This document shows positions 1 to 64,000 of a DNA stretch of 64,000 nucleotides, piece after piece (within the stretch, counting starts at the first letter, position 1; each line of letters starts with the position of its first letter). This DNA comes from Desulfurispirillum indicum S5. GTDB taxonomy: Bacteria > Chrysiogenota > Chrysiogenetes > Chrysiogenales > Chrysiogenaceae. Location of the stretch: the NCBI RefSeq assembly GCF_000177635.2, contig NC_014836.1, positions 415,501 through 479,500 on the forward strand, in the 5' to 3' direction. Position numbers and translations under genes: made by a program. The notes beneath the pieces were generated by a model. The model was not told where the DNA came from. It ran no database searches and saw only the letters and a program-made list of their open reading frames with translations.

Positions 1-61
1 GGGAAATGGCGACGGGGGCAAGGCAGGGTTTTTGACCTGAAACTCCAGCATCCCGGGAAAG

Positions 62-77
62 TGGCAAGGATCATGCA
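62..77 (+). promoter_or_regulatory. Candidate sigma54 (-24/-12) promoter
   Basis: TGGCAAGGATCATGCA matches the sigma54 consensus TGGCACGnnnnTTGCA with the GG and GC elements at exact spacing and two mismatches. It lies 36 bases upstream of the ATG at 114. A TATACT hexamer overlaps at 81-86, but I see no matching -35, so sigma54 is the better reading. Confidence 0.45.
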
Positions 78-113
78 GGGTATACTGGCAAACACCAACA
101 TCAGGAGGTTCCC

Positions 114-737
114 ATGAACATCACCTCGTCCCTGGCATCCATACTCAACAGCAGTCCGCGAGCCCACGATGCTCTTGTGCGTAAGGGTCAGGGCCCCACG
201 AAGAGTAACGAAGTCGACCTCCAGAAGATTGCAGAAAAGACTGCCAAGGCAGCAGAAAATATTTCTGTATCAAGTCTTGCCGATAAACTCCACACACTCA
301 CCCACGAAAAAGTCATGGCGCTGCTGGATCCCGATGCCAAGCAGGCCCTGAACAGCGAGAGCGATGCCTTCACTTCCCTGCTGAACTTTCCTCCGGCCAG
401 CGCCTCTGACGAACTCCTGCAGGCGTGGGGAGCGGCGACGGAAGGCTTTGAGGACAGCATCATCTCTTCCCTGCAGATTGACTTTTCCATTGAGCAGGTT
501 CTGGCCAACGTCAAACGTCAGGTGGGCATGATCATCGGTGAGCATAATCCCGGTGAAAAAGAGTTCCGCGACATCTTCAGCGAAGAGAACTTCTCCTATC
601 AGCAGGTTACAGAGCGAGTGATGATTCGCCTGGAAATTGCCAGTGAGTTCGGCAGCATCCGCATGGAAGAATTCTCCGAGAAAAAGGTCATGATCCAGAA
701 TTTTCAGCAGCAGCTTGATTCCATGGGAATTGAATAA
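114..737 (+). CDS. Hypothetical protein, 207 aa
   Basis: I do not recognise this protein. It is a soluble, mostly helical-looking polypeptide with no signal peptide, membrane segment or cysteine cluster. The first 60 residues are polar and low in complexity, and the C-terminal half is charged (about residues 130-207). The start is set by a strong AGGAGG six bases before the ATG. It is monocistronic: a hairpin terminator follows within 25 bases, and leuC has its own promoter. The sigma54-like promoter upstream hints at co-regulation with motility, nitrogen or stress genes, but that is inference only. Confidence 0.75.
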   Translation: MNITSSLASILNSSPRAHDALVRKGQGPTKSNEVDLQKIAEKTAKAAENISVSSLADKLHTLTHEKVMALLDPDAKQALNSESDAFTSLLNFPPASASDELLQAWGAATEGFEDSIISSLQIDFSIEQVLANVKRQVGMIIGEHNPGEKEFRDIFSEENFSYQQVTERVMIRLEIASEFGSIRMEEFSEKKVMIQNFQQQLDSMGIE

Positions 738-758
738 GCGAAGATGAGAGAAGTTCTG

Positions 759-792
759 AAAGCGCAGCGTCCTGTTGGCCTGCGCTTTTTTT
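759..792 (+). terminator. Rho-independent terminator of the 207 aa gene
   Basis: AAAGCGCAG (759-767) pairs with CTGCGCTTT (780-788) across a 12-base loop, followed by a T run to 792. It sits 22 bases after the stop codon. Confidence 0.85.
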
Positions 793-876
793 CGTGAAAG
801 AAACTCCCCTTGGGTGCCGGGGTGAAGTCACGCAAACCAGGGGTGTTGCAGGAAAACCTGCTGTTCAAGCCCCTTC

Positions 877-905
877 TTGACTTGGTTCAGGGTGCGCAGT
901 AAGAT
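877..905 (+). promoter_or_regulatory. Sigma70 promoter of leuCD
   Basis: TTGACT (877-882) and TAAGAT (900-905) are separated by 17 bases. Transcription would start near 912, about 20 bases before the leuC ATG at 934. This leaves no room for a transcription attenuator and argues against any leuC start upstream of 934. Confidence 0.65.
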
Positions 906-933
906 ACGTCAAAATCAGACTCAGGAGACGTAC

Positions 934-2217
934 ATGGGTAAAACCGTAGCGCAAAAAATCTTTGACGCACATCTGCGCGATGAACCGTTCCCCGGCACCA
1001 AGGTGCTCAGCCTTGATATGGTATTCTGCCATGAAATCACTACTCCCATCGCCATAGACGACCTGGTACGCCTTGGCAAGGATCGTGTCTTCGACCCCAA
1101 CAAGATCAAAGCGGTCATCGATCACGTCACCCCCGCCAAAGACTCCAAAACCGCCCAGCAGGGCAAGGTTCTGCGCGACTGGGCCCGCCGCCACAGTATC
1201 AAGGACTTCTTCGACATCGGGCGCAACGGCGTCTGCCATGCCATCTTCCCCGAGAAGGGCTTTGTGCGCCCCGGCTATACCATCATCATGGGCGACTCCC
1301 ACACCTGCACCCACGGAGCCTTCGGCGCCTTTGCCGCCGGTGTCGGCACCACCGACCTGGAAGTGGGCATCCTCAAGGGCGTGTGCGCCTTCCGTCAGCC
1401 CAAAACCCTGCGCATTAACGTCAACGGTACGCTGCCCAAGGGCGTCTACGCCAAAGACGTGATTCTGCATATCATCGGCACCATCAGCGTCAACGGCGCC
1501 ACCGACATGGTCATTGAATTCGGTGGCAACGTGGTGGAAAACCTCTCCATGGAATCGCGCATGACCCTGTGCAACATGGCCATCGAAGCCGGTGGCACCA
1601 GTGGCATCTGCGCCCCCGACATGACCACCGTGGAATACCTGTGGCCCTTCATCAAGGACGACTACCCCTCCAAAGAAGCGGCCCTGGAAGATTACAAGCA
1701 GTGGCAGCCCGACGCCGATGCCGAGTATGAGCGGGTACTGGAAATTGACGCCAGCAGCCTGGAACCCATGTGCACCTACGGCTACAAACCCGACTGCGTC
1801 AAGCCCGTCAGCCAGATGACCGACAGTAAAATAGATCAGGTGTACATCGGCTCCTGCACCAACGGACGCATTGAAGACCTGCGCGAAGCCGCAGCCGTCC
1901 TCAAGGGCAAAACCATCGCCGACAGCGTGCGCGGCATCCTCTCCCCCGCCACCCCCGACATCTTCAAGCAGGCCAACCATGAGGGTCTTATCGACATCTT
2001 CCTGGAAGCCGGATTCTGCGTCACCAACCCCACCTGCGGCGCCTGCCTGGGTATGAGTAACGGTGTCCTGGCCGAAGGTGAAGCCTGCGCTTCCACCACC
2101 AACCGCAACTTCAACGGACGCATGGGCAAAGGCGGCATGGTCCACCTGATGAGCCCCGCAGCCGCAGCCGCTGCCGCCATTACCGGACATATCACCGACC
2201 CCCGCAAATACCTGTAA
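934..2217 (+). CDS. leuC: 3-isopropylmalate dehydratase large subunit
   Basis: This is the 427 aa catalytic large subunit of isopropylmalate isomerase, which converts 2-isopropylmalate to 3-isopropylmalate in leucine synthesis with LeuD. The [4Fe-4S] ligands are visible as Cys308 (in GSCTNGR) and Cys368/Cys371 (in TCGACLG). The aconitase-family motif GDSHTCTHGAFGAF occurs near residue 125. The length is that of the short (archaeal-type) LeuC/HacA branch rather than the roughly 465 aa enterobacterial form. The ATG at 934 has AGGAG at 923-927; the frame is open upstream but overlaps the promoter. leuD follows after 11 bases. leuA and leuB are not in the window. Confidence 0.95.
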   Translation: MGKTVAQKIFDAHLRDEPFPGTKVLSLDMVFCHEITTPIAIDDLVRLGKDRVFDPNKIKAVIDHVTPAKDSKTAQQGKVLRDWARRHSIKDFFDIGRNGVCHAIFPEKGFVRPGYTIIMGDSHTCTHGAFGAFAAGVGTTDLEVGILKGVCAFRQPKTLRINVNGTLPKGVYAKDVILHIIGTISVNGATDMVIEFGGNVVENLSMESRMTLCNMAIEAGGTSGICAPDMTTVEYLWPFIKDDYPSKEAALEDYKQWQPDADAEYERVLEIDASSLEPMCTYGYKPDCVKPVSQMTDSKIDQVYIGSCTNGRIEDLREAAAVLKGKTIADSVRGILSPATPDIFKQANHEGLIDIFLEAGFCVTNPTCGACLGMSNGVLAEGEACASTTNRNFNGRMGKGGMVHLMSPAAAAAAAITGHITDPRKYL

Positions 2218-2228
2218 GGAGCGCATAC

Positions 2229-2759
2229 ATGAAGACATTCGGCGGCCCCGCCCTCTTCCTCGACCGCAATGACATCAATACCGACGAAATCATTCCCGCC
2301 AAATACCTGACCGAACTGACCAAGGAAGCGCTCAAGCCCTACCTGCTGGAAGACCTGAAACTGGAAGGCTTTGACCCCAAAGGCTCCACCCTGGCCAATG
2401 CCCGCGTTGTCGTCAGCCGGGAAAACTTCGGCTGTGGCTCCAGCCGCGAACACGCCCCCTGGGCCTTTGAAGTCAACGACATCACCATGGTCATCGCCCA
2501 GAGCTACGCCCGCATCTTCCGCCAGAATATGTTCAACGGCGGCATGATGGCCATTGAACTCTCCGCTGGCGATATAGACACCCTCTTCAAGGAGTTTGCC
2601 GGTGCCGGGGACGTGGAAATCACCACCGACCTGGACAAGAAGGAGCTGTACGTCAAAGGCGGCGGCAAGAGCAAAACCTTCAGCTACACCATCAACGAAT
2701 TTGACGAAGCCCTGGTGCGCGCCGGTGGCTGGGTTGCCTTCGCCGATCAGAAATACTGA
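2229..2759 (+). CDS. leuD: 3-isopropylmalate dehydratase small subunit
   Basis: This 176 aa swivel-domain subunit completes the LeuCD isomerase. Family signatures include DRNDINTDEIIPAKYL near the N-terminus and the substrate-loop motif NFGCGSSREHAPWA near residue 65. Size fits the short LeuD form paired with the short LeuC. An AAGGAG ribosome site overlaps the leuC stop codon, so the genes are probably translationally coupled. A copy of the dispersed palindromic repeat begins at the base right after the TGA. Confidence 0.94.
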   Translation: MKTFGGPALFLDRNDINTDEIIPAKYLTELTKEALKPYLLEDLKLEGFDPKGSTLANARVVVSRENFGCGSSREHAPWAFEVNDITMVIAQSYARIFRQNMFNGGMMAIELSAGDIDTLFKEFAGAGDVEITTDLDKKELYVKGGGKSKTFSYTINEFDEALVRAGGWVAFADQKY

Positions 2760-2912
2760 CAGGCTGCTGAAAAAAACCCATCTGCGGCGTTGCCCGCTGT
2801 CGTAAGTCGCTGCAACGTACAGGGAGTACGTTTCACTCCCTGCTTTGCGGGCGCCTTGTACCTGTGGGTTCCTCAATTGCCTGCGTGTTTTTGGGGTACT
2901 TCAGCAAACTGC
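2760..2912 (+). repeat. Dispersed palindromic repeat, copy 1
   Basis: This is the first of at least eight copies in the window. The element opens with CAGGCTGCTGAAAAA, has a central CGTAC-GGGGA-GTACG type core (here CGTACAGGGAGTACG), and closes with a divergent inverted copy of the left end. It starts directly after the leuD stop. The tail to 2912 (ending TTCAGCAAACTG) is shared with copies at 12971 and 25249. Confidence 0.85.
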
Positions 2913-2932
2913 TAACGGTTTTTCGTATTTGC

Positions 2933-2969
2933 ACAAAGCCCCGCTGCCATCATGGCAGCGGGGCTTTGT
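2933..2969. terminator. Long perfect hairpin after leuCD
   Basis: ACAAAGCCCCGCTGCCA (2933-2949) and its exact reverse complement (2953-2969) form a 17-bp stem with a 3-base loop. There is no clear T run, so it may be a terminator or an mRNA 3-prime stabiliser. I see no gene in the remaining 2970-3229. Confidence 0.55.
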
Positions 2970-3229
2970 ACGTCTGTTCGCTTTGCTCACTCGGGACGCG
3001 GGGAGCGCAGAGAAATACAATGGGAATTGATATGGCAGCCCATCTTCTCCGCGAGAGGAAATTGTCTTTCTTGTATTCGAAAACCCTGAATGATTCCCAC
3101 AAATCAACAGCGGTAGGCCGTAACGTCTTGCTGGTAAAGCTTGTTGCCCGTCAAGTGCATGCGACACGCCTTGTCGCTATTCCCTGGTAAGCTCTCCACA
3201 TGCCTTGAGAAACATCAAAGGAGAGCAGT

Positions 3230-3772
3230 ATGAGAGGGAAATTTCAAGCAACCATCATTGTCGTATTTGTGGGGATTCTGGCGCTCTTGATGAGTGGCTG
3301 TGGGCAGGATGACGTGGAAACAACCGTCCGCAAGGGCACCCTGCAGCTTGACCCGTCAGTCACCGTGGAAGATGCCCTGCAGGGCTACCAGTATTTCCGG
3401 CGGAGCTCATGGAAAACATTCACCGACCCCCAGGGACGGCAGATTGTGGAGTTTAGTGGCCCAATACACTACGACGCATTCCAGGGAACGCGGTGGATGG
3501 GAATGGAAATCACGGCTGAACAGCTGGCTGTAGCCAAAAAGTACTTCCAGGATACCCACATGGACTATGTGGCGCAATTCGCCGTGTCCAAGGACGGCAA
3601 AACCTTCAACCTGCATTTCAGCGGCCTGCAGCTCAGTGGACCCCATCGTGAAACCGGCCAGCCCATTCAGCAACACCTGCCTGATGACGACTACAGTATG
3701 ATCAGAAGTGTGTACAGCAACCAGCCCCTGGAAACCGTCTGGGCCTTTCTGTATTCGGCTGCGACGGAGTAA
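3230..3772 (+). CDS. Lipoprotein of unknown function, copy A
   Basis: This 180 aa protein has a lipoprotein signal peptide: MRGK, a hydrophobic run, then lipobox LMSGC with Cys24 as the predicted acylated residue. The mature part is acidic and I do not recognise a family. A second gene at 7043-7585 is nearly identical: 11 base differences by eye and only three residue changes. The similarity also covers the ribosome-binding region (AACATCAAAGGAGAGCAGT) and stops at the end of the gene. This indicates a recent duplication of one expression unit. Confidence 0.8.
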   Translation: MRGKFQATIIVVFVGILALLMSGCGQDDVETTVRKGTLQLDPSVTVEDALQGYQYFRRSSWKTFTDPQGRQIVEFSGPIHYDAFQGTRWMGMEITAEQLAVAKKYFQDTHMDYVAQFAVSKDGKTFNLHFSGLQLSGPHRETGQPIQQHLPDDDYSMIRSVYSNQPLETVWAFLYSAATE

Positions 3773-3780
3773 GAAGGTAT

Positions 3781-3810
3781 GGCCTACCCTCGCAAGTATG
3801 AGGGTAGGCC
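3781..3810. terminator. Hairpin between convergent genes
   Basis: GGCCTACCCTC (3781-3791) pairs with GAGGGTAGGCC (3800-3810) over an 8-base loop. It lies between the convergent 3230-3772 and 3822-4037 genes. No long T run is present, so termination activity is inferred from position. Confidence 0.5.
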
Positions 3811-3821
3811 CGCAGGCATTA

Positions 3822-4037
3822 TTATGTGCCAAGTACCCTGTTAATGGCATCGCACACATGTCCACGAAGAAAGTCCAAATCTACTTCCTGTAAAGGGAGT
3901 TTGATCGCAGCATACTTGATATTTTCATTATACACCCACGGATCGAAATCAGGCTTCGCATACATGCCAACCTCAAAATTACCATCGTGATACACTCCGA
4001 CGAAAACAGTTACTACCTGGTTATTATTGTGTTGCAT
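3822..4037 (-). CDS. Hypothetical protein, possibly 5-prime truncated
   Basis: This small protein (71 aa from the only ATG) is not recognised. It looks genuinely coding, with a motif-like centre VGVYHDGNFEVGMYAKPDFD and an acidic C-terminal half. The frame stays open and protein-like for another 31 codons upstream (to 4130, reading NPWHEDVGFPIVFLLSDW...DGLYAC) but has no ATG, GTG or TTG there. It then hits a stop at 4131-4133. The real N-terminus may therefore have been lost or frameshifted. No convincing ribosome site precedes 4037. Confidence 0.5.
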   Translation of the reverse strand: MQHNNNQVVTVFVGVYHDGNFEVGMYAKPDFDPWVYNENIKYAAIKLPLQEVDLDFLRGHVCDAINRVLGT

Positions 4038-4293
4038 GCAAGCATATAGTCCGTCACGCCAGTCGCTAAGGAGAAAAACAATGGGGAAACCTACATCTTC
4101 ATGCCATGGATTGTCATTTTCGCGTAATGCTTACTGTGTTACCATGCAAGCTGAACCTGGCATAAGGCTTGGAATGGTACGGTTTTGCAGAGTGCATATT
4201 TGTCGGATAAACTTGGACAAATGCACGTCTATGTAAAAAATTATCGTTTCTACAAGGGTTGCAGCCAGAGTTTCATGATGGGAGATAAAAATC

Positions 4294-4764
4294 ATGAAGA
4301 CGAGCGATAAAATACTACTTGGCATTTATCAGCACTCTCCTCGACTGAACGAAGACATTACGTTTAATTCGGGGGAGCTTGCCTGGGTGATCCACCACGG
4401 AATTGATGGGTGGCGAATCGAAAATGGGTGGAAAAAGATTGACTATCCAGTCACGAAGACACAAGGAGAGAATTCGTATTTAAATCAACAGCTTCACGAT
4501 AGAGCATTGGTAGATAAAGAATTAACAATATTACAGGCATGTGGTTGCCTTGAATTTAGCCGCCCTTCTGGGTTTAGCATGCATTTTAAGGTTCAGCTTC
4601 AACCTGTCGGTCTTTTACGGGCGGAGCGTTTATCCTCCATGCGGGGCAGAATTGAGCTGTGGTACAGCGAGCACAAAGACGGGATATTTGGTTTAGTTGT
4701 AACAATCGCTGTGGCCGCGTTAACTGCTTGGCTTACTGCCAAGTTCACAGGTAGCAATGGCTAA
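4294..4764 (+). CDS. Hypothetical cassette-like membrane-anchored protein
   Basis: This 156 aa protein is of unknown function. The N-terminal 110 residues are soluble and polar. Residues of about 130-150 form one hydrophobic helix (FGLVVTIAVAALTAWLTA), giving a C-terminal membrane anchor. GGGAGA precedes the ATG. Its stop codon lies inside a candidate integron attC site, as is typical of gene cassettes. Base composition is more AT-rich than leuCD. I infer acquisition as a mobile cassette. Confidence 0.65.
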   Translation: MKTSDKILLGIYQHSPRLNEDITFNSGELAWVIHHGIDGWRIENGWKKIDYPVTKTQGENSYLNQQLHDRALVDKELTILQACGCLEFSRPSGFSMHFKVQLQPVGLLRAERLSSMRGRIELWYSEHKDGIFGLVVTIAVAALTAWLTAKFTGSNG

Positions 4765-4821
4765 CGGATAAGGTTAAATTGTGCTCGCGAAGCGAACCAC
4801 GATCTGAACCGTTTGTTGGAC
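4759..4821 (+). other. Candidate integron attC (59-base-element-like) site
   Basis: The 63-bp segment opens with GGCTAAC (near RYYYAAC; the TAA is the stop of the preceding gene) and closes with GTTGGAC (a perfect GTTRRRY). Between them, GGATAAGGTT faces GAACCGTTT, and AATTGTG faces CACGAT around a loop of about 14 bases (CTCGCGAAGCGAAC). Imperfect pairing with unpaired bases is the attC hallmark. The remaining gap (4822-4970) holds nothing else I can name. Confidence 0.5.
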
Positions 4822-4970
4822 GGGCCCGGTTATAGAAAATAGCTTTTTGATCCCAGGGTTGCCCCATTGGGTATTCGAACCATCAAAATGAGGTGTGCCT
4901 TTGACGCGCCAGCTTCGTGATGGCAAAGGCAAGTCTGCCTCCCCCATTCGCGTTTATTCCCGTTCATTTA

Positions 4971-5120
4971 CAGGCTGCTGAAAAACCCTCATCTGCGGCG
5001 TTGCTCGCCTTCGCGCGTCACTGCAACGTACGGGGAGTACGCTTCATTCCGCGCTCCGCGAGCGCCTTGCACCTGAGCATTTTTCAATTGCCTGTTTATT
5101 TTGAAGTGTTTTTGCAAGCT
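4971..5120 (+). repeat. Dispersed palindromic repeat, copy 2
   Basis: Full-length copy: CAGGCTGCTGAAAAA at 4971, central CGTACGGGGAGTACG near 5030, right arm TTTTTCAATTGCCTG ending near 5094, then a diverged tail. It lies between the attC-like site and the hipA remnant. Confidence 0.85.
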
Positions 5121-5214
5121 CTTAACTGCCTTTCTTTGCGCCTTTGTGGGCTTTGTGTGAAAATCTCTTCGTTAGTGACAAGTTGGGTTACGATGAACCG
5201 GTCATTTGTGATTC

Positions 5215-6446
5215 CTATAAAGCGCATTGGCGTTGGATAGCAGCCTCTATCGAGGCTGCTGAGTGCTCACTCACACCAGCCTGTTCGGCAAACTCGCTGA
5301 AGCGCAGAACAGTTGAGCGCACCCGCTCAAGTATTGCTGTTGCCGATTTGATTCCATGGGCTTTGCCAAGCTCCTGCAGGTGCTTTCTGCCAGGATTGCG
5401 TCCTTCGCCCATCACCATGGTGCTGTGTTCACCACCTGGCCCATAGGAGAAAGTCAGGTCGTATGCGGGAGCAAACTTCCACTGGCGGGTATCGTCAAGC
5501 AGGCAGGAAAAATTCTTGCTGTGATCATCCCGGTTGTGGCAGAGCACGTTGAAGCAGGCCAGGGCAAAGGCTTTTTGCGTCTCCTGAAAGCTACGGGTGA
5601 CAAGTGTGGTGGCCTTGAGGACATCATCATAGTCCAGGCAGGGAGTGCGGTGGTCGGCATGCAGCAATCCGGCAAAGCTGTGAACATGGATGCGCCTGCC
5701 ATCAGCGCGGTCAAATCGCCTTATACCGAAGTACATGCCACGCTCCGTCCTGAAAAGCCTTGTGGCTGGGATCTCAATGCCCGCATCCTGGGCCATAAGG
5801 CTATAGGCATACTCTATTGGCCCAATATCAGCTGGATCTGATGTGGCCCGAAATTTCACTATCCAGCTCTCTGCATCTGCAGTACCTGAGCCTGCCCTTA
5901 CGATATCTCCGTTTACCACGTCTACCATTACCTTTGGCCTGTCCCCTGCCGAGGAGCCGCTGAGCAAGAGCAGGTCTTCGAGACAAGTGCTGTCATTGCC
6001 TTGCAGGAGTTCCCAGGATTCACGACAGAGCGTATCGAGTGAAATCTCCCCAGGTGCCGTGCTGCTCACAACATGTTGCTGAGGCTGGTAACTCAGCGCG
6101 CCCATGCCATTGACCCCAATAAGTGTCAAAAGGTCCAGGGGCGTGAGGCGGCGAACGTCAATAGCATGCCTGCGCAGCTGACGATCGAGCAGGAATCGCC
6201 CCCACCCGTCAGGCAGGCTGTCATTGAAGAGCCCGAAAAGCCCGTCAAATACCTTGGGGTCGCCAAAGCGACCCCCGCTTGCAGTGGGAGTTTGAAAGGG
6301 GAGAGCTCAAGAGAGTGGCCGATAAACTCAGGGTCGTACTCAAAGGCGATGCGGCGCTGGGACAAAGCCAGTCGCCCCATACGCACCGGCGGAGAAAAGC
6401 CGTGGTGAAAAAAGACGTTGAGCAGTGTAACGGGCAAGACCTTCAT
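5215..6446 (-). pseudogene. hipA: HipA-family kinase toxin, frameshifted
   Basis: HipA toxins are Ser/Thr kinases that phosphorylate glutamyl-tRNA synthetase and are neutralised by HipB. The N-terminal part (6446 down to about 6277) reads VRMGRLALSQRRIAFEYDPEF. The rest continues in another frame with VFDGLFGLFNDSLPDGWG, then GSSAGDRPKV, the kinase motif HNRDDHSKNF and FAPAYDL. The two frames join at a run of five C on the plus strand (6272-6276); one more base would restore a protein of about 410 aa. A separate start at 6129 gives a 304 aa C-terminal piece. The ATG at 6446 overlaps the hipB stop by 4 bases. Confidence 0.85.
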
Positions 6447-6748
6447 GTGCGGGAGCCCCGCTTGGGTGTTTTGCTGGCAGCCAGCAGTTCATCAAGGGAT
6501 TGGGGTGACCGATTTTGCGAATCGCAAACAGCAGAAAAATCGTCAAGACACCCAAGCACCAGGGCCAGCTTGAGGAGGGATTCCAGGGAAATCTGCCCCG
6601 TGTGCTCAAAGCGCTTCAGGGAGCCAAGGCTCACCCCCGAGCGCTGGGCAAGCCCCTCCTGGGTCAACTTCATCTGCAGACGACGCTCCCGGAAGCGCTG
6701 CTGCAAGTCTCTTTGTATTTCCCGTGGAGTTGCTGAATATATAGCCAA
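6443..6748 (-). CDS. hipB: HipB-like Xre-family antitoxin
   Basis: This 101 aa helix-turn-helix protein reads KLTQEGLAQRSGVSLGSLKRFEHTGQISL over about residues 27-55, the typical Xre/HipB recognition fold. HipB represses its own operon and binds HipA. It precedes the frameshifted hipA with an ATGA overlap, the usual antitoxin-first order. A palindrome at 6784-6799 upstream is a plausible operator. If hipA is truly dead, hipB is an orphan repressor. Confidence 0.8.
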   Translation of the reverse strand: MAIYSATPREIQRDLQQRFRERRLQMKLTQEGLAQRSGVSLGSLKRFEHTGQISLESLLKLALVLGCLDDFSAVCDSQNRSPQSLDELLAASKTPKRGSRT

Positions 6749-6783
6749 TATAATAGCCCCTGAGTGGTATTTTCGCTATCTAC

Positions 6784-6799
6784 GGATAATATATTATCC
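6784..6799. promoter_or_regulatory. Palindromic operator candidate for hipBA
   Basis: GGATAATATATTATCC is a perfect 16-bp palindrome located 36 bases upstream of hipB. A second GGATA-type pair (TATCTACGGATA) overlaps at 6777-6788. HipB operators are built from TATCC/GGATA half-sites. The rest of 6800-7042 contains only the duplicated leader of the next gene. Confidence 0.5.
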
Positions 6800-7042
6800 A
6801 CAAAATGCAGTCAATGCAATGCAACGATTTCCCTGAGGGAGTCAGGTGGAAAGCCTGCTGTCATCAGCTCCAGATTCATCAGCAAACGTGAAGTCCGACC
6901 GTTGCCATGGCAAAGGGGTGAATCATGACGAATTCGCCGTGTATCTCCTGGAATTTCATGCTTTCCGGTTTACGCGACGCAGGTTGTCGCCTGGCTGTTG
7001 TAGCATCAATCCAGAGTTAGAAAAACATCAAAGGAGAGCAGT

Positions 7043-7585
7043 ATGAGAGGGAAATTTCAGGCAACCATCATTGTCGTATTTGTGGGGATTCTGGCGCTCT
7101 TGATGAGTGGCTGTGGGCAGGATGACGTGGAAACAACCGTCCGCAAGGGCACCCTGCAGCTTGACCCGTCAGTCACCGTGGAAGATGCCCTGCAGGGCTA
7201 CCAGTATTTCCGGCGGAGCTCATGGAAAACATTCACCGACCCCCAGGGACGGCAGATTGTGGAGTTTAGTGGCCCAATACACTACGACGCATTCCAGGGA
7301 ACGCGGTGGATGGGAATGGAAATCACGGCTGAACAGCTGGCGGTGGCCAAAAAGTACTTCCAGGATACCCGCATGGAGTATGTGGCGCAATTCGCCGTAT
7401 CCAAGGACGGCAAAACCTTCAACCTGCACTTCAGCGGCCTGCAGCTCAGTGGACCCCACCGGGAAACCGGCCAGCCCATTCAGCAACACCTGCCTGATGA
7501 CGACTACAGTATGATCAGAAGTGTGTACAGCAACCAGCCCCTGGAAACCGTCTGGGCCTTTCTGTATTCGGCTGCGTCGGAGTGA
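7043..7585 (+). CDS. Lipoprotein of unknown function, copy B
   Basis: This is the near-identical twin of the gene at 3230-3772 (180 aa, same LMSGC lipobox, Cys24). It differs by three residues: His to Arg and Asp to Glu near residue 110, and Thr to Ser near the end. The stop codon is TGA instead of TAA. Most base differences are synonymous, suggesting that selection maintains the protein after duplication. The pair forms direct repeats about 3.8 kb apart around the hip module. Confidence 0.8.
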   Translation: MRGKFQATIIVVFVGILALLMSGCGQDDVETTVRKGTLQLDPSVTVEDALQGYQYFRRSSWKTFTDPQGRQIVEFSGPIHYDAFQGTRWMGMEITAEQLAVAKKYFQDTRMEYVAQFAVSKDGKTFNLHFSGLQLSGPHRETGQPIQQHLPDDDYSMIRSVYSNQPLETVWAFLYSAASE

Positions 7586-7659
7586 CTTACTGAGTTATGC
7601 ATGGTACTATGCTGCACATAGACTGTCCGTTGTATGTTTTGCAAGGGAAGGAGATATGA

Positions 7660-8361
7660 ATGCTGCATGCGATTACGCAGAAAAAGGGTACTCTCTACAA
7701 GCGCTACCTTGGCCATCGTGAAGATGGCCAAGGAAAAGTACACGAGGAAGATGAGTTGACGGCAATTTTACTTGGCCCTTTGGCGCTGCTGCCGCCAGCA
7801 GTTTCCGCCCGGTTCTGGTGCGAATTATTGCGTGCACGCAGCGCACCAGGTTTACCTGAGGGCTATCCTGAAAAAGCAGAAATGGTTTTTTGGCCCTCAA
7901 GATGGCGCGACGGTAAAAGAATTGAGCCAGACCTGCATGTCAAGCTGACATGGCCAGGTAATAGACAATACTCATTGCTTGTGGAGCTCAAGTGGAGATC
8001 ACCACTCAGTGGAGAGTGGCAATTACACGATCAATGGGAGAGGTACCTTTTCGGAAATGAGCGAAATTATGGCTGGCACATGTTTATTGGTATTGAGACA
8101 AGTGGGGCTCAGACTGCCCTTGCAAAAAGAGATAACTGGGCGGGGAAATTGCTTCCCATCAGCTGGTATCAGATATTAGGTATTATTGAGCAAATTCAGC
8201 GTGATCACAATCTACATGAATTACACCCTTGGGCACTTCAGGTTCAGAGAGCGCTGGACAGACTGAATATTCGCCGATTCCTTGGCTTCAGACACATGAG
8301 CTCTATTCATCATACCTTTAGCCAGGGCAATGTATTCTGGAAAGGAGAATCCCATGAGTGA
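7660..8361 (+). CDS. PD-(D/E)XK nuclease-like protein
   Basis: This 233 aa protein carries a likely PD-(D/E)XK core. IEPDLHVKL (about residues 87-95) is followed after a short loop by YSLLVELKW (about 103-111), giving the D...ExK arrangement with flanking beta strands. I infer a DNA- or RNA-cutting or nuclease-fold protein of a defence or restriction type; family assignment is uncertain. The ATG at 7660 has AAGGAG about six bases upstream. The gene overlaps the next one by 8 bases, so the two are translationally coupled. Confidence 0.65.
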   Translation: MLHAITQKKGTLYKRYLGHREDGQGKVHEEDELTAILLGPLALLPPAVSARFWCELLRARSAPGLPEGYPEKAEMVFWPSRWRDGKRIEPDLHVKLTWPGNRQYSLLVELKWRSPLSGEWQLHDQWERYLFGNERNYGWHMFIGIETSGAQTALAKRDNWAGKLLPISWYQILGIIEQIQRDHNLHELHPWALQVQRALDRLNIRRFLGFRHMSSIHHTFSQGNVFWKGESHE

Positions 8362-9022
8362 AATAAGTATTGGCACTAGTATCAAAAAGAGCGTAGAGCT
8401 GATCGAGAATGTTGGGAGGGAAGTTGAAAGCCTTTTCCAGATGATTCAGCATGAAATCAACAATGCCATTGAAGAACATGCAGTTGTGAAAAGCATCGAC
8501 GACTGGGAATACGATTGGCGATCAGACGACAATGACTGGGTAGTCAAGGATTACGCATGTTACCTTGGGATAGGGGGGAGAAAGGACAAGACAGTCCCCA
8601 AACGATATATTTGCCTGCAGGTGAGTTTAGCTGGCGATGGTATGTCGACAAAAGAAGATAATAACCAGGAGCCACTTTTGCACGTTATGTTCTGGGATGG
8701 CTATGTTGTTTTTACTGATGAGTATTACATGGTCCCATCGTGGGATGATGAAGGACTTAAACTTCAAGACGAAGTACTGTTCAACTGGAATCCTGAGGCT
8801 GAGCCTTGGGTCGATCAAGAGTGGGGTTATAGTTTGTTATTGACCTCAATCAACGACCTTGATGATATAAGAAAGAAAATCGTCAACCCGATATTTGCTC
8901 TCATCCAAGGTCAAGGGGTAGAAGGTGCTAAACTGGTTGATATTGAGGGTATTGTCCGCTATGAGCCTTCGCAAGATTATGGCTTCCGCGTAAAGATGCG
9001 CCAGTGTGAGCCTGAGAGCTGA
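8354..9022 (+). CDS. Hypothetical partner of the nuclease-like gene
   Basis: This 222 aa protein is not recognised. It is strongly acidic and rich in Trp and Tyr (for example DDWEYDWRSDDNDW near residue 50), with no membrane segment. The start at 8354 is chosen because AAGGAG ends eight bases upstream; the frame also opens at 8330 but that start lacks a ribosome site. It overlaps the stop of the PD-(D/E)XK-like gene. The acidic surface could mimic nucleic acid and restrain the nuclease, but this is speculation. Confidence 0.65.
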   Translation: MSEISIGTSIKKSVELIENVGREVESLFQMIQHEINNAIEEHAVVKSIDDWEYDWRSDDNDWVVKDYACYLGIGGRKDKTVPKRYICLQVSLAGDGMSTKEDNNQEPLLHVMFWDGYVVFTDEYYMVPSWDDEGLKLQDEVLFNWNPEAEPWVDQEWGYSLLLTSINDLDDIRKKIVNPIFALIQGQGVEGAKLVDIEGIVRYEPSQDYGFRVKMRQCEPES

Positions 9023-9033
9023 TCCTGGATTCT

Positions 9034-9057
9034 CCCCACTCTGAAAGCAGAGCGGGG
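9034..9057. terminator. Hairpin between convergent genes
   Basis: CCCCACTCTG pairs with CAGAGCGGGG around AAAG with one A-C mismatch. It lies in the 39-base gap between genes converging at 9022 and 9062, so it could serve both strands. Confidence 0.5.
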
Positions 9058-9061
9058 GGGA

Positions 9062-10525
9062 TTAATGCCCTTCAAAATACTCCACCAGCTTCACTAATGC
9101 TTCCGTATCCAGTTTGCAGTAGGCCAGCATGGCCTGCTGCAATTCTGTTTTGCGCTCGCCAGTTGTCTGGCGATGTATGGTTTCCAGGTAAGCCTGCTGG
9201 GCTTCTCCTCCATCCTGCACGCCTTCCAGGGCGCTATAATCAAGCTCCGGGGCGATGGTGGGCAGTACGGCCTTGATTGACCAGCTGCCATGCATGGCGG
9301 GATGGTAGTAGTGCGCCCTGGAAAGAGGCAGCAGGTCAACCATACGCTCCAGAATGGCTTCAATGTCGGTGGCATATTTTGGAAAGCGGATGGCAAGCGC
9401 TTTCAGCCTATCTCTTTCAAAGTGACTGTACACGAAAATTGGCCCGCGTTTGCCAAGGGCGGGAGTTAACGTCTCCAGAAATGGTTTGCTGGGGTCTTTG
9501 CCGCTGATGTCCAGGAATTCGGTGTGGCTGACGGTGCCGTTCTTGCCTGCTTTGTGGCATGACCACTGGAAGGGTATCTGCTGGTAAGGGCGGGTGCCTT
9601 TCCAGGTGGGAACGATAAACTGGATGGTTTCGAAGTCGAGGAAGTAGCGGGGATATGCAAGCGAACGGAGGTGTTCCCCGGCTGCGGGGTCGAGTTCTGC
9701 TTTGCCACTGCGGCAGGCACGCCAGATGCGCAGGTGCTTCTTGTTGTTTCCAAGCAAGGCCTTGGGCACTTTGCGCAGATCGGTGTAACCCTGTTCCCGC
9801 AGCCTGTTTATTGTGTTCCCCTGATTCCCGAGGTCTTCCGGGGGATACTTTGCGGCTTTGTATTCATGGGCGCAGTGCTCCACGTATGGGCACTCAAAGG
9901 GCTCTTTGCAGTGTTTGCCGGGCTCGATTATGGGCTCACTCTTTTCGTTCAGGGTGGCAAATGCTGCTTTGGTCCAGTGGGGAACCTGCTTGAGCAGGGC
10001 ATCTGTGTCTTTGGTTATATCGGCAAAGGTGAAGAGGCCATCGTATTGTTGTTTGCCGGGGTACACGAAGGTTTTGTTGATATGGGCAAGCTGGGTCCTT
10101 TTTACGGGAAGGCCTGCCTGCTGGCATACCCAGGCCTGGATGGCGGCATCTTCCAAATGGTAGCCCTGGATTTCAGTTGACGACTTTACTTCCACAATGT
10201 CGTATCCGCCACGAACCGGTTGCAGAATATCTACCCGCACCAGAACCCTGCTATGGCTGAAGGTGGCTTCGAAAAGTGTTGGTTTCGGCTTTCTGTTCAA
10301 AAGGTCTGTGGTGAGGGCAATGGCATCGCTCAGCTTTTCCGCCTCGATCATTCTTCCACCAGGAAAGAGGCTGCAGGCAACTTCCCCGGCGTGGGTTCCT
10401 GCCTGCATGCGGCTCTGTGCAGATGTGGATGCCTGGGTGTCGAGGTCGGGGCGATGTACACGCAGCCAGAGTCGCCTGGCACACTGGCGGTGTTCAATGA
10501 TACGGGATTTGGAAAGGTGCTGCAT
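9062..10525 (-). CDS. DUF2779 nuclease: Cas4-like plus DEDD exonuclease-like domains
   Basis: This 487 aa protein has an N-terminal Cas4/PD-(D/E)XK region: CARRLWL near residue 15, the EVKSSTEIQGYH core near residue 112, and iron-sulfur-type cysteines HCKEPFECPYVEHC near residue 205. The C-terminal half looks like an RNase H-fold exonuclease: YFLDFETIQF near residue 290, YSHFERDRL, then YCKLDTEALVKL near the end. DUF2779 proteins have no established role; a processing or defence nuclease is inferred. An AGGAGG site precedes the ATG. Confidence 0.8.
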   Translation of the reverse strand: MQHLSKSRIIEHRQCARRLWLRVHRPDLDTQASTSAQSRMQAGTHAGEVACSLFPGGRMIEAEKLSDAIALTTDLLNRKPKPTLFEATFSHSRVLVRVDILQPVRGGYDIVEVKSSTEIQGYHLEDAAIQAWVCQQAGLPVKRTQLAHINKTFVYPGKQQYDGLFTFADITKDTDALLKQVPHWTKAAFATLNEKSEPIIEPGKHCKEPFECPYVEHCAHEYKAAKYPPEDLGNQGNTINRLREQGYTDLRKVPKALLGNNKKHLRIWRACRSGKAELDPAAGEHLRSLAYPRYFLDFETIQFIVPTWKGTRPYQQIPFQWSCHKAGKNGTVSHTEFLDISGKDPSKPFLETLTPALGKRGPIFVYSHFERDRLKALAIRFPKYATDIEAILERMVDLLPLSRAHYYHPAMHGSWSIKAVLPTIAPELDYSALEGVQDGGEAQQAYLETIHRQTTGERKTELQQAMLAYCKLDTEALVKLVEYFEGH

Positions 10526-10673
10526 TGGCCCTCCTGGATATGGTTTTCTCTCTTAACAGCCTTTCTTGGTAGGGCTTTGCGGGCTTTGTGTGAGACCCTC
10601 TTATTTAGTTGCCGTATCCCGTGAATAGTTACGTATGCACCAGGTAAAATAAAGATAAAACCGCTCTTTGTCA

Positions 10674-10726
10674 GTAAAACAATTGCCCCATGTGTCCTGC
10701 TTCATGGGAAGGATACACGGGGCAAT
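10674..10726 (-). terminator. Terminator downstream of the double-AAA+ gene
   Basis: ATTGCCCC (10682-10689) and GGGGCAAT (10719-10726) enclose further pairing (TGTGTCC with GGATACA). On the minus strand the stem is followed by TGTTTT. It separates the AAA+ gene from the DUF2779 gene. Confidence 0.65.
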
Positions 10727-10805
10727 GGAGTAACCGCAGTCTCAATCCACTTCAATAACTGCTCGCGGGTGGGAGCCATACTGGCGCAAATACGCCATGA
10801 ACTCC

Positions 10806-12905
10806 TCAACCGCAAGTGGAAAGAAACCCAATGCCTTTGGCATTCGCCACTCCCTCTTTGGCCGCCATTTCCTCGCGCAGCATATTCAGCAGGTACTGCT
10901 GGTCGCGCAGCTTGCCAAGGATTTCCGCCTTGCGTTTCACGACGGCAAAGTCTCCCGGTGTCAGGCTCGTAAGTCCGCCCAGCGTTTCCATGGGAACCCG
11001 AATGCCCAGGAAGTGCCTGCAGGCCTGGGCAACCTGTGCAGCGCTGAGGTAGGTGAACTGGCACTTGATGGTGAAGCGGCGCAGTGATGCCTGGTCGAGG
11101 CGATCCATCAGGTTTGTGGTGCAGGCAAATGGCAGGGGGTGGCACTCCATCCAGGTCAGCATTTCGTTGACCTGGGAGACTTCCCAACTGCGCACAGCGT
11201 TCCGGCGATCGGAAAGCAGGGAGTCGGCCTCGTCAAAGACCAGAAAGCTTTCCGTGTCCCGTGCTTCCGCAAAAGCGGCTGCGATATTGCGTTCATTCTG
11301 GCCCACATACATATCCAGCAGGTCGGAGGCGCGCTTGACGAGAACGGGCATGTCCAGTTTATTGGCCAGGTGGCGCACGTAGGCGGTTTTCCCGGTACCT
11401 GGCGGGCCACTGAGACACAGGGAGAAGCTTCTGGAGGGGCTTTTGATCAGAGCGCTGGTCAGCTCTTCAAGGTTTGTACTGCAGTTGGTAAGGCTCTCCA
11501 TATACGGCTGGTTTGCCCCGCCTGACCCCACTTCTGCTTTCTCCTTACCGCCGTTAATGGCCTTAATCAGGCCGAAAGCGGCAAAGCGAAAGTCGTCCAG
11601 CGTGTTGTCCATGGCGCTGGCGTAAATGGTGGCGCTCTTGGCTATGGCCGGGGAGACATCCACCTGGCATAGCTGCTCCATATCCCTGTTGCCGAGGTTG
11701 ATGTTCTGGCTGCGTATAATGCGCCGCCAGAGCTTCTTGCGCATATTTGCCGGGGGATTTGGCATTTCGATAGCCAGGGACATGCGCCGCACAATGCTCT
11801 CGTCAAGAAGCTGGACGTTGTTGATGATCCAGAAAGTGGGGACCGGGTTCTCCTCCAGCATGCGGTTCATGTAAACCTTCGAAGACGAGCGGCCTTTAGG
11901 GGAAATACCAAAGAGTCCAGCAAACGGAGACATGTCAAACAGGTCGTCAATTTCGTCAAAGAGCAGAAGCTTGCCGCCGTTGTTGGCAAAGAGCCGCTGG
12001 CAGAGGTTATAGGAGCTGATGCGCTCGCGGCGGGTAGGCTCTTCTCCGCCACTATCGCTTTCTGCAACCGCATAGAGCTCCATCTTCAGGCGCTGGGCCA
12101 GGGTTTTGCAAAACTCGGTCTTGCCCGTTCCCGGTGGCCCGTAGATGAGAATGTTGACGCCCTTGAGGCGCTTTCCCGCTGCCTGGGTCAGAAACCTCTC
12201 CAGCTTCTCGCGCGTGAAAGCCATGTGTTCGAAGTCACTCCAGCGCAGGTTTGCCTGGAGGGGATTGCCGGTGATGGAGTGGCAGATATCCTCTGCATCG
12301 CCCTCAGATGCATAAATGGCATCGGTGAAGGCGCTCCCCACTTCGTATGAATGTACAAAGTGGCGGGACCGCTGATCCAGCTTTTCAACGATGCCAAGAC
12401 TCATCAATGGTGCGCCTGCTTTGAGTCTGCTGTTGATGAAGTCGCGTTTGACGCCGAGCAAGACGGCAAGCGTGCTGGAAACACTGTCGAATTTTCGGTA
12501 GCAGGAGTTGAGTATTTCTTCAAGTGGCTCATAGCAGTCACAGCGCAACATAATGCCCAGAATTTGCTGGTCAACCTCCTCCAGCCCAAGGGCCTTGCAG
12601 AGCTGACGAATGTTGCGCTCCAGCATGCCCGGAAGGGTTTTTGGCAGCTCTGCTACCGCAGCCTCCAGAAGCTTTACAAGCGCTCCATGGACTTTCTTTC
12701 GGCTGCTCCTGTCGGCCTTGGGGCGATCATCATAGCCGCTGTTGGCCAATTCGGAAAGGGACGGCGGCAAACGCAAGCCGATATCCTCACTGCGGGCATC
12801 AAGAAAATCTACAACCTCTGTGAGCTGGCGCACACTCTGCAAAGCCCTGGCCTGAAGCATGTTGAGGATATACTGGCAGATGGTGAGTTGTTCGAACCGA
12901 TCCAT
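10806..12905 (-). CDS. Double AAA+ ATPase, C-terminus probably frameshifted
   Basis: This 699 aa protein has two AAA+ modules: Walker A GPPGTGKTEF near residue 255 with Walker B LLFDEIDD, and Walker A GPPGTGKTAY near residue 500 with Walker B LVFDEADS. The N-terminal 200 residues are helical. The start at 12905 has AGGAGGG before it. The frame ends GIGFLSTCG at 10806. Removing one base from the A3 run at 10820-10822 would give GFLPLAVEEFMAYLRQYG and a stop at 10742. The present end is therefore likely a frameshift that replaces about the last 26 residues. Substrate unknown; possibly a defence or remodelling ATPase. Confidence 0.8.
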   Translation of the reverse strand: MDRFEQLTICQYILNMLQARALQSVRQLTEVVDFLDARSEDIGLRLPPSLSELANSGYDDRPKADRSSRKKVHGALVKLLEAAVAELPKTLPGMLERNIRQLCKALGLEEVDQQILGIMLRCDCYEPLEEILNSCYRKFDSVSSTLAVLLGVKRDFINSRLKAGAPLMSLGIVEKLDQRSRHFVHSYEVGSAFTDAIYASEGDAEDICHSITGNPLQANLRWSDFEHMAFTREKLERFLTQAAGKRLKGVNILIYGPPGTGKTEFCKTLAQRLKMELYAVAESDSGGEEPTRRERISSYNLCQRLFANNGGKLLLFDEIDDLFDMSPFAGLFGISPKGRSSSKVYMNRMLEENPVPTFWIINNVQLLDESIVRRMSLAIEMPNPPANMRKKLWRRIIRSQNINLGNRDMEQLCQVDVSPAIAKSATIYASAMDNTLDDFRFAAFGLIKAINGGKEKAEVGSGGANQPYMESLTNCSTNLEELTSALIKSPSRSFSLCLSGPPGTGKTAYVRHLANKLDMPVLVKRASDLLDMYVGQNERNIAAAFAEARDTESFLVFDEADSLLSDRRNAVRSWEVSQVNEMLTWMECHPLPFACTTNLMDRLDQASLRRFTIKCQFTYLSAAQVAQACRHFLGIRVPMETLGGLTSLTPGDFAVVKRKAEILGKLRDQQYLLNMLREEMAAKEGVANAKGIGFLSTCG

Positions 12906-12970
12906 GTCGCCCTCCTGAAGTGTTTGTGGGGGCATAATGGCATAGGGCGGCGACAGGATGTGTCGCTTAG

Positions 12971-13120
12971 CAGGCTGCTGAAAAACCCCCATCTGCGGTG
13001 TTGCCCGCTGTCGCGCGTCATTGCAACGTACGGGGAGTATGCTTCATTCCACGCTCCGCGAGCACCTTGCACCTGAGCATTTTTCAATTGCCTGCATGAT
13101 TTGAGGTATTTCAGTAAGCT
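12971..13120 (+). repeat. Dispersed palindromic repeat, copy 3
   Basis: Full-length copy: CAGGCTGCTGAAAAA at 12971, core CGTACGGGGAGTATG, right arm TTTTTCAATTGCCTG near 13080-13094, and tail TTCAGTAAGCT to 13120. It abuts the weak attC-like segment at 13134. Confidence 0.85.
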
Positions 13121-13133
13121 GTAAGGAGATACC

Positions 13134-13201
13134 GTCCAGTTGAAAAGTGCTTCAGGAGCATGTTGCTAGCAAGGTGGGTGTCTTAAGCGTATTTGTTAGG
13201 C
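13134..13201 (-). other. Degenerate attC-like site
   Basis: On the minus strand it opens with GCCTAAC (perfect RYYYAAC), whose TAA is the stop of the 13196-13594 gene. It continues AAATACGCTTAAG, which partly pairs with CTGAAGCACTTTT near the other end, around a TTGCTAGCAA loop. The distal end (CAACTGGAC) only resembles GTTRRRY. This is weaker than the site at 4759. Confidence 0.3.
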
Positions 13202-13594
13202 GCCGTTCTTGAAGAGCTTTGCAAGGATGGCCGATTGTACATCTGGGTGAAACTCCTCGTACATTGTGTTCCGTCTCACGTTATTTTTTTCCGTTGGCTT
13301 TGGGACTCGGAAGTGCTCAGTGACCAGCCACTTAATGTCTCTGCCAGCTGAAACCACCTGGCTGTTCAAAACGACCTGATCGGTGGTGATGATCCCGATT
13401 CCTTTTATGACAATATCTTTGCTCGACGGAGGGGCTGATTTGATGTAAACAATGTCGCCCACCTTCAGGGACCGGATGAACTGATGAAGCTCAGGGGCCT
13501 TCGAGGCATCCCACCCAGGGCCGGCAATGTTGCACTTAATGAATTCTTCGCTTACATCTTCGTTGTAGTGCGCGCCAATGGCAAAAATTCCCAT
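13196..13594 (-). CDS. Small PUA/EVE-like domain protein
   Basis: This 132 aa soluble protein reads like a PUA/EVE-type nucleic-acid-reading fold. MGIFAIGAHY opens it, GPGWD lies near residue 28, and a VGDIVYIKS strand near residue 47 is followed by IVIKGIGIITTD. EVE-like domains bind modified bases and occur with restriction and defence genes; the assignment here is tentative. AGGAGAAAGAT precedes the ATG. The stop codon overlaps a possible attC site, so it may be a cassette gene. Confidence 0.6.
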   Translation of the reverse strand: MGIFAIGAHYNEDVSEEFIKCNIAGPGWDASKAPELHQFIRSLKVGDIVYIKSAPPSSKDIVIKGIGIITTDQVVLNSQVVSAGRDIKWLVTEHFRVPKPTEKNNVRRNTMYEEFHPDVQSAILAKLFKNGA

Positions 13595-13693
13595 ATCTTT
13601 CTCCTGTTTCGTGCCTAATCTGTGTAGTCCTTGCGTGGAGCGAAGAAAGTGGCAAGATCCGTGAAAAGGGTAAGTCAGGTTGGGGTGATAGTT

Positions 13694-14926
13694 CTACGCC
13701 TTATCCGCTTCAGTAGATAAGTCTTTTTGAGTGAAGTACTTGATCCATAATGCAAATGCAATCCATTGTAGCCGGTAATACCCTTTTACCCCCTCCTTGA
13801 CTAAAATTATGTTTCTTGTTTTTAATGCTGATATAGCGTTATTTAATGTTTTTTCTGAGCCCCTGAACTTTTTCTTTATTTCTTCTTTTGTTATCCAGTC
13901 GCTGCCCTTCTCTGACATTATAACCAAAACATCACGATATGATTCACTGAGTATTTTATTAAAAAACATATCTTTATAGTACCTATCTCCAATTAGGCGC
14001 AATGAATTTGATATTGATTCATTCACATCATGCCCATCAATTATATGATCACTGTTTTGTTCAAATGCGCAATATGCTAACTGTTGAATGAAGTGAGGAT
14101 AACCTTCAGAAATTAGGTATATTGTGTCTACGGCAGCATCGGCTATTTCGATTAATACTTTTTGTTCATTTTTTACTTCAGTTAGACCTGATTCTATCAC
14201 TGCACGTGTGTCTTGTTTTGATAGTGTGGCTAATTCTAATTCTTCAAATATCCTTAAAGAAGACTGGTGGCTTTCACGTAATTTGTTCCTAACTTCTGGT
14301 AAGCCAGCCATTACGAATAGTACATTTTCGCAATTTTCTGATATTAGTTTTTCATTTAATATTTTGAGGAAAGAGCCAATTTGTAGTTCTTCTGGTGAAT
14401 TATCAGCCTCATCAATAAAGATAACAATTCCATCTTTTTTTGTCTTATCGTCACAGATAATTTTAATTGTATCTACCAGTGAGTAAATTGCATTGTCAAC
14501 TATGTCCTGAATCTCAGCTGGATTTAATTTAACGCCACCAACTTCAAGGCGTTTCACAAAACTCCAAACATCCTTTACCTTTTGAAGAACATCATTTTCA
14601 TTGCGTAACTGTCTTTCGATTTCAATATTAAGCTTTTGAATGAAACGAGTTGTGTTCATGCGATTGTCAATGGTAATGAAGACGTTTAGAAAGTTGAATT
14701 TCTCTTGATCCATTGAAAGTATATCGCCATTAGCAATAAATTTTGCATATAGCAATAAAGAAGTTTTTCCTATACCCCTTTCGCCAACAAACAAAAGATT
14801 AGTTGGGTTCCCTGCTTTAGTCTCTCTTAGAGATTTGTCAATTTTGTATAATTCATTATAACGACCTGAAAAAACACCGCTATATACAGGCTTGGTTGGT
14901 TTAAATGGGTTCGTAAATTTACTCAT
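13694..14926 (-). CDS. AT-rich AAA/STAND-like ATPase
   Basis: This 410 aa ATPase has Walker A GERGIGKTSLL near residue 46 and Walker B GIVIFIDEAD near residue 165. It then has a sensor-like region (NVLFVMAGLP) and a C-terminal winged-helix-like region (WITKEEIKKKFRGSEKTLNNAISAL). The layout resembles archaeal-type/ORC-like or TniB-like ATPases; the partner is unknown. The start MSKFTNPF at 14926 is preceded by GGGCAG. Codon use is far more AT-rich than its neighbours, a clear sign of transfer. Confidence 0.75.
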   Translation of the reverse strand: MSKFTNPFKPTKPVYSGVFSGRYNELYKIDKSLRETKAGNPTNLLFVGERGIGKTSLLLYAKFIANGDILSMDQEKFNFLNVFITIDNRMNTTRFIQKLNIEIERQLRNENDVLQKVKDVWSFVKRLEVGGVKLNPAEIQDIVDNAIYSLVDTIKIICDDKTKKDGIVIFIDEADNSPEELQIGSFLKILNEKLISENCENVLFVMAGLPEVRNKLRESHQSSLRIFEELELATLSKQDTRAVIESGLTEVKNEQKVLIEIADAAVDTIYLISEGYPHFIQQLAYCAFEQNSDHIIDGHDVNESISNSLRLIGDRYYKDMFFNKILSESYRDVLVIMSEKGSDWITKEEIKKKFRGSEKTLNNAISALKTRNIILVKEGVKGYYRLQWIAFALWIKYFTQKDLSTEADKA

Positions 14927-15190
14927 ATATCTGCCCTTTCGCGCTCGCAACGTCCGTAGAACTACGAATTGGTGTCACATGCGACTCTAAGTGTTTCTTA
15001 ATAATAGAATAAAGTGTCGTGTAAGATGCTGCCTTCAAATAGCATGCCATATAACTTTCTTATTCGCAATGGTTATGGGGGCAAAGGGAAAGGAAAGTAG
15101 AGTCTATTGCTTATAAAGTTTCGCTATTACCATTACAGTTTCCATGCCTTTCTTTGTGTCTTTGAGTGAGGCCTGGTATTTCTGCACTCA

Positions 15191-15221
15191 AGTGCCGCAG
15201 TGCCGCAGTGCCGCAGTGCCG
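15191..15221. repeat. Short tandem repeat, 8-bp unit
   Basis: AGTGCCGC is repeated three times and then partly (AGTGCCG), 16 bases before the fic stop codon. The rest of 14927-15236 is AT-rich with no gene, promoter or RNA that I can support. Confidence 0.7.
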
Positions 15222-15236
15222 TGGTGGCGCAGGCGA

Positions 15237-16307
15237 TTAATCCATATCTGCCAATATGCGGTAGAGTTGTGAATTGACGTAGTAACTGGAACGGCCAACC
15301 TTGTGTTTTTGCAATATTCCATCATTTGCCAGGGTGTCCAGGTATTTTGTGGCTGTCAGGCGGGATACATTCAGTTCCTGTTCGATAAACTGGATTTTGG
15401 TGTAGGGATGGGCGAAAAGGTTGTTCAGAAGATCCTGGCTGTAAAAGCGATATGTGCTGCGCAGGTGGCGCTTCATGTCTGTAAAGAGGTTATGAATTGC
15501 CCTGATCGTGGCGATGGTTTCCCGTGAGGTGTGTTCGACTGACTGCAGCATATACAGCACCCACTCTTCCCAGTGCCCATTTTCATGGACTGCTTGCAAC
15601 AAGCGGTAGTAGTCGAGCTTGTGGCGGGAGATATAGCGACTGAGGTACAGCACTGGAATGTCAAGTAGGCCTTCCTTGACCAGGTAGAGTACATTGATGA
15701 GTCGTCCGGTGCGGCCGTTGCCGTCATAAAAGGGATGGATGCTTTCAAATTGATGGTGTATGAGCGCCATTTTTATGAGTGGGTCTGCATCGAAGAGTTC
15801 CGGTTCATTGATAAATGCTTCCAGGTCGCGCATCAGTTTGATCACTTCCTGAGCGTTCTGGGGTGGAGAGTAGACTACCTGGCCGGAGCTGTTTTTCAAA
15901 ACGGTACCTGGCAGTTTGCGAAACCCCGCTGCATTGAGCTCCAGTTCAGACTGCATTGCCAGTATATGCTGGTTAAGGAGCAATCCGGTCTGTTGCACGG
16001 ATTTAAAGCCTATCCAGAGAGCCTGGCGATAACGCATGACTTCTTTGGCTGCGGCATTTCCTGCGTTCCTCAAAGCAATGTCATCTTTGTACAGCTCATC
16101 GTGGGTGGTAATGATGTTTTCAATTTCTGAGCTGTCTTTTGCTTCTTGAATGCCAAGAGTGTTGATAAGTATCTCTTGATGGGGGATAGACGCAGCCACA
16201 CCCTTCAACTCCGCCAGCTGCCGAGTGGACGCGGCCAGTTGCCTCAAGATTGACCGACTGAAAAACCGGCTAGGGTCAAGCTCGGTAAGTGATGGTAAAG
16301 ATGTCAT
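15237..16307 (-). CDS. Fic-family AMP-transferase
   Basis: This 356 aa Fic protein has the catalytic motif HPFYDGNGRTGR near residue 195. These enzymes transfer AMP or related groups to protein hydroxyls. SSEIEN near residue 60 matches the inhibitory (S/T)xxxE(G/N) helix, placing it with self-inhibited class II Fic proteins. The C-terminal 80 residues look like a winged helix (LNVSRLTATKYLDTLANDGIL), as in Fic/DUF4172-type regulators. The start MTSLPSL at 16307 has GGAG before it; a longer frame to 16400 overlaps the promoter palindrome. Confidence 0.88.
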   Translation of the reverse strand: MTSLPSLTELDPSRFFSRSILRQLAASTRQLAELKGVAASIPHQEILINTLGIQEAKDSSEIENIITTHDELYKDDIALRNAGNAAAKEVMRYRQALWIGFKSVQQTGLLLNQHILAMQSELELNAAGFRKLPGTVLKNSSGQVVYSPPQNAQEVIKLMRDLEAFINEPELFDADPLIKMALIHHQFESIHPFYDGNGRTGRLINVLYLVKEGLLDIPVLYLSRYISRHKLDYYRLLQAVHENGHWEEWVLYMLQSVEHTSRETIATIRAIHNLFTDMKRHLRSTYRFYSQDLLNNLFAHPYTKIQFIEQELNVSRLTATKYLDTLANDGILQKHKVGRSSYYVNSQLYRILADMD

Positions 16308-16352
16308 TTGAGAGCTCCGCTGGCTTGTTTTGTATAGTTTTGGCAGATTATT

Positions 16353-16377
16353 TATACATAGTAACACGATATGTATA
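16353..16377. promoter_or_regulatory. Inverted repeat upstream of fic
   Basis: TATACATA (16353-16360) and TATGTATA (16370-16377) form 8-bp arms with a 9-base spacer, about 46 bases upstream of the fic ATG. It is a candidate operator, perhaps for the Fic winged-helix domain itself or the adjacent WYL regulator. Confidence 0.4.
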
Positions 16378-16438
16378 GGAAAGTAGTATCTTCTATGCAT
16401 ATCAAGTTACCCTGATACCGATTCCCTCCAATTCATCT

Positions 16439-17446
16439 TTACTCGTACCGCTCTGCCATCCTCGCTGACTTTTCTGCAAACTCCTGCCGCAGTGACTTGG
16501 GTGCGAGCACTTCCACTTGATCAGCAAAACCCAGCAACCACCAGCGCAGTTGCCGTGTATCCAGCACGCGTGCTTTGAGCAGGAATTGGTCATCGGCATC
16601 GGCCTGGCCTGACAAGGTCTGATTTGTGCTGAGGGGGCACTCCTGCAGGTGTTCCGCCAGTTCCCTTGATATGCGCAGTTGCAGGGAAATGGTTTTTGAT
16701 GGGGTATTGGCGAAGCCCAGGGCACCGCTGGCCAGGTATTCGTCAAGGTCAAATCCTGCTGGCTTGCGGGAGGGCGTGTCAACCATCTGTGCGCTTTCAA
16801 AGCGGTGAAGGGCCAGCAGCACCACATGGTCGTATTCGCGCAGGGTGCACACCAGGTAGAATATCTGATCGTTTACCACCAGCCCCAGGGGGTTCACCAG
16901 GTACTCACTGGCCTGCTCTTCGCCACGCCTGCGATAGCGTGCTTTGCAGCGTCGGCTGGCAAGCAGGGCGTCGTAGAGTGTTTCCAGAACTTCCGGTTCA
17001 ACCTGTGGCGCAATCAGGGGCATGGAGCGGGGAATGACACGGATTTTCTCTGGCCAGTGGCCAAGGGTGTTGCTGGCTTGCTCACTCAGAATGGCTTTGG
17101 CGCGTAGCATGTGGGGGGAGAGGGAGGCCATGCAGGATTTTGGCAGCAGCTTGCCCAGGTATTCATCCACCATGCGCAGGGTCAGGGCCGTGGTGGTATC
17201 CATACCGGGAATGCTAAATGATTCACCACCCTTTGCCCACTTCCAGCCAATGGGTTTTTTCTCATCACAGGCAATGGGGAAGACGGCGGAGAGCTTCTGC
17301 AGGTCGCGCTGGATGGTGCGGAGGGTTACCTCGAAGCCATCATCGCGAAGCTTCTGCTGAATTTCACGAGTGCTGAGAACGGGTCTTCGCCGCAGCATCT
17401 GCAGCATTTTCCACTGACGCAGGAGGGTGTCGAATTTCTTGTCCAT
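16439..17446 (-). CDS. WYL-domain transcriptional regulator
   Basis: This 335 aa protein has an N-terminal winged helix-turn-helix (STREIQQKLRDDGFEVTLRTIQRDLQKL, about residues 26-54). A WYL ligand-binding domain spans the middle (YLVNPLGLVVNDQIFYLVCTLR), and a WCX-like C-terminal domain ends the protein. WYL regulators often control phage defence or DNA-damage genes. The start at 17446 has GGAGGAG seven bases upstream. It lies directly upstream of fic on the same strand, and I infer that it regulates that segment. Confidence 0.85.
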   Translation of the reverse strand: MDKKFDTLLRQWKMLQMLRRRPVLSTREIQQKLRDDGFEVTLRTIQRDLQKLSAVFPIACDEKKPIGWKWAKGGESFSIPGMDTTTALTLRMVDEYLGKLLPKSCMASLSPHMLRAKAILSEQASNTLGHWPEKIRVIPRSMPLIAPQVEPEVLETLYDALLASRRCKARYRRRGEEQASEYLVNPLGLVVNDQIFYLVCTLREYDHVVLLALHRFESAQMVDTPSRKPAGFDLDEYLASGALGFANTPSKTISLQLRISRELAEHLQECPLSTNQTLSGQADADDQFLLKARVLDTRQLRWWLLGFADQVEVLAPKSLRQEFAEKSARMAERYE

Positions 17447-17658
17447 GGCTGCTCCTCCACAAAAGACTTCATCACTGTACCCTACCTGATAGCAGAGTGA
17501 AGCGACAAACTGTGACGCATTGGCCGTCGGCTGAAAAGGCAAGGGTCGCTGAACCGCGAATGAACGCCAATAGACGCAAATGGCAGCAAGGGTGATGATG
17601 GTTGTTCAGGTGCCCAGCTTATTTTGTGTGTATCACGTGTTGGGTAAAGTCAATCACA

Positions 17659-18006
17659 TCAATAACGAGCGCCAGGTACCTGCTGGTATTCGTGCACCAG
17701 CACATTGCGGAACCCCACCATTTTCACCAGTTTATCGGCCGATTCGGCAGGGATGATACCTCCGCTGGCCAGTAGCCGAAACGCATCACGGCTTTCCTTG
17801 GGTATGCCCAGTTTTCTGCGCCTGACCACGTGGTTGGCCAGGTCAATACACTGCTCGGCAGCTCGCACCAGGTTGAACGCGATGGCATCCTGCTTCAGGT
17901 GGTCTGCCTCAAAGTGAAGCCCGGTTTCCCGCGAAGAGTATTCTTCGACTTTTCGAATGCAGCGTTCAATGCTCTCTGCTTTATTCAGGACAATGTCATT
18001 GACCAT
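17659..18006 (-). CDS. HepT-like (DUF86) protein, C-terminus likely frameshifted
   Basis: This 115 aa HEPN-fold protein carries the RX4HXY motif as RNVLVHEY near residues 100-107. In type VII toxin-antitoxin pairs HepT is the HEPN toxin/RNase, neutralised by the nucleotidyltransferase MntA. No mntA lies next to it; upstream is nadE, 37 bases away. After HEY it reads QQVPGARY and stops. Dropping one base at 17675-17676 would continue QQVLALVIDVIDFTQHV to a stop at 17619, a more natural C-terminus. Confidence 0.7.
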   Translation of the reverse strand: MVNDIVLNKAESIERCIRKVEEYSSRETGLHFEADHLKQDAIAFNLVRAAEQCIDLANHVVRRRKLGIPKESRDAFRLLASGGIIPAESADKLVKMVGFRNVLVHEYQQVPGARY

Positions 18007-18043
18007 AGATTCTGGTCTGCTCCTGCTGGATGTCGCCCAATAC

Positions 18044-19942
18044 CTACAGCCATCCGCCAAAGCTGGCGTCGCTTGGCATGCGCCAGTCGCCACGGGGCGA
18101 CAGGGCGATGGTGCCCACTTTGGGGCCATCGGGGATGCAGCTGCGTTTGAACTGCTGGGTGAAGAAGCGTTTGACGAAGATTTCATGCCACCTGGCGATG
18201 CTGGCTTCGTCGTATTTTCCGGCAAAGGCGAGGGCGGCCAGATGGCGTACTTTGGGGGTGCTGGCTCCGTACTTGACGGTGTGGTAGAGGAAGAAGTCGT
18301 GCAGCTCGTAGGGGCCGATGATGTCTTCGGTCTTCTGGGTGCACTCTTTTTGCTCGTCGCGGGGCAGCAGTTCGGGGGTGATGGGGGTGTTCACTATATC
18401 CATGAGGAGTTCTTCCATGGCGTCTTCACTGCGACTGGCTACCCACTCCACCAGGTAGCGGATCAGGGTTTTGGGGACGCCGCAGTTGACGGAGTACATG
18501 GACATGTGGTCGCCGTTGTAGGTGGACCAGCCCAGGGCGATTTCCGAGAGGTCACCGGTGCCGATGACGATGCCGCCGTGTTTGTTGGCGATGTTCATGA
18601 GAATTTCGGTGCGCTCCCGGGCCTGGACGTTCTCGTAGGTGACGTCATGGATGGCGGGGTCGTGGCCGATGAGCTTGAAGTGTTCCAATGAAGCCTGGCT
18701 GATGGCGATTTCGCGGAAGTCGGTCTCCAGGGCTTTGCACAGGGTGACGGCGTTTTCATAGGTGCGGTTGGTGGTGCCGAAACCGGGCATGGTGATGGCG
18801 ATGATATCGCTGGGGTTCCGTTCCAGCAGCGCAAAGGTGCGGTGGGTTACCAGCAGGGCCAGGGTGGAGTCCAGTCCGCCGGAAATGCCGATGATGGCTT
18901 TGGGTGAGCCTATGTGCTTCAGGCGTTTGGCAAGGGCTGCGGTCTGGATGCTGAAGATCTCTTCACAGCGTTCGTCGCGGCGCTGGGGGTCGCCGGGCAC
19001 AAAGGGGTGGGGTGGTATATAGCGCTGCAGTTCACCGATGGGAAGGACGGGGTGCAGGGGTATGGTGCGGTATCCAGTGGGGATGGGGTTGTCGGCAAAG
19101 CTGGTTTCGCTCATGCGCAGCTGGCTGAGCTTCTGGCAGTCGACATCGGCGCTGAAAAGGTGGTTGCCCCGCTCAAAGCGCGGACTTTCCTCCAGCACCA
19201 GGCCGTTTTCACAGAGAAGGTGGTGTCCGCCGAAGAGCAGGTCGGTGGAGGATTCGCCGATACCGCTGCCGGCGTAGGCGTACGCTGCCAGGCAGCGAGC
19301 GCTCTGGTTCTGTACCAGTTCGCGGCGGTAGTCGGCCTTGGCCACCAGTTCGTTGCTGGCGGAGGGGTTGAGGATAACGGTGGCTCCGGCCAGGGCGTGG
19401 CTGGAGCTGGGGGGGATGACACTCCACAGGTCTTCACAGAGTTCGATGGCGAAGGCATAGTGCTGGTCGCAGCGGAAGATGAGTCTGCTGCCAAAGGGAA
19501 CGCTGTCGTCGCCGATGGTGATGGTGCTGTTTTCCGGCAGCGCGCTGGCAGGGGTAAACCAGCGTCGCTCATAGAACTCACGCTTGTTGGGCAGGTGAGT
19601 TTTAGGGACAGCGCCCAGGATATGGCCGCGCTGTATGACCAGGGCGCAATTGTACAGGCGTCCCTGCTGGGGCAGTGGAGCGCCAACCACCAGGGCGGTA
19701 TCCAGTTCGCGGCTGAACCGGCACAGGCTCTCCAGCGCTTTGCGGACAGCCTGCAGCAGGCTCTCCTGGTGAAACAGGTCGGCACAGGTGTAGCCGGTCA
19801 GGCTGAGTTCCGGAAAGACGACCACGGCGCACTGCTGCTGGTGAGCTCTGATCGCCAGCTCTTCAATTTGCGCGCGGTTCCAGGCCACATCGGCCACACG
19901 CAATCCGGGGAGGGCTGTGGCAATGCGGTAAAATCCCAGCAT
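18044..19942 (-). CDS. nadE: Glutamine-dependent NAD+ synthetase
   Basis: This 632 aa enzyme makes NAD+ from deamido-NAD+ and ATP using ammonia released from glutamine. The N-terminal nitrilase-type amidase domain shows the triad Glu45 (FPELSLTGY), Lys114 (PKTHLPN) and Cys169 (ELCEDLW). The C-terminal synthetase domain has the PP-loop SGGLDS near residue 353 and [12 protein letters not shown]. The length fits the two-domain form. The start overlaps the cvpA stop by one base (TGATG), so it is the last housekeeping gene of the DMT transporter-to-nadE run. Confidence 0.95.
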
Positions 19943-20565
19943 CAGCGGTTCCTCATGAAGTCCTGGTTGCTGTTGCCGATTTTGCGGGCTTCCTGCTTGA
20001 GGCGCTCCATATCCGGGACCAGCTCTCCCAGCTGAGTCAGGCCACTGAAGGGCGAGGGTCCCTCGCGATCAGGCAGAATGCTGGTGAAGCCCTGGAAGAT
20101 AATGGGGGCCATTTTCGCCAGCGGACTGCCAATGGTGCTCTGTTCCACTTTCTGGCGTAATTCCATGGGGTTGTGGGGAATGTACTGGAAACCAGCCAGG
20201 ACAAAAGAGAGTATGACGAGCACTTTGCCGGCGGAGATAATGGCTCCCAGGGCGCGCCCGACGGGGGAGGCTTCCTTGAATTTCATGAAGCGCTGGGCGA
20301 TCATGGTGACGATGTTGAGGGTGGCCCATACCATGAGAAATGCCACGACAAAGGCGACGGTGGCGACGACGCCGGCCGGGATCTCTTCGGGCAGGTTGCT
20401 CAGCAGCGAGCCGTGGACGGTTTCATAGCCGAAATAGGCGACCACCAGGGAGGCCAGGATCACCAGCAGGCCGAACACTTCGCGCATAAATCCGGAGAGG
20501 GCGCCCTTGATTCCTGCCAGGAGCAGGGCGACGACAATGATGATGTCGATGACGGTAAAGCTCAT
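19942..20565 (-). CDS. cvpA: CvpA-family membrane protein
   Basis: This 207 aa protein has four predicted membrane segments, beginning VIDIIIVVALLLAGIKGALSGFMRE, the CvpA signature. CvpA homologues are inner-membrane proteins linked to colicin V production and bile or envelope stress; the molecular role is unclear. The C-terminal 50 residues are polar and probably cytoplasmic. The start overlaps the yqeY stop by 4 bases (ATGA) and its own stop overlaps the nadE start. Confidence 0.85.
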   Translation of the reverse strand: MSFTVIDIIIVVALLLAGIKGALSGFMREVFGLLVILASLVVAYFGYETVHGSLLSNLPEEIPAGVVATVAFVVAFLMVWATLNIVTMIAQRFMKFKEASPVGRALGAIISAGKVLVILSFVLAGFQYIPHNPMELRQKVEQSTIGSPLAKMAPIIFQGFTSILPDREGPSPFSGLTQLGELVPDMERLKQEARKIGNSNQDFMRNR

Positions 20566-21014
20566 CCCAGGGCCTCTTTCACCAGTCGGTTCACCAGGGC
20601 GCCATCGGCCTTGCCCTTGACTTTGGGCATAATGACCTTCATGACTTTCCCCATATCCTGGGGGCCACTGGCACCAGCCTCGGCAACGGATTCCTTGATG
20701 ATGGCGCGCAGGGCATCCTCACCAAGCTGTTCGGGAAGGTAACGCATGATAGCTTCCAGTCCGGCTTTTTCCTTTTCGGCCAGCTCGGCGCGCCCGCCAT
20801 TTTCAAACTGCTCGATGGATTCGCGGCGCTTTTTGATGGAAGACTGGATGATCTGCACGGCTTCTTCGTCACTCAGGCCGGCTTCGCGTTTCTGATTGTT
20901 GACTTCAAAGTCCTTGAAAGCGGCCATCAGGAAGCGCAGGGCCTCCAGGGTCATCTTGTCCTTGGCGCGCATGGCCTGTTTTATATCTTCGTTCAACTGC
21001 TCTTTGATGGTCAT
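20562..21014 (-). CDS. yqeY: GatB/YqeY-domain protein
   Basis: This 150 aa protein matches the YqeY family end to end: TIKEQLNEDIKQAMRAKDK at the N-terminus, KKRRESIEQFENGGR in the middle and DMGKVMKVIMPKVKGKADG near the C-terminus. The domain is the tRNA-binding tail module of GatB; the free-standing protein has no fixed role. Its usual neighbours (dnaG, rpoD, rpsU) are absent here. It is coupled to cvpA by overlap. Confidence 0.9.
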   Translation of the reverse strand: MTIKEQLNEDIKQAMRAKDKMTLEALRFLMAAFKDFEVNNQKREAGLSDEEAVQIIQSSIKKRRESIEQFENGGRAELAEKEKAGLEAIMRYLPEQLGEDALRAIIKESVAEAGASGPQDMGKVMKVIMPKVKGKADGALVNRLVKEALG

Positions 21015-21064
21015 TGTGGTGCTCCTTGGAATATATGAGAGAATTCTGATTCACAAAGATGAGG

Positions 21065-21412
21065 CTAGCCCGCTGGCCAGCTGAACTTGCGCCCGCCCAG
21101 CAGGTGCAGGTGGACGTGGTAGACTTCCTGCCCGCCATCGCCATTGGTGTTGAACACCAGGCGGTAGCCACTCTGATCGATGCCCAGTTCGCGGGCAATG
21201 CGGGCGGCGGCGGTGATAAGTTTGCCCGCCAGGGCGTCGTCGGCTCCGGCCTCGAAGTCCAGGGTGGTCGGGATATGGCGTTTCGGGATGATAAGAACAT
21301 GCACGGGGGCCGTGGGGTTGATATCGTGGAAGGCCAGTATGTCGTCATCCTCAAGGACTTTGCGGCAGGGAATGGTGCCTGCCGCGATTTTGCAGAAGAT
21401 GCAGTCTTCCAT
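21065..21412 (-). CDS. HIT-family nucleotide phosphoramidase
   Basis: This 115 aa histidine-triad protein is of the HINT type. CIFCKI opens it and HVHLHLL near residue 99 is the catalytic histidine triad. HINT enzymes cleave nucleoside 5-prime phosphoramidates. The Cys pair near the N-terminus is typical of the subgroup. It lies 5 bases downstream of the DUF2007 gene and 50 bases upstream of yqeY on the same strand. Confidence 0.92.
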   Translation of the reverse strand: MEDCIFCKIAAGTIPCRKVLEDDDILAFHDINPTAPVHVLIIPKRHIPTTLDFEAGADDALAGKLITAAARIARELGIDQSGYRLVFNTNGDGGQEVYHVHLHLLGGRKFSWPAG

Positions 21413-21417
21413 GCGCT

Positions 21418-21648
21418 TTATTCCTCGCTTACGTGGGTTTGCATGATTTTTTCAGCGGTCTCCAGCTCACCCTTGCGCACATAGACATTGAAACGGCTCA
21501 TGGCGGCGAAGTTCACCGGCTCTGCGGAAAATTTGGCCTTTTCCAGCTTGCAGTCGATATCGGCGCTGCGCAGCAGGGACATGGTGAGATTGGCGGTGTT
21601 TTCGTCATGGTATTCTTGAAACAGTTCATAGCCTTCAAAGGACAGCAT
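21418..21648 (-). CDS. DUF2007 putative signal-transducing protein
   Basis: This 76 aa protein resembles the DUF2007 family: an alternating fold with EYHDENTANLTMSLLRSADIDCKLE at the front and YVRKGELETAEKIMQTH at the end, similar to PII/ACT-like small folds. Function is unknown. It sits between the DMT transporter (3-base gap) and the HIT gene (5-base gap), so it is clearly part of the same transcript. Confidence 0.8.
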   Translation of the reverse strand: MLSFEGYELFQEYHDENTANLTMSLLRSADIDCKLEKAKFSAEPVNFAAMSRFNVYVRKGELETAEKIMQTHVSEE

Positions 21649-21651
21649 GGC

Positions 21652-22524
21652 TCACCCCATTCGGATCAGGATTACTCCCGCCACAATGATAACCGTAGCG
21701 ATAATGCGCGTTATACCAAAAGTTTCGCGAAAGATAAAGAAACCGATGCCGATGCTGAAAAGGCTGCTGACCTGACGCAGGGCAGTGGCGTAGCTGGCGG
21801 GGATGTCCTGCAGGCCTATGCGGAAGGTTACAAAGGAAATTGCCATGGCAACGCCTCCCAGGAGAAGGATGCCGGGCTGCTGACGCATTTCCTGGAGCAG
21901 GTGGGCGCCATGGCGGGTGTAGACCATCCAGAGCAGGTGGAACAGGAGCATGACGACGCACACGTTAAAGGTGTAGGCGTAGACAGTGCCGACGGTGACG
22001 CCGATCTTGTCGGTGATGGCCCCAAAAGAGTAGAAGAACGCGGCCAGCAGGGCAAAGTGGGCGCCCGTTTCGCGGAAGTTGCCGCGCACCAGCTTCTTTG
22101 ATCCCGGCAGAAACTGATTAGCCTGGATGGAGACGGCGCCGTAGAGGATGAGCAGGATGCCGGCAAAGCCGATGAGGCTGATGCGTTCATCCAGGAAGAG
22201 GTAGCCCCAGATGGGGATATAGATTGGTCCTGTGACGGTCAGAGGATAGACGGCGCTCAGGTCGCCGCGCATATAGGAGCGGGCCACAAAAAACTGGTAG
22301 AGGAAGAAAAAAAAGCCGGAGCCTGCAGCGGCCAGAATGACCGGTGGCTGCAGGGTATTGCGGAGCTCTCCGCTGACGATCACAAAACCTCCCATAATCA
22401 GAACGGTGACGATCATCATGATGGCAATGGCGCTGACTTTATCCTTGGAAACTTTCAGGAAGGCGTTCCAGAGTACATGGGAAAATGCACTGACAATGAT
22501 GAAAAGGAAACCGGTTGTGCCCAT
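21652..22524 (-). CDS. EamA/DMT-family transporter
   Basis: This 290 aa integral membrane protein has about ten hydrophobic helices arranged as two EamA repeats, the drug/metabolite transporter fold. It begins with an uncleaved signal-anchor helix (FLFIIVSAFSHVLWNAF). The substrate cannot be told from sequence; exporters of amino acids or metabolites are common. It is the first gene of the minus-strand run down to nadE, divergent from the isochorismatase-like gene over a 194-base intergenic region. Confidence 0.85.
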   Translation of the reverse strand: MGTTGFLFIIVSAFSHVLWNAFLKVSKDKVSAIAIMMIVTVLIMGGFVIVSGELRNTLQPPVILAAAGSGFFFFLYQFFVARSYMRGDLSAVYPLTVTGPIYIPIWGYLFLDERISLIGFAGILLILYGAVSIQANQFLPGSKKLVRGNFRETGAHFALLAAFFYSFGAITDKIGVTVGTVYAYTFNVCVVMLLFHLLWMVYTRHGAHLLQEMRQQPGILLLGGVAMAISFVTFRIGLQDIPASYATALRQVSSLFSIGIGFFIFRETFGITRIIATVIIVAGVILIRMG

Positions 22525-22718
22525 GGAGGTGAAATCCTCTTTGTGTTTTTCTCGAAATGGTATAAGGTTAGCGGGAAAACGCAGCAGTATAATGCGATTT
22601 TATTTTGAGCCAGCAGGCTGTTCTCAGCTGTGGCTGTCTTCTTTTGTGAGTTGTGCGTGGGGAAGGTTTACTCACTTCCCTTTCAGCACCGAGAATCCCC
22701 GTTAGAAGGAGAGGGCGC

Positions 22719-23267
22719 GTGTACCATCCACTTGATCCCGCTACGACGCTTTTCATGGTTATTGATATACAGGGGAAACTGGCGCAGATTATGCCGCGCC
22801 GCGAAAGTATCCTCAAGAACACCTCCATCATGATTCAGAGCTGCCACATGCTCGGCGTGCCGCTGTGTGTCACGGAGCAGTATCCGGCCGGACTCGGTCA
22901 CACCGACCCTGCTTTGCTGGAGCTGCTACGCGAGGAAGACCCTGTCCTGGAAAAAATCACTTTTTCCGCCTACACCGACGAAGTACAACAGATGCTGGAG
23001 CAGAAGCGCATTGCCAACGTGGTGATTGCCGGAATCGAAACCCATATCTGCGTGTTCCAGACCATCCGCAGTCTCACGGGAGCGGGTTTTGGCGTATATC
23101 TCCTGCAGGACGCTGCCGGCAGCCGCTCCGAGGAAAATTACCTGAGCGGCCTTGATCTGGCAAGGCAAATGGGCGCTGTGGTGACAAATACCGAAAGCGT
23201 TCTGTTTGACCTGCTGGGCAAGGCGGGCACAGGCGAGTTCAAAGCCATATCCAAATTGGTAAAATAG
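22719..23267 (+). CDS. Isochorismatase-like cysteine hydrolase
   Basis: This 182 aa protein is of the isochorismatase/nicotinamidase fold. Asp in MVIDIQGK near residue 14, Lys in EKITFSAY and Cys in AGIETHICVFQT (near residue 110) form the catalytic triad. It is close to the YcaC/RutB-like group with unknown substrate. The GTG start at 22719 is chosen because AGAAGGAG ends seven bases upstream; the frame is open further up without a ribosome site. The DtxR-type regulator follows after 19 bases. Confidence 0.85.
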   Translation: MYHPLDPATTLFMVIDIQGKLAQIMPRRESILKNTSIMIQSCHMLGVPLCVTEQYPAGLGHTDPALLELLREEDPVLEKITFSAYTDEVQQMLEQKRIANVVIAGIETHICVFQTIRSLTGAGFGVYLLQDAAGSRSEENYLSGLDLARQMGAVVTNTESVLFDLLGKAGTGEFKAISKLVK

Positions 23268-23286
23268 CGAAAGCAGGTAACACAAC

Positions 23287-23682
23287 ATGAGCCATCCTGA
23301 AATGACACCGTCAATGGAAGACTATCTTGAGGCAATTTACAGCCTGGTTCAGGAGAACAAGGTTGCCCGTACCAGGGATATCGCCCTCTCACTTTCCGTC
23401 AAGATGCCGTCGGTAACATCGGCTTTGAAAAAGCTCTCGGATCTGGGCATGGTCAACTACGACCCCTACCAGTACATTACCCTGACCAAAGAAGGTGAGC
23501 GCCACGCCAAGCAGACACTGCAGAAGCACCACACTCTGAAGGAGTTCTTTGAAAGCGTTGTGGATATTCCCTCGACCAAGGCTTCGGAGCTGGCGTGCAT
23601 GCTGGAGCATCACATTGATATGAAGGGCCTGGAGAAGTTTTCAGTGGTTATTCGGGAGTACAAAGAGCGGGCAAAGGGCTGA
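23287..23682 (+). CDS. DtxR/MntR-family metal-dependent regulator
   Basis: This 131 aa protein matches the DtxR/MntR N-terminal domains: PSMEDYLEAIYSL, a winged helix with SLSVKMPSVTSALKKLSDLG, and the metal-binding dimerisation helices including ACMLEHHID (residue ~104). It lacks the SH3 extension, like MntR. Fe or Mn control is likely. A small Cys-containing membrane protein follows immediately, suggesting an iron-uptake link, although no feoAB or mntH is in the window. Confidence 0.9.
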   Translation: MSHPEMTPSMEDYLEAIYSLVQENKVARTRDIALSLSVKMPSVTSALKKLSDLGMVNYDPYQYITLTKEGERHAKQTLQKHHTLKEFFESVVDIPSTKASELACMLEHHIDMKGLEKFSVVIREYKERAKG

Positions 23683-23686
23683 CGGC

Positions 23687-23836
23687 ATGGACAGGGAAGT
23701 CGGTTCCATCATCGTCGGTATTTTCCTGTGCTTTGTCTTCTACCGGCTTCTCATGAAGGTGCGCTCCAGGACGTCCCAAAGCGCTCCGCGCAAGGGCAGC
23801 TATCCCTGTCCGCCGGGTTCGTGCAACCCCTCGTGA
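23687..23836 (+). CDS. Small Cys-containing membrane protein
   Basis: A 49 aa frame starts 4 bases after the regulator stop. Residues of about 5-22 are one hydrophobic helix (GSIIVGIFLCFVFYRLLM), followed by a basic stretch and a tail CPPGSCNPS. The layout recalls the FeoB-associated Cys-rich membrane proteins that accompany iron regulators; I infer but cannot confirm this. It overlaps the 3-prime end of the convergent folK by 37 bases. The ribosome site is weak. Confidence 0.45.
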   Translation: MDREVGSIIVGIFLCFVFYRLLMKVRSRTSQSAPRKGSYPCPPGSCNPS

Positions 23837-24336
23837 GTCTTTCTCTCAAGCTCCTGTAAACGATCCCGGAGGGCCTCTCCGGTGACCGGGTCTTTCAGAC
23901 CTTTGTCGAATTCCAGCAGGAGCTTCAGGACAAAGTCCCGGTTCCGATAGTCCCCATGGGGGATCATGAGTTCCGGCGACTGCACCATCCAGTTTCCGTA
24001 AAAGATGATGTCGATATCTATCTCCCGCGGTCCCCAGCGGAAACTTTCCCGTCTTCCCACCTGCTGTTCCGTCTCCTTGACAGCCCGCAGAAGCTGGCGG
24101 GGCAGCAGACCTGTTTTCAGGTGGAGCACCTGATTGAGAAAGTCTTCCTGCTGGGTATAGCCGTAGGGCGGCGTCCGCAGCACGGGAGACTGCCAGGTGA
24201 TGTGGGTGTCCGGCAGCTGTCCGAGCAGCTCGATGGCCTGTTGCAGGAAGTGTTCGCGGGGGGGACGGTTGCTCCCCAGCAGTAAAAAGGCGGTCTCGCC
24301 GGAGGCGTCACTGCCTGTCAGATCTATCCTGGTCAT
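23800..24336 (-). CDS. folK: 6-hydroxymethyl-7,8-dihydropterin pyrophosphokinase
   Basis: This 178 aa enzyme transfers pyrophosphate from ATP to the pterin in folate synthesis. Family signatures: LLLGSN near residue 19, then FLNQV, RWGPREIDIDIIFYG (Mg- and ATP-binding residues, about 105-119) and IPHGDYRNRDFVL. The start at 24336 is preferred over one at 24378, which lies deeper inside the fxsA gene; at 24336 the overlap is 29 bases with AAAGGAA upstream. folP and folB are not nearby. Confidence 0.92.
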   Translation of the reverse strand: MTRIDLTGSDASGETAFLLLGSNRPPREHFLQQAIELLGQLPDTHITWQSPVLRTPPYGYTQQEDFLNQVLHLKTGLLPRQLLRAVKETEQQVGRRESFRWGPREIDIDIIFYGNWMVQSPELMIPHGDYRNRDFVLKLLLEFDKGLKDPVTGEALRDRLQELERKTHEGLHEPGGQG

Positions 24337-24799
24337 GGAATCGGGATTCCTTTTTCTCTTCTTTGAAGTCCACATCAATCACCTGATTCTGTTGTGACCG
24401 ACGGGATTGTTGCTCCGGGTGTGATTCTCCGGTGTGATACACCCGTATGCGGGAACGATAGTGGCCGAGAATGGCCTGGCGCATCCAGGGCCGTGTCATG
24501 GGCAGGATGCATGCCAGCCCCAGGGCGTCGGTCAGAAAGCCGGGCGTCAGCAGGAGCGCGCCACCGCCGAAAATCATCAGGGCGTCCACCAGTTCCACGG
24601 TGGGAACTTCTCCCCGGGCAGTCATCTGCTGCATGCGATAGACCACGGACATACCCTCGCTGCGGGCGTAGTAAGCTCCCACAGCGGCGGTGATAATCAC
24701 CAGGGCAATGGTGTTGAGGGCGCCGATAATGGCGCCGACCCGCAGCAGCAAAAAGAGCTCAACCAGGGGAATGACAATAAACAGCAAAAACAGTTGCAA
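24308..24799 (-). CDS. fxsA: FxsA-family membrane protein
   Basis: This 163 aa inner-membrane protein is of the FxsA family (suppressor of F exclusion of phage T7 in E. coli). Three to four hydrophobic helices occupy residues 1-110, including LFLLFIVIPLVELFLLL and the conserved GGALLLTPGFLTDALG. The C-terminal 45 residues are charged and cytoplasmic. The gene overlaps folK downstream. Confidence 0.88.
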   Translation of the reverse strand: MQLFLLFIVIPLVELFLLLRVGAIIGALNTIALVIITAAVGAYYARSEGMSVVYRMQQMTARGEVPTVELVDALMIFGGGALLLTPGFLTDALGLACILPMTRPWMRQAILGHYRSRIRVYHTGESHPEQQSRRSQQNQVIDVDFKEEKKESRFHDQDRSDRQ

Positions 24800-24839
24800 T
24801 GTTCTCTCCGCGTTAGGTTCTCGTGGGCAGGTTCGTTAG

Positions 24840-24866
24840 CAGGCTGCTGAAAAACCCTCATCTGCG
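24840..24866 (+). repeat. Dispersed palindromic repeat, copy 4 (left end only)
   Basis: Only the first 27 bases (CAGGCTGCTGAAAAACCCTC and the next seven) match the family; the sequence then diverges. It opens the gene-free interval 24800-25469, which is otherwise made of copies 5 and 6 plus unassigned sequence. Confidence 0.7.
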
Positions 24867-24965
24867 TGGATATTACCCTTTTTGACCGCGCAAAAGGGCA
24901 CAAAACGCGCCCCCGAACGCCCGTTTTTCCGGATCGTTGGCTCGCCTGTTCTGGAGATCCGGCAG

Positions 24966-25089
24966 CAGGCTGCTCAAAGAGGCCCATCTGCTGCGTTGCC
25001 GGGCATCGCTCGTCACTGCGACGTACAGGGAGTACGCCTCGCTCCTCGCTTTGCCCGCGCCTTGCACCTGGGCCTCTTTGCGTTGCCTG
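24966..25089 (+). repeat. Dispersed palindromic repeat, copy 5 (variant)
   Basis: This is a diverged copy: CAGGCTGCTCAAAGAGGCCC on the left and GGGCCTCTTTGCGTTGCCTG on the right. The arms of this copy match each other (AAAGAGGCCC with GGGCCTCTTT) while differing from the other copies, which is compensatory change in the stem. The centre CGTACAGGGAGTACG is kept. Confidence 0.8.
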
Positions 25090-25248
25090 ACCCCTGCCTC
25101 CCTGCAGTGCTGCCGGACCACTCACTTCCTGTGAGTGTCCCGTTGGGTTTTGCCAGCCAGGCGTCGCACTCACCGGACGGGCTCAGGGGGGAACGGCCTG
25201 TTTCTGTTTCTCCCCCGTGTGCTGGCCCAGCCAGGACGCGCTGACTGT

Positions 25249-25391
25249 CAGGCTGCTGAAAAACCCTCATCTGCGGTGTTGTCCGCATTGCAACGTACGG
25301 GGAGAGTACGCTTCATTCCTCGTTCCGCGAGCGCCTTGCACCTGAGTATTTTTCAATTGTCTGCGTGTTTTGAGGTATTTCAGTAAGCTGT
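25249..25391 (+). repeat. Dispersed palindromic repeat, copy 6
   Basis: Near full length: CAGGCTGCTGAAAAA at 25249, CGTACGGGGAGAGTACG core (two extra bases), right arm TTTTTCAATTGTCTG and tail TTCAGTAAGCTG. A short internal deletion is present relative to copy 2. It lies about 80 bases downstream of the recG stop. Confidence 0.85.
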
Positions 25392-25469
25392 CAGGAATCG
25401 GTCTGCCCTTTTTCATCTGGAGAGTATGGCAAGGTGACGGGAAATGCAAGTGCCAACCGGGGCTTCCGG

Positions 25470-27497
25470 TCAGTGAATGATGTTCAGCACGTTGCGCTGA
25501 ATGTAGTACTCCCGCAGGCGCGCGTGCTCTCTGGCGTTCAGGGCCGGGTCACGGGCGAGGATTGCCCTGACTTCGTCGCGGGCAAATTCCCAGGCCTTGA
25601 CGTCCCTGATGGGATCAGCCACCAGAAAGGAAGGGATACCCCACTGGCGCATGCCGAACAACTGCCCTGGACCACGGATTTCCAGGTCCTTCTGGGCGAT
25701 GTAAAAGCCATCGGTGGAGTCCACCAGCACCTGCAGGCGTTCCCGTGACTCGCGTCCAATCTGGCCCGGCGCAAAGAAAATGCACCTGCCCGGATGCGAT
25801 CCGCGTCCTACCCGCCCCCGCAACTGGTGGAGCTGGCTGAGGCCAAAGCGCTCCGGGTGGTAGATGACCATCAGGGAGGCCCTGGGGTAGTCGACTCCCA
25901 CCTCTATGACGGTGGTGCTGACCAGAACCTGGGTTTCACCCCGCCCGAATCGCTCCATGACCTGCTGCTTGGCTTCCGCGCCCATACGTCCGTGCAGGAG
26001 ATCCACGCCGTGAGGGGCCAGCTGGACGCGGTACTGCTCGTAGATTCTGCTGGCATTCTCCAGGTCGACCTTTTCGCTTTCTTCAATCAACGGCGCCACA
26101 ATATAGACCTGCAGCCCCTGCTGCAGCACCTGCTCAATCTCCTGATGCAGCTGTTTTTGCCTGGCTGAGCCCAGAAAAAGCGTCTGCACTGGCTGCCTGC
26201 CCACTGGCAGGGTCTTCAGGGAGGAGAGGGCCATGTCGGCGTACATGGTCAGGGCCAGGGTGCGGGGAATGGGGGTGGCGCTCATGTAAAGCTGATTGAC
26301 GCCGGGATTGTTGCGGGCGAATACCGCCCGCTGCTCCACGCCGAAGCGATGCTGCTCGTCGATAACACTCAGGCCCAGTCGATGGAAGCTGATGTCTTCC
26401 TGCAGCAGGGCGTGGGTGCCGATGATGATGTCAGCAGCCCCCTCGTGGATCGCCGCGCGGCGCTGATCCTTCTGTTTTTTGCTCAGGGACCCGCAGAGCA
26501 GCTCCACCTGGCACAGACCGTCCAGGATTCGGGCGAAAAGCGTGTAATGCTGCTGGGCCAGCACTTCCGTAGGTGCCAGCAGCAGGGCCTGATAGCCTTT
26601 GGTGGTGACGCCCGCCATGGCGTAGAGGGCCACGGCGGTCTTGCCGGAGCCCACGTCTCCCTGCAGCAGGCGATTCATGGGCTGGGAGGCCGCCAGATCC
26701 TGCTGGATCTCTTGCACCACCGCCTGCTGCCCTTCTGTCAGGGTGAACCCCAGGCGGCGGGTAAGCTCGTCGGCCATTGTATCCACGCTGATATCGATGG
26801 CGATGCCAAAGCGCTGGCGCTGGGCGTAGCTGACCAGGGCGCGACCCAGCTCGTGGAGAAAGATTTCCTCGAAGATCAGCCGCTTGTGATACCGGCTGAG
26901 GCCGGTTTTCAGGGCAGCCAGCTCCCGTGACGAGGGATAGTGCAGAGCCGCCAGGCTCTCCCGCAGCCCGGGCAGGTGGTAACGTTGCACCAGTTCCGGG
27001 GGGAGAACCTCTTCGGTGGCGTCCAGGATAGCGGCGCGGTTTTCCGTGAAAATATCCTGCAGCATCTTCTGGGAAAGATTTTCCGTCAGGGGGTAGAGGG
27101 GCATGATGTCGGAATCGGCTGTGGCCGTGGCCACTTTTGGGTGGGTGATGCCGGGGCGCTGGCGGAAAAAGCGCAGCTGGCCCTCTATGGTCAACGATTC
27201 GCCTGGTGCGAAGGTTGCCTGGATATAGGTGCGGGCTCCGCTGAACCACGTCAGGTCGACTTCGCCTTCATCGGTGAGCAGTACCGCCTTATAGGGTGGC
27301 TTGAAGGGTACCGTGCAGCTGACGATGGTTCCGTGGAGCAGAACCTGGTCGCCCTCACTGGCCTGGGCAAGGCAGCGCACATACTGCTGGTAGTCGCGGG
27401 GCAGGTGCCAGAGCAGATCGCTTATGGTTTCCACGCCCAGTTTGCTGAGCAGGGCTGCCCGCCGTGGGCCGACCTTCTTCAGGTAGGAGACCTTCAC
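25470..27497 (-). CDS. recG: ATP-dependent DNA helicase RecG
   Basis: This 675 aa helicase remodels stalled replication forks and Holliday junctions. The N-terminal wedge/OB domain spans about residues 50-150. Walker A is LLQGDVGSGKTAVAL near residue 280 and motif II is DEQHRFG (the RecG form of DEAH). SATPIPRTL, then QLRGRVGRG near residue 580 and the conserved C-terminal TRG region follow. The GTG start at 27497 overlaps the ROK stop (GTGA) and gives the usual RecG length; the frame is open upstream but that part is not RecG-like. Confidence 0.95.
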   Translation of the reverse strand: MKVSYLKKVGPRRAALLSKLGVETISDLLWHLPRDYQQYVRCLAQASEGDQVLLHGTIVSCTVPFKPPYKAVLLTDEGEVDLTWFSGARTYIQATFAPGESLTIEGQLRFFRQRPGITHPKVATATADSDIMPLYPLTENLSQKMLQDIFTENRAAILDATEEVLPPELVQRYHLPGLRESLAALHYPSSRELAALKTGLSRYHKRLIFEEIFLHELGRALVSYAQRQRFGIAIDISVDTMADELTRRLGFTLTEGQQAVVQEIQQDLAASQPMNRLLQGDVGSGKTAVALYAMAGVTTKGYQALLLAPTEVLAQQHYTLFARILDGLCQVELLCGSLSKKQKDQRRAAIHEGAADIIIGTHALLQEDISFHRLGLSVIDEQHRFGVEQRAVFARNNPGVNQLYMSATPIPRTLALTMYADMALSSLKTLPVGRQPVQTLFLGSARQKQLHQEIEQVLQQGLQVYIVAPLIEESEKVDLENASRIYEQYRVQLAPHGVDLLHGRMGAEAKQQVMERFGRGETQVLVSTTVIEVGVDYPRASLMVIYHPERFGLSQLHQLRGRVGRGSHPGRCIFFAPGQIGRESRERLQVLVDSTDGFYIAQKDLEIRGPGQLFGMRQWGIPSFLVADPIRDVKAWEFARDEVRAILARDPALNAREHARLREYYIQRNVLNIIH

Positions 27498-28288
27498 GGA
27501 GCTTCTCCATGGCGACGGGCGTATTCCAGCAGCCCAATGGCAGCGGAGTATTCGCCGTGCATGGCCGGTTCCAGTGCCGGCAGCGGTCGCCCCCCGAAGG
27601 ACATGGACTGGGCCGTGGAGCGCAGGGAGTCCATCTGCCCCTGGATCACGGTCGCCAGACCGCCGCCGATCACGATGAGGTGGGGGTCGTAGAGGTTGGC
27701 GACGCTGTTGATGACGCAGGCAGCGTGAAAGATGAATTCCTCCAGCACCGCCGCGTGCTGTGGCTGCTGTATGTCCTGGGTTGCGCTGAGGCCCCGGTGG
27801 TGGAAGAAACGGCTTGAGGCGTACTGCTCGGCGCATCCGGCAGAGCCGCAGCCGCAGGGAAATCCACCCGGCTGCAGGGTGAAGTGTCCCACTTCGGCGA
27901 AATTGCCACGGGCACCTTCCGCAATGATTCCCGCCTGAATAAAGCCGCCTCCCAGTCCCGTGCCGAAGCTGAGCATGAAGAGGGACTCCGAGCTGAGCCT
28001 GCGGGCGTGGAATTCGCCGAAGGCGGCGGCGTTGCCGTCATTGAGCAGGGGAGTTCCGGGGTCAATATCCGGCAGCATGGTGAGGTTGGGCGGTGTGGCC
28101 ATCAGCTGGTGGTTTTTCACGGGCGCGGGAAGGGCGCAGGCAAATTTTTCCCATGGAAGATCCAGGCGCCTTTGCAGTTCACCAATGCTTTGGTAGTTCG
28201 ATGGGGTTTTATGGAAAGAGAGGCTATCGCCGCCTGCAAAGGCGATCTTCGTGGTGGTGGCTCCGATGTCTATCCCGGCGATCCGCAT
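27494..28288 (-). CDS. ROK-family sugar kinase-like protein
   Basis: This 264 aa ROK protein resembles glucokinases. The ATP phosphate-binding loop is DIGATTTKIAF at the N-terminus, the catalytic-base motif LNDGNAAAFGE lies near residue 82 and SFGTGLGGGF follows. The zinc-binding motif CGCGSAGCAEQ lies near residue 145. It is short for ROK (usual about 290-320), mainly in the N-terminal lobe. The substrate is unknown. It is translationally coupled to recG, an unusual pairing. Confidence 0.85.
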   Translation of the reverse strand: MRIAGIDIGATTTKIAFAGGDSLSFHKTPSNYQSIGELQRRLDLPWEKFACALPAPVKNHQLMATPPNLTMLPDIDPGTPLLNDGNAAAFGEFHARRLSSESLFMLSFGTGLGGGFIQAGIIAEGARGNFAEVGHFTLQPGGFPCGCGSAGCAEQYASSRFFHHRGLSATQDIQQPQHAAVLEEFIFHAACVINSVANLYDPHLIVIGGGLATVIQGQMDSLRSTAQSMSFGGRPLPALEPAMHGEYSAAIGLLEYARRHGEAP

Positions 28289-28302
28289 AGTTCACCTTCA
28301 TT

Positions 28303-28318
28303 TGGCATGGGTCTTGAA
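28303..28318 (+). promoter_or_regulatory. Possible sigma54 promoter of flgFGA
   Basis: TGGCATGGGTCTTGAA has the GG element and TTG at exact sigma54 spacing, but the usual C of the -12 GC is an A. It lies 38 bases before flgF. Sigma54 control of rod genes is common; the mismatch keeps this tentative. Confidence 0.3.
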
Positions 28319-28356
28319 TATGACCACACCGTGAATACCCGAGGAGGTTCTCCGTC

Positions 28357-29136
28357 ATGGTAAATGGATTATACACATCGGCGAGTGGGATGGTGCTGCA
28401 GTCACGCAAGCTGGACGCTTCCGCCAATAACCTTGCCAATGTCAACACGGTTGGTTTCAAGAAAGATATCATATCCGTTGATAATTTTCGTGCCAAATCC
28501 ACGACTCGTGAAGAGGATGCCTGGCGCAGAACTCTCTTTAACGAAACCATCAACAACACCCATAATATCGCCAAAATCCATGTGGATCACTCCCAGGGTG
28601 CCCTGCACCAGACGGGCAATTCCCTGGATGTGGGCATCAATGGCAACGCGTTCCTGGTGGTGGATACCCCCTTTGGCGAACGCTACACCCGTGGAGGCAA
28701 TCTGCAGATTGACTCGGAGGGTCGCCTGACCACCAAGGAGGGCTATCCCCTGAAGGCCGCCCTTGAGGAAGACGACGCCGAGGGCCCTGCCCATATCTTC
28801 CTGCCGGAAGCTTCCGACATTATTATCAATGCCCAGGGCGAGATATTTGTGGACGAGGAGTTTATCGCCACCCTTTCCCTGGTGCGCTTTGAAGATGAGC
28901 GCGACCTGCGCAAGGTTGGCTTCAACCAGCTGGCCAGGGTATCGGCTGATGTGGAAGCCTATCCTGCTGAGCACTTTGAACTGCACCAGGGCTACCTGGA
29001 AAGTTCCAATGTCAATATAGTTCGCGAGATGACGGATATGGTGGAGCTGAACCGCTCTTTCAGCGCCTACCAGAAGATGATCAGCAGCATAGACGAGACG
29101 GTCAGCACCCTGCTGCAGGCCGGAAAATCCATTTAA
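28357..29136 (+). CDS. flgF: Flagellar basal-body rod protein FlgF
   Basis: This 259 aa rod protein starts with the conserved flagellar rod/hook N-terminus MVNGLYTSASGMVLQSRKLD and NNLANVNTVGFKK. It ends with the matching C-terminal coil ESSNVNIVREMTDMVELNRS. FlgF forms the proximal rod, spanning the periplasm, and is exported by the flagellar type III system, so no signal peptide is expected. GAGGAGG precedes the ATG. flgG follows after 21 bases. Confidence 0.93.
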   Translation: MVNGLYTSASGMVLQSRKLDASANNLANVNTVGFKKDIISVDNFRAKSTTREEDAWRRTLFNETINNTHNIAKIHVDHSQGALHQTGNSLDVGINGNAFLVVDTPFGERYTRGGNLQIDSEGRLTTKEGYPLKAALEEDDAEGPAHIFLPEASDIIINAQGEIFVDEEFIATLSLVRFEDERDLRKVGFNQLARVSADVEAYPAEHFELHQGYLESSNVNIVREMTDMVELNRSFSAYQKMISSIDETVSTLLQAGKSI

Positions 29137-29157
29137 CACACAATCTGAGGTGAACAT

Positions 29158-29946
29158 ATGATACGGGCACTCTGGACCGCTTCTACGGGCATGATGGCGC
29201 AGCAGACACACATCGACAATATCTCCAACAACCTGGCCAACGTCAACACCGGCGGCTTCAAGAAATCTCGCGTGGAATTCCAGGATCTGATGTACCAGAC
29301 CATCAAGCCGGCTGGTGCCTCCACGGCGGCGGGCATCACCCGCCCTGTCGGCGAACAGCTCGGTCTGGGGGTCAAAGTGGCCGGCATCACCAAGATGCAT
29401 ACCCAGGGTAGTATTATTCAGACGGGTAACCAGCTGGACATGACCATTGAAAAGGACGGGTATTTTCAGATTCAGATGCCCGATGGCACCACCGGCTATA
29501 CCCGCAATGGCGCATTCACCAAGAATAATAATGGTGAAATCGTGACAGTGGAAGGCTTTCTGCTGGAGCCTGGTATCCAGATCCCTGACGATGCGGTGGA
29601 GATCTACGTGGGCCGTGATGGCACGGTTTCCGTACAGATCGGCAACCAGAATCAGATGCAGGAGCTGGGGCAGATCACTACGGCCAAGTTCATTAACCCC
29701 GCTGGCCTTGAATCTGTCGGGGGCAATATTTTCAAAGAGACCAGCGCCAGTGGCGCTCCCCAGGTGGGCATTCCCGGTGAAGACAGTTTTGGTGCCATTG
29801 CTCAGGGCTTTCTGGAGCAGAGCAACGTGCAGCTGGTGGAGGAGATGGTGAACATGATTAGCGCCCAGCGCGCCTACGAAATCAACTCCAAGGCGATTAC
29901 CACCGGCGATGAGATGCTGCAGACCGCAACACAGCTGAAAAGGTAA
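29158..29946 (+). CDS. flgG: Flagellar distal rod protein FlgG
   Basis: This 262 aa protein is a clear FlgG: MIRALWTASTGMMAQQTHID at the start, NNLANVNTGGFKKSRVEFQDL, and the C-terminal AQRAYEINSKAITTGDEML. FlgG builds the distal rod through the L and P rings. It is one of the most conserved rod proteins and its length is exactly the family norm. flgA follows after 6 bases in the same operon. Confidence 0.96.
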   Translation: MIRALWTASTGMMAQQTHIDNISNNLANVNTGGFKKSRVEFQDLMYQTIKPAGASTAAGITRPVGEQLGLGVKVAGITKMHTQGSIIQTGNQLDMTIEKDGYFQIQMPDGTTGYTRNGAFTKNNNGEIVTVEGFLLEPGIQIPDDAVEIYVGRDGTVSVQIGNQNQMQELGQITTAKFINPAGLESVGGNIFKETSASGAPQVGIPGEDSFGAIAQGFLEQSNVQLVEEMVNMISAQRAYEINSKAITTGDEMLQTATQLKR

Positions 29947-29952
29947 GGTGTC

Positions 29953-30702
29953 ATGAAAGCGTTGTTTGCCTTTTGTGCCGTACTGCTGCTGCTTGGCATG
30001 GCTTCCGCCAGCGGTTTTCCGGTGTTTCAGTCGGGCTCAGGCGCGATTCAGCAACCCGCCGGAAGTCAGCAGGCTGCTTCTGCCGGCGCGGCCACTTCCC
30101 GCATGGATTCGGCCATAACCCGAGCCGTACAGGACTATGTGTACCGCCAGATGGGTGAACTGGCCGAAGTGGAGCGGCTGATGTACCAGGGTGCGGGGGT
30201 GCTGAAGGGCACCACCCTTTCCGTGGCGGGTACGATCCGCACGGCCGGCCATTCGGTGCTGGAGGTCAGTGATCAGTATGGCAATGCCTTGCAGGTACGG
30301 GCAGTCATCAATCACATGGTGGAGGCCTATGTTCCCGTCCGCAATATCACCAGGGGTGAAGTGCTGCGCGAGGGCGACTTCCGCCGGCAGCTCTTTCCCG
30401 CCACTCAGGCCCGCAATGCCATGGATATAGGCGAGACGGATTTCGCCTCCCATATCGTCAGCACGCGTAACCTCCAGGAGGGGCAGATTGTGCGAACCAC
30501 CGACCTGCGCCGTGAATATGCCGTGCAGCGCGGTGACATTGTCGAAGTCATCTATCGCCATGATCGCCTGACCCTTTCCATGGCCGCTGTTGCCACAGAG
30601 CGCGCCTATCTGGGCGATGTGGTTCGCCTGAAAAACCCCAGCAGCGGACGGATTCTCACCGCGAGGCTGTTGCAGGGCAAGAAGGCAGAGATCATTTACT
30701 AG
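29953..30702 (+). CDS. flgA: Flagella P-ring assembly chaperone FlgA
   Basis: This 249 aa periplasmic protein has a signal peptide (ALFAFCAVLLLLGMASA). It has a poorly conserved middle and the C-terminal SAF-type domain of FlgA: VPVRNITRGEVLREGDF near residue 130, LQEGQIVRTTDL, and a closing GRILTARLL. FlgA helps FlgI polymerise into the P ring around the rod. flgH and flgI, which usually follow, are absent; a lipoprotein gene follows instead. Confidence 0.88.
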   Translation: MKALFAFCAVLLLLGMASASGFPVFQSGSGAIQQPAGSQQAASAGAATSRMDSAITRAVQDYVYRQMGELAEVERLMYQGAGVLKGTTLSVAGTIRTAGHSVLEVSDQYGNALQVRAVINHMVEAYVPVRNITRGEVLREGDFRRQLFPATQARNAMDIGETDFASHIVSTRNLQEGQIVRTTDLRREYAVQRGDIVEVIYRHDRLTLSMAAVATERAYLGDVVRLKNPSSGRILTARLLQGKKAEIIY

Positions 30703-30769
30703 CATTTGAGCGCCACACTGGCGGCTATGATCAGTTGGATCATGTTTGAGTAACTTTCAGGAGGCTTCC

Positions 30770-31426
30770 ATGAAACCGCACACGCTTCTTACGCTTCTCG
30801 GCCTTGGCACCGCAGTGCTCTTCCTGCCGGGATGCTACATCTACAGCTATTATCCCGAGACCGATACCTATGTCACCACCGTGGAGACCAAAAAATTTGT
30901 CAACCGCAACTACTCCCGGGAGCGGCACATGGAAGCCAATAACTCCGACTGTTATGCCTGTCACAACTCCAGGCGGGTGATGACCCCCTACCATCAGGGC
31001 GCGCCCGGTGGCATTCAGCCCCAGCCCATGCATGGTTCCACTGGATTGCCGGCCGGCCATCCGCCGTTGGGGCAGCAGCAAGCGATGCAGCAGCCCATGC
31101 AGCAGTGGGGTGGCACTCCCCAGGCGATTCCCGGTATGCCCGGATTTTACAGTGGCGCGACCATTCCGCCCCATGTGGTTCCCATGACACCCATGGGCCC
31201 GGCCTATGGAGCTGTTCCTCCCATGGTGGGAAGTCCGCAGGTTCAGGTGAGTCCGCAGCCAGAGCAGCTGCAGCAGCCATCGGCGGTTATGGCGCCTGCT
31301 GTGAATGGCAATGGCGTTCAACCCGGCAATAATGAACTGTCCATGTATCAGCCCGCCAATGGCAATGGCCAGCCAGCGCAGAATGGCAACGCAGAAACTC
31401 CGGTTATCCTCGGCCCCTATCGCTGA
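30770..31426 (+). CDS. Lipoprotein with a c-type haem motif and P/Q/G-rich tail
   Basis: This 218 aa protein has a lipoprotein signal (lipobox LPGC, Cys near residue 22). A single CYACH haem-attachment motif follows at residues 61-65, and the tail from residue 75 on is low in complexity and rich in Pro, Gln, Gly, Met and Asn. I infer a mono-haem membrane-anchored protein on the periplasmic side or outer membrane. The start at 30770 has AGGAGG upstream. It sits between flgA and coaE; a link with motility is only positional. Confidence 0.7.
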   Translation: MKPHTLLTLLGLGTAVLFLPGCYIYSYYPETDTYVTTVETKKFVNRNYSRERHMEANNSDCYACHNSRRVMTPYHQGAPGGIQPQPMHGSTGLPAGHPPLGQQQAMQQPMQQWGGTPQAIPGMPGFYSGATIPPHVVPMTPMGPAYGAVPPMVGSPQVQVSPQPEQLQQPSAVMAPAVNGNGVQPGNNELSMYQPANGNGQPAQNGNAETPVILGPYR

Positions 31427-31435
31427 GAAATTGAT

Positions 31436-32056
31436 ATGCTCATTGGGTTGACTGGCGGCATAGGTTCGGGAAAAAGCACGGTATCCGCTTTACTGCGCGC
31501 CCGCGGAGTGCCCGTGATTGATGCCGATGAAATCGGCCGGGCGGCCCTGACAGCGGGGAGTCCGCTGCTGCCAGAAGTCGTGGAGGCTTTTGGCTCTCAT
31601 ATTCTTGACGATCAGGGCCAGCTTGATCGCAGGAAACTGCGCGCGGAAATTTTTTCTTCGCCCACCAGGCGTGAGCAGCTGAACCGCCTGGTGCATCCCT
31701 ATATAGCCCGGCAGCGCGATCTGGAGATTGATCGCCTGCGCGCAAATCATTCGGTTCTCTTCTACGATGCGGCGCTCCTGCTGGAGAGCGAGGCCCGCAC
31801 ACTGATGGATGCCATCGTGGTGGTTGCCTGTGAGCCGGAAGTGCAGATCCGCCGGGTTATGGAACGGGATGGTATTTCCCGCCAGCAGGCCGTTGACGCC
31901 ATCAACGCACAGATGTCCCTTGAGGGGCGGTTGGCCTGTGCTGACTATGTCATCGACAATAACCGCGACGATATGGCTCATCTCGAGAAGCAGGTTGATG
32001 AGCTGCTTGCACTTCTCACACAGCAAGCTGGCCGTCATACCCCCCAAGAAAAATAA
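31436..32056 (+). CDS. coaE: Dephospho-CoA kinase
   Basis: This 206 aa enzyme phosphorylates dephospho-CoA, the last step of CoA synthesis. The P-loop GGIGSGKST is at residues 7-15. DADEIGR, the LLLES lid region and a C-terminal DYVIDNN follow. Length is normal. It starts 9 bases after the lipoprotein gene and thus probably shares the flg transcript. Confidence 0.94.
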   Translation: MLIGLTGGIGSGKSTVSALLRARGVPVIDADEIGRAALTAGSPLLPEVVEAFGSHILDDQGQLDRRKLRAEIFSSPTRREQLNRLVHPYIARQRDLEIDRLRANHSVLFYDAALLLESEARTLMDAIVVVACEPEVQIRRVMERDGISRQQAVDAINAQMSLEGRLACADYVIDNNRDDMAHLEKQVDELLALLTQQAGRHTPQEK

Positions 32057-32124
32057 TGTCACCGCTCCCCATTCCTGCTATATTCTGTCTTTGCGATTTT
32101 CCTTGATGCAGAGGCAGCGTTTTC

Positions 32125-33051
32125 ATGTTTCAGGCCCGTATCGTTGAATATTTCCTGCGATTTCTCGCCCATATACCCCTGCCGGTGCTCCATGCACTGG
32201 GTTCCTTTGCGGGGTTTCTGCTTGACTCCTTTTCCAGCGTGCACCGCCGTGTAGCAGCTATCAACATTGCCCTGTGCTTCCCCCATATGAGCCCGGGGGA
32301 GCGCCGTGCGCTGGTGCGCACAACGCTTGGCGAGACCGCCAGAACCGCTCTGGAGATGGGGCCTCTGTGGTTTCTGCCCGTCGAGCGGGTGGAGCGACTG
32401 ATACGGGAGGTGCATGGCGAAGAGCATGTCCGGGCGGGCCTGGCTGCCGGCAAAGGTCTGATCCTGGCGGTTCCCCATCTTGGTTCCTGGGAGGCTGTGG
32501 GCCTCTATGTGGGTAAACGCTATCCGATGACCTCCCTCTACCGCCCATCACGCAAGCCCGCCATGGACTACATCGCCCGCGATGGTCGCCAGCGCAGCGG
32601 TGCCACCCTGGTGCCCACCGATGCCAGTGGGGTCAAGAAGCTCTATGAGCGCCTGCAGACCGGTGGCATCATCGCCATTCTGCCCGACCAGGACCCCCGC
32701 TACGGGGCCGGTGTCTTCGCGCCCTTTTTCGGCATCGTCGCCAAAACCATGGTCCTGCTGCCCAAGATGGCGCGCCGCAGCGGAGCTCCGGTCGTGTATG
32801 CCTGGGCCAGACGGCTGCCCCGGGGGGCGGGGTTCGCGCTTCACTTCAGTCCGGCCCCTGCCGATGTCGCCCACAGTGACCTGCATATTGCCGCAACGGC
32901 CATGAATGCTGGTGTAGAAGATTGTGTGCGCCGTGCTCCGGAGCAGTATCAATGGAGTTACAAACGCTTTCGCAGCCGGCCGGATGGCGAGCCATCCCTG
33001 TATCGGCGGCGCGCCCTTTCCTGCGATTCGCGAAACGAGGATACCCTGTGA
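32125..33051 (+). CDS. LpxL/HtrB-like lipid A acyltransferase
   Basis: This 308 aa membrane-bound acyltransferase of the lysophospholipid acyltransferase fold shows the HX4(D/E) motif HLGSWE near residue 115. It also has the HtrB-type motif LPDQDPRYGAGVFAPFFG near residue 190. Such enzymes add secondary acyl chains to lipid A, so the host makes lipopolysaccharide. One N-terminal hydrophobic helix anchors it. The stop overlaps the murF start by 4 bases (GTGA), an unusual coupling of lipid A and peptidoglycan synthesis. Confidence 0.88.
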   Translation: MFQARIVEYFLRFLAHIPLPVLHALGSFAGFLLDSFSSVHRRVAAINIALCFPHMSPGERRALVRTTLGETARTALEMGPLWFLPVERVERLIREVHGEEHVRAGLAAGKGLILAVPHLGSWEAVGLYVGKRYPMTSLYRPSRKPAMDYIARDGRQRSGATLVPTDASGVKKLYERLQTGGIIAILPDQDPRYGAGVFAPFFGIVAKTMVLLPKMARRSGAPVVYAWARRLPRGAGFALHFSPAPADVAHSDLHIAATAMNAGVEDCVRRAPEQYQWSYKRFRSRPDGEPSLYRRRALSCDSRNEDTL

Positions 33052-34385
33052 AGAAAATATGTTCATGGGCGCAGCTGGCTGCCCTTCACCCCGAGGCGAC
33101 CCTGCTGGGTGAGCCTGGCGCGACCTTCGCCGGCTTTGCCATCGACAGCCGCCGGGTTCAGTCAGGGGAACTCTTCATCGCGCTGGCAACAGCAAGCGAT
33201 GACGGTCACGCCTATATTGCCGATGCCTGCCGCAAGGGTGCAGCCGGCGCCCTGGTGCATCAGCTGCCCGCAGATCACCAGCAGCTCATCGACGCGGGCC
33301 ATGCCCTGCTGGTGGTTCCCGATACCCTGGCGGCACTGGCAATTCTGGCGGCCAACTGGCGGCAGCAGTGGGAATTTCCCGTGGTGGCGGTGACTGGCAG
33401 CTCTGGCAAAACCACGGTCAGTGCCTGTCTGCGCACTCTTTTTCCGACAAGTGCCGGTACAACGGGCAACTACAATAACCATATCGGTCTGCCGCTCTCC
33501 ATGTTGGGGACGCCTGCTGATGCCGCCATAGGTGTTTTTGAGCTGGGCATGAGCGGTTCCGGGGAGATAGACGCTCTGGCTGAACTGCTGCAACCGCAGA
33601 TCGGCCTGATTACCAATGTCGGTTCGGCCCACATAGGGAAACTGGGGAGTTTCGCTGCTATTCTGGAGGCCAAGCTGGAGCTGGCACGCCACTGCTCCTG
33701 CCTGATTGTTGACGGTGATGGCCAGGAACTGCTGGATAGGGCGCGCCAGCGACACCAGGATGTGCTCAGCGTGGGTTTCACAGCGGGCTGCCAGGTTTTT
33801 CCCCAGTCCATGGAGCTCCGTGGTGAAGGCGGATACCATCTGGAGATTCGTCACCCCTGGAGCCACGGGCTGCTGAGCCTGACAGTGCCTTTTGGGCAGA
33901 AATTCATGGTGAAAAACAGTCTGCTGGCGATTGCCGCCGGGTTGAAGCTGGGTCTTGATCAGGCGGCCCTGCAGGCGGGGTTGCGAAGGGTTCAGTTGCC
34001 GCCCCTGCGCTGGGAGCTTCATCGCCGTGGGGGAAATACCTATATATTTGACTGCTATAATTCCAATCCCGGTTCGTTACGGGCGGCCCTGGAGGATTTT
34101 TCCCACTATCCGGGCTATCGCGTGGCGGTGCTGGGAGAGATGCGCGAACTGGGGGCGTTCAGCGAGCGTGAACACCGCAAGGTGGCCTCGGCGATCAATT
34201 GTGACCTGGTGCTGACCTATGGTGACGAGGCTCGCTTCCTGGCCGATGAGCTGGGTGCGGATATTGCCACCCACTGCCCCACTCTGGAGGACGTTGTGGC
34301 ACGACTTGCGAATTGCCAGAATGCTGTGGTTTTGGTAAAAGGTTCCCGAGGAAACCAAATGGAAAGGCTTCTTGATGCTCTATAA
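33048..34385 (+). CDS. murF: UDP-MurNAc-tripeptide:D-Ala-D-Ala ligase
   Basis: This 445 aa Mur ligase adds D-Ala-D-Ala to the peptidoglycan precursor. The ATP loop VTGSSGKTT is near residue 114. Further motifs are NYNNHIGLP, the central ELGMSGSGEI and the C-terminal DCYNSNPGSLRAAL. The GTG start at 33048 overlaps the acyltransferase stop; the upstream extension of the frame is not Mur-like. murE, which normally precedes murF, is missing here. The 3-prime end overlaps mraY by 11 bases. Confidence 0.94.
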   Translation: MKKICSWAQLAALHPEATLLGEPGATFAGFAIDSRRVQSGELFIALATASDDGHAYIADACRKGAAGALVHQLPADHQQLIDAGHALLVVPDTLAALAILAANWRQQWEFPVVAVTGSSGKTTVSACLRTLFPTSAGTTGNYNNHIGLPLSMLGTPADAAIGVFELGMSGSGEIDALAELLQPQIGLITNVGSAHIGKLGSFAAILEAKLELARHCSCLIVDGDGQELLDRARQRHQDVLSVGFTAGCQVFPQSMELRGEGGYHLEIRHPWSHGLLSLTVPFGQKFMVKNSLLAIAAGLKLGLDQAALQAGLRRVQLPPLRWELHRRGGNTYIFDCYNSNPGSLRAALEDFSHYPGYRVAVLGEMRELGAFSEREHRKVASAINCDLVLTYGDEARFLADELGADIATHCPTLEDVVARLANCQNAVVLVKGSRGNQMERLLDAL

Positions 34386-35448
34386 CCTCCTTTATCCCAT
34401 GGCGGAACAGTTTCCGGTGCTGAACGTCTTTCGCTATATAACCTTCCGGGCGATCTACGCGGCCATTACGGCTCTGCTGCTCTCGTTTTTGCTGGGGCCT
34501 TCCCTGATTGCCTATTTGCGCAACAAGCAGTTTGGCCAGGTTATCCGTACCGATGGCCCCCAGAGTCACAGCGGCAAGCGCGGTACTCCCACCATGGGCG
34601 GCATTCTGATTATCTTTGCCACGGTTATCCCCACCCTGCTCTGGGCGGATCTGAAGAATATGTATGTGTGGCTGATTGTATTAACCATGGTTGTGGGGGG
34701 CCTGATTGGCCTGGCCGACGATCTGCTTAAAATTTTCCGTAATACCTCCAATGGTCTTTCTGGGCGTAAAAAGTTGCTGGGCCAGTGCCTGCTGGCGCTT
34801 TTTGTGGCCTATGTTCTCTATGCCAGTGGTTTCTCCACTGGCCTGAACATCCCCTTCTACAAGCAGTACGCCCTGGATCTTGGCCTGTGGTTTATTCCCT
34901 TCGCCATGCTTGTCATCGTGGGCTCTTCCAACGCGGTCAATCTGACCGATGGCCTCGATGGCCTGGCCATCGGTGCGGTGCTGATCTGCGCCGGTGCTTT
35001 CGCGGTTATTGTCTACGCCACCGGCCACGCCGGTTTTGCCAACTATCTGCTGATCACCTTTGTGCGCGGTGTGGGTGAGCTGACTATCTTTCTGTTCGCC
35101 CTGTGCGGGGCGGGTCTTGGCTTCCTGTGGTACAACTCCCATCCGGCGGAGATCTTTATGGGTGACGTGGGTTCGCTTTCCATCGGGGCCAGCCTGGGAG
35201 CTGTGGCGGTCATGGCGAAGCAGGAGATTCTGCTGGCCATTATCGGAGGGCTCTTCGTCCTGGAAGCGCTCAGCGTTATTATTCAGGTGGCTTCTTTCAA
35301 GCTGACGGGCAAGCGGGTTTTTCGCATGGCACCTATCCACCACCATTTTGAACTGGGTGGCCTGAGCGAGTCCAAGGTCATCGTGCGCCTGTGGACCGTT
35401 GCCATTATCCTGGCCCTGGTCGGGCTCAGTACCTTGAAGATGAGGTAG
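34375..35448 (+). CDS. mraY: Phospho-MurNAc-pentapeptide transferase
   Basis: This 357 aa integral membrane enzyme makes lipid I from UDP-MurNAc-pentapeptide and undecaprenyl phosphate. About ten hydrophobic helices are visible. Signatures include SGKRGTPTMGGI near residue 63, LADDLLK, the NLTDGLDGL loop with catalytic Asp residues, and MAPIHHHFEL near the end. The ATG at 34375 is used; a TTG just before it is unlikely. murD starts five bases after the stop. Confidence 0.96.
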   Translation: MLYNLLYPMAEQFPVLNVFRYITFRAIYAAITALLLSFLLGPSLIAYLRNKQFGQVIRTDGPQSHSGKRGTPTMGGILIIFATVIPTLLWADLKNMYVWLIVLTMVVGGLIGLADDLLKIFRNTSNGLSGRKKLLGQCLLALFVAYVLYASGFSTGLNIPFYKQYALDLGLWFIPFAMLVIVGSSNAVNLTDGLDGLAIGAVLICAGAFAVIVYATGHAGFANYLLITFVRGVGELTIFLFALCGAGLGFLWYNSHPAEIFMGDVGSLSIGASLGAVAVMAKQEILLAIIGGLFVLEALSVIIQVASFKLTGKRVFRMAPIHHHFELGGLSESKVIVRLWTVAIILALVGLSTLKMR

Positions 35449-35453
35449 ACGGC

Positions 35454-36773
35454 ATGTTGTACGAAAAGGGTTCGCCGGTTCTGATTCTCGGTGCCGGCAA
35501 AAGCGGCGTCAGCGCCGCCCGCTTTCTGGTTGCCCGTGGTTGCCCGGTGACTCTTGCCGATGATGGTTCTTCGGCCCATGTGCCCGGAGAGCTGGCGGGT
35601 GCCGTGACTCTTGTCAGTGGCCCCGGGAGTATCGCAAAGTGCCTTGCGGAGCATCCGGGTCTGGTTGTGGCCAGCCCCGGGGTGGATATACGGTCCTTTG
35701 ACAGGCCCATGGTCAATGATATTGAACTCTTCTACCAGGAGTACGAGGGAGCCATCATCGCGGTAACCGGCACCAACGGGAAATCGACGGTCACGGCGCT
35801 GATTGCCCATATCCTGCAGCAAAGTGGTATCAGTGCCGTGGCGGCAGGCAATATCGGACTGCCTGCCCTGGACACCCTGGCCCTGGGTTGTCAGGTGACG
35901 GTGCTGGAGCTTTCCAGCTTCCAGCTGGAGACAATTCAGACCTTCCGACCGGATATTGCCGTGCTGCTGAACGTTACCGAGGATCACCTCAACCGCTATG
36001 ATACCTTTGAACACTATGTTGATGCCAAGGAACGCATCTTTCTCAACCAGACCGCGGAAGACTGGTGCGTGCTCAACCACGATGATCCGGTGATACGTAC
36101 GCTCACCAGTGACAACCATATACCGGCCCGCAGGGTCTTCTTCAGCAGTCGCAGCCGACAGATGGTCGATAACTTCCTCAACTGCACCGTTCAGGGAGTC
36201 AGGGGCAAGGTCAATGGCCAGTTGCTGGAGGCGCCAGCCGATCGCCTTTGCCTGGAGGGTCTGCACAATATGGAGAATGTCGCAGCCGCCCTGGCGGCCG
36301 TGCGTCTGTATGGACTCAGCCCGGAGCAGATTGGCACTGGGTTGGAAGGATTTGCCCCCTTGCCCCATCGCATGACGCTGGTGCGTGAAATCGTGGGCGT
36401 GCGCTACATCGATGACTCCAAGGCCACCAATATCGGCGCGGTTCTGAAGTCCCTGGAGGGGCAGAAGAATATCATTCTCATTGCTGGTGGTCGCAACAAG
36501 GGAGGGGATTTTGCCCAGCTTGCCGGAGCGGTCAAGGCGTCCTGCAAACTGATTCTCGCCATTGGCGAGGCGCGCCACCAGATTGCCGGAGCCCTGGGCA
36601 AGTCGGTATCAGTGCTTCTGGCCGATGACATGGCCGATGCCGTCAGCCAGGCATGGAAGCAGGCTGTCAGCGGTGACACAGTGCTCTTAAGCCCTGGATG
36701 CGCCAGTTTTGACATGTTCACCTCCTTTGAACATCGCGGGGCCGTTTTTGAGCAGGCGGTGCAGCAATTGTGA
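35454..36773 (+). CDS. murD: UDP-MurNAc-L-Ala:D-glutamate ligase
   Basis: This 439 aa ligase adds D-Glu to UDP-MurNAc-L-Ala. The N-terminal domain opens LILGAGKSGVSAARFL. The ATP loop is VTGTNGKST near residue 105, followed by LELSSFQLE, LNVTEDHLNRY and the C-terminal YIDDSKATN. The start MLYEKGSP at 35454 is chosen by family alignment and its position just after mraY. The stop overlaps the ftsW start (GTGA). Confidence 0.95.
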   Translation: MLYEKGSPVLILGAGKSGVSAARFLVARGCPVTLADDGSSAHVPGELAGAVTLVSGPGSIAKCLAEHPGLVVASPGVDIRSFDRPMVNDIELFYQEYEGAIIAVTGTNGKSTVTALIAHILQQSGISAVAAGNIGLPALDTLALGCQVTVLELSSFQLETIQTFRPDIAVLLNVTEDHLNRYDTFEHYVDAKERIFLNQTAEDWCVLNHDDPVIRTLTSDNHIPARRVFFSSRSRQMVDNFLNCTVQGVRGKVNGQLLEAPADRLCLEGLHNMENVAAALAAVRLYGLSPEQIGTGLEGFAPLPHRMTLVREIVGVRYIDDSKATNIGAVLKSLEGQKNIILIAGGRNKGGDFAQLAGAVKASCKLILAIGEARHQIAGALGKSVSVLLADDMADAVSQAWKQAVSGDTVLLSPGCASFDMFTSFEHRGAVFEQAVQQL

Positions 36774-37909
36774 GCACCATGGCCCAGGTGGCATCCAGAT
36801 CACGGCTGCAGACGTCGCACAAAATCTGTCTGCTGATTCTGACGCTCTGCTTCATTGGCGCGGTATTTATCTACAGCGCCAGCAGCATCACTTCAGCGGA
36901 TCTGTACGGTAACCCGGCCTACTACCTGAAACGGCAGCTGGTCTGGCTGCTGATCGGTTCGCTGGTATTTCTCAGTGCGGTTCTGGTTGACCTGGAGAAA
37001 ATGCGTCAGTTTGCTTTCATGGCAACCATTGTGGTGATGGTTCTGCTGATGCTGGTCTTTTTCCAGGATCCCATCAACGGGGCTTACCGCTGGATTCGTT
37101 TCGGCCCCTTTTCCCTGCAGCCATCGGAGTTGGCCAAGGGGGTGCTGATCTTCTACGCTGCCCACAAATACGCCCAGTGCGCGGATCGCGATGAGCCTGC
37201 CCGCAATGCCCTGCCCACCATCGTCATTGTTCTGATGTCCATCGTGCTGCTCATCTTCATGGAGCCCGACCGGGGAACGCCGGCCATTATCGTCGTGGTG
37301 ATCTACTCCCTGTCGCTGCTGGCGGGAGTGCGTAAAAAAAGCATGGTTCTGCTGCTGTTGCTGATTATTCCCTATATTTATTACGATATCTTTCTCTCCG
37401 ACGGCTACCACCTGCGCCGCATTCAGGCGTTTTTGAATCCCCTTGAAGATCCGCTTGGCAAGGGGTATCAGGCCATGCAGTCCGCCATTGCCATCGGCAG
37501 TGGCGGGCTGTGGGGTGTCGGGCTCGGCGAGGGGGCGCAAAAGATATTCTACTTGCCGGAAAGCCATACGGATTTTATCTTCGCTGTCATCTGCGAAGAG
37601 CTCGGTTTTCTGGGGGGTATGGGGGTGGTGCTGCTGTATGCGGTCCTGCTGCTCTACATCATCAAAGTCGGCAGCGAAGCCCGCAGCTATTTTGAAACCT
37701 ATCTTACCTTTGGTATCTCCTATCTGCTGATGGTGCAGATATTCTTTAACCTGGGAGTCGCTGTCGGAGCACTGCCCACCAAGGGGCTTGCCCTGCCGCT
37801 TATCTCCTATGGCGGATCCAGCCTGGTCACCACCATGCTCCTGCTGGGGCTGGTGGTCAATGTTGCCCGCAACACAGAAAGGCAGCGTACCCATGCGTAT
37901 TCTCATTAG
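36770..37909 (+). CDS. ftsW: Septal peptidoglycan glycosyltransferase FtsW
   Basis: This 379 aa SEDS-family membrane protein polymerises lipid II at the division septum. About ten hydrophobic helices are present. Key motifs are RWIRFGPFSLQPSELAK near residue 110, the loop GLGEGAQKIFYLPESHTDFIF near residue 250 with the conserved Glu/Asp, and LPLISYGGSS near residue 345. The GTG at 36770 overlaps the murD stop; an ATG at 36779 is an alternative. It overlaps murG by 17 bases. Confidence 0.94.
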   Translation: MSTMAQVASRSRLQTSHKICLLILTLCFIGAVFIYSASSITSADLYGNPAYYLKRQLVWLLIGSLVFLSAVLVDLEKMRQFAFMATIVVMVLLMLVFFQDPINGAYRWIRFGPFSLQPSELAKGVLIFYAAHKYAQCADRDEPARNALPTIVIVLMSIVLLIFMEPDRGTPAIIVVVIYSLSLLAGVRKKSMVLLLLLIIPYIYYDIFLSDGYHLRRIQAFLNPLEDPLGKGYQAMQSAIAIGSGGLWGVGLGEGAQKIFYLPESHTDFIFAVICEELGFLGGMGVVLLYAVLLLYIIKVGSEARSYFETYLTFGISYLLMVQIFFNLGVAVGALPTKGLALPLISYGGSSLVTTMLLLGLVVNVARNTERQRTHAYSH

Positions 37910-38930
37910 CGGTGGAGGAACCGGTGGCCACTTCTTTCCCGCCATGGCAGCACTGAAATCTTTTCAGGAAAAGGGTTTTGACGTCTACTATGTGGGCAGT
38001 CGCCGAGGGATTGAGGCGGAAAAAGTGGCTGCTTTCACGGCGGATTTTCTTCTGCTGGAGCTCAGTGGCATGCTGGGGCATTCCGCCTTGAAAAAACTGC
38101 AGGCTGGCTGGCAGCTCGTCTTTGCTGTCAAGGAGCTGCTGCTGCTGATGCGCCGGATGCGTCCCGATGCCGTGGTGGGCTTTGGCGGCTACTCCAGTGC
38201 TGCTGCAATCATTGCCGGCAGGCTGATGGGGGTGCCCTGTTTCATCCACGAACAGAACGCCATTGCCGGCCTGACCAATCGCCTGCTCGATCGTGTTACC
38301 ACGCGGTCTTTCAGTGCTTATGGGAACATTGGCGAGCATGTGGGCCTGCCCCTGCGCCACAGTGCCCTGGTGCCAGCACCAGCCGATGAGCGGGAGCACC
38401 TGCTGATCTTGGGGGGCAGCCAGGGGAGCCTCTTTCTGAACACCTTTGTGGGCGATCACCTGGGTGAGCTGACGGATCTTGGCATGCCGGTCTACCATCA
38501 GACGGGCAGTCTGATGCACGAAAAACACATGCAGATGCTCCATGAGCGCTATGGCAGGCAGCTTCCCGCCAACTACCTCCCCTTTGCCTTCAGTGACGAT
38601 ATCCACCACATTATGGCGGGCAGCGTGGCAGCTATCTCCCGCAGTGGTGCCGGCGCCGCCTTTGAGCTGATGCAGCTGCGGGTTCCCTCCCTCTTTATTC
38701 CCTTTCCCCATGCGGCTCACGACCACCAGTACGCCAACGCAAAGTACTTTGAAGATCGTGGCTGCGCCCTGGTGTACCGCCAGGAGGAATTTGAGCGGGG
38801 TGCCATGGATAAGGTCCGGACCTTTCTGTCTTGCGTAGATCAATATCATGGGAACATGCAGGGACTTGAAATTGACACTGATGCCAGCACCCTGACGGAG
38901 CGCATTATTGGCGCGATCCGCATGAGTTAA
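37893..38930 (+). CDS. murG: UDP-GlcNAc:undecaprenyl-PP-MurNAc-pentapeptide transferase
   Basis: This 345 aa GT-B glycosyltransferase converts lipid I to lipid II at the inner face of the membrane. The N-terminal glycine-rich loop is ISGGGTGGHFFPAMA and a second loop GGSQGSLFLN lies near residue 175. FSDDIHHIM follows, and the UDP-GlcNAc site SRSGAGAAFELM lies near residue 250. Length is normal. It is the last gene of this cell-wall cluster; the usual followers murC, murB, ddl and ftsQAZ are absent and a repeat copy comes next. Confidence 0.95.
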   Translation: MRILISGGGTGGHFFPAMAALKSFQEKGFDVYYVGSRRGIEAEKVAAFTADFLLLELSGMLGHSALKKLQAGWQLVFAVKELLLLMRRMRPDAVVGFGGYSSAAAIIAGRLMGVPCFIHEQNAIAGLTNRLLDRVTTRSFSAYGNIGEHVGLPLRHSALVPAPADEREHLLILGGSQGSLFLNTFVGDHLGELTDLGMPVYHQTGSLMHEKHMQMLHERYGRQLPANYLPFAFSDDIHHIMAGSVAAISRSGAGAAFELMQLRVPSLFIPFPHAAHDHQYANAKYFEDRGCALVYRQEEFERGAMDKVRTFLSCVDQYHGNMQGLEIDTDASTLTERIIGAIRMS

Positions 38931-39041
38931 GCATTCTGCTGCCGGCAGGCGTTCCGGAAAGCAGCAGCCAGCATGTGGGTCACCTTGCAATACCCGCCAT
39001 ATTCTGATAGTCATAACAGGTTGTTGAGAAATGATGGCCTA

Positions 39042-39139
39042 ACAGATTGCTGAAACACTTCACAATACTCAGGCAATGGAAGAATACTCAGGTGCAAGGC
39101 GCTCGCGGAGCGAGCAGATGAGGGTTTTTCAGCAGCCTG
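39042..39139 (-). repeat. Dispersed palindromic repeat, copy 7 (inverted, centre deleted)
   Basis: This is the only copy in minus orientation. The left end (CAGGCTGCTGAAAAA on the minus strand, from 39139) runs directly into the right-half sequence CTCGCTCCGCGAGCGCC, so about 55 bp including the CGTAC...GTACG core are missing. A further fragment of the left end (CAGGTTGTTGAGAAATGATGG) is on the plus strand at 39018. It fills the gap between murG and the foldase genes. Confidence 0.75.
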
Positions 39140-39197
39140 TTAAGGTGCTTCAGCTCATATGTGAAATGACACTGAGAAATCATACAAGGAGACACCC

Positions 39198-40040
39198 ATG
39201 AAAAAAATGACATTGCGCCTTTGCCTGGCTGCAGGCTTGACCCTGGGAACGCTTGCCGGTGTGGCACTGGCTTCCGATACGGTTCTTGCTACCGTGGAAA
39301 AACGTCAGATTACCCAGCAGGATCTGAATCGCGCTATCCAGAGCCTGCCCGATGAACTCCGTGCCCAGGTGCGTTCGAACCCGGAGTTCAAGGCGCAGCT
39401 CCTGGATGAGCTGGTACGTCAGGAAATGGTTTACCATGAGGCCCAGCGTCAGAACTTCCAGGAAAATGAAGTGGTGCGCAACCGCCTGAAACTCCTTGAG
39501 CGCGAGCTGATGATCAACGCCTTCCTTGAGGAGTACCTCAGCCGCAATGTCAGCGTCAGTGAACAGGACCTCAAGGAGTTCTACGAGCGCAACAAAGCAC
39601 GCTTTGTCACCCAGGCGACCGTAGCCGCCAGCCATATTCTGCTGGAAGACGAGCAGAAGGCCCGTGAAGTGCTGCGCAGGGCCCGCGCCGGTGAAAATTT
39701 CGGTCAGCTGGCCCGTGAGCACTCCCTGGATCCGGGCAGTGCCCGCCAGGAAGGCTTTATCGGCGAATTCTACCGTGGACAGGGCCTGGTGAAGGAATTT
39801 GAAGACGCCGCCTTTGCGGCGGAAGTTGGCGTCCACCCTGAGTTGGTGCGAACGGAATTCGGATACCACATCATCAAGGTTCACGAGAAAAACCCCTCCC
39901 GTACGGTCAGCCTGGATGAGGCCAGGGATCGTGTGACGGAAATCATCGCCGAGGAAAAACAGAATCAAGCCCTGATGCGCCTTATCCAGGAACTGGAACT
40001 GCGCTATTCGGTCAGGACCCACAAGGATCGCATTCAGTAA
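39198..40040 (+). CDS. Periplasmic peptidyl-prolyl isomerase, parvulin type
   Basis: This 280 aa protein has a signal peptide (LCLAAGLTLGTLAGVALA, cleaved near residue 26), a SurA-like N-terminal helical chaperone part, and a parvulin domain over about residues 140-230. The latter shows ASHILLED at its start, QLAREHSLDPGSA, EGFIGEF, and FGYHIIKVHEK at its end. It probably assists folding of secreted or outer-membrane proteins. It is followed after 15 bases by a second foldase of the same general type. Confidence 0.88.
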   Translation: MKKMTLRLCLAAGLTLGTLAGVALASDTVLATVEKRQITQQDLNRAIQSLPDELRAQVRSNPEFKAQLLDELVRQEMVYHEAQRQNFQENEVVRNRLKLLERELMINAFLEEYLSRNVSVSEQDLKEFYERNKARFVTQATVAASHILLEDEQKAREVLRRARAGENFGQLAREHSLDPGSARQEGFIGEFYRGQGLVKEFEDAAFAAEVGVHPELVRTEFGYHIIKVHEKNPSRTVSLDEARDRVTEIIAEEKQNQALMRLIQELELRYSVRTHKDRIQ

Positions 40041-40055
40041 GCTCAGGATACCCCC

Positions 40056-41015
40056 ATGAAAAAAATCGGTTTCAGCCTGTTTATTGTGCTTTGCGGTGCT
40101 GCCCTCAGTGCTGCCCTCAGTGCTGCCACTCTGGTGGATGGTATTGCGGCTGTGGTAAACGGAGTACCCATTACGATTCAGGAAGTTCGCCAGGCCAATA
40201 AGGAACATATCGAACGTGCCACCAGAGGCCTTGCCGACGAGCAGGCCCGGGAGGCAACCATGCAGATGCTCCTGGAAGGAACCCATCAGAAAGTGGAGCA
40301 GATGCTGTTGGAAGATTACGGTCGGCGCAACCGCATCTTTATCTCCGCACAGCAGGTGGAAGAGGCCATTAACCAGGTAGCTGCCAACAACAATGTCAGC
40401 CGCAGCGCTCTGGAATCAATGCTGGCCGATGAGGGAATCTCCATGGAGTCCTATCGGCGCGATATCCGGGTTCAGCTCCTGGTCATGCAGATTGGCCAGA
40501 AACTGAGTCAGGAGATCAGTGTCAGTGAACTTGAGGTGGTCAGCGCTTTTCGCGAAGGACGCTTCCAGCGTATTCCCTACGCCGATGTGGGCCATGTGCT
40601 GATTGCGCTGGATGGCAAGAGTGACGATCAGGCCATCCGGATTGCCGAACGTCTCCATGAGCGCATCATCAGCGGTGACATTGAATTTGAAGAGGCGGCG
40701 CGCCAGTATTCCGAAGGGCCCAATGCCGCCGAAGGTGGCCTGATGAAGGACGTGCGCCGCGGACGCCTGCTGCGCGAGCTGGACCAGGCGATCTTCAGTA
40801 TGGAAAAGGGGCAGACGACCCTGGTGCGCTCCAGTGTGGGCTACCACATTCTGCACCTGTATGATCTGGGCTTTAACCGTGAAATGTCCGATGAGGACTT
40901 TTCACGCACCCGCGCAGCGCTGCTGCGGGAAAAGCAGGAGCGCAGGCTGCAGGGCCTGATGGATGAACTCAGGGACAGTGCCGTTATCCAGTACAACCTG
41001 AAAGAAAACAGCTGA
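40056..41015 (+). CDS. SurA-like periplasmic chaperone/isomerase
   Basis: This 319 aa protein has a signal peptide ending near SAATLVDG, a SurA N-domain (IAAVVNGVPITIQEV and following helices) and one parvulin domain at about residues 175-270: VGHVLIALDG, ARQYSEGPNAAEGGLM, SVGYHILHLYD. SurA in E. coli has two such domains, so this is a short version. The signal region contains a 12-base direct duplication (GCCCTCAGTGCT twice), adding four residues. The S4 gene starts one base after the stop. Confidence 0.85.
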   Translation: MKKIGFSLFIVLCGAALSAALSAATLVDGIAAVVNGVPITIQEVRQANKEHIERATRGLADEQAREATMQMLLEGTHQKVEQMLLEDYGRRNRIFISAQQVEEAINQVAANNNVSRSALESMLADEGISMESYRRDIRVQLLVMQIGQKLSQEISVSELEVVSAFREGRFQRIPYADVGHVLIALDGKSDDQAIRIAERLHERIISGDIEFEEAARQYSEGPNAAEGGLMKDVRRGRLLRELDQAIFSMEKGQTTLVRSSVGYHILHLYDLGFNREMSDEDFSRTRAALLREKQERRLQGLMDELRDSAVIQYNLKENS

Positions 41016-41016
41016 T

Positions 41017-41325
41017 ATGCGCCTTGACATCTTTCTGAAGAAATCGCGCTTGATCAAACGACGCCCTCTGGCCAAGAAGATGTGTGACGAGGGCATGGTT
41101 CAGGTGAATGGCCGGGTCGCAAAAGCCGGCACCAAACTGCTGGTGGGTGATACCATCGCCATTGACAGCGCTTCACGCCTGGTGGAGGCCAGGATCGAGG
41201 AACTCCCCGGTGGCAACGTGCGCAAAGATCGCGCCGCTGAACTTTACTCGGTGCTGAAAAATGAACGCAAGCAGATTAACATCCTCGACTGGTTTGATGA
41301 TGATGAGGAGGACGATGACTTTTAA
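41017..41325 (+). CDS. S4-domain RNA-binding protein (Hsp15/RqcP-like)
   Basis: This 102 aa protein begins with an S4 domain: RLDIFLKKSRLIKRRPLAKK, then GMVQVNGRVAKAGTKLLVGDTI. It ends in an acidic tail (DDDEEDDD). Such small S4 proteins bind the large ribosomal subunit with stalled peptidyl-tRNA (Hsp15/RqcP group). Position right behind two foldase genes suggests a protein-quality role. A repeat fragment begins at the base after the stop codon. Confidence 0.85.
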   Translation: MRLDIFLKKSRLIKRRPLAKKMCDEGMVQVNGRVAKAGTKLLVGDTIAIDSASRLVEARIEELPGGNVRKDRAAELYSVLKNERKQINILDWFDDDEEDDDF

Positions 41326-41352
41326 CAGGCTGCTGAGAGCCCCATCTGCGGG
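41326..41352 (+). repeat. Dispersed palindromic repeat, copy 8 (left end only)
   Basis: CAGGCTGCTGAGAGCCCCAT and seven more bases match the left end of the family, then similarity is lost. As with copy 1, it starts directly at the stop codon of the preceding gene. The remaining bases to 41459 are the leader of the lipoprotein operon. Confidence 0.6.
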
Positions 41353-41459
41353 TCTCGCCCCTGTTTTCCGTTGTCTGCCCCTGGATTGCGAGTAGCCTTT
41401 GCCCTTTCTGTAAGGGTTTTACGCGATATTTCCGATTATATTACCCCGTGGAGGTAGCC

Positions 41460-42062
41460 ATGCATCGAGCCATACGCCTGCTCCTGACCCTGATGACCCT
41501 GACCCTTATTCTTGCCGGATGCTCCCAGAAAGTCAGCCGCATTGATCTGGAAGAGACCCGTGATCTCAGTGGAAACTGGAACGATACCGATTCCCGCCTG
41601 GTTTCCCGTGAAATGGTGGGCGATGTTCTCTCCCAACGCTGGCTGCCGAACTTCGTGGAGAGCAACAACCGGCAGCCGACGGTCATCGTGGGCTCCATGC
41701 GCAACCTCAGCCATGAGCACATCAATATGCGCACCTTCATCTCTGACATTCAGCGCGAGCTCATCAACTCCGGACGCGTTGACTTTGTGGCCTCGGCGGA
41801 AGATCGCACTGACCTGCGCGAAGAGCGGCGCGATCAGGATCTGCACGCCCGCGAAGAGACTCGGTCCCGTATGGGCCAGGAGATTGGTGCTGACTATATG
41901 CTCAGCGGAACCATCAACACCATTATCGACGTGGAAGGCCGCACCCAGGTGAAGTACTATCAGGTTGATCTCTCCCTGACCGACCTTGAGAGCAACCGCA
42001 TTGTCTGGATTGGTCAGAAGAAGATCCGCAAGCTCATTGAGCGTTCACGGGTACGCTCGTAA
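41460..42062 (+). CDS. lpoB: LpoB-like penicillin-binding-protein activator lipoprotein
   Basis: This 200 aa lipoprotein has lipobox LILAGC (Cys near residue 20). The folded part resembles LpoB/YcfM: SREMVGDVLSQRWLPNF, PTVIVGSMRNLSHEHI, GADYMLSGTI and a final LTDLESNRIVWIGQKKIRK. LpoB is an outer-membrane lipoprotein that stimulates PBP1b. The start at 41460 has GGAGG before it; a GTG 12 bases upstream is less likely. It is first in a three-lipoprotein cluster. Confidence 0.85.
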   Translation: MHRAIRLLLTLMTLTLILAGCSQKVSRIDLEETRDLSGNWNDTDSRLVSREMVGDVLSQRWLPNFVESNNRQPTVIVGSMRNLSHEHINMRTFISDIQRELINSGRVDFVASAEDRTDLREERRDQDLHAREETRSRMGQEIGADYMLSGTINTIIDVEGRTQVKYYQVDLSLTDLESNRIVWIGQKKIRKLIERSRVRS

Positions 42063-42079
42063 GCGCCACCGTAGCAACT

Positions 42080-43414
42080 ATGGCCAGTGCAGTCTTTCGG
42101 CGACCACTGCTGCCCTGGGTACTGCTGGCAGCCATGCTGAGCGGTGGCTGTGCCACCTACAGCGACTCTTTTCTCATGTTAGAACGCAGTCTGCAGGCCC
42201 AGAATCCCCGTGAAGCACTGCAGCATCTGGAAAGGACCACTCCCGGTTCCCGCAACCAGGTGCTGCACCTGCTGAATCGGGGCATGCTGCTGCGCATGGA
42301 CGGAGAGTTTGCTCAGAGCAATCGCAGCCTTGAAGAGGCCAAGAACCTCATGGAAAAACTGCGCGCGGTCAGCATCAGCGAGCAGTTTGGCTCCTTTGTC
42401 CTCAACGACAGCACCATGTCCTACGTGGGCGAGGAGTTCGAGCAGGTGCTGGTTCACCTGTACAAGTCCCTGAACTACCTGGAGCTGGGAGAGCCTGACA
42501 GTGCCCGTGTGGAAGCGCTGCAGGTGGACATCAAATTACTGGAAATGGCCCAGGCCGGCTTTACCGGCAACTACCGCGAAGACGCCCTGGCCCGCTACAT
42601 AACCGGCATGGTTTACGAAATCCACCGGGAGTACAGCGATGCCCTGATTGCCTATCGGCGGTCCTATGAAACCTATCAGGAGTATGCCAGGCACTTTGGC
42701 GTAGCGCCTCCGGGCCAGCTGCGCCACGATCTGCTGCGTATGGCTCACCGCATTGGGTACCGCGAGGAGCTGGAGCGCCTGCAGCAGGAGTTCGGAATGG
42801 CTGAATGGGAGCCACCTGCCCTCACGAGTGGCCATGGTGAAGTGGTGGTGATTCTCAGCAGCGGCCTTGCCCCCATCAAACGTGAAGAGAGCGCCCTGAT
42901 ACAGCACTCCCCCAATCGCGTCCTGCGCATTTCCCTTCCCACCTACGAAGCCCGCCCACGCGCGGCCCATGGCGTGCGCCTGCGCACCGGGCAACCCCCC
43001 ATGATGGTTTCCGCAGAAAGGGCCCATGATATCAATGCCGTTGCCCTCGATACCCTGCAGGCAAAAATGGGTGCCATTACCGCCCGGGCCATTGCCCGCA
43101 TGGTCGCCAAGGATCAGACCGTCAAGGAAGTGCAGGAGCAGGCGGGGCCCCTGGCGGGATTTATCGCCAACATCGCCAGCATTGCCACGGAGACCGCTGA
43201 TACCCGCAGCTGGCTGACCCTGCCCCAGGAAATACACATGGTTCGCCTCTCTTTGCCAGCGGGCGAACACGAACTTCAGCTGGAAATCCTGGGCGCCTTC
43301 GGCCAGGTGGTCGACTCCCTGCGTCTTGAAAGTGTCACGGTGGAAGCGGGCGGCATTGCGGTGCTCTCGCCCCACTGGATCCCCTCTCACCTTTCCCATT
43401 CCCCAAGGAGATAG
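42080..43414 (+). CDS. COG3014-family lipoprotein
   Basis: This 444 aa lipoprotein has signal MASAVFRRPLLPWVLLAAML and lipobox LSGGC. The N-terminal half is helical and TPR-like (GEFAQSNRSLEEAKNLMEKL; REYSDALIAYRRSYETYQEY). The C-terminal half is beta-rich and contains MVAKDQTVKEV and LPAGEHELQLEILG. It matches the COG3014 group that accompanies LpoB and LPP20 proteins in other Gram-negatives. The function is unknown. It lies two bases before the next gene. Confidence 0.8.
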   Translation: MASAVFRRPLLPWVLLAAMLSGGCATYSDSFLMLERSLQAQNPREALQHLERTTPGSRNQVLHLLNRGMLLRMDGEFAQSNRSLEEAKNLMEKLRAVSISEQFGSFVLNDSTMSYVGEEFEQVLVHLYKSLNYLELGEPDSARVEALQVDIKLLEMAQAGFTGNYREDALARYITGMVYEIHREYSDALIAYRRSYETYQEYARHFGVAPPGQLRHDLLRMAHRIGYREELERLQQEFGMAEWEPPALTSGHGEVVVILSSGLAPIKREESALIQHSPNRVLRISLPTYEARPRAAHGVRLRTGQPPMMVSAERAHDINAVALDTLQAKMGAITARAIARMVAKDQTVKEVQEQAGPLAGFIANIASIATETADTRSWLTLPQEIHMVRLSLPAGEHELQLEILGAFGQVVDSLRLESVTVEAGGIAVLSPHWIPSHLSHSPRR

Positions 43415-43416
43415 CC

Positions 43417-44427
43417 ATGCGTAGCCTGATTTCCGCCCTTCTCGCCCTGTCTCTCACTCTCCTGTTGAGCGCCTGCGCCAGCAGGGATACCTCGGCACCC
43501 ACCCACCCGACATGGCTGACGGGAGAGAGCGAACGCTTTCCCGCCAGCAGCTATGTGCTGGGCCGCGGCAGCGGGCCAACTCCCGCCATTGCCGCTGACG
43601 GAGCCCGCGCGGACCTGGCCAAATTCTTTCAGGTGCAGGTGAGCTCTCAAGTGCGTACCCATGTCCTTGAGCGCGTGGAGGGCACCGCCGCGCCCCAGAT
43701 TCAGCAGCAGTATGAAGTGGAGGTGAACGCGCGGGTCAATCGCGTGCTTGAAGGGGTGGAAATCGGCGAGAGCTGGTACGACAGCCAGTCGGGAAGCTAC
43801 CACGCCCTGGCGGTACTGCATCGGGGCCGTACGGTACTGAACCTGGAGAATCAGGCCGCTGACATCGATAGTCGCACACGCCACCACGTGGAGCAGGCCA
43901 CCCGGCGCTCCGATGTGCTGGGTGCGGTCAGTGAACTGCAGCAGGCCATAGAGCTGCAGCGCAGCCGCCTGCCCGTGGAGAAGATGCTGCAGGTGCTGGA
44001 TCGCACCGGCCTGTCCCCCGTGCGCGAGTACGAAATCAATGCTCTGCAGACCAGGCAGCGTGAGCTGCTGGCAACCAGAACCATCCGGGTGGTGGCCACT
44101 GCCGATCAGGGAGCCGATCAGCTGCAGGCAGCCGCCAGCGGTGCCCTGAGCACCTGGGGTCTGCGGGTGGTTCCCGAGGGGGACTATACCCTGAATGTCA
44201 CGCTGCAATCGGCGACGCCCGTGTATCAGGATCGCTGGTACTGGGTGCGCGCATCGGTGGACATGGTCCTCAGCGATGCCGACGGCAATGTGCTCAACCG
44301 TCACAGTACCCCGATCCGCGAATCGGCTCAGCAGGCTGCCACCGCCAGCCGGCGCGCCCTGGAGCAGGCCATCAGGGCCACGGAACTCCACGCCATGAAA
44401 CTGTTTGTGGAGGCAGGGCAACCATAA
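43417..44427 (+). CDS. LPP20-family lipoprotein
   Basis: This 336 aa lipoprotein has lipobox LLSAC (Cys near residue 20). It contains the LPP20-type core GRGSGPTPAIAADGARADLAK followed by QVSSQV and a long helical middle (about residues 150-210). A second domain (residues ~230-330) may be a repeat of the fold. It is the last gene of the LpoB-COG3014-LPP20 set and converges on the transglutaminase gene. Role unknown; envelope assembly is inferred from context. Confidence 0.8.
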   Translation: MRSLISALLALSLTLLLSACASRDTSAPTHPTWLTGESERFPASSYVLGRGSGPTPAIAADGARADLAKFFQVQVSSQVRTHVLERVEGTAAPQIQQQYEVEVNARVNRVLEGVEIGESWYDSQSGSYHALAVLHRGRTVLNLENQAADIDSRTRHHVEQATRRSDVLGAVSELQQAIELQRSRLPVEKMLQVLDRTGLSPVREYEINALQTRQRELLATRTIRVVATADQGADQLQAAASGALSTWGLRVVPEGDYTLNVTLQSATPVYQDRWYWVRASVDMVLSDADGNVLNRHSTPIRESAQQAATASRRALEQAIRATELHAMKLFVEAGQP

Positions 44428-44453
44428 TCACTTCCTGAAAGACGGAACAGGAG

Positions 44454-45332
44454 TTATCCGATGCGGCTTACGTCCACGGACACTTCCAGTTCATCCTTGC
44501 CACTGCTGTAGACAACGCCGTTGATGGGGATAATGTCCGAGTAGTCACGACCCCAGGCGCAGACGATGTGCTGCTGGTCGGGCAGCTGGTTATTGGTGGG
44601 GTCGAAGTGCACCCACCCCCAGCCCGGTACATAGACGGTGAACCAGGCGTGGGACGCATCGGCCCCCACCAGCTTCTCCTGTCCGGGAGGCGGCAGCGTT
44701 TCGAGATAGCCACTCATATAGCCGGCGGCCAGGCCGATGGAGCGCAGGCAGCCAATGGCCACGTGGGCAAAATCCTGACAGACTCCCTGGCGGTGGCGCA
44801 TGACCTCGGTCAGGGAGGTGGTGATGGTGGTAAAGCCGGGGACATAGCGGAAATCATGGAAGATGCCTGCCATGAGGTCACGGGCCACCAGCACCAGGGG
44901 TTTTTCCGGTTCCAGGTACTGGCTGACGTATTCGCGCAGCTCAGGAAAGACCGGAACCAGCGGCGAGGCCATGGTGTACTGGCGGGCGTTGATGGTGGGT
45001 TCATCAAGGCAGGAACTGAGAGTTTTCAGGGTCTCCTCCCAGCTTATGGGCTGTTGCAGGGGATCGCGGCCCTGGTTTCCCAGGATTTTCACATCGCTGA
45101 TCACTTTGATGATCATCTCCCGATAGGGCTTCTGCATGCAGAAGTAGCTGACGTAATTGCCGAAGAAGTCGGTGCGTTCCCGGTAGTCATCAGCCGAAGG
45201 CGTGATATTCATGGAGCTGCTCTGTACCACCTGCCGCGAGAAAGAGCGCGGCTTGATGCGCGTTTCGTTATAACACAGGTCGACGCTGTCGCTGTAGGAG
45301 TAGGTGGTGGTGTGGGTGACGCGAAACATCAT
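44454..45332 (-). CDS. Transglutaminase-like cysteine protease-fold protein
   Basis: This 292 aa protein is of the bacterial transglutaminase-like family. The N-terminal beta domain starts RVTHTTTYSYSDSV. The catalytic triad is Cys in RQGVCQDFAH (near residue 178), His in ASHAWFTVY and Asp in HFDPTNN. Family members often pair with ATP-grasp and alpha-E proteins, as here: the gene overlaps the upstream ATP-grasp/alpha-E gene by 4 bases (ATGA). It is cytoplasmic; the substrate is unknown. Confidence 0.9.
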   Translation of the reverse strand: MMFRVTHTTTYSYSDSVDLCYNETRIKPRSFSRQVVQSSSMNITPSADDYRERTDFFGNYVSYFCMQKPYREMIIKVISDVKILGNQGRDPLQQPISWEETLKTLSSCLDEPTINARQYTMASPLVPVFPELREYVSQYLEPEKPLVLVARDLMAGIFHDFRYVPGFTTITTSLTEVMRHRQGVCQDFAHVAIGCLRSIGLAAGYMSGYLETLPPPGQEKLVGADASHAWFTVYVPGWGWVHFDPTNNQLPDQQHIVCAWGRDYSDIIPINGVVYSSGKDELEVSVDVSRIG

Positions 45333-47896
45333 AGTTCCACCTCCAGCAGGGTTTTCACCAGTTGTCGCCGGTCGGCGGCGTGGCGGAAGAAAGTACGGTT
45401 GATGACGACGGAGAGCTTCTCCAGAGAGCTCTCCAGGTGAATCAGCAGCTCTTCGAGCTCGGTGTGCATGGTGCCGTCCAGGCTCACCCGGCTGAGCTCG
45501 CTGGCCTGGGCCAGCTTCAGGGCGGTGGAGACGTCCAGGATCAGTCGCTCATCCTCATCAAGGCGCGAAGGAATGCGCTGACGTGGCAACTGGTCCACGT
45601 GCTGGCGCAGAGTGCCTATCTGATAGGCCAGGGAGCGGGGGTTCACTTCGTCCAGCAGTGCCAGTTCCAGCACCCCTTCCAGGTGCAGGGCCGAGCGGTA
45701 GCGGCGCCGGTAGGTGATCAGGCTCTCGCAGGTTGCCAGCAGCGCTTCCAGCAGGACGTACTCTACCCTGGCCTCATGGCTGGCGGAGACCGTTGCGCGA
45801 AAAAGGGTGATCAGCAGCAGGGCACGCTCAATGCGACGCCCCATATCCAGCATGCGCCAGCCGGCTTCACGGGTCATGCTTTCCATGGTCAGCCCTGTAA
45901 ACGCCACCATGGAGGTGATCAGCTGGTTGAGTTCGGTGTGCAGGCGGAAGATATTATTGCTGTTCTTGCGGTACGCTTTTTTCCAGTGCTCCTCCATGTC
46001 GTTGATAATGCGCCAGGTGTCGAAGGACCAGCGTTCGCGGACGCTGAAAGCTCCGCGCAGGAAGGCGTTGATGCTGGAGCTGAGGCTGCCGACGCGCTTG
46101 GGGTCGATGATGATGCTCAGCAGTTCTTCCTCGGGTTTCTGCAAACGCTCCAGGGCGTCATCGCCCACAAAGCCGGGCAGGGTTCCCGTGAGCTGGGTCG
46201 TAGTCTGCAACAGGGCGCGCAGGCTGGCATTCTCCGTGGCGTCGTCGCTGTAGGAGTCCCGGTCTGCCAGGCTTGAGAGGGTGGTGCGCAGCAGGCGGGC
46301 AGTGGTTTCCACCCGTTCGGCATAACGACCGACCCAGTAGAGGTTTTCTGCGGTGCGGCTTGGCAGTGAGCTCTGCTGGCGGATCAGGCTTTCCAGTGAC
46401 TCCTGTTTCCAGAGGCTGATATGCTCCTGGGGCTTGGAAGAGAGTATCCAGGTGTCTTTGGTGATGGGGTTGCCGCCATTGCGGATCTCTTTCTTGGTCT
46501 GCTCGGGGACGCTGCGGGCCAGGCCACCACGCATGACGGTGTAACCCTGGTCCCCTGCCACGAGAAAGCTTCGCATAAAGGCCCTGCGCGGCTCCAGCTG
46601 GTCGCCGGTGAGGGAGGGGGCCGTGGAGAACTGCACGATTTCGCGGCCACTGAAGGCGTAGGGGGTCATTTTGATACGGGCTTTCAGGTTCTCCAGCTCC
46701 CGCTTGCTCAGCAGGGGGCCGTAGACAATCTGGCCTTTTGGGTCGTGGAGGGTGCTGATGATGGCCAGCTTGTCGATGTTGGTCAGGACGTGCTGCTTTT
46801 CGCGTTCCTGCCCGCACCACCAGGTGGCGACCATGGGCAAAATCAGGTCTTCATTGAGATAATAGCGGGCGATGGCCGGCAGAAAGGCCATCAGTCCAGG
46901 GTTTTCCATAACGGCACAGCCCACAGGGTTCACGACGGTGACATTGCCTCGACGCACGGCTTCAAGGAGCCCGGGGACGCCCAGGTAGGAGTTCTTGTCC
47001 AGCTCCAGGGGATCGCACTGGGTGTCCATGACACGGCGCAGGATGATATCCACCTGCAGCAGCCCATCGATGGACTTCAGCCAGACGCGCCCATCGCGCA
47101 CCGTCAGATCGTCGCCCTGCACCAGGGTGTAGCCCAGGTAGGTGGCGAGGTAGGCGTGCTCAAAATACATTTCGTCTCGGGCTCCGGGGCTCAGGAGTAC
47201 GATGCGGGGAAACTCCCGCTGCTGGGGAGCGAGTTTGGAAAGGGTTTCCCGCAGCACCCGGAAGAAGCTGGCCAGGCGGTGGGTCTGGTAGCTGCGCATC
47301 AACCAGGGCATGATGCGGGACATGATCATGCGGTTTTCCAGGGCATATCCCAGACCGGACGGGGCCTGGGTGCGGTCATTGAGTACCCAGATGCGATTAT
47401 CGGGGCCCCTGGCCAGGTCAGCGGCGTAGAGGACGATATTGCGGCTGCCGGCAGCGGCGACCTGGTCACAGGGACGCAGGAAGCCACTGTGACCGTAGAT
47501 AAGCTCCAGGGGGAGCAGCCCTTCCCGGATCAGCTTGCGGGGTCCGTAGAGATCCGCCATGATCATGTCCAGCAGACAGGCCCGCTGCAGCAGGCCTGCT
47601 TCAACGGTCAGCCACTCTTCGCCTTCGATGAGCAGGGGGATCATATCCAGCTGCCAGGGGCGGCTGTGGGAGCCTTCGTCGTGGAAGGTGCTGTAGGTGA
47701 CGCCGTTTTCCCGCAGCAGCTGCTGCATCTCCTGCTGGGTGTGGCCGATTTCGGCGGGTTCCATGGCGGTGATATATTTCATGAACTGTTGCCAGTGCGG
47801 CTGAATGGTGCCGTCCTGGGTCCACATTTCATCGTAGGAGGTGCTGTTTTTGAGATATCCCCGCAGCCGTGGAGGTATTTCCGGTGCCTGTTCCAT
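45329..47896 (-). CDS. Circularly permuted ATP-grasp / alpha-E fusion protein
   Basis: This 855 aa fusion joins a circularly permuted type 2 ATP-grasp domain (residues ~60-480) to an alpha-E helical domain (residues ~510-855). The ATP-grasp part contains ADLYGPRKLI, RIWVLNDRTQAPSGLGYALENR and DIILRRVMD. The alpha-E part opens SRTAENLYWVGRYAERVETT. In many genomes these are two separate genes next to a transglutaminase; the trio is predicted to ligate or modify peptides, without a known product. A 103-base gap separates it from the chemoreceptor gene. Confidence 0.9.
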   Translation of the reverse strand: MEQAPEIPPRLRGYLKNSTSYDEMWTQDGTIQPHWQQFMKYITAMEPAEIGHTQQEMQQLLRENGVTYSTFHDEGSHSRPWQLDMIPLLIEGEEWLTVEAGLLQRACLLDMIMADLYGPRKLIREGLLPLELIYGHSGFLRPCDQVAAAGSRNIVLYAADLARGPDNRIWVLNDRTQAPSGLGYALENRMIMSRIMPWLMRSYQTHRLASFFRVLRETLSKLAPQQREFPRIVLLSPGARDEMYFEHAYLATYLGYTLVQGDDLTVRDGRVWLKSIDGLLQVDIILRRVMDTQCDPLELDKNSYLGVPGLLEAVRRGNVTVVNPVGCAVMENPGLMAFLPAIARYYLNEDLILPMVATWWCGQEREKQHVLTNIDKLAIISTLHDPKGQIVYGPLLSKRELENLKARIKMTPYAFSGREIVQFSTAPSLTGDQLEPRRAFMRSFLVAGDQGYTVMRGGLARSVPEQTKKEIRNGGNPITKDTWILSSKPQEHISLWKQESLESLIRQQSSLPSRTAENLYWVGRYAERVETTARLLRTTLSSLADRDSYSDDATENASLRALLQTTTQLTGTLPGFVGDDALERLQKPEEELLSIIIDPKRVGSLSSSINAFLRGAFSVRERWSFDTWRIINDMEEHWKKAYRKNSNNIFRLHTELNQLITSMVAFTGLTMESMTREAGWRMLDMGRRIERALLLITLFRATVSASHEARVEYVLLEALLATCESLITYRRRYRSALHLEGVLELALLDEVNPRSLAYQIGTLRQHVDQLPRQRIPSRLDEDERLILDVSTALKLAQASELSRVSLDGTMHTELEELLIHLESSLEKLSVVINRTFFRHAADRRQLVKTLLEVEL

Positions 47897-47999
47897 GCGC
47901 TCTTCCTGTGCCAGAAAAACTGAAATTCAGCACCAAAATAAACCAGCGGCAAAGCGGAAGTCACGCAAAATCACGATCTTTGCTAAAAACCCGGACAGC

Positions 48000-50147
48000 T
48001 CAGGAGAGGGCGGATACCCGGAAGCGCCCCATCAGGCGCTGCAGCTTACTGCTGGTGTTGCGGGCGGTGTCCGAGGCCTGGGAGAGATGGACAACCGACT
48101 GGCGCACCTGGGTGGTGCTGCCGCGCACCTGGGAAATATTGGCGGCGTGGCCCTCACTGCGGGCGGAGATACGGCGGATGGCTTCCAGCATCTCTTCGAT
48201 GACATCATAGAGGCTGCTGTTATCCGCTGCAGCTTCTTCGGCCAGGCTCAGTCCGCGATCCACTTCACTGACGCCATTGTGCATGATCCCCACCGCCTGC
48301 TGGGTCTGGGCGCGCACGCTGGCCAGCATGGCGCTGATCTCCTTGGTGGCGTCGGTGGTGCGTTCGGCCAGCTTGCTGACTTCCTGGGCCACCACGGCGA
48401 AGCCTCGTCCGTACTGACCGGCACGGGCGGCCTCAATGGAGGCGTTCAGGGCCAGAAGGTTGGTCTGGCTGGCGATATCGTTGATGACATCGGCGATACC
48501 GGCGATCTCCTCCGTGCGCTGGTCAACTTCCTGAATACTGCGCGAAGAGCTGTGTATGGCATCGCGGATGCGCTGGGTCTCCCGGCGTACCTGCTGGAAC
48601 TGACTCTGGGCGTTGGCAATGACGCTGTCCATCTCCGCGCGCATCTGACCTGCGGTCACAGCAGCGCTGCTGGTTTCGCTCATCTGACTGTCCAGCTCCT
48701 GCAGCATGTTTTCTATGGCGGTTTCCATCTGACGGGTAGCGCTATCCACAAAGCGGTTCTGATCGATCATCTCGTCGTTGGCGTGGCGTGCTTCATGGGT
48801 GAAGCGAACCACCTGGTGGATCGTGCTGTCCAGGTTGTCAATGAAGCTGTTGATCCAGCGAGCCATTTCGCCGGTCTCATCGCCGCTGAGGTAGCGCTGG
48901 TCGAGCCGCAGGGAGAGATTTCCGCCTCCTTCGGCAATGGTGCGGATGACATCATTCATGGCTCGCATGCGCCCGACGATGCGGTTGACTCCCAGGCGGT
49001 AGAAGATCCAGGCGCTGCCGAGGAAGAGGGTGGCGTTGGCCATGTGAATAAGCGGAGCGGCCAGGCCGATGCCAAAGGTGAAGAAGAGATTCAGAGCGCC
49101 CATGCCGGTGATGATAACCAGGAACATGCGCATGAGCAGATAATTGATGGAGCGGCGGCGGTAGACCTCCTCCAGGTCTGCTTCGCACATCATGCCCCAG
49201 GTGTCCAGGGATCCGGGCAGCTGGAAGGTGACGCCCTTGCCGATAACGGGAATATGGCGATAGTCGGAGTAGCCGGGGTATTTGATGTAGAGGTTCTGAC
49301 CATTTCTGATGGTCTCGCGCACACCGGGGTGCAGCTGACCGGTGGCAGGGTCCGTGAACGTGATTTCAAACTCGGTGTGGTTGTGGATTTTGATAACGCC
49401 ATAACCGGAGTCAATACCCTCCTTCAGGTTCTCGCCATGGGAGAAGGTGCTGTCCTCAAAGCGCGAGCGGGAGAGGGCGGTGCCGACGGGAATGCGGGAG
49501 TCGAAAACCGGTTTTACCATGAAGATATAATTGTCGCCGGATTCAGGATAGATGTGCCCGGCTTCGCGCTGAATCAGGTCGCTGACCACGTCATTGGGCA
49601 CCCTGGCGCAGAGCACACCCAGGGTCTGGCCACTGCTGTCGCAGATAGGCTGGTGGAACATCAGGGTAACCGCATCGTGGAATGACGAAGTGGTAGGGCC
49701 GATGCGTTCGGTGTCCGGATCAACATAGGGGCCATGGAGGAAGGGCTGACGCAGGCCCACGGCCAGGGCCTGTTCGCTGAAGGTGCGCTTTCCTTTGCGC
49801 CAGGGTAGAGTCGATGCCAGGATCATGCCTGCCGGGTCGACCACGAAGAGCTCCGCGATCTCCAGCAGCCGCGAGCGGCGTGCTTCGATGATGCTCCCTG
49901 TCTGGGAGACATCCTCTCCCAGCTGGTCTGCCAGATGGCGCAGATATTCCCACTTCTGCTGTGTCCAGTCCTGCAGCAGGGTGGTGCGGGTCTGGGCAAT
50001 GCCCTCGAAGGTTTCTTCCACCGCATGGTATGAATGACGATTCAGCAGGCACGACCAGCCCATTGCCAGTTTACCGGTACGGCCCGTCCAGGGGAGCCAG
50101 CGTCGTTCGCTGGCGGTCAGGGACATCGCGTCGCTTGTGAGTAACAT
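48000..50147 (-). CDS. Methyl-accepting chemotaxis protein, unusual topology
   Basis: This 715 aa chemoreceptor has a Cache-like sensor region (about residues 45-345), two close hydrophobic helices at about 360-415 and a HAMP-like linker. The signalling domain has hairpin tip [36 protein letters not shown] near residue 575. I see no hydrophobic helix before the sensor region, so it may face the cytoplasm, with the helix pair as a membrane hairpin. A sigma54-type promoter lies 41 bases upstream. Confidence 0.88.
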
Positions 50148-50187
50148 GGAAACACCTCGCCTCGTTTCTTGTGAGGCCTCCTGCTAT

Positions 50188-50203
50188 AGCAAGGAGCCCG
50201 CCA
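50188..50203 (-). promoter_or_regulatory. Sigma54 promoter of the chemoreceptor gene
   Basis: On the minus strand TGGCGGGCTCCTTGCT matches TGGCACGnnnnTTGCW with exact GG-GC spacing and both core elements intact. The start of transcription would fall near 50177, leaving a leader of about 30 bases with the ribosome site GAGG. The rest of 50148-50372 has no gene. Confidence 0.6.
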
Positions 50204-50372
50204 GAAACCGGAAGTGTCCGCAATATCACATTCCCCCCTGGAATGTCAGGGATATGACGGGAATTCACTGCGTAAAAAGGTGGCAAAATGCAGGAGGGGT
50301 GCAGCTGGTGCCAAAAGAGCGGGCATTTGAGAAAAAACGATCTTGGTGATTTCTGTCATTAACCAGACAAGC

Positions 50373-51107
50373 CTATTTGCGATTTGCGTTTGGTGGCTGC
50401 TGAGTCGAAGGTGCTTCCAGTATCACGCCCATGCTGCGCACGCTCCTGATATGATGGTGGCCTATTTTTTTGCGCAGCCGCAAGAGCAGGTTCTTCAGGG
50501 CGGCTTCGCTCATCTCCTCGTCACCATACACAACGCTTTCGATCATCCGCTGTGACACAAGACTCCCGCGTTTTTTCAGCAGCAGCTCCAGCAGGCAGCT
50601 CTCCTTGCTGGTCAAGGAGATGGTGGAACCCTTGACCAGCAGGTTTTTCTTCAAGGCGCTGTAACTCACATTATCATCAATGCGCACAAAGAGTTCGCCG
50701 TTTTCTTCCAGCTTCTCCACGCAGGCGACCAGTGCCTGACGCAGCCTGGAGAGGTCGATGGGTTTGAGGAGGTAGTCGACGAAGTTGAGTTTGACGGCCT
50801 GCAGCAGATCCTCGGTTTCAGCATAACCACTGGTGATGAATATGGGCGTGCGGGAGTCGAGTCTGCGTATTTCTTTGGCAAGGGTAAGGCCACCCATGAC
50901 CGGCATCTTCAGATCGGTAATGACGATGTGAATGGGTTCGCGTTCGAATATTTCCAGGGCGCTTTTGCCATTGTCAGCCACGTGAAGGTGCGCGAAGTAT
51001 CGTGTCAGGAGTTTGGCCGTCTCTTCGCGCAGCAGCGGCTCATCTTCGACGTACAGAGCGTTGAGGTTCTTGACAACTTCGAGGGGGGTCATCGGGGTGG
51101 GCTCCAT
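50373..51107 (-). CDS. OmpR-type response regulator
   Basis: This 244 aa protein has a receiver domain (NALYVEDEPLL with the acidic pocket, phospho-acceptor Asp in VITDLKMPVMGG near residue 65, Lys in LLKPID near residue 116). A C-terminal winged-helix domain follows (LTSKESCLLELLLKKRGSLVSQRMIESVVYG). No histidine kinase lies beside it. It is divergent from the hydrogenase operon; a direct repeat suited to an OmpR-type dimer lies between the two at 51178-51197. Confidence 0.88.
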   Translation of the reverse strand: MEPTPMTPLEVVKNLNALYVEDEPLLREETAKLLTRYFAHLHVADNGKSALEIFEREPIHIVITDLKMPVMGGLTLAKEIRRLDSRTPIFITSGYAETEDLLQAVKLNFVDYLLKPIDLSRLRQALVACVEKLEENGELFVRIDDNVSYSALKKNLLVKGSTISLTSKESCLLELLLKKRGSLVSQRMIESVVYGDEEMSEAALKNLLLRLRKKIGHHHIRSVRSMGVILEAPSTQQPPNANRK

Positions 51108-51177
51108 CTGCAGAATAGCTTCACGTACAGGAGCTTAGCGCAAAACCAGTCGGGTGTGAATAGAAAAATGTTATCTT

Positions 51178-51197
51178 TGATACTTTCCTGATACTTT
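51178..51197. promoter_or_regulatory. Direct-repeat operator candidate upstream of the hydrogenase
   Basis: TGATACTTT occurs at 51178-51186 and 51189-51197, an 11-bp period that puts both on one DNA face, as for OmpR-family regulators. The intergenic region 51108-51291 is otherwise AT-rich and holds the hydrogenase promoter (TATGGT or TACAAT are possible -10 boxes). Confidence 0.45.
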
Positions 51198-51291
51198 TAT
51201 GGTTTACAATGATTTTGCAGCTCAGATTGTGGGAGTCCGTGTGGCTGCGCGGCAATTTTCAAGCTATGTTTTATTTCGGGAGGTTTGTTCC

Positions 51292-52842
51292 ATGGGGGAG
51301 AAAATTATTATTGACCCCGTCACACGCATTGAGGGGCATCTGCGCGTCGAGACGGCCATGGAAGGCCGACGGGTCAAATCAGCCCGCTGCAGTGGCGACA
51401 TGTTCCGAGGCATTGAAAAGGCCCTCAAGGGGTTTGACGCCCGGGTAGCCCAGCATATTACCCAGCGCACCTGCGGGGTTTGCCCGTACGCCCACGCGGA
51501 AGCTTCGGCCCTGGCCCTGGAGAGTGCCATGGGCATCCGGCCCAATGTCAATGGTCAGCTGCTGCGCAATCTCACCGTCGGAGTTTACCAGATTAAGGAT
51601 CACCTGCTGCATTTTTATACCCTGTGCGCCCTGGATTTTATTGATATCACCGCCGTACTGGAATACCGGGGCAATGATCAGGCGCTGCTGCAGGTGAAGT
51701 CGTGGGTTCAGCATGAACTGGCCAATAACAAGGTATTTCCGGCGGCGCCTTTTCTGCCCCGTTACGAAGCAACCTACTGTTCTGACCATGAAGTAAATAT
51801 TTCCGGAATAAAAGGCTACCTTGATGCCATCGAAATCATGGCCCAACTGCACAAGATGGTGGCCATCTTCGGTGCCAAAGCGCCCCATCCGGTGGCCATT
51901 GAGGCGGGTGGCGTGACCACCATGCCAACGGTGGACCGCCTCGCCCACTTCGGCACTCTGCTCAGCCACTGCACAGATTTTGTGCGCAATCGCTACGGCA
52001 ATGATGTCCTGGCAGTGGCTAAGGCCTTTCCCGCTTACTTCAAGGAAGGCAAAGGCTATGGGAATACCCTCTCGGCTCCCTATCTGCCCGACGGCAATGG
52101 CGAGAATTTCTTCTTCGCCGGTGGCGTCACCATCGGAGGAAGCTATCGCCCCCTGGATCTGGGGAAAATTACCGAGGACCACTCCTACGCTTACTACCAC
52201 AATGGTTCCAGCCCCCTGCTGCGCCCGCTGCAGACTGATACCCTGCGCCCTCTGAGCGCCCGTGACTTTGAAGTCGAGCAGGGGAAGGTCGATGGCAAGT
52301 ACAGCTGGAACCGTGCGCCGCGCTATGATGGTCATGCCATGGAGGTGGGCCCGGCAGCCCGGGTGGTCAATACCTACCGCAGTGGTTCCAATCCAGAGCT
52401 GACCGCCATGGTCAACCGCCTGAATCGTGAACTGGGTATTACCATTGACGACTACCCCTCCGTTATGGGTCGTCACCTGAGTCGCTATATTCTGGCGGAC
52501 CTTACCCTGCGGCACATGGAGCGGCAGCTGGCGGAAGTGCGTCCCGACGTGCTTGGCTTCACCCACCACCCGGTGCCGGTGAATGCGCGAGGGGTCGGCA
52601 TCACCGAAGCGACCCGCGGTGCCCTGGCTCACTGGATTGAAACCGATGGCAAGGGCGTGATCCGCAACTACGAGATGGTGGTTCCCACCACCTGGAATAT
52701 GTCTCCCCGCGATGGCCGTGGCAACCCCGGTGCGGTGGAGAAGATGCTGGAGGGTACCGAGGTGGCCGATGCCGCCAATCCCATGGAGCTGGCGCGCATT
52801 GTGCGCTCAACAGACCCCTGTATCGGCTGTTCGGTACATTGA
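51292..52842 (+). CDS. [NiFe] hydrogenase large subunit without C-terminal extension
   Basis: This 516 aa subunit holds the Ni-Fe(CN)2CO site for H2 oxidation or evolution. The N-terminal motif RTCGVCPYAHAEA gives Cys61 and Cys64; the C-terminal motif DPCIGCSVH gives Cys510 and Cys513. The protein ends at that His516. Most large subunits carry 10-25 more residues that an endopeptidase removes; sensory (HupV/HoxC) and CooH-type subunits do not. The start MGEKIIIDPVTRIEGH at 51292 has GGGAGG upstream. The large subunit precedes the small one, the reverse of the common order. No maturation genes are in the window. Confidence 0.93.
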   Translation: MGEKIIIDPVTRIEGHLRVETAMEGRRVKSARCSGDMFRGIEKALKGFDARVAQHITQRTCGVCPYAHAEASALALESAMGIRPNVNGQLLRNLTVGVYQIKDHLLHFYTLCALDFIDITAVLEYRGNDQALLQVKSWVQHELANNKVFPAAPFLPRYEATYCSDHEVNISGIKGYLDAIEIMAQLHKMVAIFGAKAPHPVAIEAGGVTTMPTVDRLAHFGTLLSHCTDFVRNRYGNDVLAVAKAFPAYFKEGKGYGNTLSAPYLPDGNGENFFFAGGVTIGGSYRPLDLGKITEDHSYAYYHNGSSPLLRPLQTDTLRPLSARDFEVEQGKVDGKYSWNRAPRYDGHAMEVGPAARVVNTYRSGSNPELTAMVNRLNRELGITIDDYPSVMGRHLSRYILADLTLRHMERQLAEVRPDVLGFTHHPVPVNARGVGITEATRGALAHWIETDGKGVIRNYEMVVPTTWNMSPRDGRGNPGAVEKMLEGTEVADAANPMELARIVRSTDPCIGCSVH

Positions 52843-52852
52843 AGGAGGACGC

Positions 52853-53797
52853 ATGTTTACTGAAATTTCCAGGAATATCGACCGGCGCCAGGCCCTGAAG
52901 CGGATTTTTGCAGCCATTACGGCCGTGGGCGCGTCGTCATTCCTTTCGTTTGAGGATCTGCTGGCGGCTGACGCAAGCCCCCGGAAACCTCTCAATATTC
53001 TGTGGCTGCACGGAAGCTCCTGTACCGGCTGCTCGTGCGCCCTGCTGGACATCGAAAAGGTGCCGGTGCTGGATGTTCTCACCCGCTTTGCCCATATCGT
53101 CTTCCACCATGACCTCTCCCTGGCCACTGGCGATCAGGTCATCGCCATCAAGGAGAAGCTGCTGGCTTCGGAAGAGCCTTTTGTGCTGGTGCTGGAGGGT
53201 TCCATCCCCGTGAGCATGCCCCATACCTGCATGGTGGGGCACCGCACCATGGATTCCTGGATGGAGCGCATTCTGCCAAAGGCCACGGCCTGTATCGCGG
53301 CAGGAACCTGCGCCAGCTTCGGCGGTATTACCAAAATGCCCGGTATGGACACAGGTTGCATGGGACTTTTGCAGTACTCCAGTTTCAAAGGGTATACCAC
53401 GCCGTTGATCACCCTGCCCGGTTGCCCCATGAAGCCCGAACACCTGCTCTATGCCCTGCTCTACTTTACCGCCCATGGGCGACCACCCGCGAGTGATCGC
53501 TATGGACGTCCCCGGCATATGTTCGGACGCACGGTTCACGACCGCTGTGTGAACTACGCTGACTTTCAGGAAAACTACTTTGCCCGCAGGATCGGCGAGG
53601 ATGGCTGTCTGCTGAAGCTTGGCTGTCAGGGAATGGTGACCCGCAGCGACTGCGTGGTACAGGGTTACAATAATAATACCAATACCTGCATACGTGCCGG
53701 ACACCCCTGTATCGGATGCTCCGGGGAGAGCTTTCCGCGGCGGGTGATGTTCCACAGTTATGATGACAGCCGCGATATCATTCCAAGGAGGCCCTGA
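52853..53797 (+). CDS. [NiFe] hydrogenase small subunit with Tat signal
   Basis: This 314 aa subunit carries the iron-sulfur chain. The N-terminus has a twin-arginine signal ([10 protein letters not shown], Arg11-Arg12, then a mild hydrophobic stretch), so the dimer should be exported folded to the periplasm. Proximal-cluster cysteines appear in [15 protein letters not shown] and LPGCP. Distal and medial ligands appear in [14 protein letters not shown] and HPCIGC. There is no C-terminal membrane helix, and no cytochrome b gene follows, so electrons need another acceptor. GAAGGAGG precedes the ATG; the next gene begins 2 bases after the stop. Confidence 0.93.
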
Positions 53798-53799
53798 CC

Positions 53800-55644
53800 A
53801 TGCATGCTGCAGAGGATCGTGTCTCGTTTTTCCACTCCCTGATCTTCCGGTCCATCGCCTACCTGATGATCAGTGCCTTTATCCTGTTTCTGATCTCCTT
53901 TTTCCTCTATCAGGGCTGGCAGGAGCGCCTGATTCAGCAGCGCCTGGTGGAACATGGCAACAGCTACATGGAGATGCTGGTGGCCAACACGGCCGACTCC
54001 ATTGCCAAGGGGCAGCGCAACTCCTTTCAGAACGTGATAGACAGTTTCACCCAGGTCAACGAGGTGGATGAAGTGGCCATGTACGGGCGCAACTACGGTC
54101 TCATGAACTATGTCTCCAACCAGGTGACCGTCGGCATCCCTTTTGTGCAGCACAACGGAACCTTTGTGAACCCCAACGAGCAGCTGTATCGCGAAAGCCG
54201 CGGCATGTACCACCGCAAGGACTGGCATATGGTGGACATGGAGGAGACGGAGCAGGGCCTTGCCCACGTGCGGATAACCCAGGCGGCGGGGCAGAGCTGC
54301 GTGGACTGCCACATCGCCATCAATCCCGATATCCGGTTCGATAACGGTTTTGCCCATGCTCTGGACAATGGCCGTTCGCACTTCTACTACCGCATGGAGG
54401 TCACCCGTGACTGTATCTCCTGCCATACCAACTGGCGTGAGGGAGAGACGGCGTCCTACCTGCGCATCTCCCTGAATAATCACGCCATGGACGAGCAGCG
54501 ACGGGAGAATACCCTGGGAATCCTCTTTGTCATGGCATCGGTACTGGTTCCCCTGCTGATCATCGTGATTCTCATCATGCGCCTGATGATCTACCGGCCC
54601 CTTTCAAGGGCCCTGCGCTTCGCCCAGGGCGTGGCGGCCGGGAACCGTTCCCATCAGCTGGACGCCAGGGAGAAAAACGAAATCGGTCAGCTGGGGCGTG
54701 CCCTCAACAAGATGATGGACAATATCAACGACGCCGTGCGCGATGCCGCCCGGCAGGTGGGCAGTGTCAGCGAGCGGGTCAGTGATATTTCAGGCCAGCT
54801 GTTTGCCCATATCGAGCAGGCCAGCCGCGGTGCTCAGCAGCAGAGCGAGAAAACCCAGAAGACGGCCCACGCCATGGATGTCATGAGCTCCACCATGGTG
54901 GAAGTGGCCCAGAAGACCTCCGAAACCCATGAAGCGGCGGAGTCGGCCAAACACAAGGCGGCCGAAGGTTCCGAAGCGGTGCGTCAGGTGGTGCAGTCCA
55001 TCAACCACGCCCGCACGCAGTCCCTGAGCCTCAAGGAGAACATGGGTATTCTGGCCCGTCAGGCCGAAGATATCGGGCAGATCATGAACCTGATTCGCGA
55101 CATCGCCGATCAGACCAACCTGCTGGCGCTGAATGCCGCCATTGAAGCGGCCCGGGCCGGCGAGTCGGGACGGGGATTTTCGGTGGTGGCCGATGAGGTG
55201 CGCAAGCTGGCCGAGAAGACCATGGAGGCCACAAAGAATGTTACCCAGGCTGTGGAAGCCATTCAGCGCGGTGCCCGGGATAATATGGAAAATGTCGATC
55301 AGACCACCAGCGTTATCGGCGAAGCCACCGAGAGGGCGAACCAGTCCGGCGAGTCCCTGCAGGAGATCGTGACCCTGGTGCAGTCAGCCACGGATCAGAT
55401 TCGCCTGATTGCCCGAGCCATGGAGGAGCAGTCCGCCACCAGTGAGGAAATTAACAGTTCCATTGACGATATTCGTCGCATATCTCTGGAAACCAGCCAG
55501 TCCATGGAGCACTCCTACCACGATGTGGAAGAGCTCGCCGCCCAGGCAGATCAACTGCAGAAAACCATCGAGAAAATGCGTCAGGGGGATGTGGAAGACG
55601 GCGGCAGGCATCTGCCGCGCCTGGCGGAAGGACGGCAGGGGTAG
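53800..55644 (+). CDS. Di-haem c-type methyl-accepting chemotaxis protein
   Basis: This 614 aa chemoreceptor has TM1 at about residues 14-38. Its periplasmic sensor domain (to ~235) contains two haem-attachment motifs: CVDCH (Cys167, Cys170, His171) and CISCH (Cys205, Cys208, His209). TM2 follows at about 240-265, then a HAMP domain and an MA signalling domain with the tip [23 protein letters not shown]. The sensor resembles DUF3365/Tll0287-like haem domains; DcrA of Desulfovibrio and some Geobacter receptors are haem-bearing precedents. Being 2 bases behind the hydrogenase small subunit, it is a plausible electron acceptor or reporter of that enzyme. Confidence 0.93.
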
Positions 55645-55660
55645 TCTTCCGGGCTGCTGG

Positions 55661-57484
55661 TCAGTGGCTTTCGTGCAGGTAGAGTGACGAATAGATGCCC
55701 GACGTACGGATCAGCTCAGAGTGGCTGCCCTGCTGGGCAATGCGTCCATCTTCGAAGACGATAATGCGTTCGGCCTGACGCACCGCGCTGAGTCGATGGG
55801 CGACGATGATGGTGGTGCGCCCTTTGAGGTATTCGGCCAGGGCTTTATGCAGTGCCCGTTCGGTGTCGATATCCAGCGCTGAAGTGGCTTCGTCCAGGAT
55901 GACGACGCGCGGATCCTGCAGGATCATGCGGGCGATGGCCAGGCGCTGGCGCTGGCCACCGGAGAGCTTGAGCCCCTGGCGGCCGACGATGGTCTCCAGC
56001 TGGTCGGGAAGCTGCATGATGGTATCCCTGAGCTGGGCGATGCGCAGGGCTTCCCACAACTGTTCATCACTGGCTTCGCGCCCGAGGGTGATGTTCATGC
56101 GTACGCTGTCATGGAACATGGGCGGATGCTGCAGCACCGTGGCTATGTGATTGCGCAGCGTCTCATAGCCAATCTCTTCCACCGGCACGCCATCAAAGAG
56201 AATGCGCCCCTGCTGAGGCCGGTGAAATCCCACCAACAGCTGGATCAGGGTGGTTTTTCCGCCACCGCTGGCCCCCACAAAGGCCACCTTTTCTCCGGCA
56301 GCGATTTCCATATTGATATTTCTCAGTACCGGCTCGTCGTCCCGATAGCCGAAGGTTACCCCTTCCAGGGAAAGAGCCGTGGAAAGCTTCCCCGCGAAGG
56401 GATTCTGGCGCGGAGGGTATATGGGCTCTTCTTCCAGATCGAGGGTGCGATTGATGCGTTCCAGGGCGCCATTGGCGGCCTGGTAGCCGTACTGAATACT
56501 GAGCACATCCTGCACCGGACCCATGATGAACCACAGGTAGTTGAAGACGGCGAACATCTGGCCGATGGAGAGATCGGAAAACACTACCGTCAGCATGGCC
56601 ATGGCGCGGAAGATATCGAAACCGAACATGAAAATGAGAAAAGAGAAGCGGCTGGCCGCCTCGCTCTTCCAGGCATAGGCGTCGGCATGGCCGCGAATAG
56701 CACCGGCATAGAGGCGCAGGCGGTCAAAAAATGCCTGCTCGCGGCCCGAAGCCCGCACCTGGGCGAAGGCGTCCAGGGTTTCGCTGAGGGACTGCTGGAA
56801 GACTTCGACCGCCTGGTTCTCCTGGCGCTTCAGGTGCTTGACCTGCCGCCCCACCTTGATGGTGAAGTAGACCACCACCGGGTTGAAACAGATGAGGAAG
56901 AGAGCCAGCTGCCAGTGGATGAAGAAGAGTATGACCCCCGCACCGGCAATGCTCAGCACCGAGATGAGCAGCTTGGCTACGGAGCTGCCCAGAAACTGAT
57001 CCAGGGTATCGACATCGTTGACCAGATAGGCGTTCATGGATCCCGAGCCGATGGATTCGTAGCGGGCCATGGTCACCCGTTGCAGGCGGCTGAGCAGGGC
57101 GCTGCGCAGCTCAAAGGTGACATCTTTGGCGATACGGGTGAACTGGCGCATCTGCCAGACGCCGAGCCCGGCGGAGAGGGTTCGCAGGCTGAGGGTGATG
57201 AGCAGAATGAGCAGCACCGTCGCCACGGCACCATGCCACGCCGTGGGCAGCAGCCACTGAGAGAGGCTGACCAGGGTTCCGGGTTGCGCCAGCAGTACTT
57301 CGTCCACCAGCAGGGGGATGAGCAAGGGGACGGGGATGCTGACCAGAGCCGCCAGCAGAGCGATGGCATTTGCCATGATAAGGTGTCGGCGGTGGACGAG
57401 AACCCTGGCGGTAATGTCACGCCAGGAATAGGGCTTAACAGCCCCTGAGGGCTTTGCGGTATCGGTGCGGGTTTCCCCTGTCAT
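55661..57484 (-). CDS. ABC exporter, fused membrane and ATPase domains
   Basis: This 607 aa half-transporter has six membrane helices (residues ~25-330) and an ATPase domain (residues ~365-600). The ATPase shows Walker A GASGGGKTT, signature LSGGQRQRLAIARM, Walker B VVILDEATSALD and switch His in VAHRLS. It resembles the MsbA/multidrug exporter group; the substrate is unknown. The start at 57484 has GGGAGAG and overlaps the macro-domain gene by 4 bases (ATGA). It is the last gene of the dusB operon and converges on the di-haem receptor with 16 bases between stops. Confidence 0.92.
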   Translation of the reverse strand: MTGETRTDTAKPSGAVKPYSWRDITARVLVHRRHLIMANAIALLAALVSIPVPLLIPLLVDEVLLAQPGTLVSLSQWLLPTAWHGAVATVLLILLITLSLRTLSAGLGVWQMRQFTRIAKDVTFELRSALLSRLQRVTMARYESIGSGSMNAYLVNDVDTLDQFLGSSVAKLLISVLSIAGAGVILFFIHWQLALFLICFNPVVVYFTIKVGRQVKHLKRQENQAVEVFQQSLSETLDAFAQVRASGREQAFFDRLRLYAGAIRGHADAYAWKSEAASRFSFLIFMFGFDIFRAMAMLTVVFSDLSIGQMFAVFNYLWFIMGPVQDVLSIQYGYQAANGALERINRTLDLEEEPIYPPRQNPFAGKLSTALSLEGVTFGYRDDEPVLRNINMEIAAGEKVAFVGASGGGKTTLIQLLVGFHRPQQGRILFDGVPVEEIGYETLRNHIATVLQHPPMFHDSVRMNITLGREASDEQLWEALRIAQLRDTIMQLPDQLETIVGRQGLKLSGGQRQRLAIARMILQDPRVVILDEATSALDIDTERALHKALAEYLKGRTTIIVAHRLSAVRQAERIIVFEDGRIAQQGSHSELIRTSGIYSSLYLHESH

Positions 57485-57936
57485 GGTGTCTCTCCCGTGT
57501 CTGCCGGGTTCTGGGAATCCACGATCAGAAAACGCGAATCCAGGGAGCGCTCCAGAATGGAGCGGACAACAGGCCACTCCAGGCCGCCACTGCCACAGCC
57601 CGGACGGGGGAGCACCACCTGGGGCCATTGATGCTGGTCGGTCAGTTCCACCAGTTCGCGGGTGGATCGCTTCAGAATTCCCAGATCCGGCGGTTCCATG
57701 GGCCCGTTTTCAATGGGAAAGGCGATGATCTGATGGTCAAGGACGAAGACGTGGTTGCCGTGCTGGCGGATCAGAGCACCCAGCTGAGCGGGAAGATGTG
57801 GGAAGCGCTGGCGGGCCTGGGCGGCGCAGCCGCGTGGCATGGAGCAGTGGCCGCGGCGATTGAGTTGGCCACCGGTGGTAATCACAACCGGGCACTGCTC
57901 CAGGTAGTCCCACAGATTGCCTGACACCATTCGCAT
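57481..57936 (-). CDS. Macro-domain-like ADP-ribose-binding protein
   Basis: This protein of about 151 aa resembles a macro domain: VSGNLWDYLEQCPVVITTGGQ at the front, MPRGCAAQARQRFPHL in the nucleotide-loop region and LPRPGCGSGGLEW near residue 115. Such domains bind or hydrolyse ADP-ribose derivatives; the related Poa1/ALC1-like group fits best. The ATG at 57936 lies one base after the response-regulator stop; TTG 57948 and ATG 57930 are alternatives. Its presence between a two-component system and an exporter is unusual. Confidence 0.75.
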   Translation of the reverse strand: MRMVSGNLWDYLEQCPVVITTGGQLNRRGHCSMPRGCAAQARQRFPHLPAQLGALIRQHGNHVFVLDHQIIAFPIENGPMEPPDLGILKRSTRELVELTDQHQWPQVVLPRPGCGSGGLEWPVVRSILERSLDSRFLIVDSQNPADTGETP

Positions 57937-57937
57937 A

Positions 57938-59317
57938 TCAGAGGTCAAACTGCTTGATTTTGCGTTGCAGGGTGCGCAGGCCGATGCCCAGCATGCGAGC
58001 CGCCTGGGTACGGTTCCCCTGCACCTTGTTGAGGGTATTGACGATGGCCTCTTTCTCGATCTCCTCCATGGTCATGCCCACGGCGAAGTCGATATGTTCC
58101 TCTTCGTCAGGCTCATCGCTGAAGCCTTTCTGGTCCGCGTATTCCGAGGGAATATCGCTGGTGGTGAGCACTTCACTGCGATTGAAGATCACCATGTTTT
58201 CCAGACAGTTACGCAGCTCGCGCACATTGCCGCGCCAGGGGATATTCTTGAGTATCTCCATGGCCTCGGCGGATATGCCGCGGATGGTGCGGTTATTCTC
58301 CTTGGCGAAGGTTTTCAGGAAGTGGTTGACCAGCAGGGGTATGTCTGACTTACGTTCCCGCAAAGGGGGGACATGGATCACCACGACCTTGAGGCGGTAG
58401 TAGAGATCCTCCCGGAAGTGGCCCTTGCGGACTTCTTTCTCCAGGTCGCGGTTGGTGGCGGCGATGATGCGCACGTCGATGGGGATATTTCCGGCGCCGC
58501 CGACACGCATGATTTCACGGTTTTCCAGGACACGCAGCAGTTTCACCTGCACGGCGAGGCTGATTTCACCGATTTCGTCCAGAAAGAGGGTACCGCCGTT
58601 GGCCAGTTCAAATTTTCCCTTGGACTGTTTCATGGCACCGGTGAAGGAGCCCTTCTCATGACCAAAGAGTTCACTCTCCAGCAGACTTTCAGAAAAAGCC
58701 GAGCAGTTGATGGCCACATAGGGCTTTTCCCAGCGTTCCGAGCACTCGTGGATGGTCTGGGCAATCAGCTCCTTGCCGGTTCCCGACTCTCCCAGCAGCA
58801 GTACCGATGCCCGGGTGGAGGATACGGTGGTGATTTTTTCGAAGATTTCCTGCATAGGTTTGCTCTGGCCGATCAGCAGAGGAAAGGTGTTGTTCTCTCC
58901 GAGGATGGAGCGCCCTGGCCCAGCGGGTGGGGTTGAAATAGTGGTGGCCTTCTCCCAGGCCTGGGCGACCAGGGCGCGCAGCTCCGAGAGGTTGACGGGC
59001 TTTGCCACATAGTCAAAGGCGCCGTGCTTCATTGCTTCAACGGCGGTTTCCACGGAACCGTAGGCGGTGATGAGGATGATTTCGCTGCTTGCCTGAAGGC
59101 CCTTGACAAAGGGCACCAGATCCAGGCCGCTGCCATCGGGCAGGTTCAGGTCCGTGACCACCACGGGGTGCTTGTGCTGACGAAAAAGGCGCTGCGCCTC
59201 GGAGAAAGTTTCCGCTTTGTGGGTCTGATATCCTTTTTTCTCCAGGGCCCGGCTGATGGATTCCAGGGAGGCGCGCTGATCGTCAACTACCAGGATGGGG
59301 GGTGTCCCGTCGCTCAT
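57938..59317 (-). CDS. NtrC-family sigma54-dependent response regulator
   Basis: This 459 aa activator has a receiver domain (VVDDQRAS; phospho-Asp in VVTDLNLPDG near residue 56; Lys in AKPVN). The AAA+ domain has Walker A LGESGTGKE near residue 178, a sigma54-contact loop reading GSFTGA instead of the usual GAFTGA, and Walker B GGTLFLDEIGE. The Fis-type HTH at the end reads NRTQAARMLGIGLRTLQRKIKQ. It overlaps its kinase gene by 4 bases. It may drive the sigma54-type promoters seen elsewhere in the window. Confidence 0.94.
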   Translation of the reverse strand: MSDGTPPILVVDDQRASLESISRALEKKGYQTHKAETFSEAQRLFRQHKHPVVVTDLNLPDGSGLDLVPFVKGLQASSEIILITAYGSVETAVEAMKHGAFDYVAKPVNLSELRALVAQAWEKATTISTPPAGPGRSILGENNTFPLLIGQSKPMQEIFEKITTVSSTRASVLLLGESGTGKELIAQTIHECSERWEKPYVAINCSAFSESLLESELFGHEKGSFTGAMKQSKGKFELANGGTLFLDEIGEISLAVQVKLLRVLENREIMRVGGAGNIPIDVRIIAATNRDLEKEVRKGHFREDLYYRLKVVVIHVPPLRERKSDIPLLVNHFLKTFAKENNRTIRGISAEAMEILKNIPWRGNVRELRNCLENMVIFNRSEVLTTSDIPSEYADQKGFSDEPDEEEHIDFAVGMTMEEIEKEAIVNTLNKVQGNRTQAARMLGIGLRTLQRKIKQFDL

Positions 59318-60675
59318 GTGGGTATATCCGGTAAAGTAATGGTGACTGTAGTGCCCCGGCCAAGGATACTCCGTATCTCCAGGGATCCGCCGTGGGCTTC
59401 CACAATATTTTTGGCAATAGGCAATCCTAACCCAGTTCCCTCTTTTTTAGTAGAGTAAAACAAATCATACACCTTTTCGCGATCCTTGGGGGAGATGCCC
59501 GGGCCGTTGTCGTCGATGACGATCACGTGGTGACGCTTGCGGTTTATGGAGTGGGCTATGGTTATGATGCCGCCGGATCTTTTTTCCAAGGCCTCTATGC
59601 TGTTTTTGATGATATTGGTGAGTACCTGGCGTATCTGGTTGCGGTCCATGGAAATGGTGTCACTGCGGCTACTGGTTTTTTCCAGGACGAGCTGGATGTT
59701 TTTTTCCATGCAGGTCTTGCGGAAAAGCTCCACCACTGCGCCCATGGTTTTGGTGATGCTCTCATGGCGCAGCCTGGGCGAGTGCATGCGTGAGTAGATG
59801 AGGAAGTCATTGAGCAGTTCGTTCAGGCGCTGCACTTCATCGGAGATAACATGGCAGGTGCTCATGGCTTCATCACGGTCAATGGTTTCTTCGCGCAGAT
59901 CCTCTTCCAGCAGCTGAATATTGAGGTTGATGGCGTTGAGGGGGTTCTTGATCTCATGGGCCAGACTGCCGGAAATACTGCCGATGTAGGCCAGCTTCTC
60001 GTTGGCGCTGACGCGCTTCTGCAGCTCTCGCAGCCGATTGATCTGGTTGACCATGTAGAGAAAGAGGGCGATGACGGCACCGAGGATGACCAGGAAGACG
60101 ATGGAGTGCTTGCGCATCAGACCCTGGATTTCCGAGGTGAGCGAATCGCGGATCAGCGCACTGGAAACGCCAAGTCGCAGAACGCCGACCCGGCTGGTGT
60201 CGTAGAAGATGGGGATAGCGATATCAAAGCCGTCAGCGGTGAATTCGGCTGTTTCCAGCAGGCCTGACTGGATCAGCGGGCGATCGGCGGCAGCGGCATT
60301 CAGGGAGACGGCATCGTTGAGGATTATTCCCTCGCGGTGACGGTCTGTGTGCAGGACGACCAGGCCATTGGTCTCCATGACCATAACGTAGATGATCTCC
60401 TGATTGCGGGAGCGGATATCCTCCATGAGCTGGTGCAGAGCCCGATAGTCGGTCTGGCTGGTATTGAGGCGGCGGATATCGTAGGAACTCATGATGTCTT
60501 CTATTTTCGACTGAACCCGGTAGGCGTGCACTTTGGACTCGCTGAGCTTGTTGTCTACGCTCTTTTCGGCAATGATTCCCACGATGAACTGCAGCGAGAG
60601 CCACACCGTGGCCAGAATGACCAGAGTGAAGAGAATATAGAAGACGATCAGGTTGACTTTGAGATTTTTGTCCAT
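59314..60675 (-). CDS. Membrane sensor histidine kinase
   Basis: This 453 aa kinase has TM1 at about residues 8-33, a periplasmic sensor of about 150 residues (SDYR-type PAS/Cache-like fold, including VMVMETNGLVVLHTDRH), and TM2 at about 190-212. The HisKA helix follows with phospho-acceptor His in SLAHEIKNPLNAI near residue 240. The ATPase domain closes the protein (NIIKNSIEAL, DNGPGI, GTGLGLPIAK, GRGTTVTI). It forms a pair with the downstream NtrC-type regulator and starts 3 bases after the dusB stop. Confidence 0.93.
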   Translation of the reverse strand: MDKNLKVNLIVFYILFTLVILATVWLSLQFIVGIIAEKSVDNKLSESKVHAYRVQSKIEDIMSSYDIRRLNTSQTDYRALHQLMEDIRSRNQEIIYVMVMETNGLVVLHTDRHREGIILNDAVSLNAAAADRPLIQSGLLETAEFTADGFDIAIPIFYDTSRVGVLRLGVSSALIRDSLTSEIQGLMRKHSIVFLVILGAVIALFLYMVNQINRLRELQKRVSANEKLAYIGSISGSLAHEIKNPLNAINLNIQLLEEDLREETIDRDEAMSTCHVISDEVQRLNELLNDFLIYSRMHSPRLRHESITKTMGAVVELFRKTCMEKNIQLVLEKTSSRSDTISMDRNQIRQVLTNIIKNSIEALEKRSGGIITIAHSINRKRHHVIVIDDNGPGISPKDREKVYDLFYSTKKEGTGLGLPIAKNIVEAHGGSLEIRSILGRGTTVTITLPDIPT

Positions 60676-60678
60676 GGC

Positions 60679-61653
60679 TCAACTCGCGGCGAATGTACTG
60701 ATAAGCGAGCGCACCTGAGCGCTGTCGGTGCAGGAATTCAGCGCCTGGCGGAATTCGCTGCTGCCCGGTGTGCCCTTGCTGTACCAGGAGCCGTGTTTGC
60801 GCATGAGAATATGGGCCCGCTCCGGCATATACTGACACAGAAGGTCAAGATGGCGCAGCAGAATTTCTCTGATCTGCCTGGGTGTGGGCTCGCAGGTGGC
60901 CTGGCCGCGAACCTGTGAAAGTATTTCACGGAAGATCCACGGGCGGGTATAGCCCTCACGGGCGATCATGGCTCCATCGGCCCGGCTCTGTTCCATGGCC
61001 AGACAGGCGCTTGGGTAGTCAGTGATATCGCCGTTGATGATCAGGGGAATGTGCAGCAGAGATTTGATGGGAGCCACCTCGTGCCAGCGTGCCTGCCCAC
61101 CGAAGCCATCACTGCGGGTGCGGGCGTGTACCGTGAGCATGGACGCGCCGGCCTGCTGAACCTGCAGGGCCAGTTCTGGCAGCAGTTCATCACCATGGAT
61201 CAGACCCAGTCGCGTTTTCACCGTGATATCCGCACAGGCTCCCGCTGCCGCGACCATCTGGCTGACGATCTCCCCCGCCAGCTGCGGGTGCTGCATCAGC
61301 TCAACACCGGAACCGGAGCGCACGACTTTTTTGACAGGGCAGCCCATGTTGATATCAATCAGCGTGAATCCTTCCTCTGTGCAGATGCGTGCCGACTGGG
61401 CCATGGTTGCCGGATTGGCTCCGAACAACTGAACAAAAGGCCGCAGGCGTTCCTCTGCTCCCACCCGCAGGAATTCGACGGTTTTGGGAATATGGCGGCT
61501 GAGGGCTTCTGAGCTGACCATCTCGGTGAAGATGTTGGGACAGCCCTGTTCACGGGCGATGACGCGAAAGGGAATATTGCAGACACCGGCCACCGGGGCC
61601 ATGAAAAGGGGGGTGTCTATGGTGTTGTGGCGCAGTTGCAGGGGGTGAAACAT
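60679..61653 (-). CDS. dusB: tRNA-dihydrouridine synthase (DusB-like)
   Basis: This 324 aa flavoenzyme reduces uridines in tRNA. Signatures: LFMAPVAGVCNIPFR, the catalytic-Cys motif DINMGCPVKKVV near residue 98 (Cys in GCP), VKTRLG, VHARTR, NGDI and the FMN-binding DGAMIAREGYTRPWIF. The C-terminal helical domain is present. It fits the DusB group by length and the NMGCPVKKV form. It is first in the five-gene run dusB-kinase-regulator-macro-ABC exporter. Confidence 0.92.
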   Translation of the reverse strand: MFHPLQLRHNTIDTPLFMAPVAGVCNIPFRVIAREQGCPNIFTEMVSSEALSRHIPKTVEFLRVGAEERLRPFVQLFGANPATMAQSARICTEEGFTLIDINMGCPVKKVVRSGSGVELMQHPQLAGEIVSQMVAAAGACADITVKTRLGLIHGDELLPELALQVQQAGASMLTVHARTRSDGFGGQARWHEVAPIKSLLHIPLIINGDITDYPSACLAMEQSRADGAMIAREGYTRPWIFREILSQVRGQATCEPTPRQIREILLRHLDLLCQYMPERAHILMRKHGSWYSKGTPGSSEFRQALNSCTDSAQVRSLISTFAAS

Positions 61654-61671
61654 AGGTCTTCCGGATCCAAC

Positions 61672-61700
61672 AGAAAACGGGGCTTCAGTGAAGCCCCGTT
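61672..61700 (-). terminator. Terminator of pckA
   Basis: AACGGGGCTTC (61676-61686) pairs with GAAGCCCCGTT (61690-61700) over a 3-base loop. Read on the minus strand the stem is followed by TTTTCTGTT. It lies 30 bases after the pckA stop. Confidence 0.85.
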
Positions 61701-61730
61701 CTGGTTTTTGTGGGTGAGCCTGTCGTGGCC

Positions 61731-63320
<1,590 letters not shown>

Positions 63321-63472
63321 GGCACTGCCCCTTTGCATGATAATACTATAACATACTTTGCGTTATATGCTGTTGCAAAAGTAACATATTTGCTGCAGCA
63401 GGGGAAGGGAAAGTTGCCAAAATATTGACAGGGATCTGCATTGGTATGTTCTTGTTTTTGAATGGGATGCGA

Positions 63473-64000
63473 CTAGGTGGTGCCGTTTGTGGAACCCTGT
63501 TCGGCGGTGGCGGGATTATCAGTGGGGGCTTTGACCTGGGAGCGCAGATAGTTTTCCATTTCCAGCAGGGACTTGTTGCAGGGGGCGACGGGGCTGGAAT
63601 GGTCAAGAACCGGTATCAGGTTTTTGTCCAGAAACATGATCCGGCCAGACTGCTGTAGCTTGCGCACGGCGGCAATGCAGCGTTCCAGCAGCTTGCGGTC
63701 GGAGAATATTTCGCGGTTGGTAATCTCTTCGCCGAAGACGCGGTGTTTTTTCAGAAACTGATAGAGGCTGGGCAGCACCTTCTGCTGGGGCGTCTGGGGG
63801 CCGATCACCAGGACCTCATCCTCGCCTTCGGCATGGGCCTGGGATTGTGTGCCGTGCAGCGCATCGTGGACGCGCTGCAGCAGTTCGCGGATATCGATGG
63901 GTTTGATAATATAGCTGTTGACATTGATTGCCGTCATCTGGGAAATATGGTGTTCCTCATTGAGGGCGGTGGTGATGATGACCGGTACTTCAGGATTGAT
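63473..64000 (-). CDS. Response-regulator protein, N-terminus beyond the window
   Basis: The open frame runs off the window end; 175 residues are visible. They start within a receiver domain: VPVIITTALNEEHH (the T/S beta-4 strand), then SYIIKPIDIRELL with the conserved Lys-Pro. A 100-residue output region follows that I do not recognise (LPSLYQFLKKHRVFGEEITN; CIAAVRKLQQSGRIMFLDKN). The phospho-Asp should lie in the missing part. The 150-base gap to pckA (63321-63472) holds the pckA promoter region, AT-rich with an imperfect inverted repeat around 63353-63383. Confidence 0.8.
   Translation of the reverse strand: MNPEVPVIITTALNEEHHISQMTAINVNSYIIKPIDIRELLQRVHDALHGTQSQAHAEGEDEVLVIGPQTPQQKVLPSLYQFLKKHRVFGEEITNREIFSDRKLLERCIAAVRKLQQSGRIMFLDKNLIPVLDHSSPVAPCNKSLLEMENYLRSQVKAPTDNPATAEQGSTNGTT

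Follow-up and report, generated by a model that had tools for sequence, protein, structure and literature searches.

In Desulfurispirillum indicum S5, genes hydL and hydS, encoding the large and small subunits of a [NiFe] hydrogenase, are followed by a gene for a methyl-accepting chemotaxis protein (MCP) (Table 1). The genes are located in the window of contig NC_014836.1 analysed here, the window being the whole stretch of 64,000 nucleotides. Such an arrangement raises the question of whether this hydrogenase is an enzyme of ordinary H2 oxidation or, together with its neighbour, a system for H2 sensing.

Organization and conservation of the hydrogenase-receptor genes

All three genes lie on the forward strand, with gaps of 10 bases between hydL and hydS and 2 bases between hydS and the MCP gene. 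An alternative in-frame ATG is present upstream of hydL at position 51199; the start in relatives corresponds to 51292. HydS contains the twin-arginine signal DRRQAL, and a hydrophobic C-terminal helix is absent. No gene for cytochrome b was found downstream of the triplet, where a gene of an ABC transporter is located on the opposite strand. The MCP has the layout of a c-haem chemoreceptor, with two transmembrane segments, TM1 (residues about 18-36) and TM2 (residues about 241-259), enclosing both CxxCH motifs, and with HAMP and MCP domains. Accordingly, the main observations of the original prediction, namely, a tight operon, an exported small subunit free of a membrane anchor, the lack of a following cytochrome b gene and two periplasmic haem motifs in the receptor, are borne out by the gene coordinates and Pfam domains. 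The divergent response regulator gene is a possible candidate for the regulator of the operon.

Table 1. Positions in the window of the hydrogenase-receptor genes, the haem-binding features and the divergent regulator gene
Feature	Position	Strand	Domains and remarks
hydL, [NiFe] hydrogenase large subunit, 516 aa	51292-52842	+	Pfam PF00374 NiFeSe_Hases, E 4e-130
hydS, Tat-exported small subunit, 314 aa	52853-53797	+	Pfam PF14720 NiFe_hyd_SSU_C and PF01058 Oxidored_q6
MCP, chemoreceptor, 614 aa	53800-55644	+	Pfam PF00015 MCPsignal and PF00672 HAMP; TM1, di-haem periplasmic domain, TM2, HAMP, MCP signalling domain
Periplasmic haem domain of the MCP, residues about 38-241	53911-54522	+	predicted PAS/Cache-type fold
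Haem motif CVDCH	54298-54312	+	first CxxCH of the MCP, residues 167-171
Haem motif CISCH	54412-54426	+	second CxxCH of the MCP, residues 205-209
Divergent response regulator with winged helix	50373-51107	-	Pfam Response_reg and Trans_reg_C

A search of genomes for conserved triplets of large subunit, small subunit and receptor, suggested in the original prediction, revealed the hydL-hydS-haem sensor order at 37 loci besides that of D. indicum; the 38 loci read belong to three phyla and differ in their flanks. The full set is conserved in relatives, being present in all three members of the family examined (D. indicum, G001 and G002), with identity of hydL to that of D. indicum of 77% in G002 and about 71% in G001. 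The flanks vary within the family as well, and only the upstream divergent response regulator is common to D. indicum and G002 (L039, 14260-14955), while G001 has no counterpart.

Reading of the regions around haem-domain matches yielded 16 triplet loci in Deferribacteres, grouped in the same phylum as D. indicum; the label is an interpretation of this phylum grouping. These matches are weak, but they lie directly 3' of short hydL genes that were detected independently. In one of these loci (L066), an opposite-strand gene, probably a mobile element, is located between hydS and the sensor gene, with a further copy on the same fragment. In Thermodesulfobacteriota (the phylum of a Mailhella contig), 395 genomes were searched with the haem-domain profile A1, and hydL and hydS adjoin the sensor gene in 18 of the 20 best loci, a rate biased by the construction of the profile from hydrogenase-linked sensors; the top loci L097 and L115 have no hydL and hydS alongside. 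In the converse search of the same 395 genomes with a small-subunit profile, the sensor-linked small subunits rank highest, accounting by coordinates for about 23 loci (18 of them read) in 19 genomes.

The 301 genomes of Chloroflexota were searched with the small-subunit profile only and gave one match near the sensor-linked score (268 bits). This locus (L118), detected without a haem-domain query, contains a tail-less hydL, an anchor-less hydS and a haem sensor, and the next matches, which score about 240 bits, resemble canonical small subunits in their hydrophobic C-terminus. No strong match was found in 24 genomes of Nitrospinota. The search of plasmids revealed only hydrogenases with less than 40% identity, mostly of ordinary kinds, and when genomes were scanned using just the large subunit, all matches were canonical or [NiFeSe]-like hydrogenases.

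Features of the sensor-linked hydrogenase

HydL contains all four nickel ligands, with intact RxCGVC and DPCxxCxxH motifs; together with RIEGH, these correspond to the motifs RxCGxC, DPCxxCxxH and RIEGH of [NiFe] hydrogenases, and the protein is predicted to be catalytically competent. Every ligand of the FeS clusters, including the His-ligated distal cluster, is retained in HydS (alignment A3). In the comparison with HoxB, HoxK and HyaA, the medial cluster of HydS has Cys where Pro is usual, which predicts, by the precedent of the regulatory hydrogenases (RH) and [NiFeSe] enzymes, a [4Fe-4S] cluster instead of [3Fe-4S]. The medial Cys was recorded in all sensory small subunits but one (L114), for which the script took the motif of the proximal cluster, resulting in a deviant motif and an anchor-like score.

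The sensory and canonical enzymes have opposite traits. HydL of D. indicum ends at DPCIGCSVH, and the C-terminal extension is 0 in 37 of the 37 tabulated sensory loci, versus 15-22 residues in canonical large subunits, where this tail is normally removed by a dedicated protease. The best 19-residue hydropathy mean at the C-terminus of HydS is -0.71, whereas almost all of the canonical small subunits scored reach 1.5 to 2.1. Tail, anchor and cytochrome b are all absent from the sensory set and characterize the canonical one; D. indicum HydLS, accordingly, lacks the extension, the anchor and the cytochrome b or quinone-reactive partner of respiratory-uptake enzymes of group 1. With periplasmic [NiFe] and [NiFeSe] hydrogenases of this group, HydLS has the fold, active-site ligands and Tat export in common, and small subunits of the [NiFeSe]-like type (L032, L033) also have the medial Cys, whereas canonical group 1 enzymes have the extension and, usually, the anchor and cytochrome b.

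In the tree of large subunits, the canonical clade excludes the sensory proteins with support of 100/100. The latter form two or three branches, all apart from HoxC, and these branches may still have a single origin; HydL of D. indicum groups with those of G001, G002 and L100-L102 (100/100). The genome of D. indicum also contains a separate hydrogenase (L037), which is canonical, with an anchored small subunit, cytochrome b and a protease gene, and ordinary H2 oxidation thus has its own enzyme.

The closest functional parallel is provided by HoxBC/HupUV (group 2b) with the kinase HoxJ, in which a signalling protein likewise has a hydrogenase of its own. HoxC of Cupriavidus necator is also tail-less, and HoxB also has the medial Cys; RH is reported to contain three [4Fe-4S] clusters, and the authors conclude that the medial one suits an H2 sensor by streamlining electron transfer (PMC5665086). 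However, RH stays in the cytoplasm and lacks a Tat signal, its gas channel contains Ile and Phe (CGIC and FYLF in HoxC) in contrast to Val and Leu in HydL (CGVC and FYTL), and it signals to a soluble haem-less kinase, whereas HydLS adjoins a haem receptor. HoxC groups with cytoplasmic kinase-linked L056/L059, away from the sensory set. Assignment of HydLS to group 2b was rejected because of the Tat signal, gas-channel residues and placement in the tree.

Haem domain of the partner and exchange of outputs

The partner of the hydrogenase always has a periplasmic c-haem domain of the PAS/Cache type, which is similar throughout and contains an invariant last CxxCH. The second CxxCH is confined to the clade of D. 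indicum and one orphan paralogue (alignment A4, di-haem subclade) and was therefore discarded as a general trait, the common form of the sensor having one haem. In mono-haem members, a Met is conserved in the motif [KR]G[NEQD]M, which aligns weakly with GDM of GSU0582; by analogy with Met60 of GSU0935, this residue would be an axial haem ligand. Di-haem members have GQR in place of the Met motif, as well as the extra conserved His 156 and His 194, which may serve as haem ligands. Since the presumed axial ligand differs between the two types, a single switch mechanism may not fit all members.

For a mono-haem domain, the predicted structure (pLDDT 86) matches those of extracellular PAS/Cache sensor domains, including GSU0935 and GSU0582 (3b42, 3b47), while the model for D. 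indicum is weaker (pLDDT 75). In profile searches of solved structures, the haem domain matched only GSU0582 and Tll0287, both below the threshold, and the fold matches to WalK and DvhD were judged to reflect general Cache/PAS similarity. A periplasmic PAS-type c-haem domain on an MCP is likewise present in DcrA, GSU0582 and GSU0935, the last two reportedly undergoing a redox-linked switch of haem ligands (PMC8396549). In contrast to the receptor studied here, these three proteins are not known to have a hydrogenase partner of their own, and their sequence similarity to the haem domain is very weak.

Haem domains of the same type also occur without a neighbouring hydrogenase (L074, L097, L115, L073 and many weaker matches), so other redox inputs exist. 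Among them, L073 is an orphan di-haem cyclase of G001, which might use the HydLS of that genome in trans.

The output domains are exchanged between loci. MCP-type outputs are of several kinds, with or without the zinc-binding CZB domain; outputs of the c-di-GMP type are represented by PAS-GGDEF (L065) and PAS-GGDEF-EAL (L070, L072), and the kinase output by Hpt-HATPase, with genes for CheX and a CheY-like protein next in order (L100-L102). Pairwise distances of hydL correlate with those of the haem domain with rho of 0.76, versus 0.39 for the MCP signalling tip, although these distances are saturated and the MCP region is very conserved. The haem domain thus tracks hydL better than the tip does, which suggests that the conserved functional unit is hydL-hydS-haem domain.

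Proposed H2 sensing and its alternatives

Taken together, these features make it quite likely that HydLS and the haem receptor constitute a periplasmic H2-sensing module, in which oxidation of H2 would reduce the receptor haem and thereby switch the output. In D. indicum, the module probably controls taxis; this bacterium is motile (PMC3368425). Its electron donors on record are acetate, lactate and pyruvate, H2 not being among them (PMC3368425), which counts against the proposal. The genome contains 28 genes with the MCP domain and 3 genes of CheA. The reading of the locus as an H2 sensor, advanced in the original prediction, is strengthened by the conserved triplet, by the traits of known H2-sensing hydrogenases and by the cytochrome-b-linked hydrogenase elsewhere in the genome. 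The system itself needs to be redrawn: the locus belongs to a family instead of being a single oddity, the outputs include c-di-GMP enzymes and a kinase besides taxis, and one haem is usual, the second being peculiar to the clade of D. indicum.

According to the proposed scheme, HydL-HydS would mature in the cytoplasm without C-terminal proteolysis, cross the membrane via Tat in the folded state and remain soluble in the periplasm, in a complex with the receptor. H2 would be bound at the NiFe site, and a chain of three clusters, each predicted to be [4Fe-4S], would carry electrons to the c-haem in the PAS/Cache domain of the adjacent receptor. Reduction of the haem could alter its axial ligation or the conformation of the domain, and the change would reach the output via TM2 and HAMP; in D. 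indicum this output is the MCP signalling domain, so that H2 would bias CheA and swimming, and in relatives the same input would act on c-di-GMP enzymes or a kinase. Resetting of the haem would require a periplasmic oxidant. The midpoint potentials of related haem sensors are -156 and -251 mV (PMC8396549). For H+/H2 at pH 7, the Nernst equation gives about -414 mV under 1 bar of H2 and about -300 mV under 10 Pa; by this estimate, even trace H2 could reduce such haems.

An alternative explanation is that HydLS is an ordinary soluble uptake enzyme feeding the periplasmic cytochrome c pool, while the receptor, similar to DcrA, monitors the redox state of the pool and is co-transcribed for convenience. 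Soluble hydrogenases of the Desulfovibrio type do reduce cytochromes c, and the haem domains with no hydrogenase neighbour are consistent with such monitoring. However, the unusual hydrogenase traits always accompany a haem sensor and not other redox partners, the haem domain and the hydrogenase diverge in step, the family persists through output swaps, and the cell has a separate cytochrome-b-linked enzyme; this explanation is considered unlikely. Still less probable is sensing by conformational or contact change, as proposed for HoxBC-HoxJ, with HydLS docking on the receptor and the haem independently sensing redox state or a gas and thereby gating the response, e.g., against oxidants. It would agree with the RH-like traits of HydLS and with the binding of CO and NO and ligand switching by the haems of GSU0582 and GSU0935 (PMC8396549), but the complete FeS wire with the His-ligated distal cluster, superfluous for a pure contact sensor, is conserved, and every output type has the haem. 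A chance neighbourhood, conceivable given the abundance of MCP genes in a genome, was dismissed as having next to no probability, since the gene order is kept across the 38 loci in spite of differing flanks and canonical hydrogenases of the same genomes do not adjoin MCP genes.

For the family as a whole, we lean towards interpreting the H2-sensing module as a modular class of receptors: a sensory [NiFe] hydrogenase, once exported, would convert the ligand into electrons for a receptor with haem. One type of input would thus have been joined to outputs for chemotaxis, c-di-GMP and phosphorelay and, in G001, possibly to two at once in trans. This class would combine the action of a sensory hydrogenase, one outside group 2b, with that of a haem chemoreceptor that has its own enzyme partner. 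Two other proposed links between H2 and these outputs differ from it in the enzyme: [FeFe] hydrogenases of group C2 (putative chemotactic), with proposed H2 sensing through methyl-accepting proteins (HydDB), are unrelated metalloenzymes with the H-cluster, whereas the enzyme considered here is [NiFe], periplasmic and provided with a haem relay; [NiFe] group 2c (putative diguanylate-cyclase-linked), for which an H2-c-di-GMP link is proposed (HydDB), belongs to group 2, in contrast to the present enzyme, which is exported, resembles group 1 and has haem-GGDEF partners in L065, L070 and L072.

To our knowledge, most of the dedicated H2 receptors described so far are cytoplasmic and regulate hydrogenase genes. 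No earlier description of a pairing of [NiFe] hydrogenase with a haem receptor was found in the open literature, and this conserved class of putative periplasmic haem-wired H2 sensors is apparently previously undescribed. If the proposed scheme is true, the turnover of an extracytoplasmic enzyme directly becomes a signal, and the class provides a molecular explanation of how anaerobes living on H2 gradients swim in response to H2 and adjust c-di-GMP to it, a natural blueprint for H2 biosensors and a recognisable sensory group, perhaps now tallied as uptake hydrogenases in genome surveys. The wire from the distal FeS cluster to the haem is amenable to assay with purified parts. In a 2025 survey of gene neighbourhoods, one table gives 87 genes as an MCP cluster in the vicinity of [NiFe] large subunits (PMC12727194), and this cluster may cover some of the present loci.

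Cytoplasmic hydrogen sensors in phylum relatives

Two genomes of the phylum contain genes of the small and large hydrogenase subunits, followed by a gene encoding a PAS histidine kinase; the subunits carry no export signal. The large subunit clusters with HoxC, that of the cytoplasmic regulatory hydrogenase HoxBC, and therefore both genomes additionally encode a conventional cytoplasmic H2 sensor.

Variation around the triplet in other genomes

In the deferribacterial locus L066, hydS and the sensor gene are separated by an ORF, the start of which is found again elsewhere on the same fragment; it is probably a mobile element splitting the operon. In two genomes of the phylum, the region a few kb upstream of the triplet encodes a protein with 11 CxxCH motifs, a possible alternative electron partner. 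G001, of the same family as D. indicum, also encodes an orphan diguanylate cyclase with no adjoining hydrogenase, the di-haem periplasmic domain of which shares ~50% identity with that of the window receptor; HydLS of G001 may be shared in trans by this cyclase.

Further genes of D. indicum

A second chemoreceptor gene, with a weak dCache match, lies a short way upstream of the triplet, on the other strand. Elsewhere, equal MCP scores, as well as equal CheA scores and frames (806 aa), at two sites suggest duplication of a chemosensory cluster. A third hydrogenase-family gene has a carbon-monoxide-dehydrogenase-like gene in its vicinity.

Coordinates of the features described
Feature	Locus	Position	Strand
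Hydrogenase subunits, PAS kinase	L056	5063-9608	
Hydrogenase subunits, PAS kinase	L059	4020-8562	
Intervening ORF	L066	5533-6954	opposite
11-CxxCH protein	L064	123-1640	
11-CxxCH protein	L067	358-1857	
Di-haem cyclase	L073 (G001)	7759-9240	
Second chemoreceptor	window	48000-50147	(-), opposite to triplet
Chemosensory site	G000:C1	1370705-1373354	
Chemosensory site	G000:C1	1744389-1747038	
Third hydrogenase-family gene	L038 (G000:C1)	2199819-2201057

Follow-up and report, generated by a model that had tools for sequence, protein, structure and literature searches.

A tailless [NiFe] hydrogenase with a Tat-like leader, encoded beside a heme chemoreceptor gene in Desulfurispirillum indicum S5, as a candidate periplasmic H2 receptor

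What kind of [NiFe] hydrogenase would have a large subunit without C-terminal tail and, at the same time, a small subunit with a twin-arginine (RR) leader? Both features meet in the window studied here, which is the whole analysed stretch of 64,000 nucleotides (G000:C1:415501-479500) from the genome of Desulfurispirillum indicum S5 (2,928,377 bases). A preliminary description of this DNA had pointed to sensory hydrogenases, which proved useful, and had taken the mixture as a sign of unusual maturation and export control. The combination is most probably explained by a gene on which that description did not remark, as a putative heme-binding methyl-accepting chemotaxis protein (MCP) is encoded 2 bases downstream of the hydrogenase genes.

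The large subunit (51292..52842, + strand, 516 aa) matched PF00374 with 435.5 bits, the scanned protein having one extra N-terminal residue. ATG 51292 is the probable start, since the alternative ATG 51199 precedes the conserved N-terminus. Both ligand motifs, RTCGVC and DPCIGCSVH, were identified, and the top matches among PDB sequences were large subunits of periplasmic [NiFe] and [NiFeSe] enzymes. The frame reads ...IVRSTDPCIGCSVH and then TGA, so the C-terminus is ...STDPCIGCSVH-TGA as had been described, with the Ni-binding motif at 52813-52839 and the stop codon at 52840-52842 (together 52813..52842, + strand). A hidden tail would have no space, because the ribosome-binding site and the ATG of the small subunit (52853) come within 10 bases. 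At the two positions that general knowledge of these enzymes assigns to the gas channel, V and L were found in place of the bulky I and F of regulatory hydrogenases; elsewhere in the family the first position was I in L155 and C in L070.

The preliminary description would have been refuted if close relatives all had the tail, but the closest ones lack it. The nearest relatives, G001 (71% identity) and G002 (77%), stop at the same DPCIGCSVH, and a sequencing error is excluded because both end at the identical residue. The 69 tailless relatives from named genomes were closed by TAA (36), TGA (26) or TAG (7), and since all three stop codons close tailless frames, TGA read as selenocysteine is no general explanation. 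A frameshift or a selenocysteine read-through that restores the tail was ruled out by the relatives together with the varied stop codons. There is hardly any chance left that the gene encodes an ordinary uptake hydrogenase which lost its tail by decay or only seems to have lost it through a sequencing error: groups 1 and 3 are usually tailed, like the two other [NiFe] large subunits of the genome (L005, ending ...HVMDVKGNSLAQYRVDPQTGLSS, and L006, ending ...HATGSMPLDVELLDSQGRLLQHVQR), but the identical ends of the relatives, the three stop codons and the conservation of ligands and gene row have already refuted this explanation.

The small subunit (52853..53797, + strand, 314 aa; PF14720 80.5 bits, PF01058 74 bits) has RR at residues 11-12, followed by a moderately hydrophobic stretch. 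Judged by its motif, the leader is Tat-like, in line with the Tat signal claimed before; the Tat consensus has F where this leader has A. No hydrophobic C-terminal anchor helix was found in the small subunit by hydropathy or by alignment with HyaA, HoxK and HoxB. The Cys and His ligands of the Fe-S clusters were at the expected positions in the alignment, and the medial-cluster position was occupied by Cys, as in HoxB, where HyaA and HoxK have Pro, which by known rules suggests a [4Fe-4S] medial cluster. In the tailless loci of named genomes that have the small subunit downstream, all 66 of these small subunits had both the medial Cys and the RR motif.

The next gene (53800..55644, + strand) encodes the MCP of 614 aa (PF00015 157.8 bits, PF00672 27.9 bits). 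Its hydrophobic segments are at aa 10-40 and 236-270, and since both CxxCH motifs (aa 167 and 205) fall between them, the hemes would be periplasmic; attachment of heme c is suggested by these motifs. The first motif, CVDCH (54298..54312, + strand), is located in a long insert of the Cache domain and occurs in the two-heme subfamily only. The second, CISCH (54412..54426, + strand), aligns with the only CxxCH that the one-heme receptors of the phylum have. Both were invariant in 12 of 12 aligned two-heme sensor domains. When the sensor stretch was compared with Pfam no family passed its cut-off, the Tll0287 profile giving 10.7 bits for the window protein and 14.5 bits for L041 (cut-off 24.1 bits), and the PDB sequences returned only weak matches to MtrC (E 0.009-0.011). 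The fold was modelled by AlphaFold2 for the periplasmic heme sensor domain with the ends of the membrane helices (53896..54561, + strand; pLDDT 86.1, pTM 0.81), and in the model the domain has a Cache fold: it aligned with the WalK sensor over 132 residues (Z 11.1, rmsd 3.1), and Foldseek returned a WalK chain (E 1.8e-4) and GSU0935 (E 0.018). CISCH takes model residues 173-177, flanked by strands 160-168 and 185-194 (strands 3 and 4).

In the window, the small subunit follows the large subunit after a 10-base gap and the MCP follows after a 2-base gap, all on the + strand. The phylum search took in 59 genomes, most of which belong to the phylum of the window, and gave a match in 50; the C-terminus was inspected in part of these matches. 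Among the C-termini of 29 loci (L010-L038), 26 were tailed, and the tailless ones belonged to the nearest two relatives (G001 and G002) and L032. Wider stretches from the phylum gave 10 tailless loci and then 9 more, which with the window makes 20 in 16 genomes. The order of large subunit, RR small subunit and CxxCH signalling protein was found in all 20 of these. A CxxCH receptor was found in none of 22 tailed controls (the two of the genome itself and 20 phylum loci); an MCP-like match without CxxCH was seen in 4 of the 22 control stretches, in L136 less than 1 kb downstream.

Named genomes were scanned with an alignment of 11 tailless proteins as query, and 79 loci were found, 69 tailless, 6 tailed and 4 cut or broken. 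The small subunit was downstream in 66 of the 69 tailless loci, and a CxxCH signalling protein completed the row in 62 (44 with one motif, 18 with two), while none of the 6 tailed loci had a CxxCH receptor. Three of the seven misses (L051, L058, L062) are at contig edges; L049 lacks the small subunit and continues with a MASE3-PAS gene, and L121 has the MCP upstream. According to the record titles the hosts included Gammaproteobacteria (Sedimenticola, Thiocystis), Campylobacterota (Sulfurimonas, Nautiliaceae) and sulfate-reducing groups, and a Spirochaetia MAG (L119) was also found, in which the end of the large subunit is broken.

Several loci had arrangements of their own. In L046 an opposite-strand ORF (5533-6954) that resembles an insertion element lies between the small subunit and the MCP, and its start seems to be repeated in the ORF at 13236-13973. 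A Sulfurospirillum MAG (L066, 7001-9485) has the tailless large subunit and the RR small subunit with no adjoining heme receptor, and kinase-like and response-regulator-like genes are on the other strand. The tailless large subunit of a Bipolaricaulota MAG (L117, 6908-8512) is a different kind of tailless enzyme: the small subunit upstream of it has no RR, and genes for methylene-tetrahydrofolate reductase come after it. An extra MCP-like gene without CxxCH separates the heme MCP from the small subunit in the Desulfobacula/Desulfotignum-type loci L088, L097, L111, L113 and L116, and CxxCH MCPs flank the tailless hydrogenase genes on both sides in L086 (5281-6702 and 9532-11196).

The third gene of the row was not always a chemoreceptor. 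It was classified by regular expression, which left 15 of 62 as "other", and these were read by Pfam. An MCP match was obtained for L063, L084 (below the cut-off, 30.6 vs 34.6 bits), L088, L097, L105, L111, L113 and L116. In L061, L067 and L107 a HATPase kinase comes after the two-heme domain, with a CheX gene next in L061, and L065 too combines a two-heme domain and a HATPase kinase, judged from Pfam and CxxCH positions. The one-CxxCH protein after the small subunit was PAS-GGDEF-EAL in L155 and L157 and PAS-GGDEF in L163. The HATPase of L068 is in the next ORF, and L080 and L103 stayed unclassified (split gene, contig end). A CheA-CheW-receiver gene was identified by Pfam directly after the receptor in L074; the regular expression for CheA matched nothing, missing even this one, and carries no weight. 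As the heme sensor is kept while the output changes, the hydrogenase is best read as the input of the sensor, and sensing is preferred to catabolism chiefly on this ground.

The maturation of the enzyme was considered from the side of the protease. PF01750 matched a single protein of the genome, a HycI-type protease encoded beside the tailed Hya-type enzyme, and a protease-like ORF of 143 residues, so named from its look and place only, adjoins the other tailed enzyme; no protease was found beside the tailless enzyme of the window. A regular-expression search for a protease motif gave a hit near 22 of 35 tailed loci (29 from the phylum, 6 from named genomes) and near none of 88 tailless loci (19 and 69), with a Fisher p of 1.3e-15, which overstates the case because the loci are related. 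In the genome, where the preliminary description had advised looking for a matching endopeptidase, both of these proteases stand beside tailed enzymes. Of the unusual maturation and export control proposed there, the tail loss and the RR leader are real. The absence of the protease is no accident, and export that bypasses a proteolytic checkpoint appears to be general across the whole tailless family.

Outside the core row, a divergent gene encodes a response regulator with REC and winged helix (50373..51107, - strand), which is a possible regulator of the operon. A close match to it adjoins the module in L039 (1.1e-68), and a weaker one is near the module in L063 (1.2e-41). Just past it is a second MCP (48000-50147, - strand, 715 aa) with a weak Cache match, which is similar to the heme MCP only in the signalling part (27% identity). 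Downstream, at 57938-60675 (- strand), there are genes for a sigma-54 activator of REC-AAA-HTH_8 make-up and for a histidine kinase to which sCache_3 matched weakly. The sigma-54 consensus had 0 matches in the window, and the scans for sigma-70 promoters and terminators were no better than chance level.

Taken as a whole, the row rather probably encodes a periplasmic H2 receptor, in which the [NiFe] hydrogenase would hand the electrons of H2 on to the heme-Cache receptor. Both subunits would mature in the cytoplasm, and presumably no endopeptidase step would be needed because the large subunit is tailless. The folded pair would then exit through Tat on the RR leader of the small subunit, as the motif suggests, and would be soluble or docked in the periplasm, since hydropathy gave no membrane anchor. 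There the Ni-Fe site would oxidise H2, and the electrons would cross three Fe-S clusters, probably all [4Fe-4S], and reach the heme(s) c in the Cache domain of the MCP encoded in the same row. The redox change of the heme would move the receptor via HAMP and alter the activity of CheA, so that swimming, or some other output under Che control, may come to depend on H2. A role as sensor subunit of the receptor, and not as bulk uptake hydrogenase, is the probable reason for the lack of a tail.

TatC and three CheA matches were found in the genome of D. indicum S5; those at G000:C1 1373172 and 1746856 have equal scores and 806 aa each and may be duplicated. D. indicum, of the Chrysiogenota, is listed as motile in an entry of PMC3368425. 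The heme potentials given in a section of PMC8396549 are -156 mV for GSU0582 and -251 mV for GSU0935, and H2 could reduce hemes of that range. On the other side, the donors that the entry in PMC3368425 lists for D. indicum are acetate, lactate and pyruvate, H2 not being among them, which counts against the receptor, as do the tailless loci without the full row (L066, L049, L121, L117) and the tailed control L136 with its MCP. Swimming need not be the output in every host, since the row is carried by Desulfotignum MAGs (L111, L116) and a strain of this genus, D. phosphitoxidans, is described as non-motile, with MCPs but no flagellar proteins (PMC4046663).

On a catabolic reading of the same genes, the enzyme would be a soluble uptake hydrogenase of the periplasm that supplies the general cytochrome c pool, the redox state of which would be read by a neighbouring, co-regulated energy-taxis receptor. 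This is unlikely. In its favour, the channel residues are the canonical V and L, unlike the I and F of HoxC, and the nearest solved relatives are catabolic periplasmic enzymes. The Nautilia pair GAmH_0978/0979, in which a passage of PMC2628731 sees a NiFeSe-type uptake enzyme, soluble in the periplasm, may be of the tailless family, since the row occurs in L070 and L071, two Nautiliaceae MAGs. Against it, the row has no carrier cytochrome, the heme sensor persists as the output turns into kinase or GGDEF/EAL, and such a receptor accompanied none of the 22 tailed enzymes of the phylum.

It is considerably less probable, and indeed improbable, that the MCP heme senses NO, O2 or general redox, with the hydrogenase only keeping the heme reduced or giving H2-driven protection. 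Such sensing has been ascribed to DcrA, GSU0582/GSU0935 and the sCache_heme proteins; heme-Cache domains fused to signalling outputs are reported as NO sensors in part of PMC12889525, which counts against an H2 receptor, and the CxxCH between Cache strands 3 and 4 agrees with the sCache_heme arrangement given there, while GSU0935 appeared in the fold search. But the Tll0287 profile fails its cut-off, and the tie between receptor and tailless hydrogenase, seen in 82 of 89 tailless loci, would be left unexplained. The periplasmic H2 receptor is kept as the preferred reading.

Almost as probable as this reading of the window is its extension to several phyla, in which periplasmic H2 receptors would form a modular class composed of a tailless, Tat-exported [NiFe] reader, a heme-c Cache switch and an interchangeable output, which is a chemotaxis receptor, a kinase with CheX, GGDEF or GGDEF-EAL. 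If so, bacteria would gain H2-guided swimming and H2-controlled c-di-GMP. The receptor would read its ligand by taking the electrons of the ligand outside the membrane, and it would be explained how a Tat-exported hydrogenase manages without the protease checkpoint. Swimming towards H2 was reported for Methanococcus maripaludis (Brileya 2013, via a passage in PMC4266047) and is suspected in a sulfate reducer in a passage of PMC12004927, neither of which passages names a receptor for it; the row of hydrogenase and heme MCP is a concrete bacterial candidate.

Descent was examined in a tree of 68 large subunits, chosen out of more and with tails trimmed. The type of the window (21 rows) joined the sulfate-reducer type (15 rows) with SH-aLRT 98, and the other 8 tailless rows, of Deferribacterota type, were unplaced in the quick tree. 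A clade of all 44 tailless sensor-family rows was not rejected (p-AU 0.576, likelihood 3.5 higher), which is no proof. HoxC grouped with L160/L161 (98*), and a clade of the 44 rows with HoxC, L160 and L161 (group-2-like) was not rejected either (p-AU 0.643, likelihood higher). The tailless state perhaps has a single origin, which may be shared with HoxC.

Among known systems, HoxBC/HupUV (group 2b) is similar in the large subunit, which stops at the Ni motif (HoxC has DPCMVCTVH), in the Cys at the medial position of the small subunit (HoxB), and in H2 sensing, which is known for HoxBC and suggested here. HoxB has no RR leader, a difference to which the preliminary description had rightly drawn attention, HoxC has I and F in the gas channel in place of V and L, and the gene after HoxBC is annotated as an ATP-binding protein, presumably the HoxJ kinase, in place of a heme MCP. 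Filing the enzyme as HoxBC was ruled out by the leader and the channel residues, with which shared descent is still compatible. The uptake enzymes of group 1 (HynAB, HysAB, HyaAB) are the nearest solved sequences and share the RR small subunit and the canonical channel residues. They have a tail that a HyaD/HybD protease removes, whereas here there is no tail and no protease gene adjoins; the gene order of large then small subunit is the reverse of theirs, and the cytochrome b or anchor that connects them to the quinone pool was not found in the row, where the MCP is the next gene. An ordinary group 1 enzyme was ruled out by tail, protease and gene row.

For the link to chemotaxis, the MCP-linked putative class of HydDB is [FeFe] C2 only, [NiFe] 2b being linked to histidine kinases and 2c to diguanylate cyclases in the classification part of PMC5037454; the GGDEF-linked L155, L157 and L163 may therefore overlap with the putative [NiFe] group 2c. 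Group C2, "Chemotactic (putative)", is alike in that a hydrogenase is proposed there to sense H2 through MCPs, but it has another metal centre in an unrelated protein, whereas the present enzyme is a [NiFe] protein of PF00374, and the predicted periplasmic location and the heme receptor are features of the window. A table in PMC12727194 has an MCP cluster, uncommented, among the gene neighbours of [NiFe] hydrogenases. In the literature searched no pair of [NiFe] hydrogenase and MCP was described, and an earlier mention in subscription literature is possible. The word "hydrogenase" has 0 occurrences in the main text of PMC8396549 and PMC12889525. The receptor itself resembles DcrA, GSU0582 and GSU0935, which are MCPs with a periplasmic Cache/PAS-like domain and covalent heme according to a section of PMC8396549, and the sCache_heme proteins (DUF3365/Tll0287, PF11845), whose Cache fold carries the CxxCH between strands 3 and 4 according to part of PMC12889525. 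It differs from these heme-c chemoreceptors by a second CxxCH in a long insert and by being tied to a hydrogenase.
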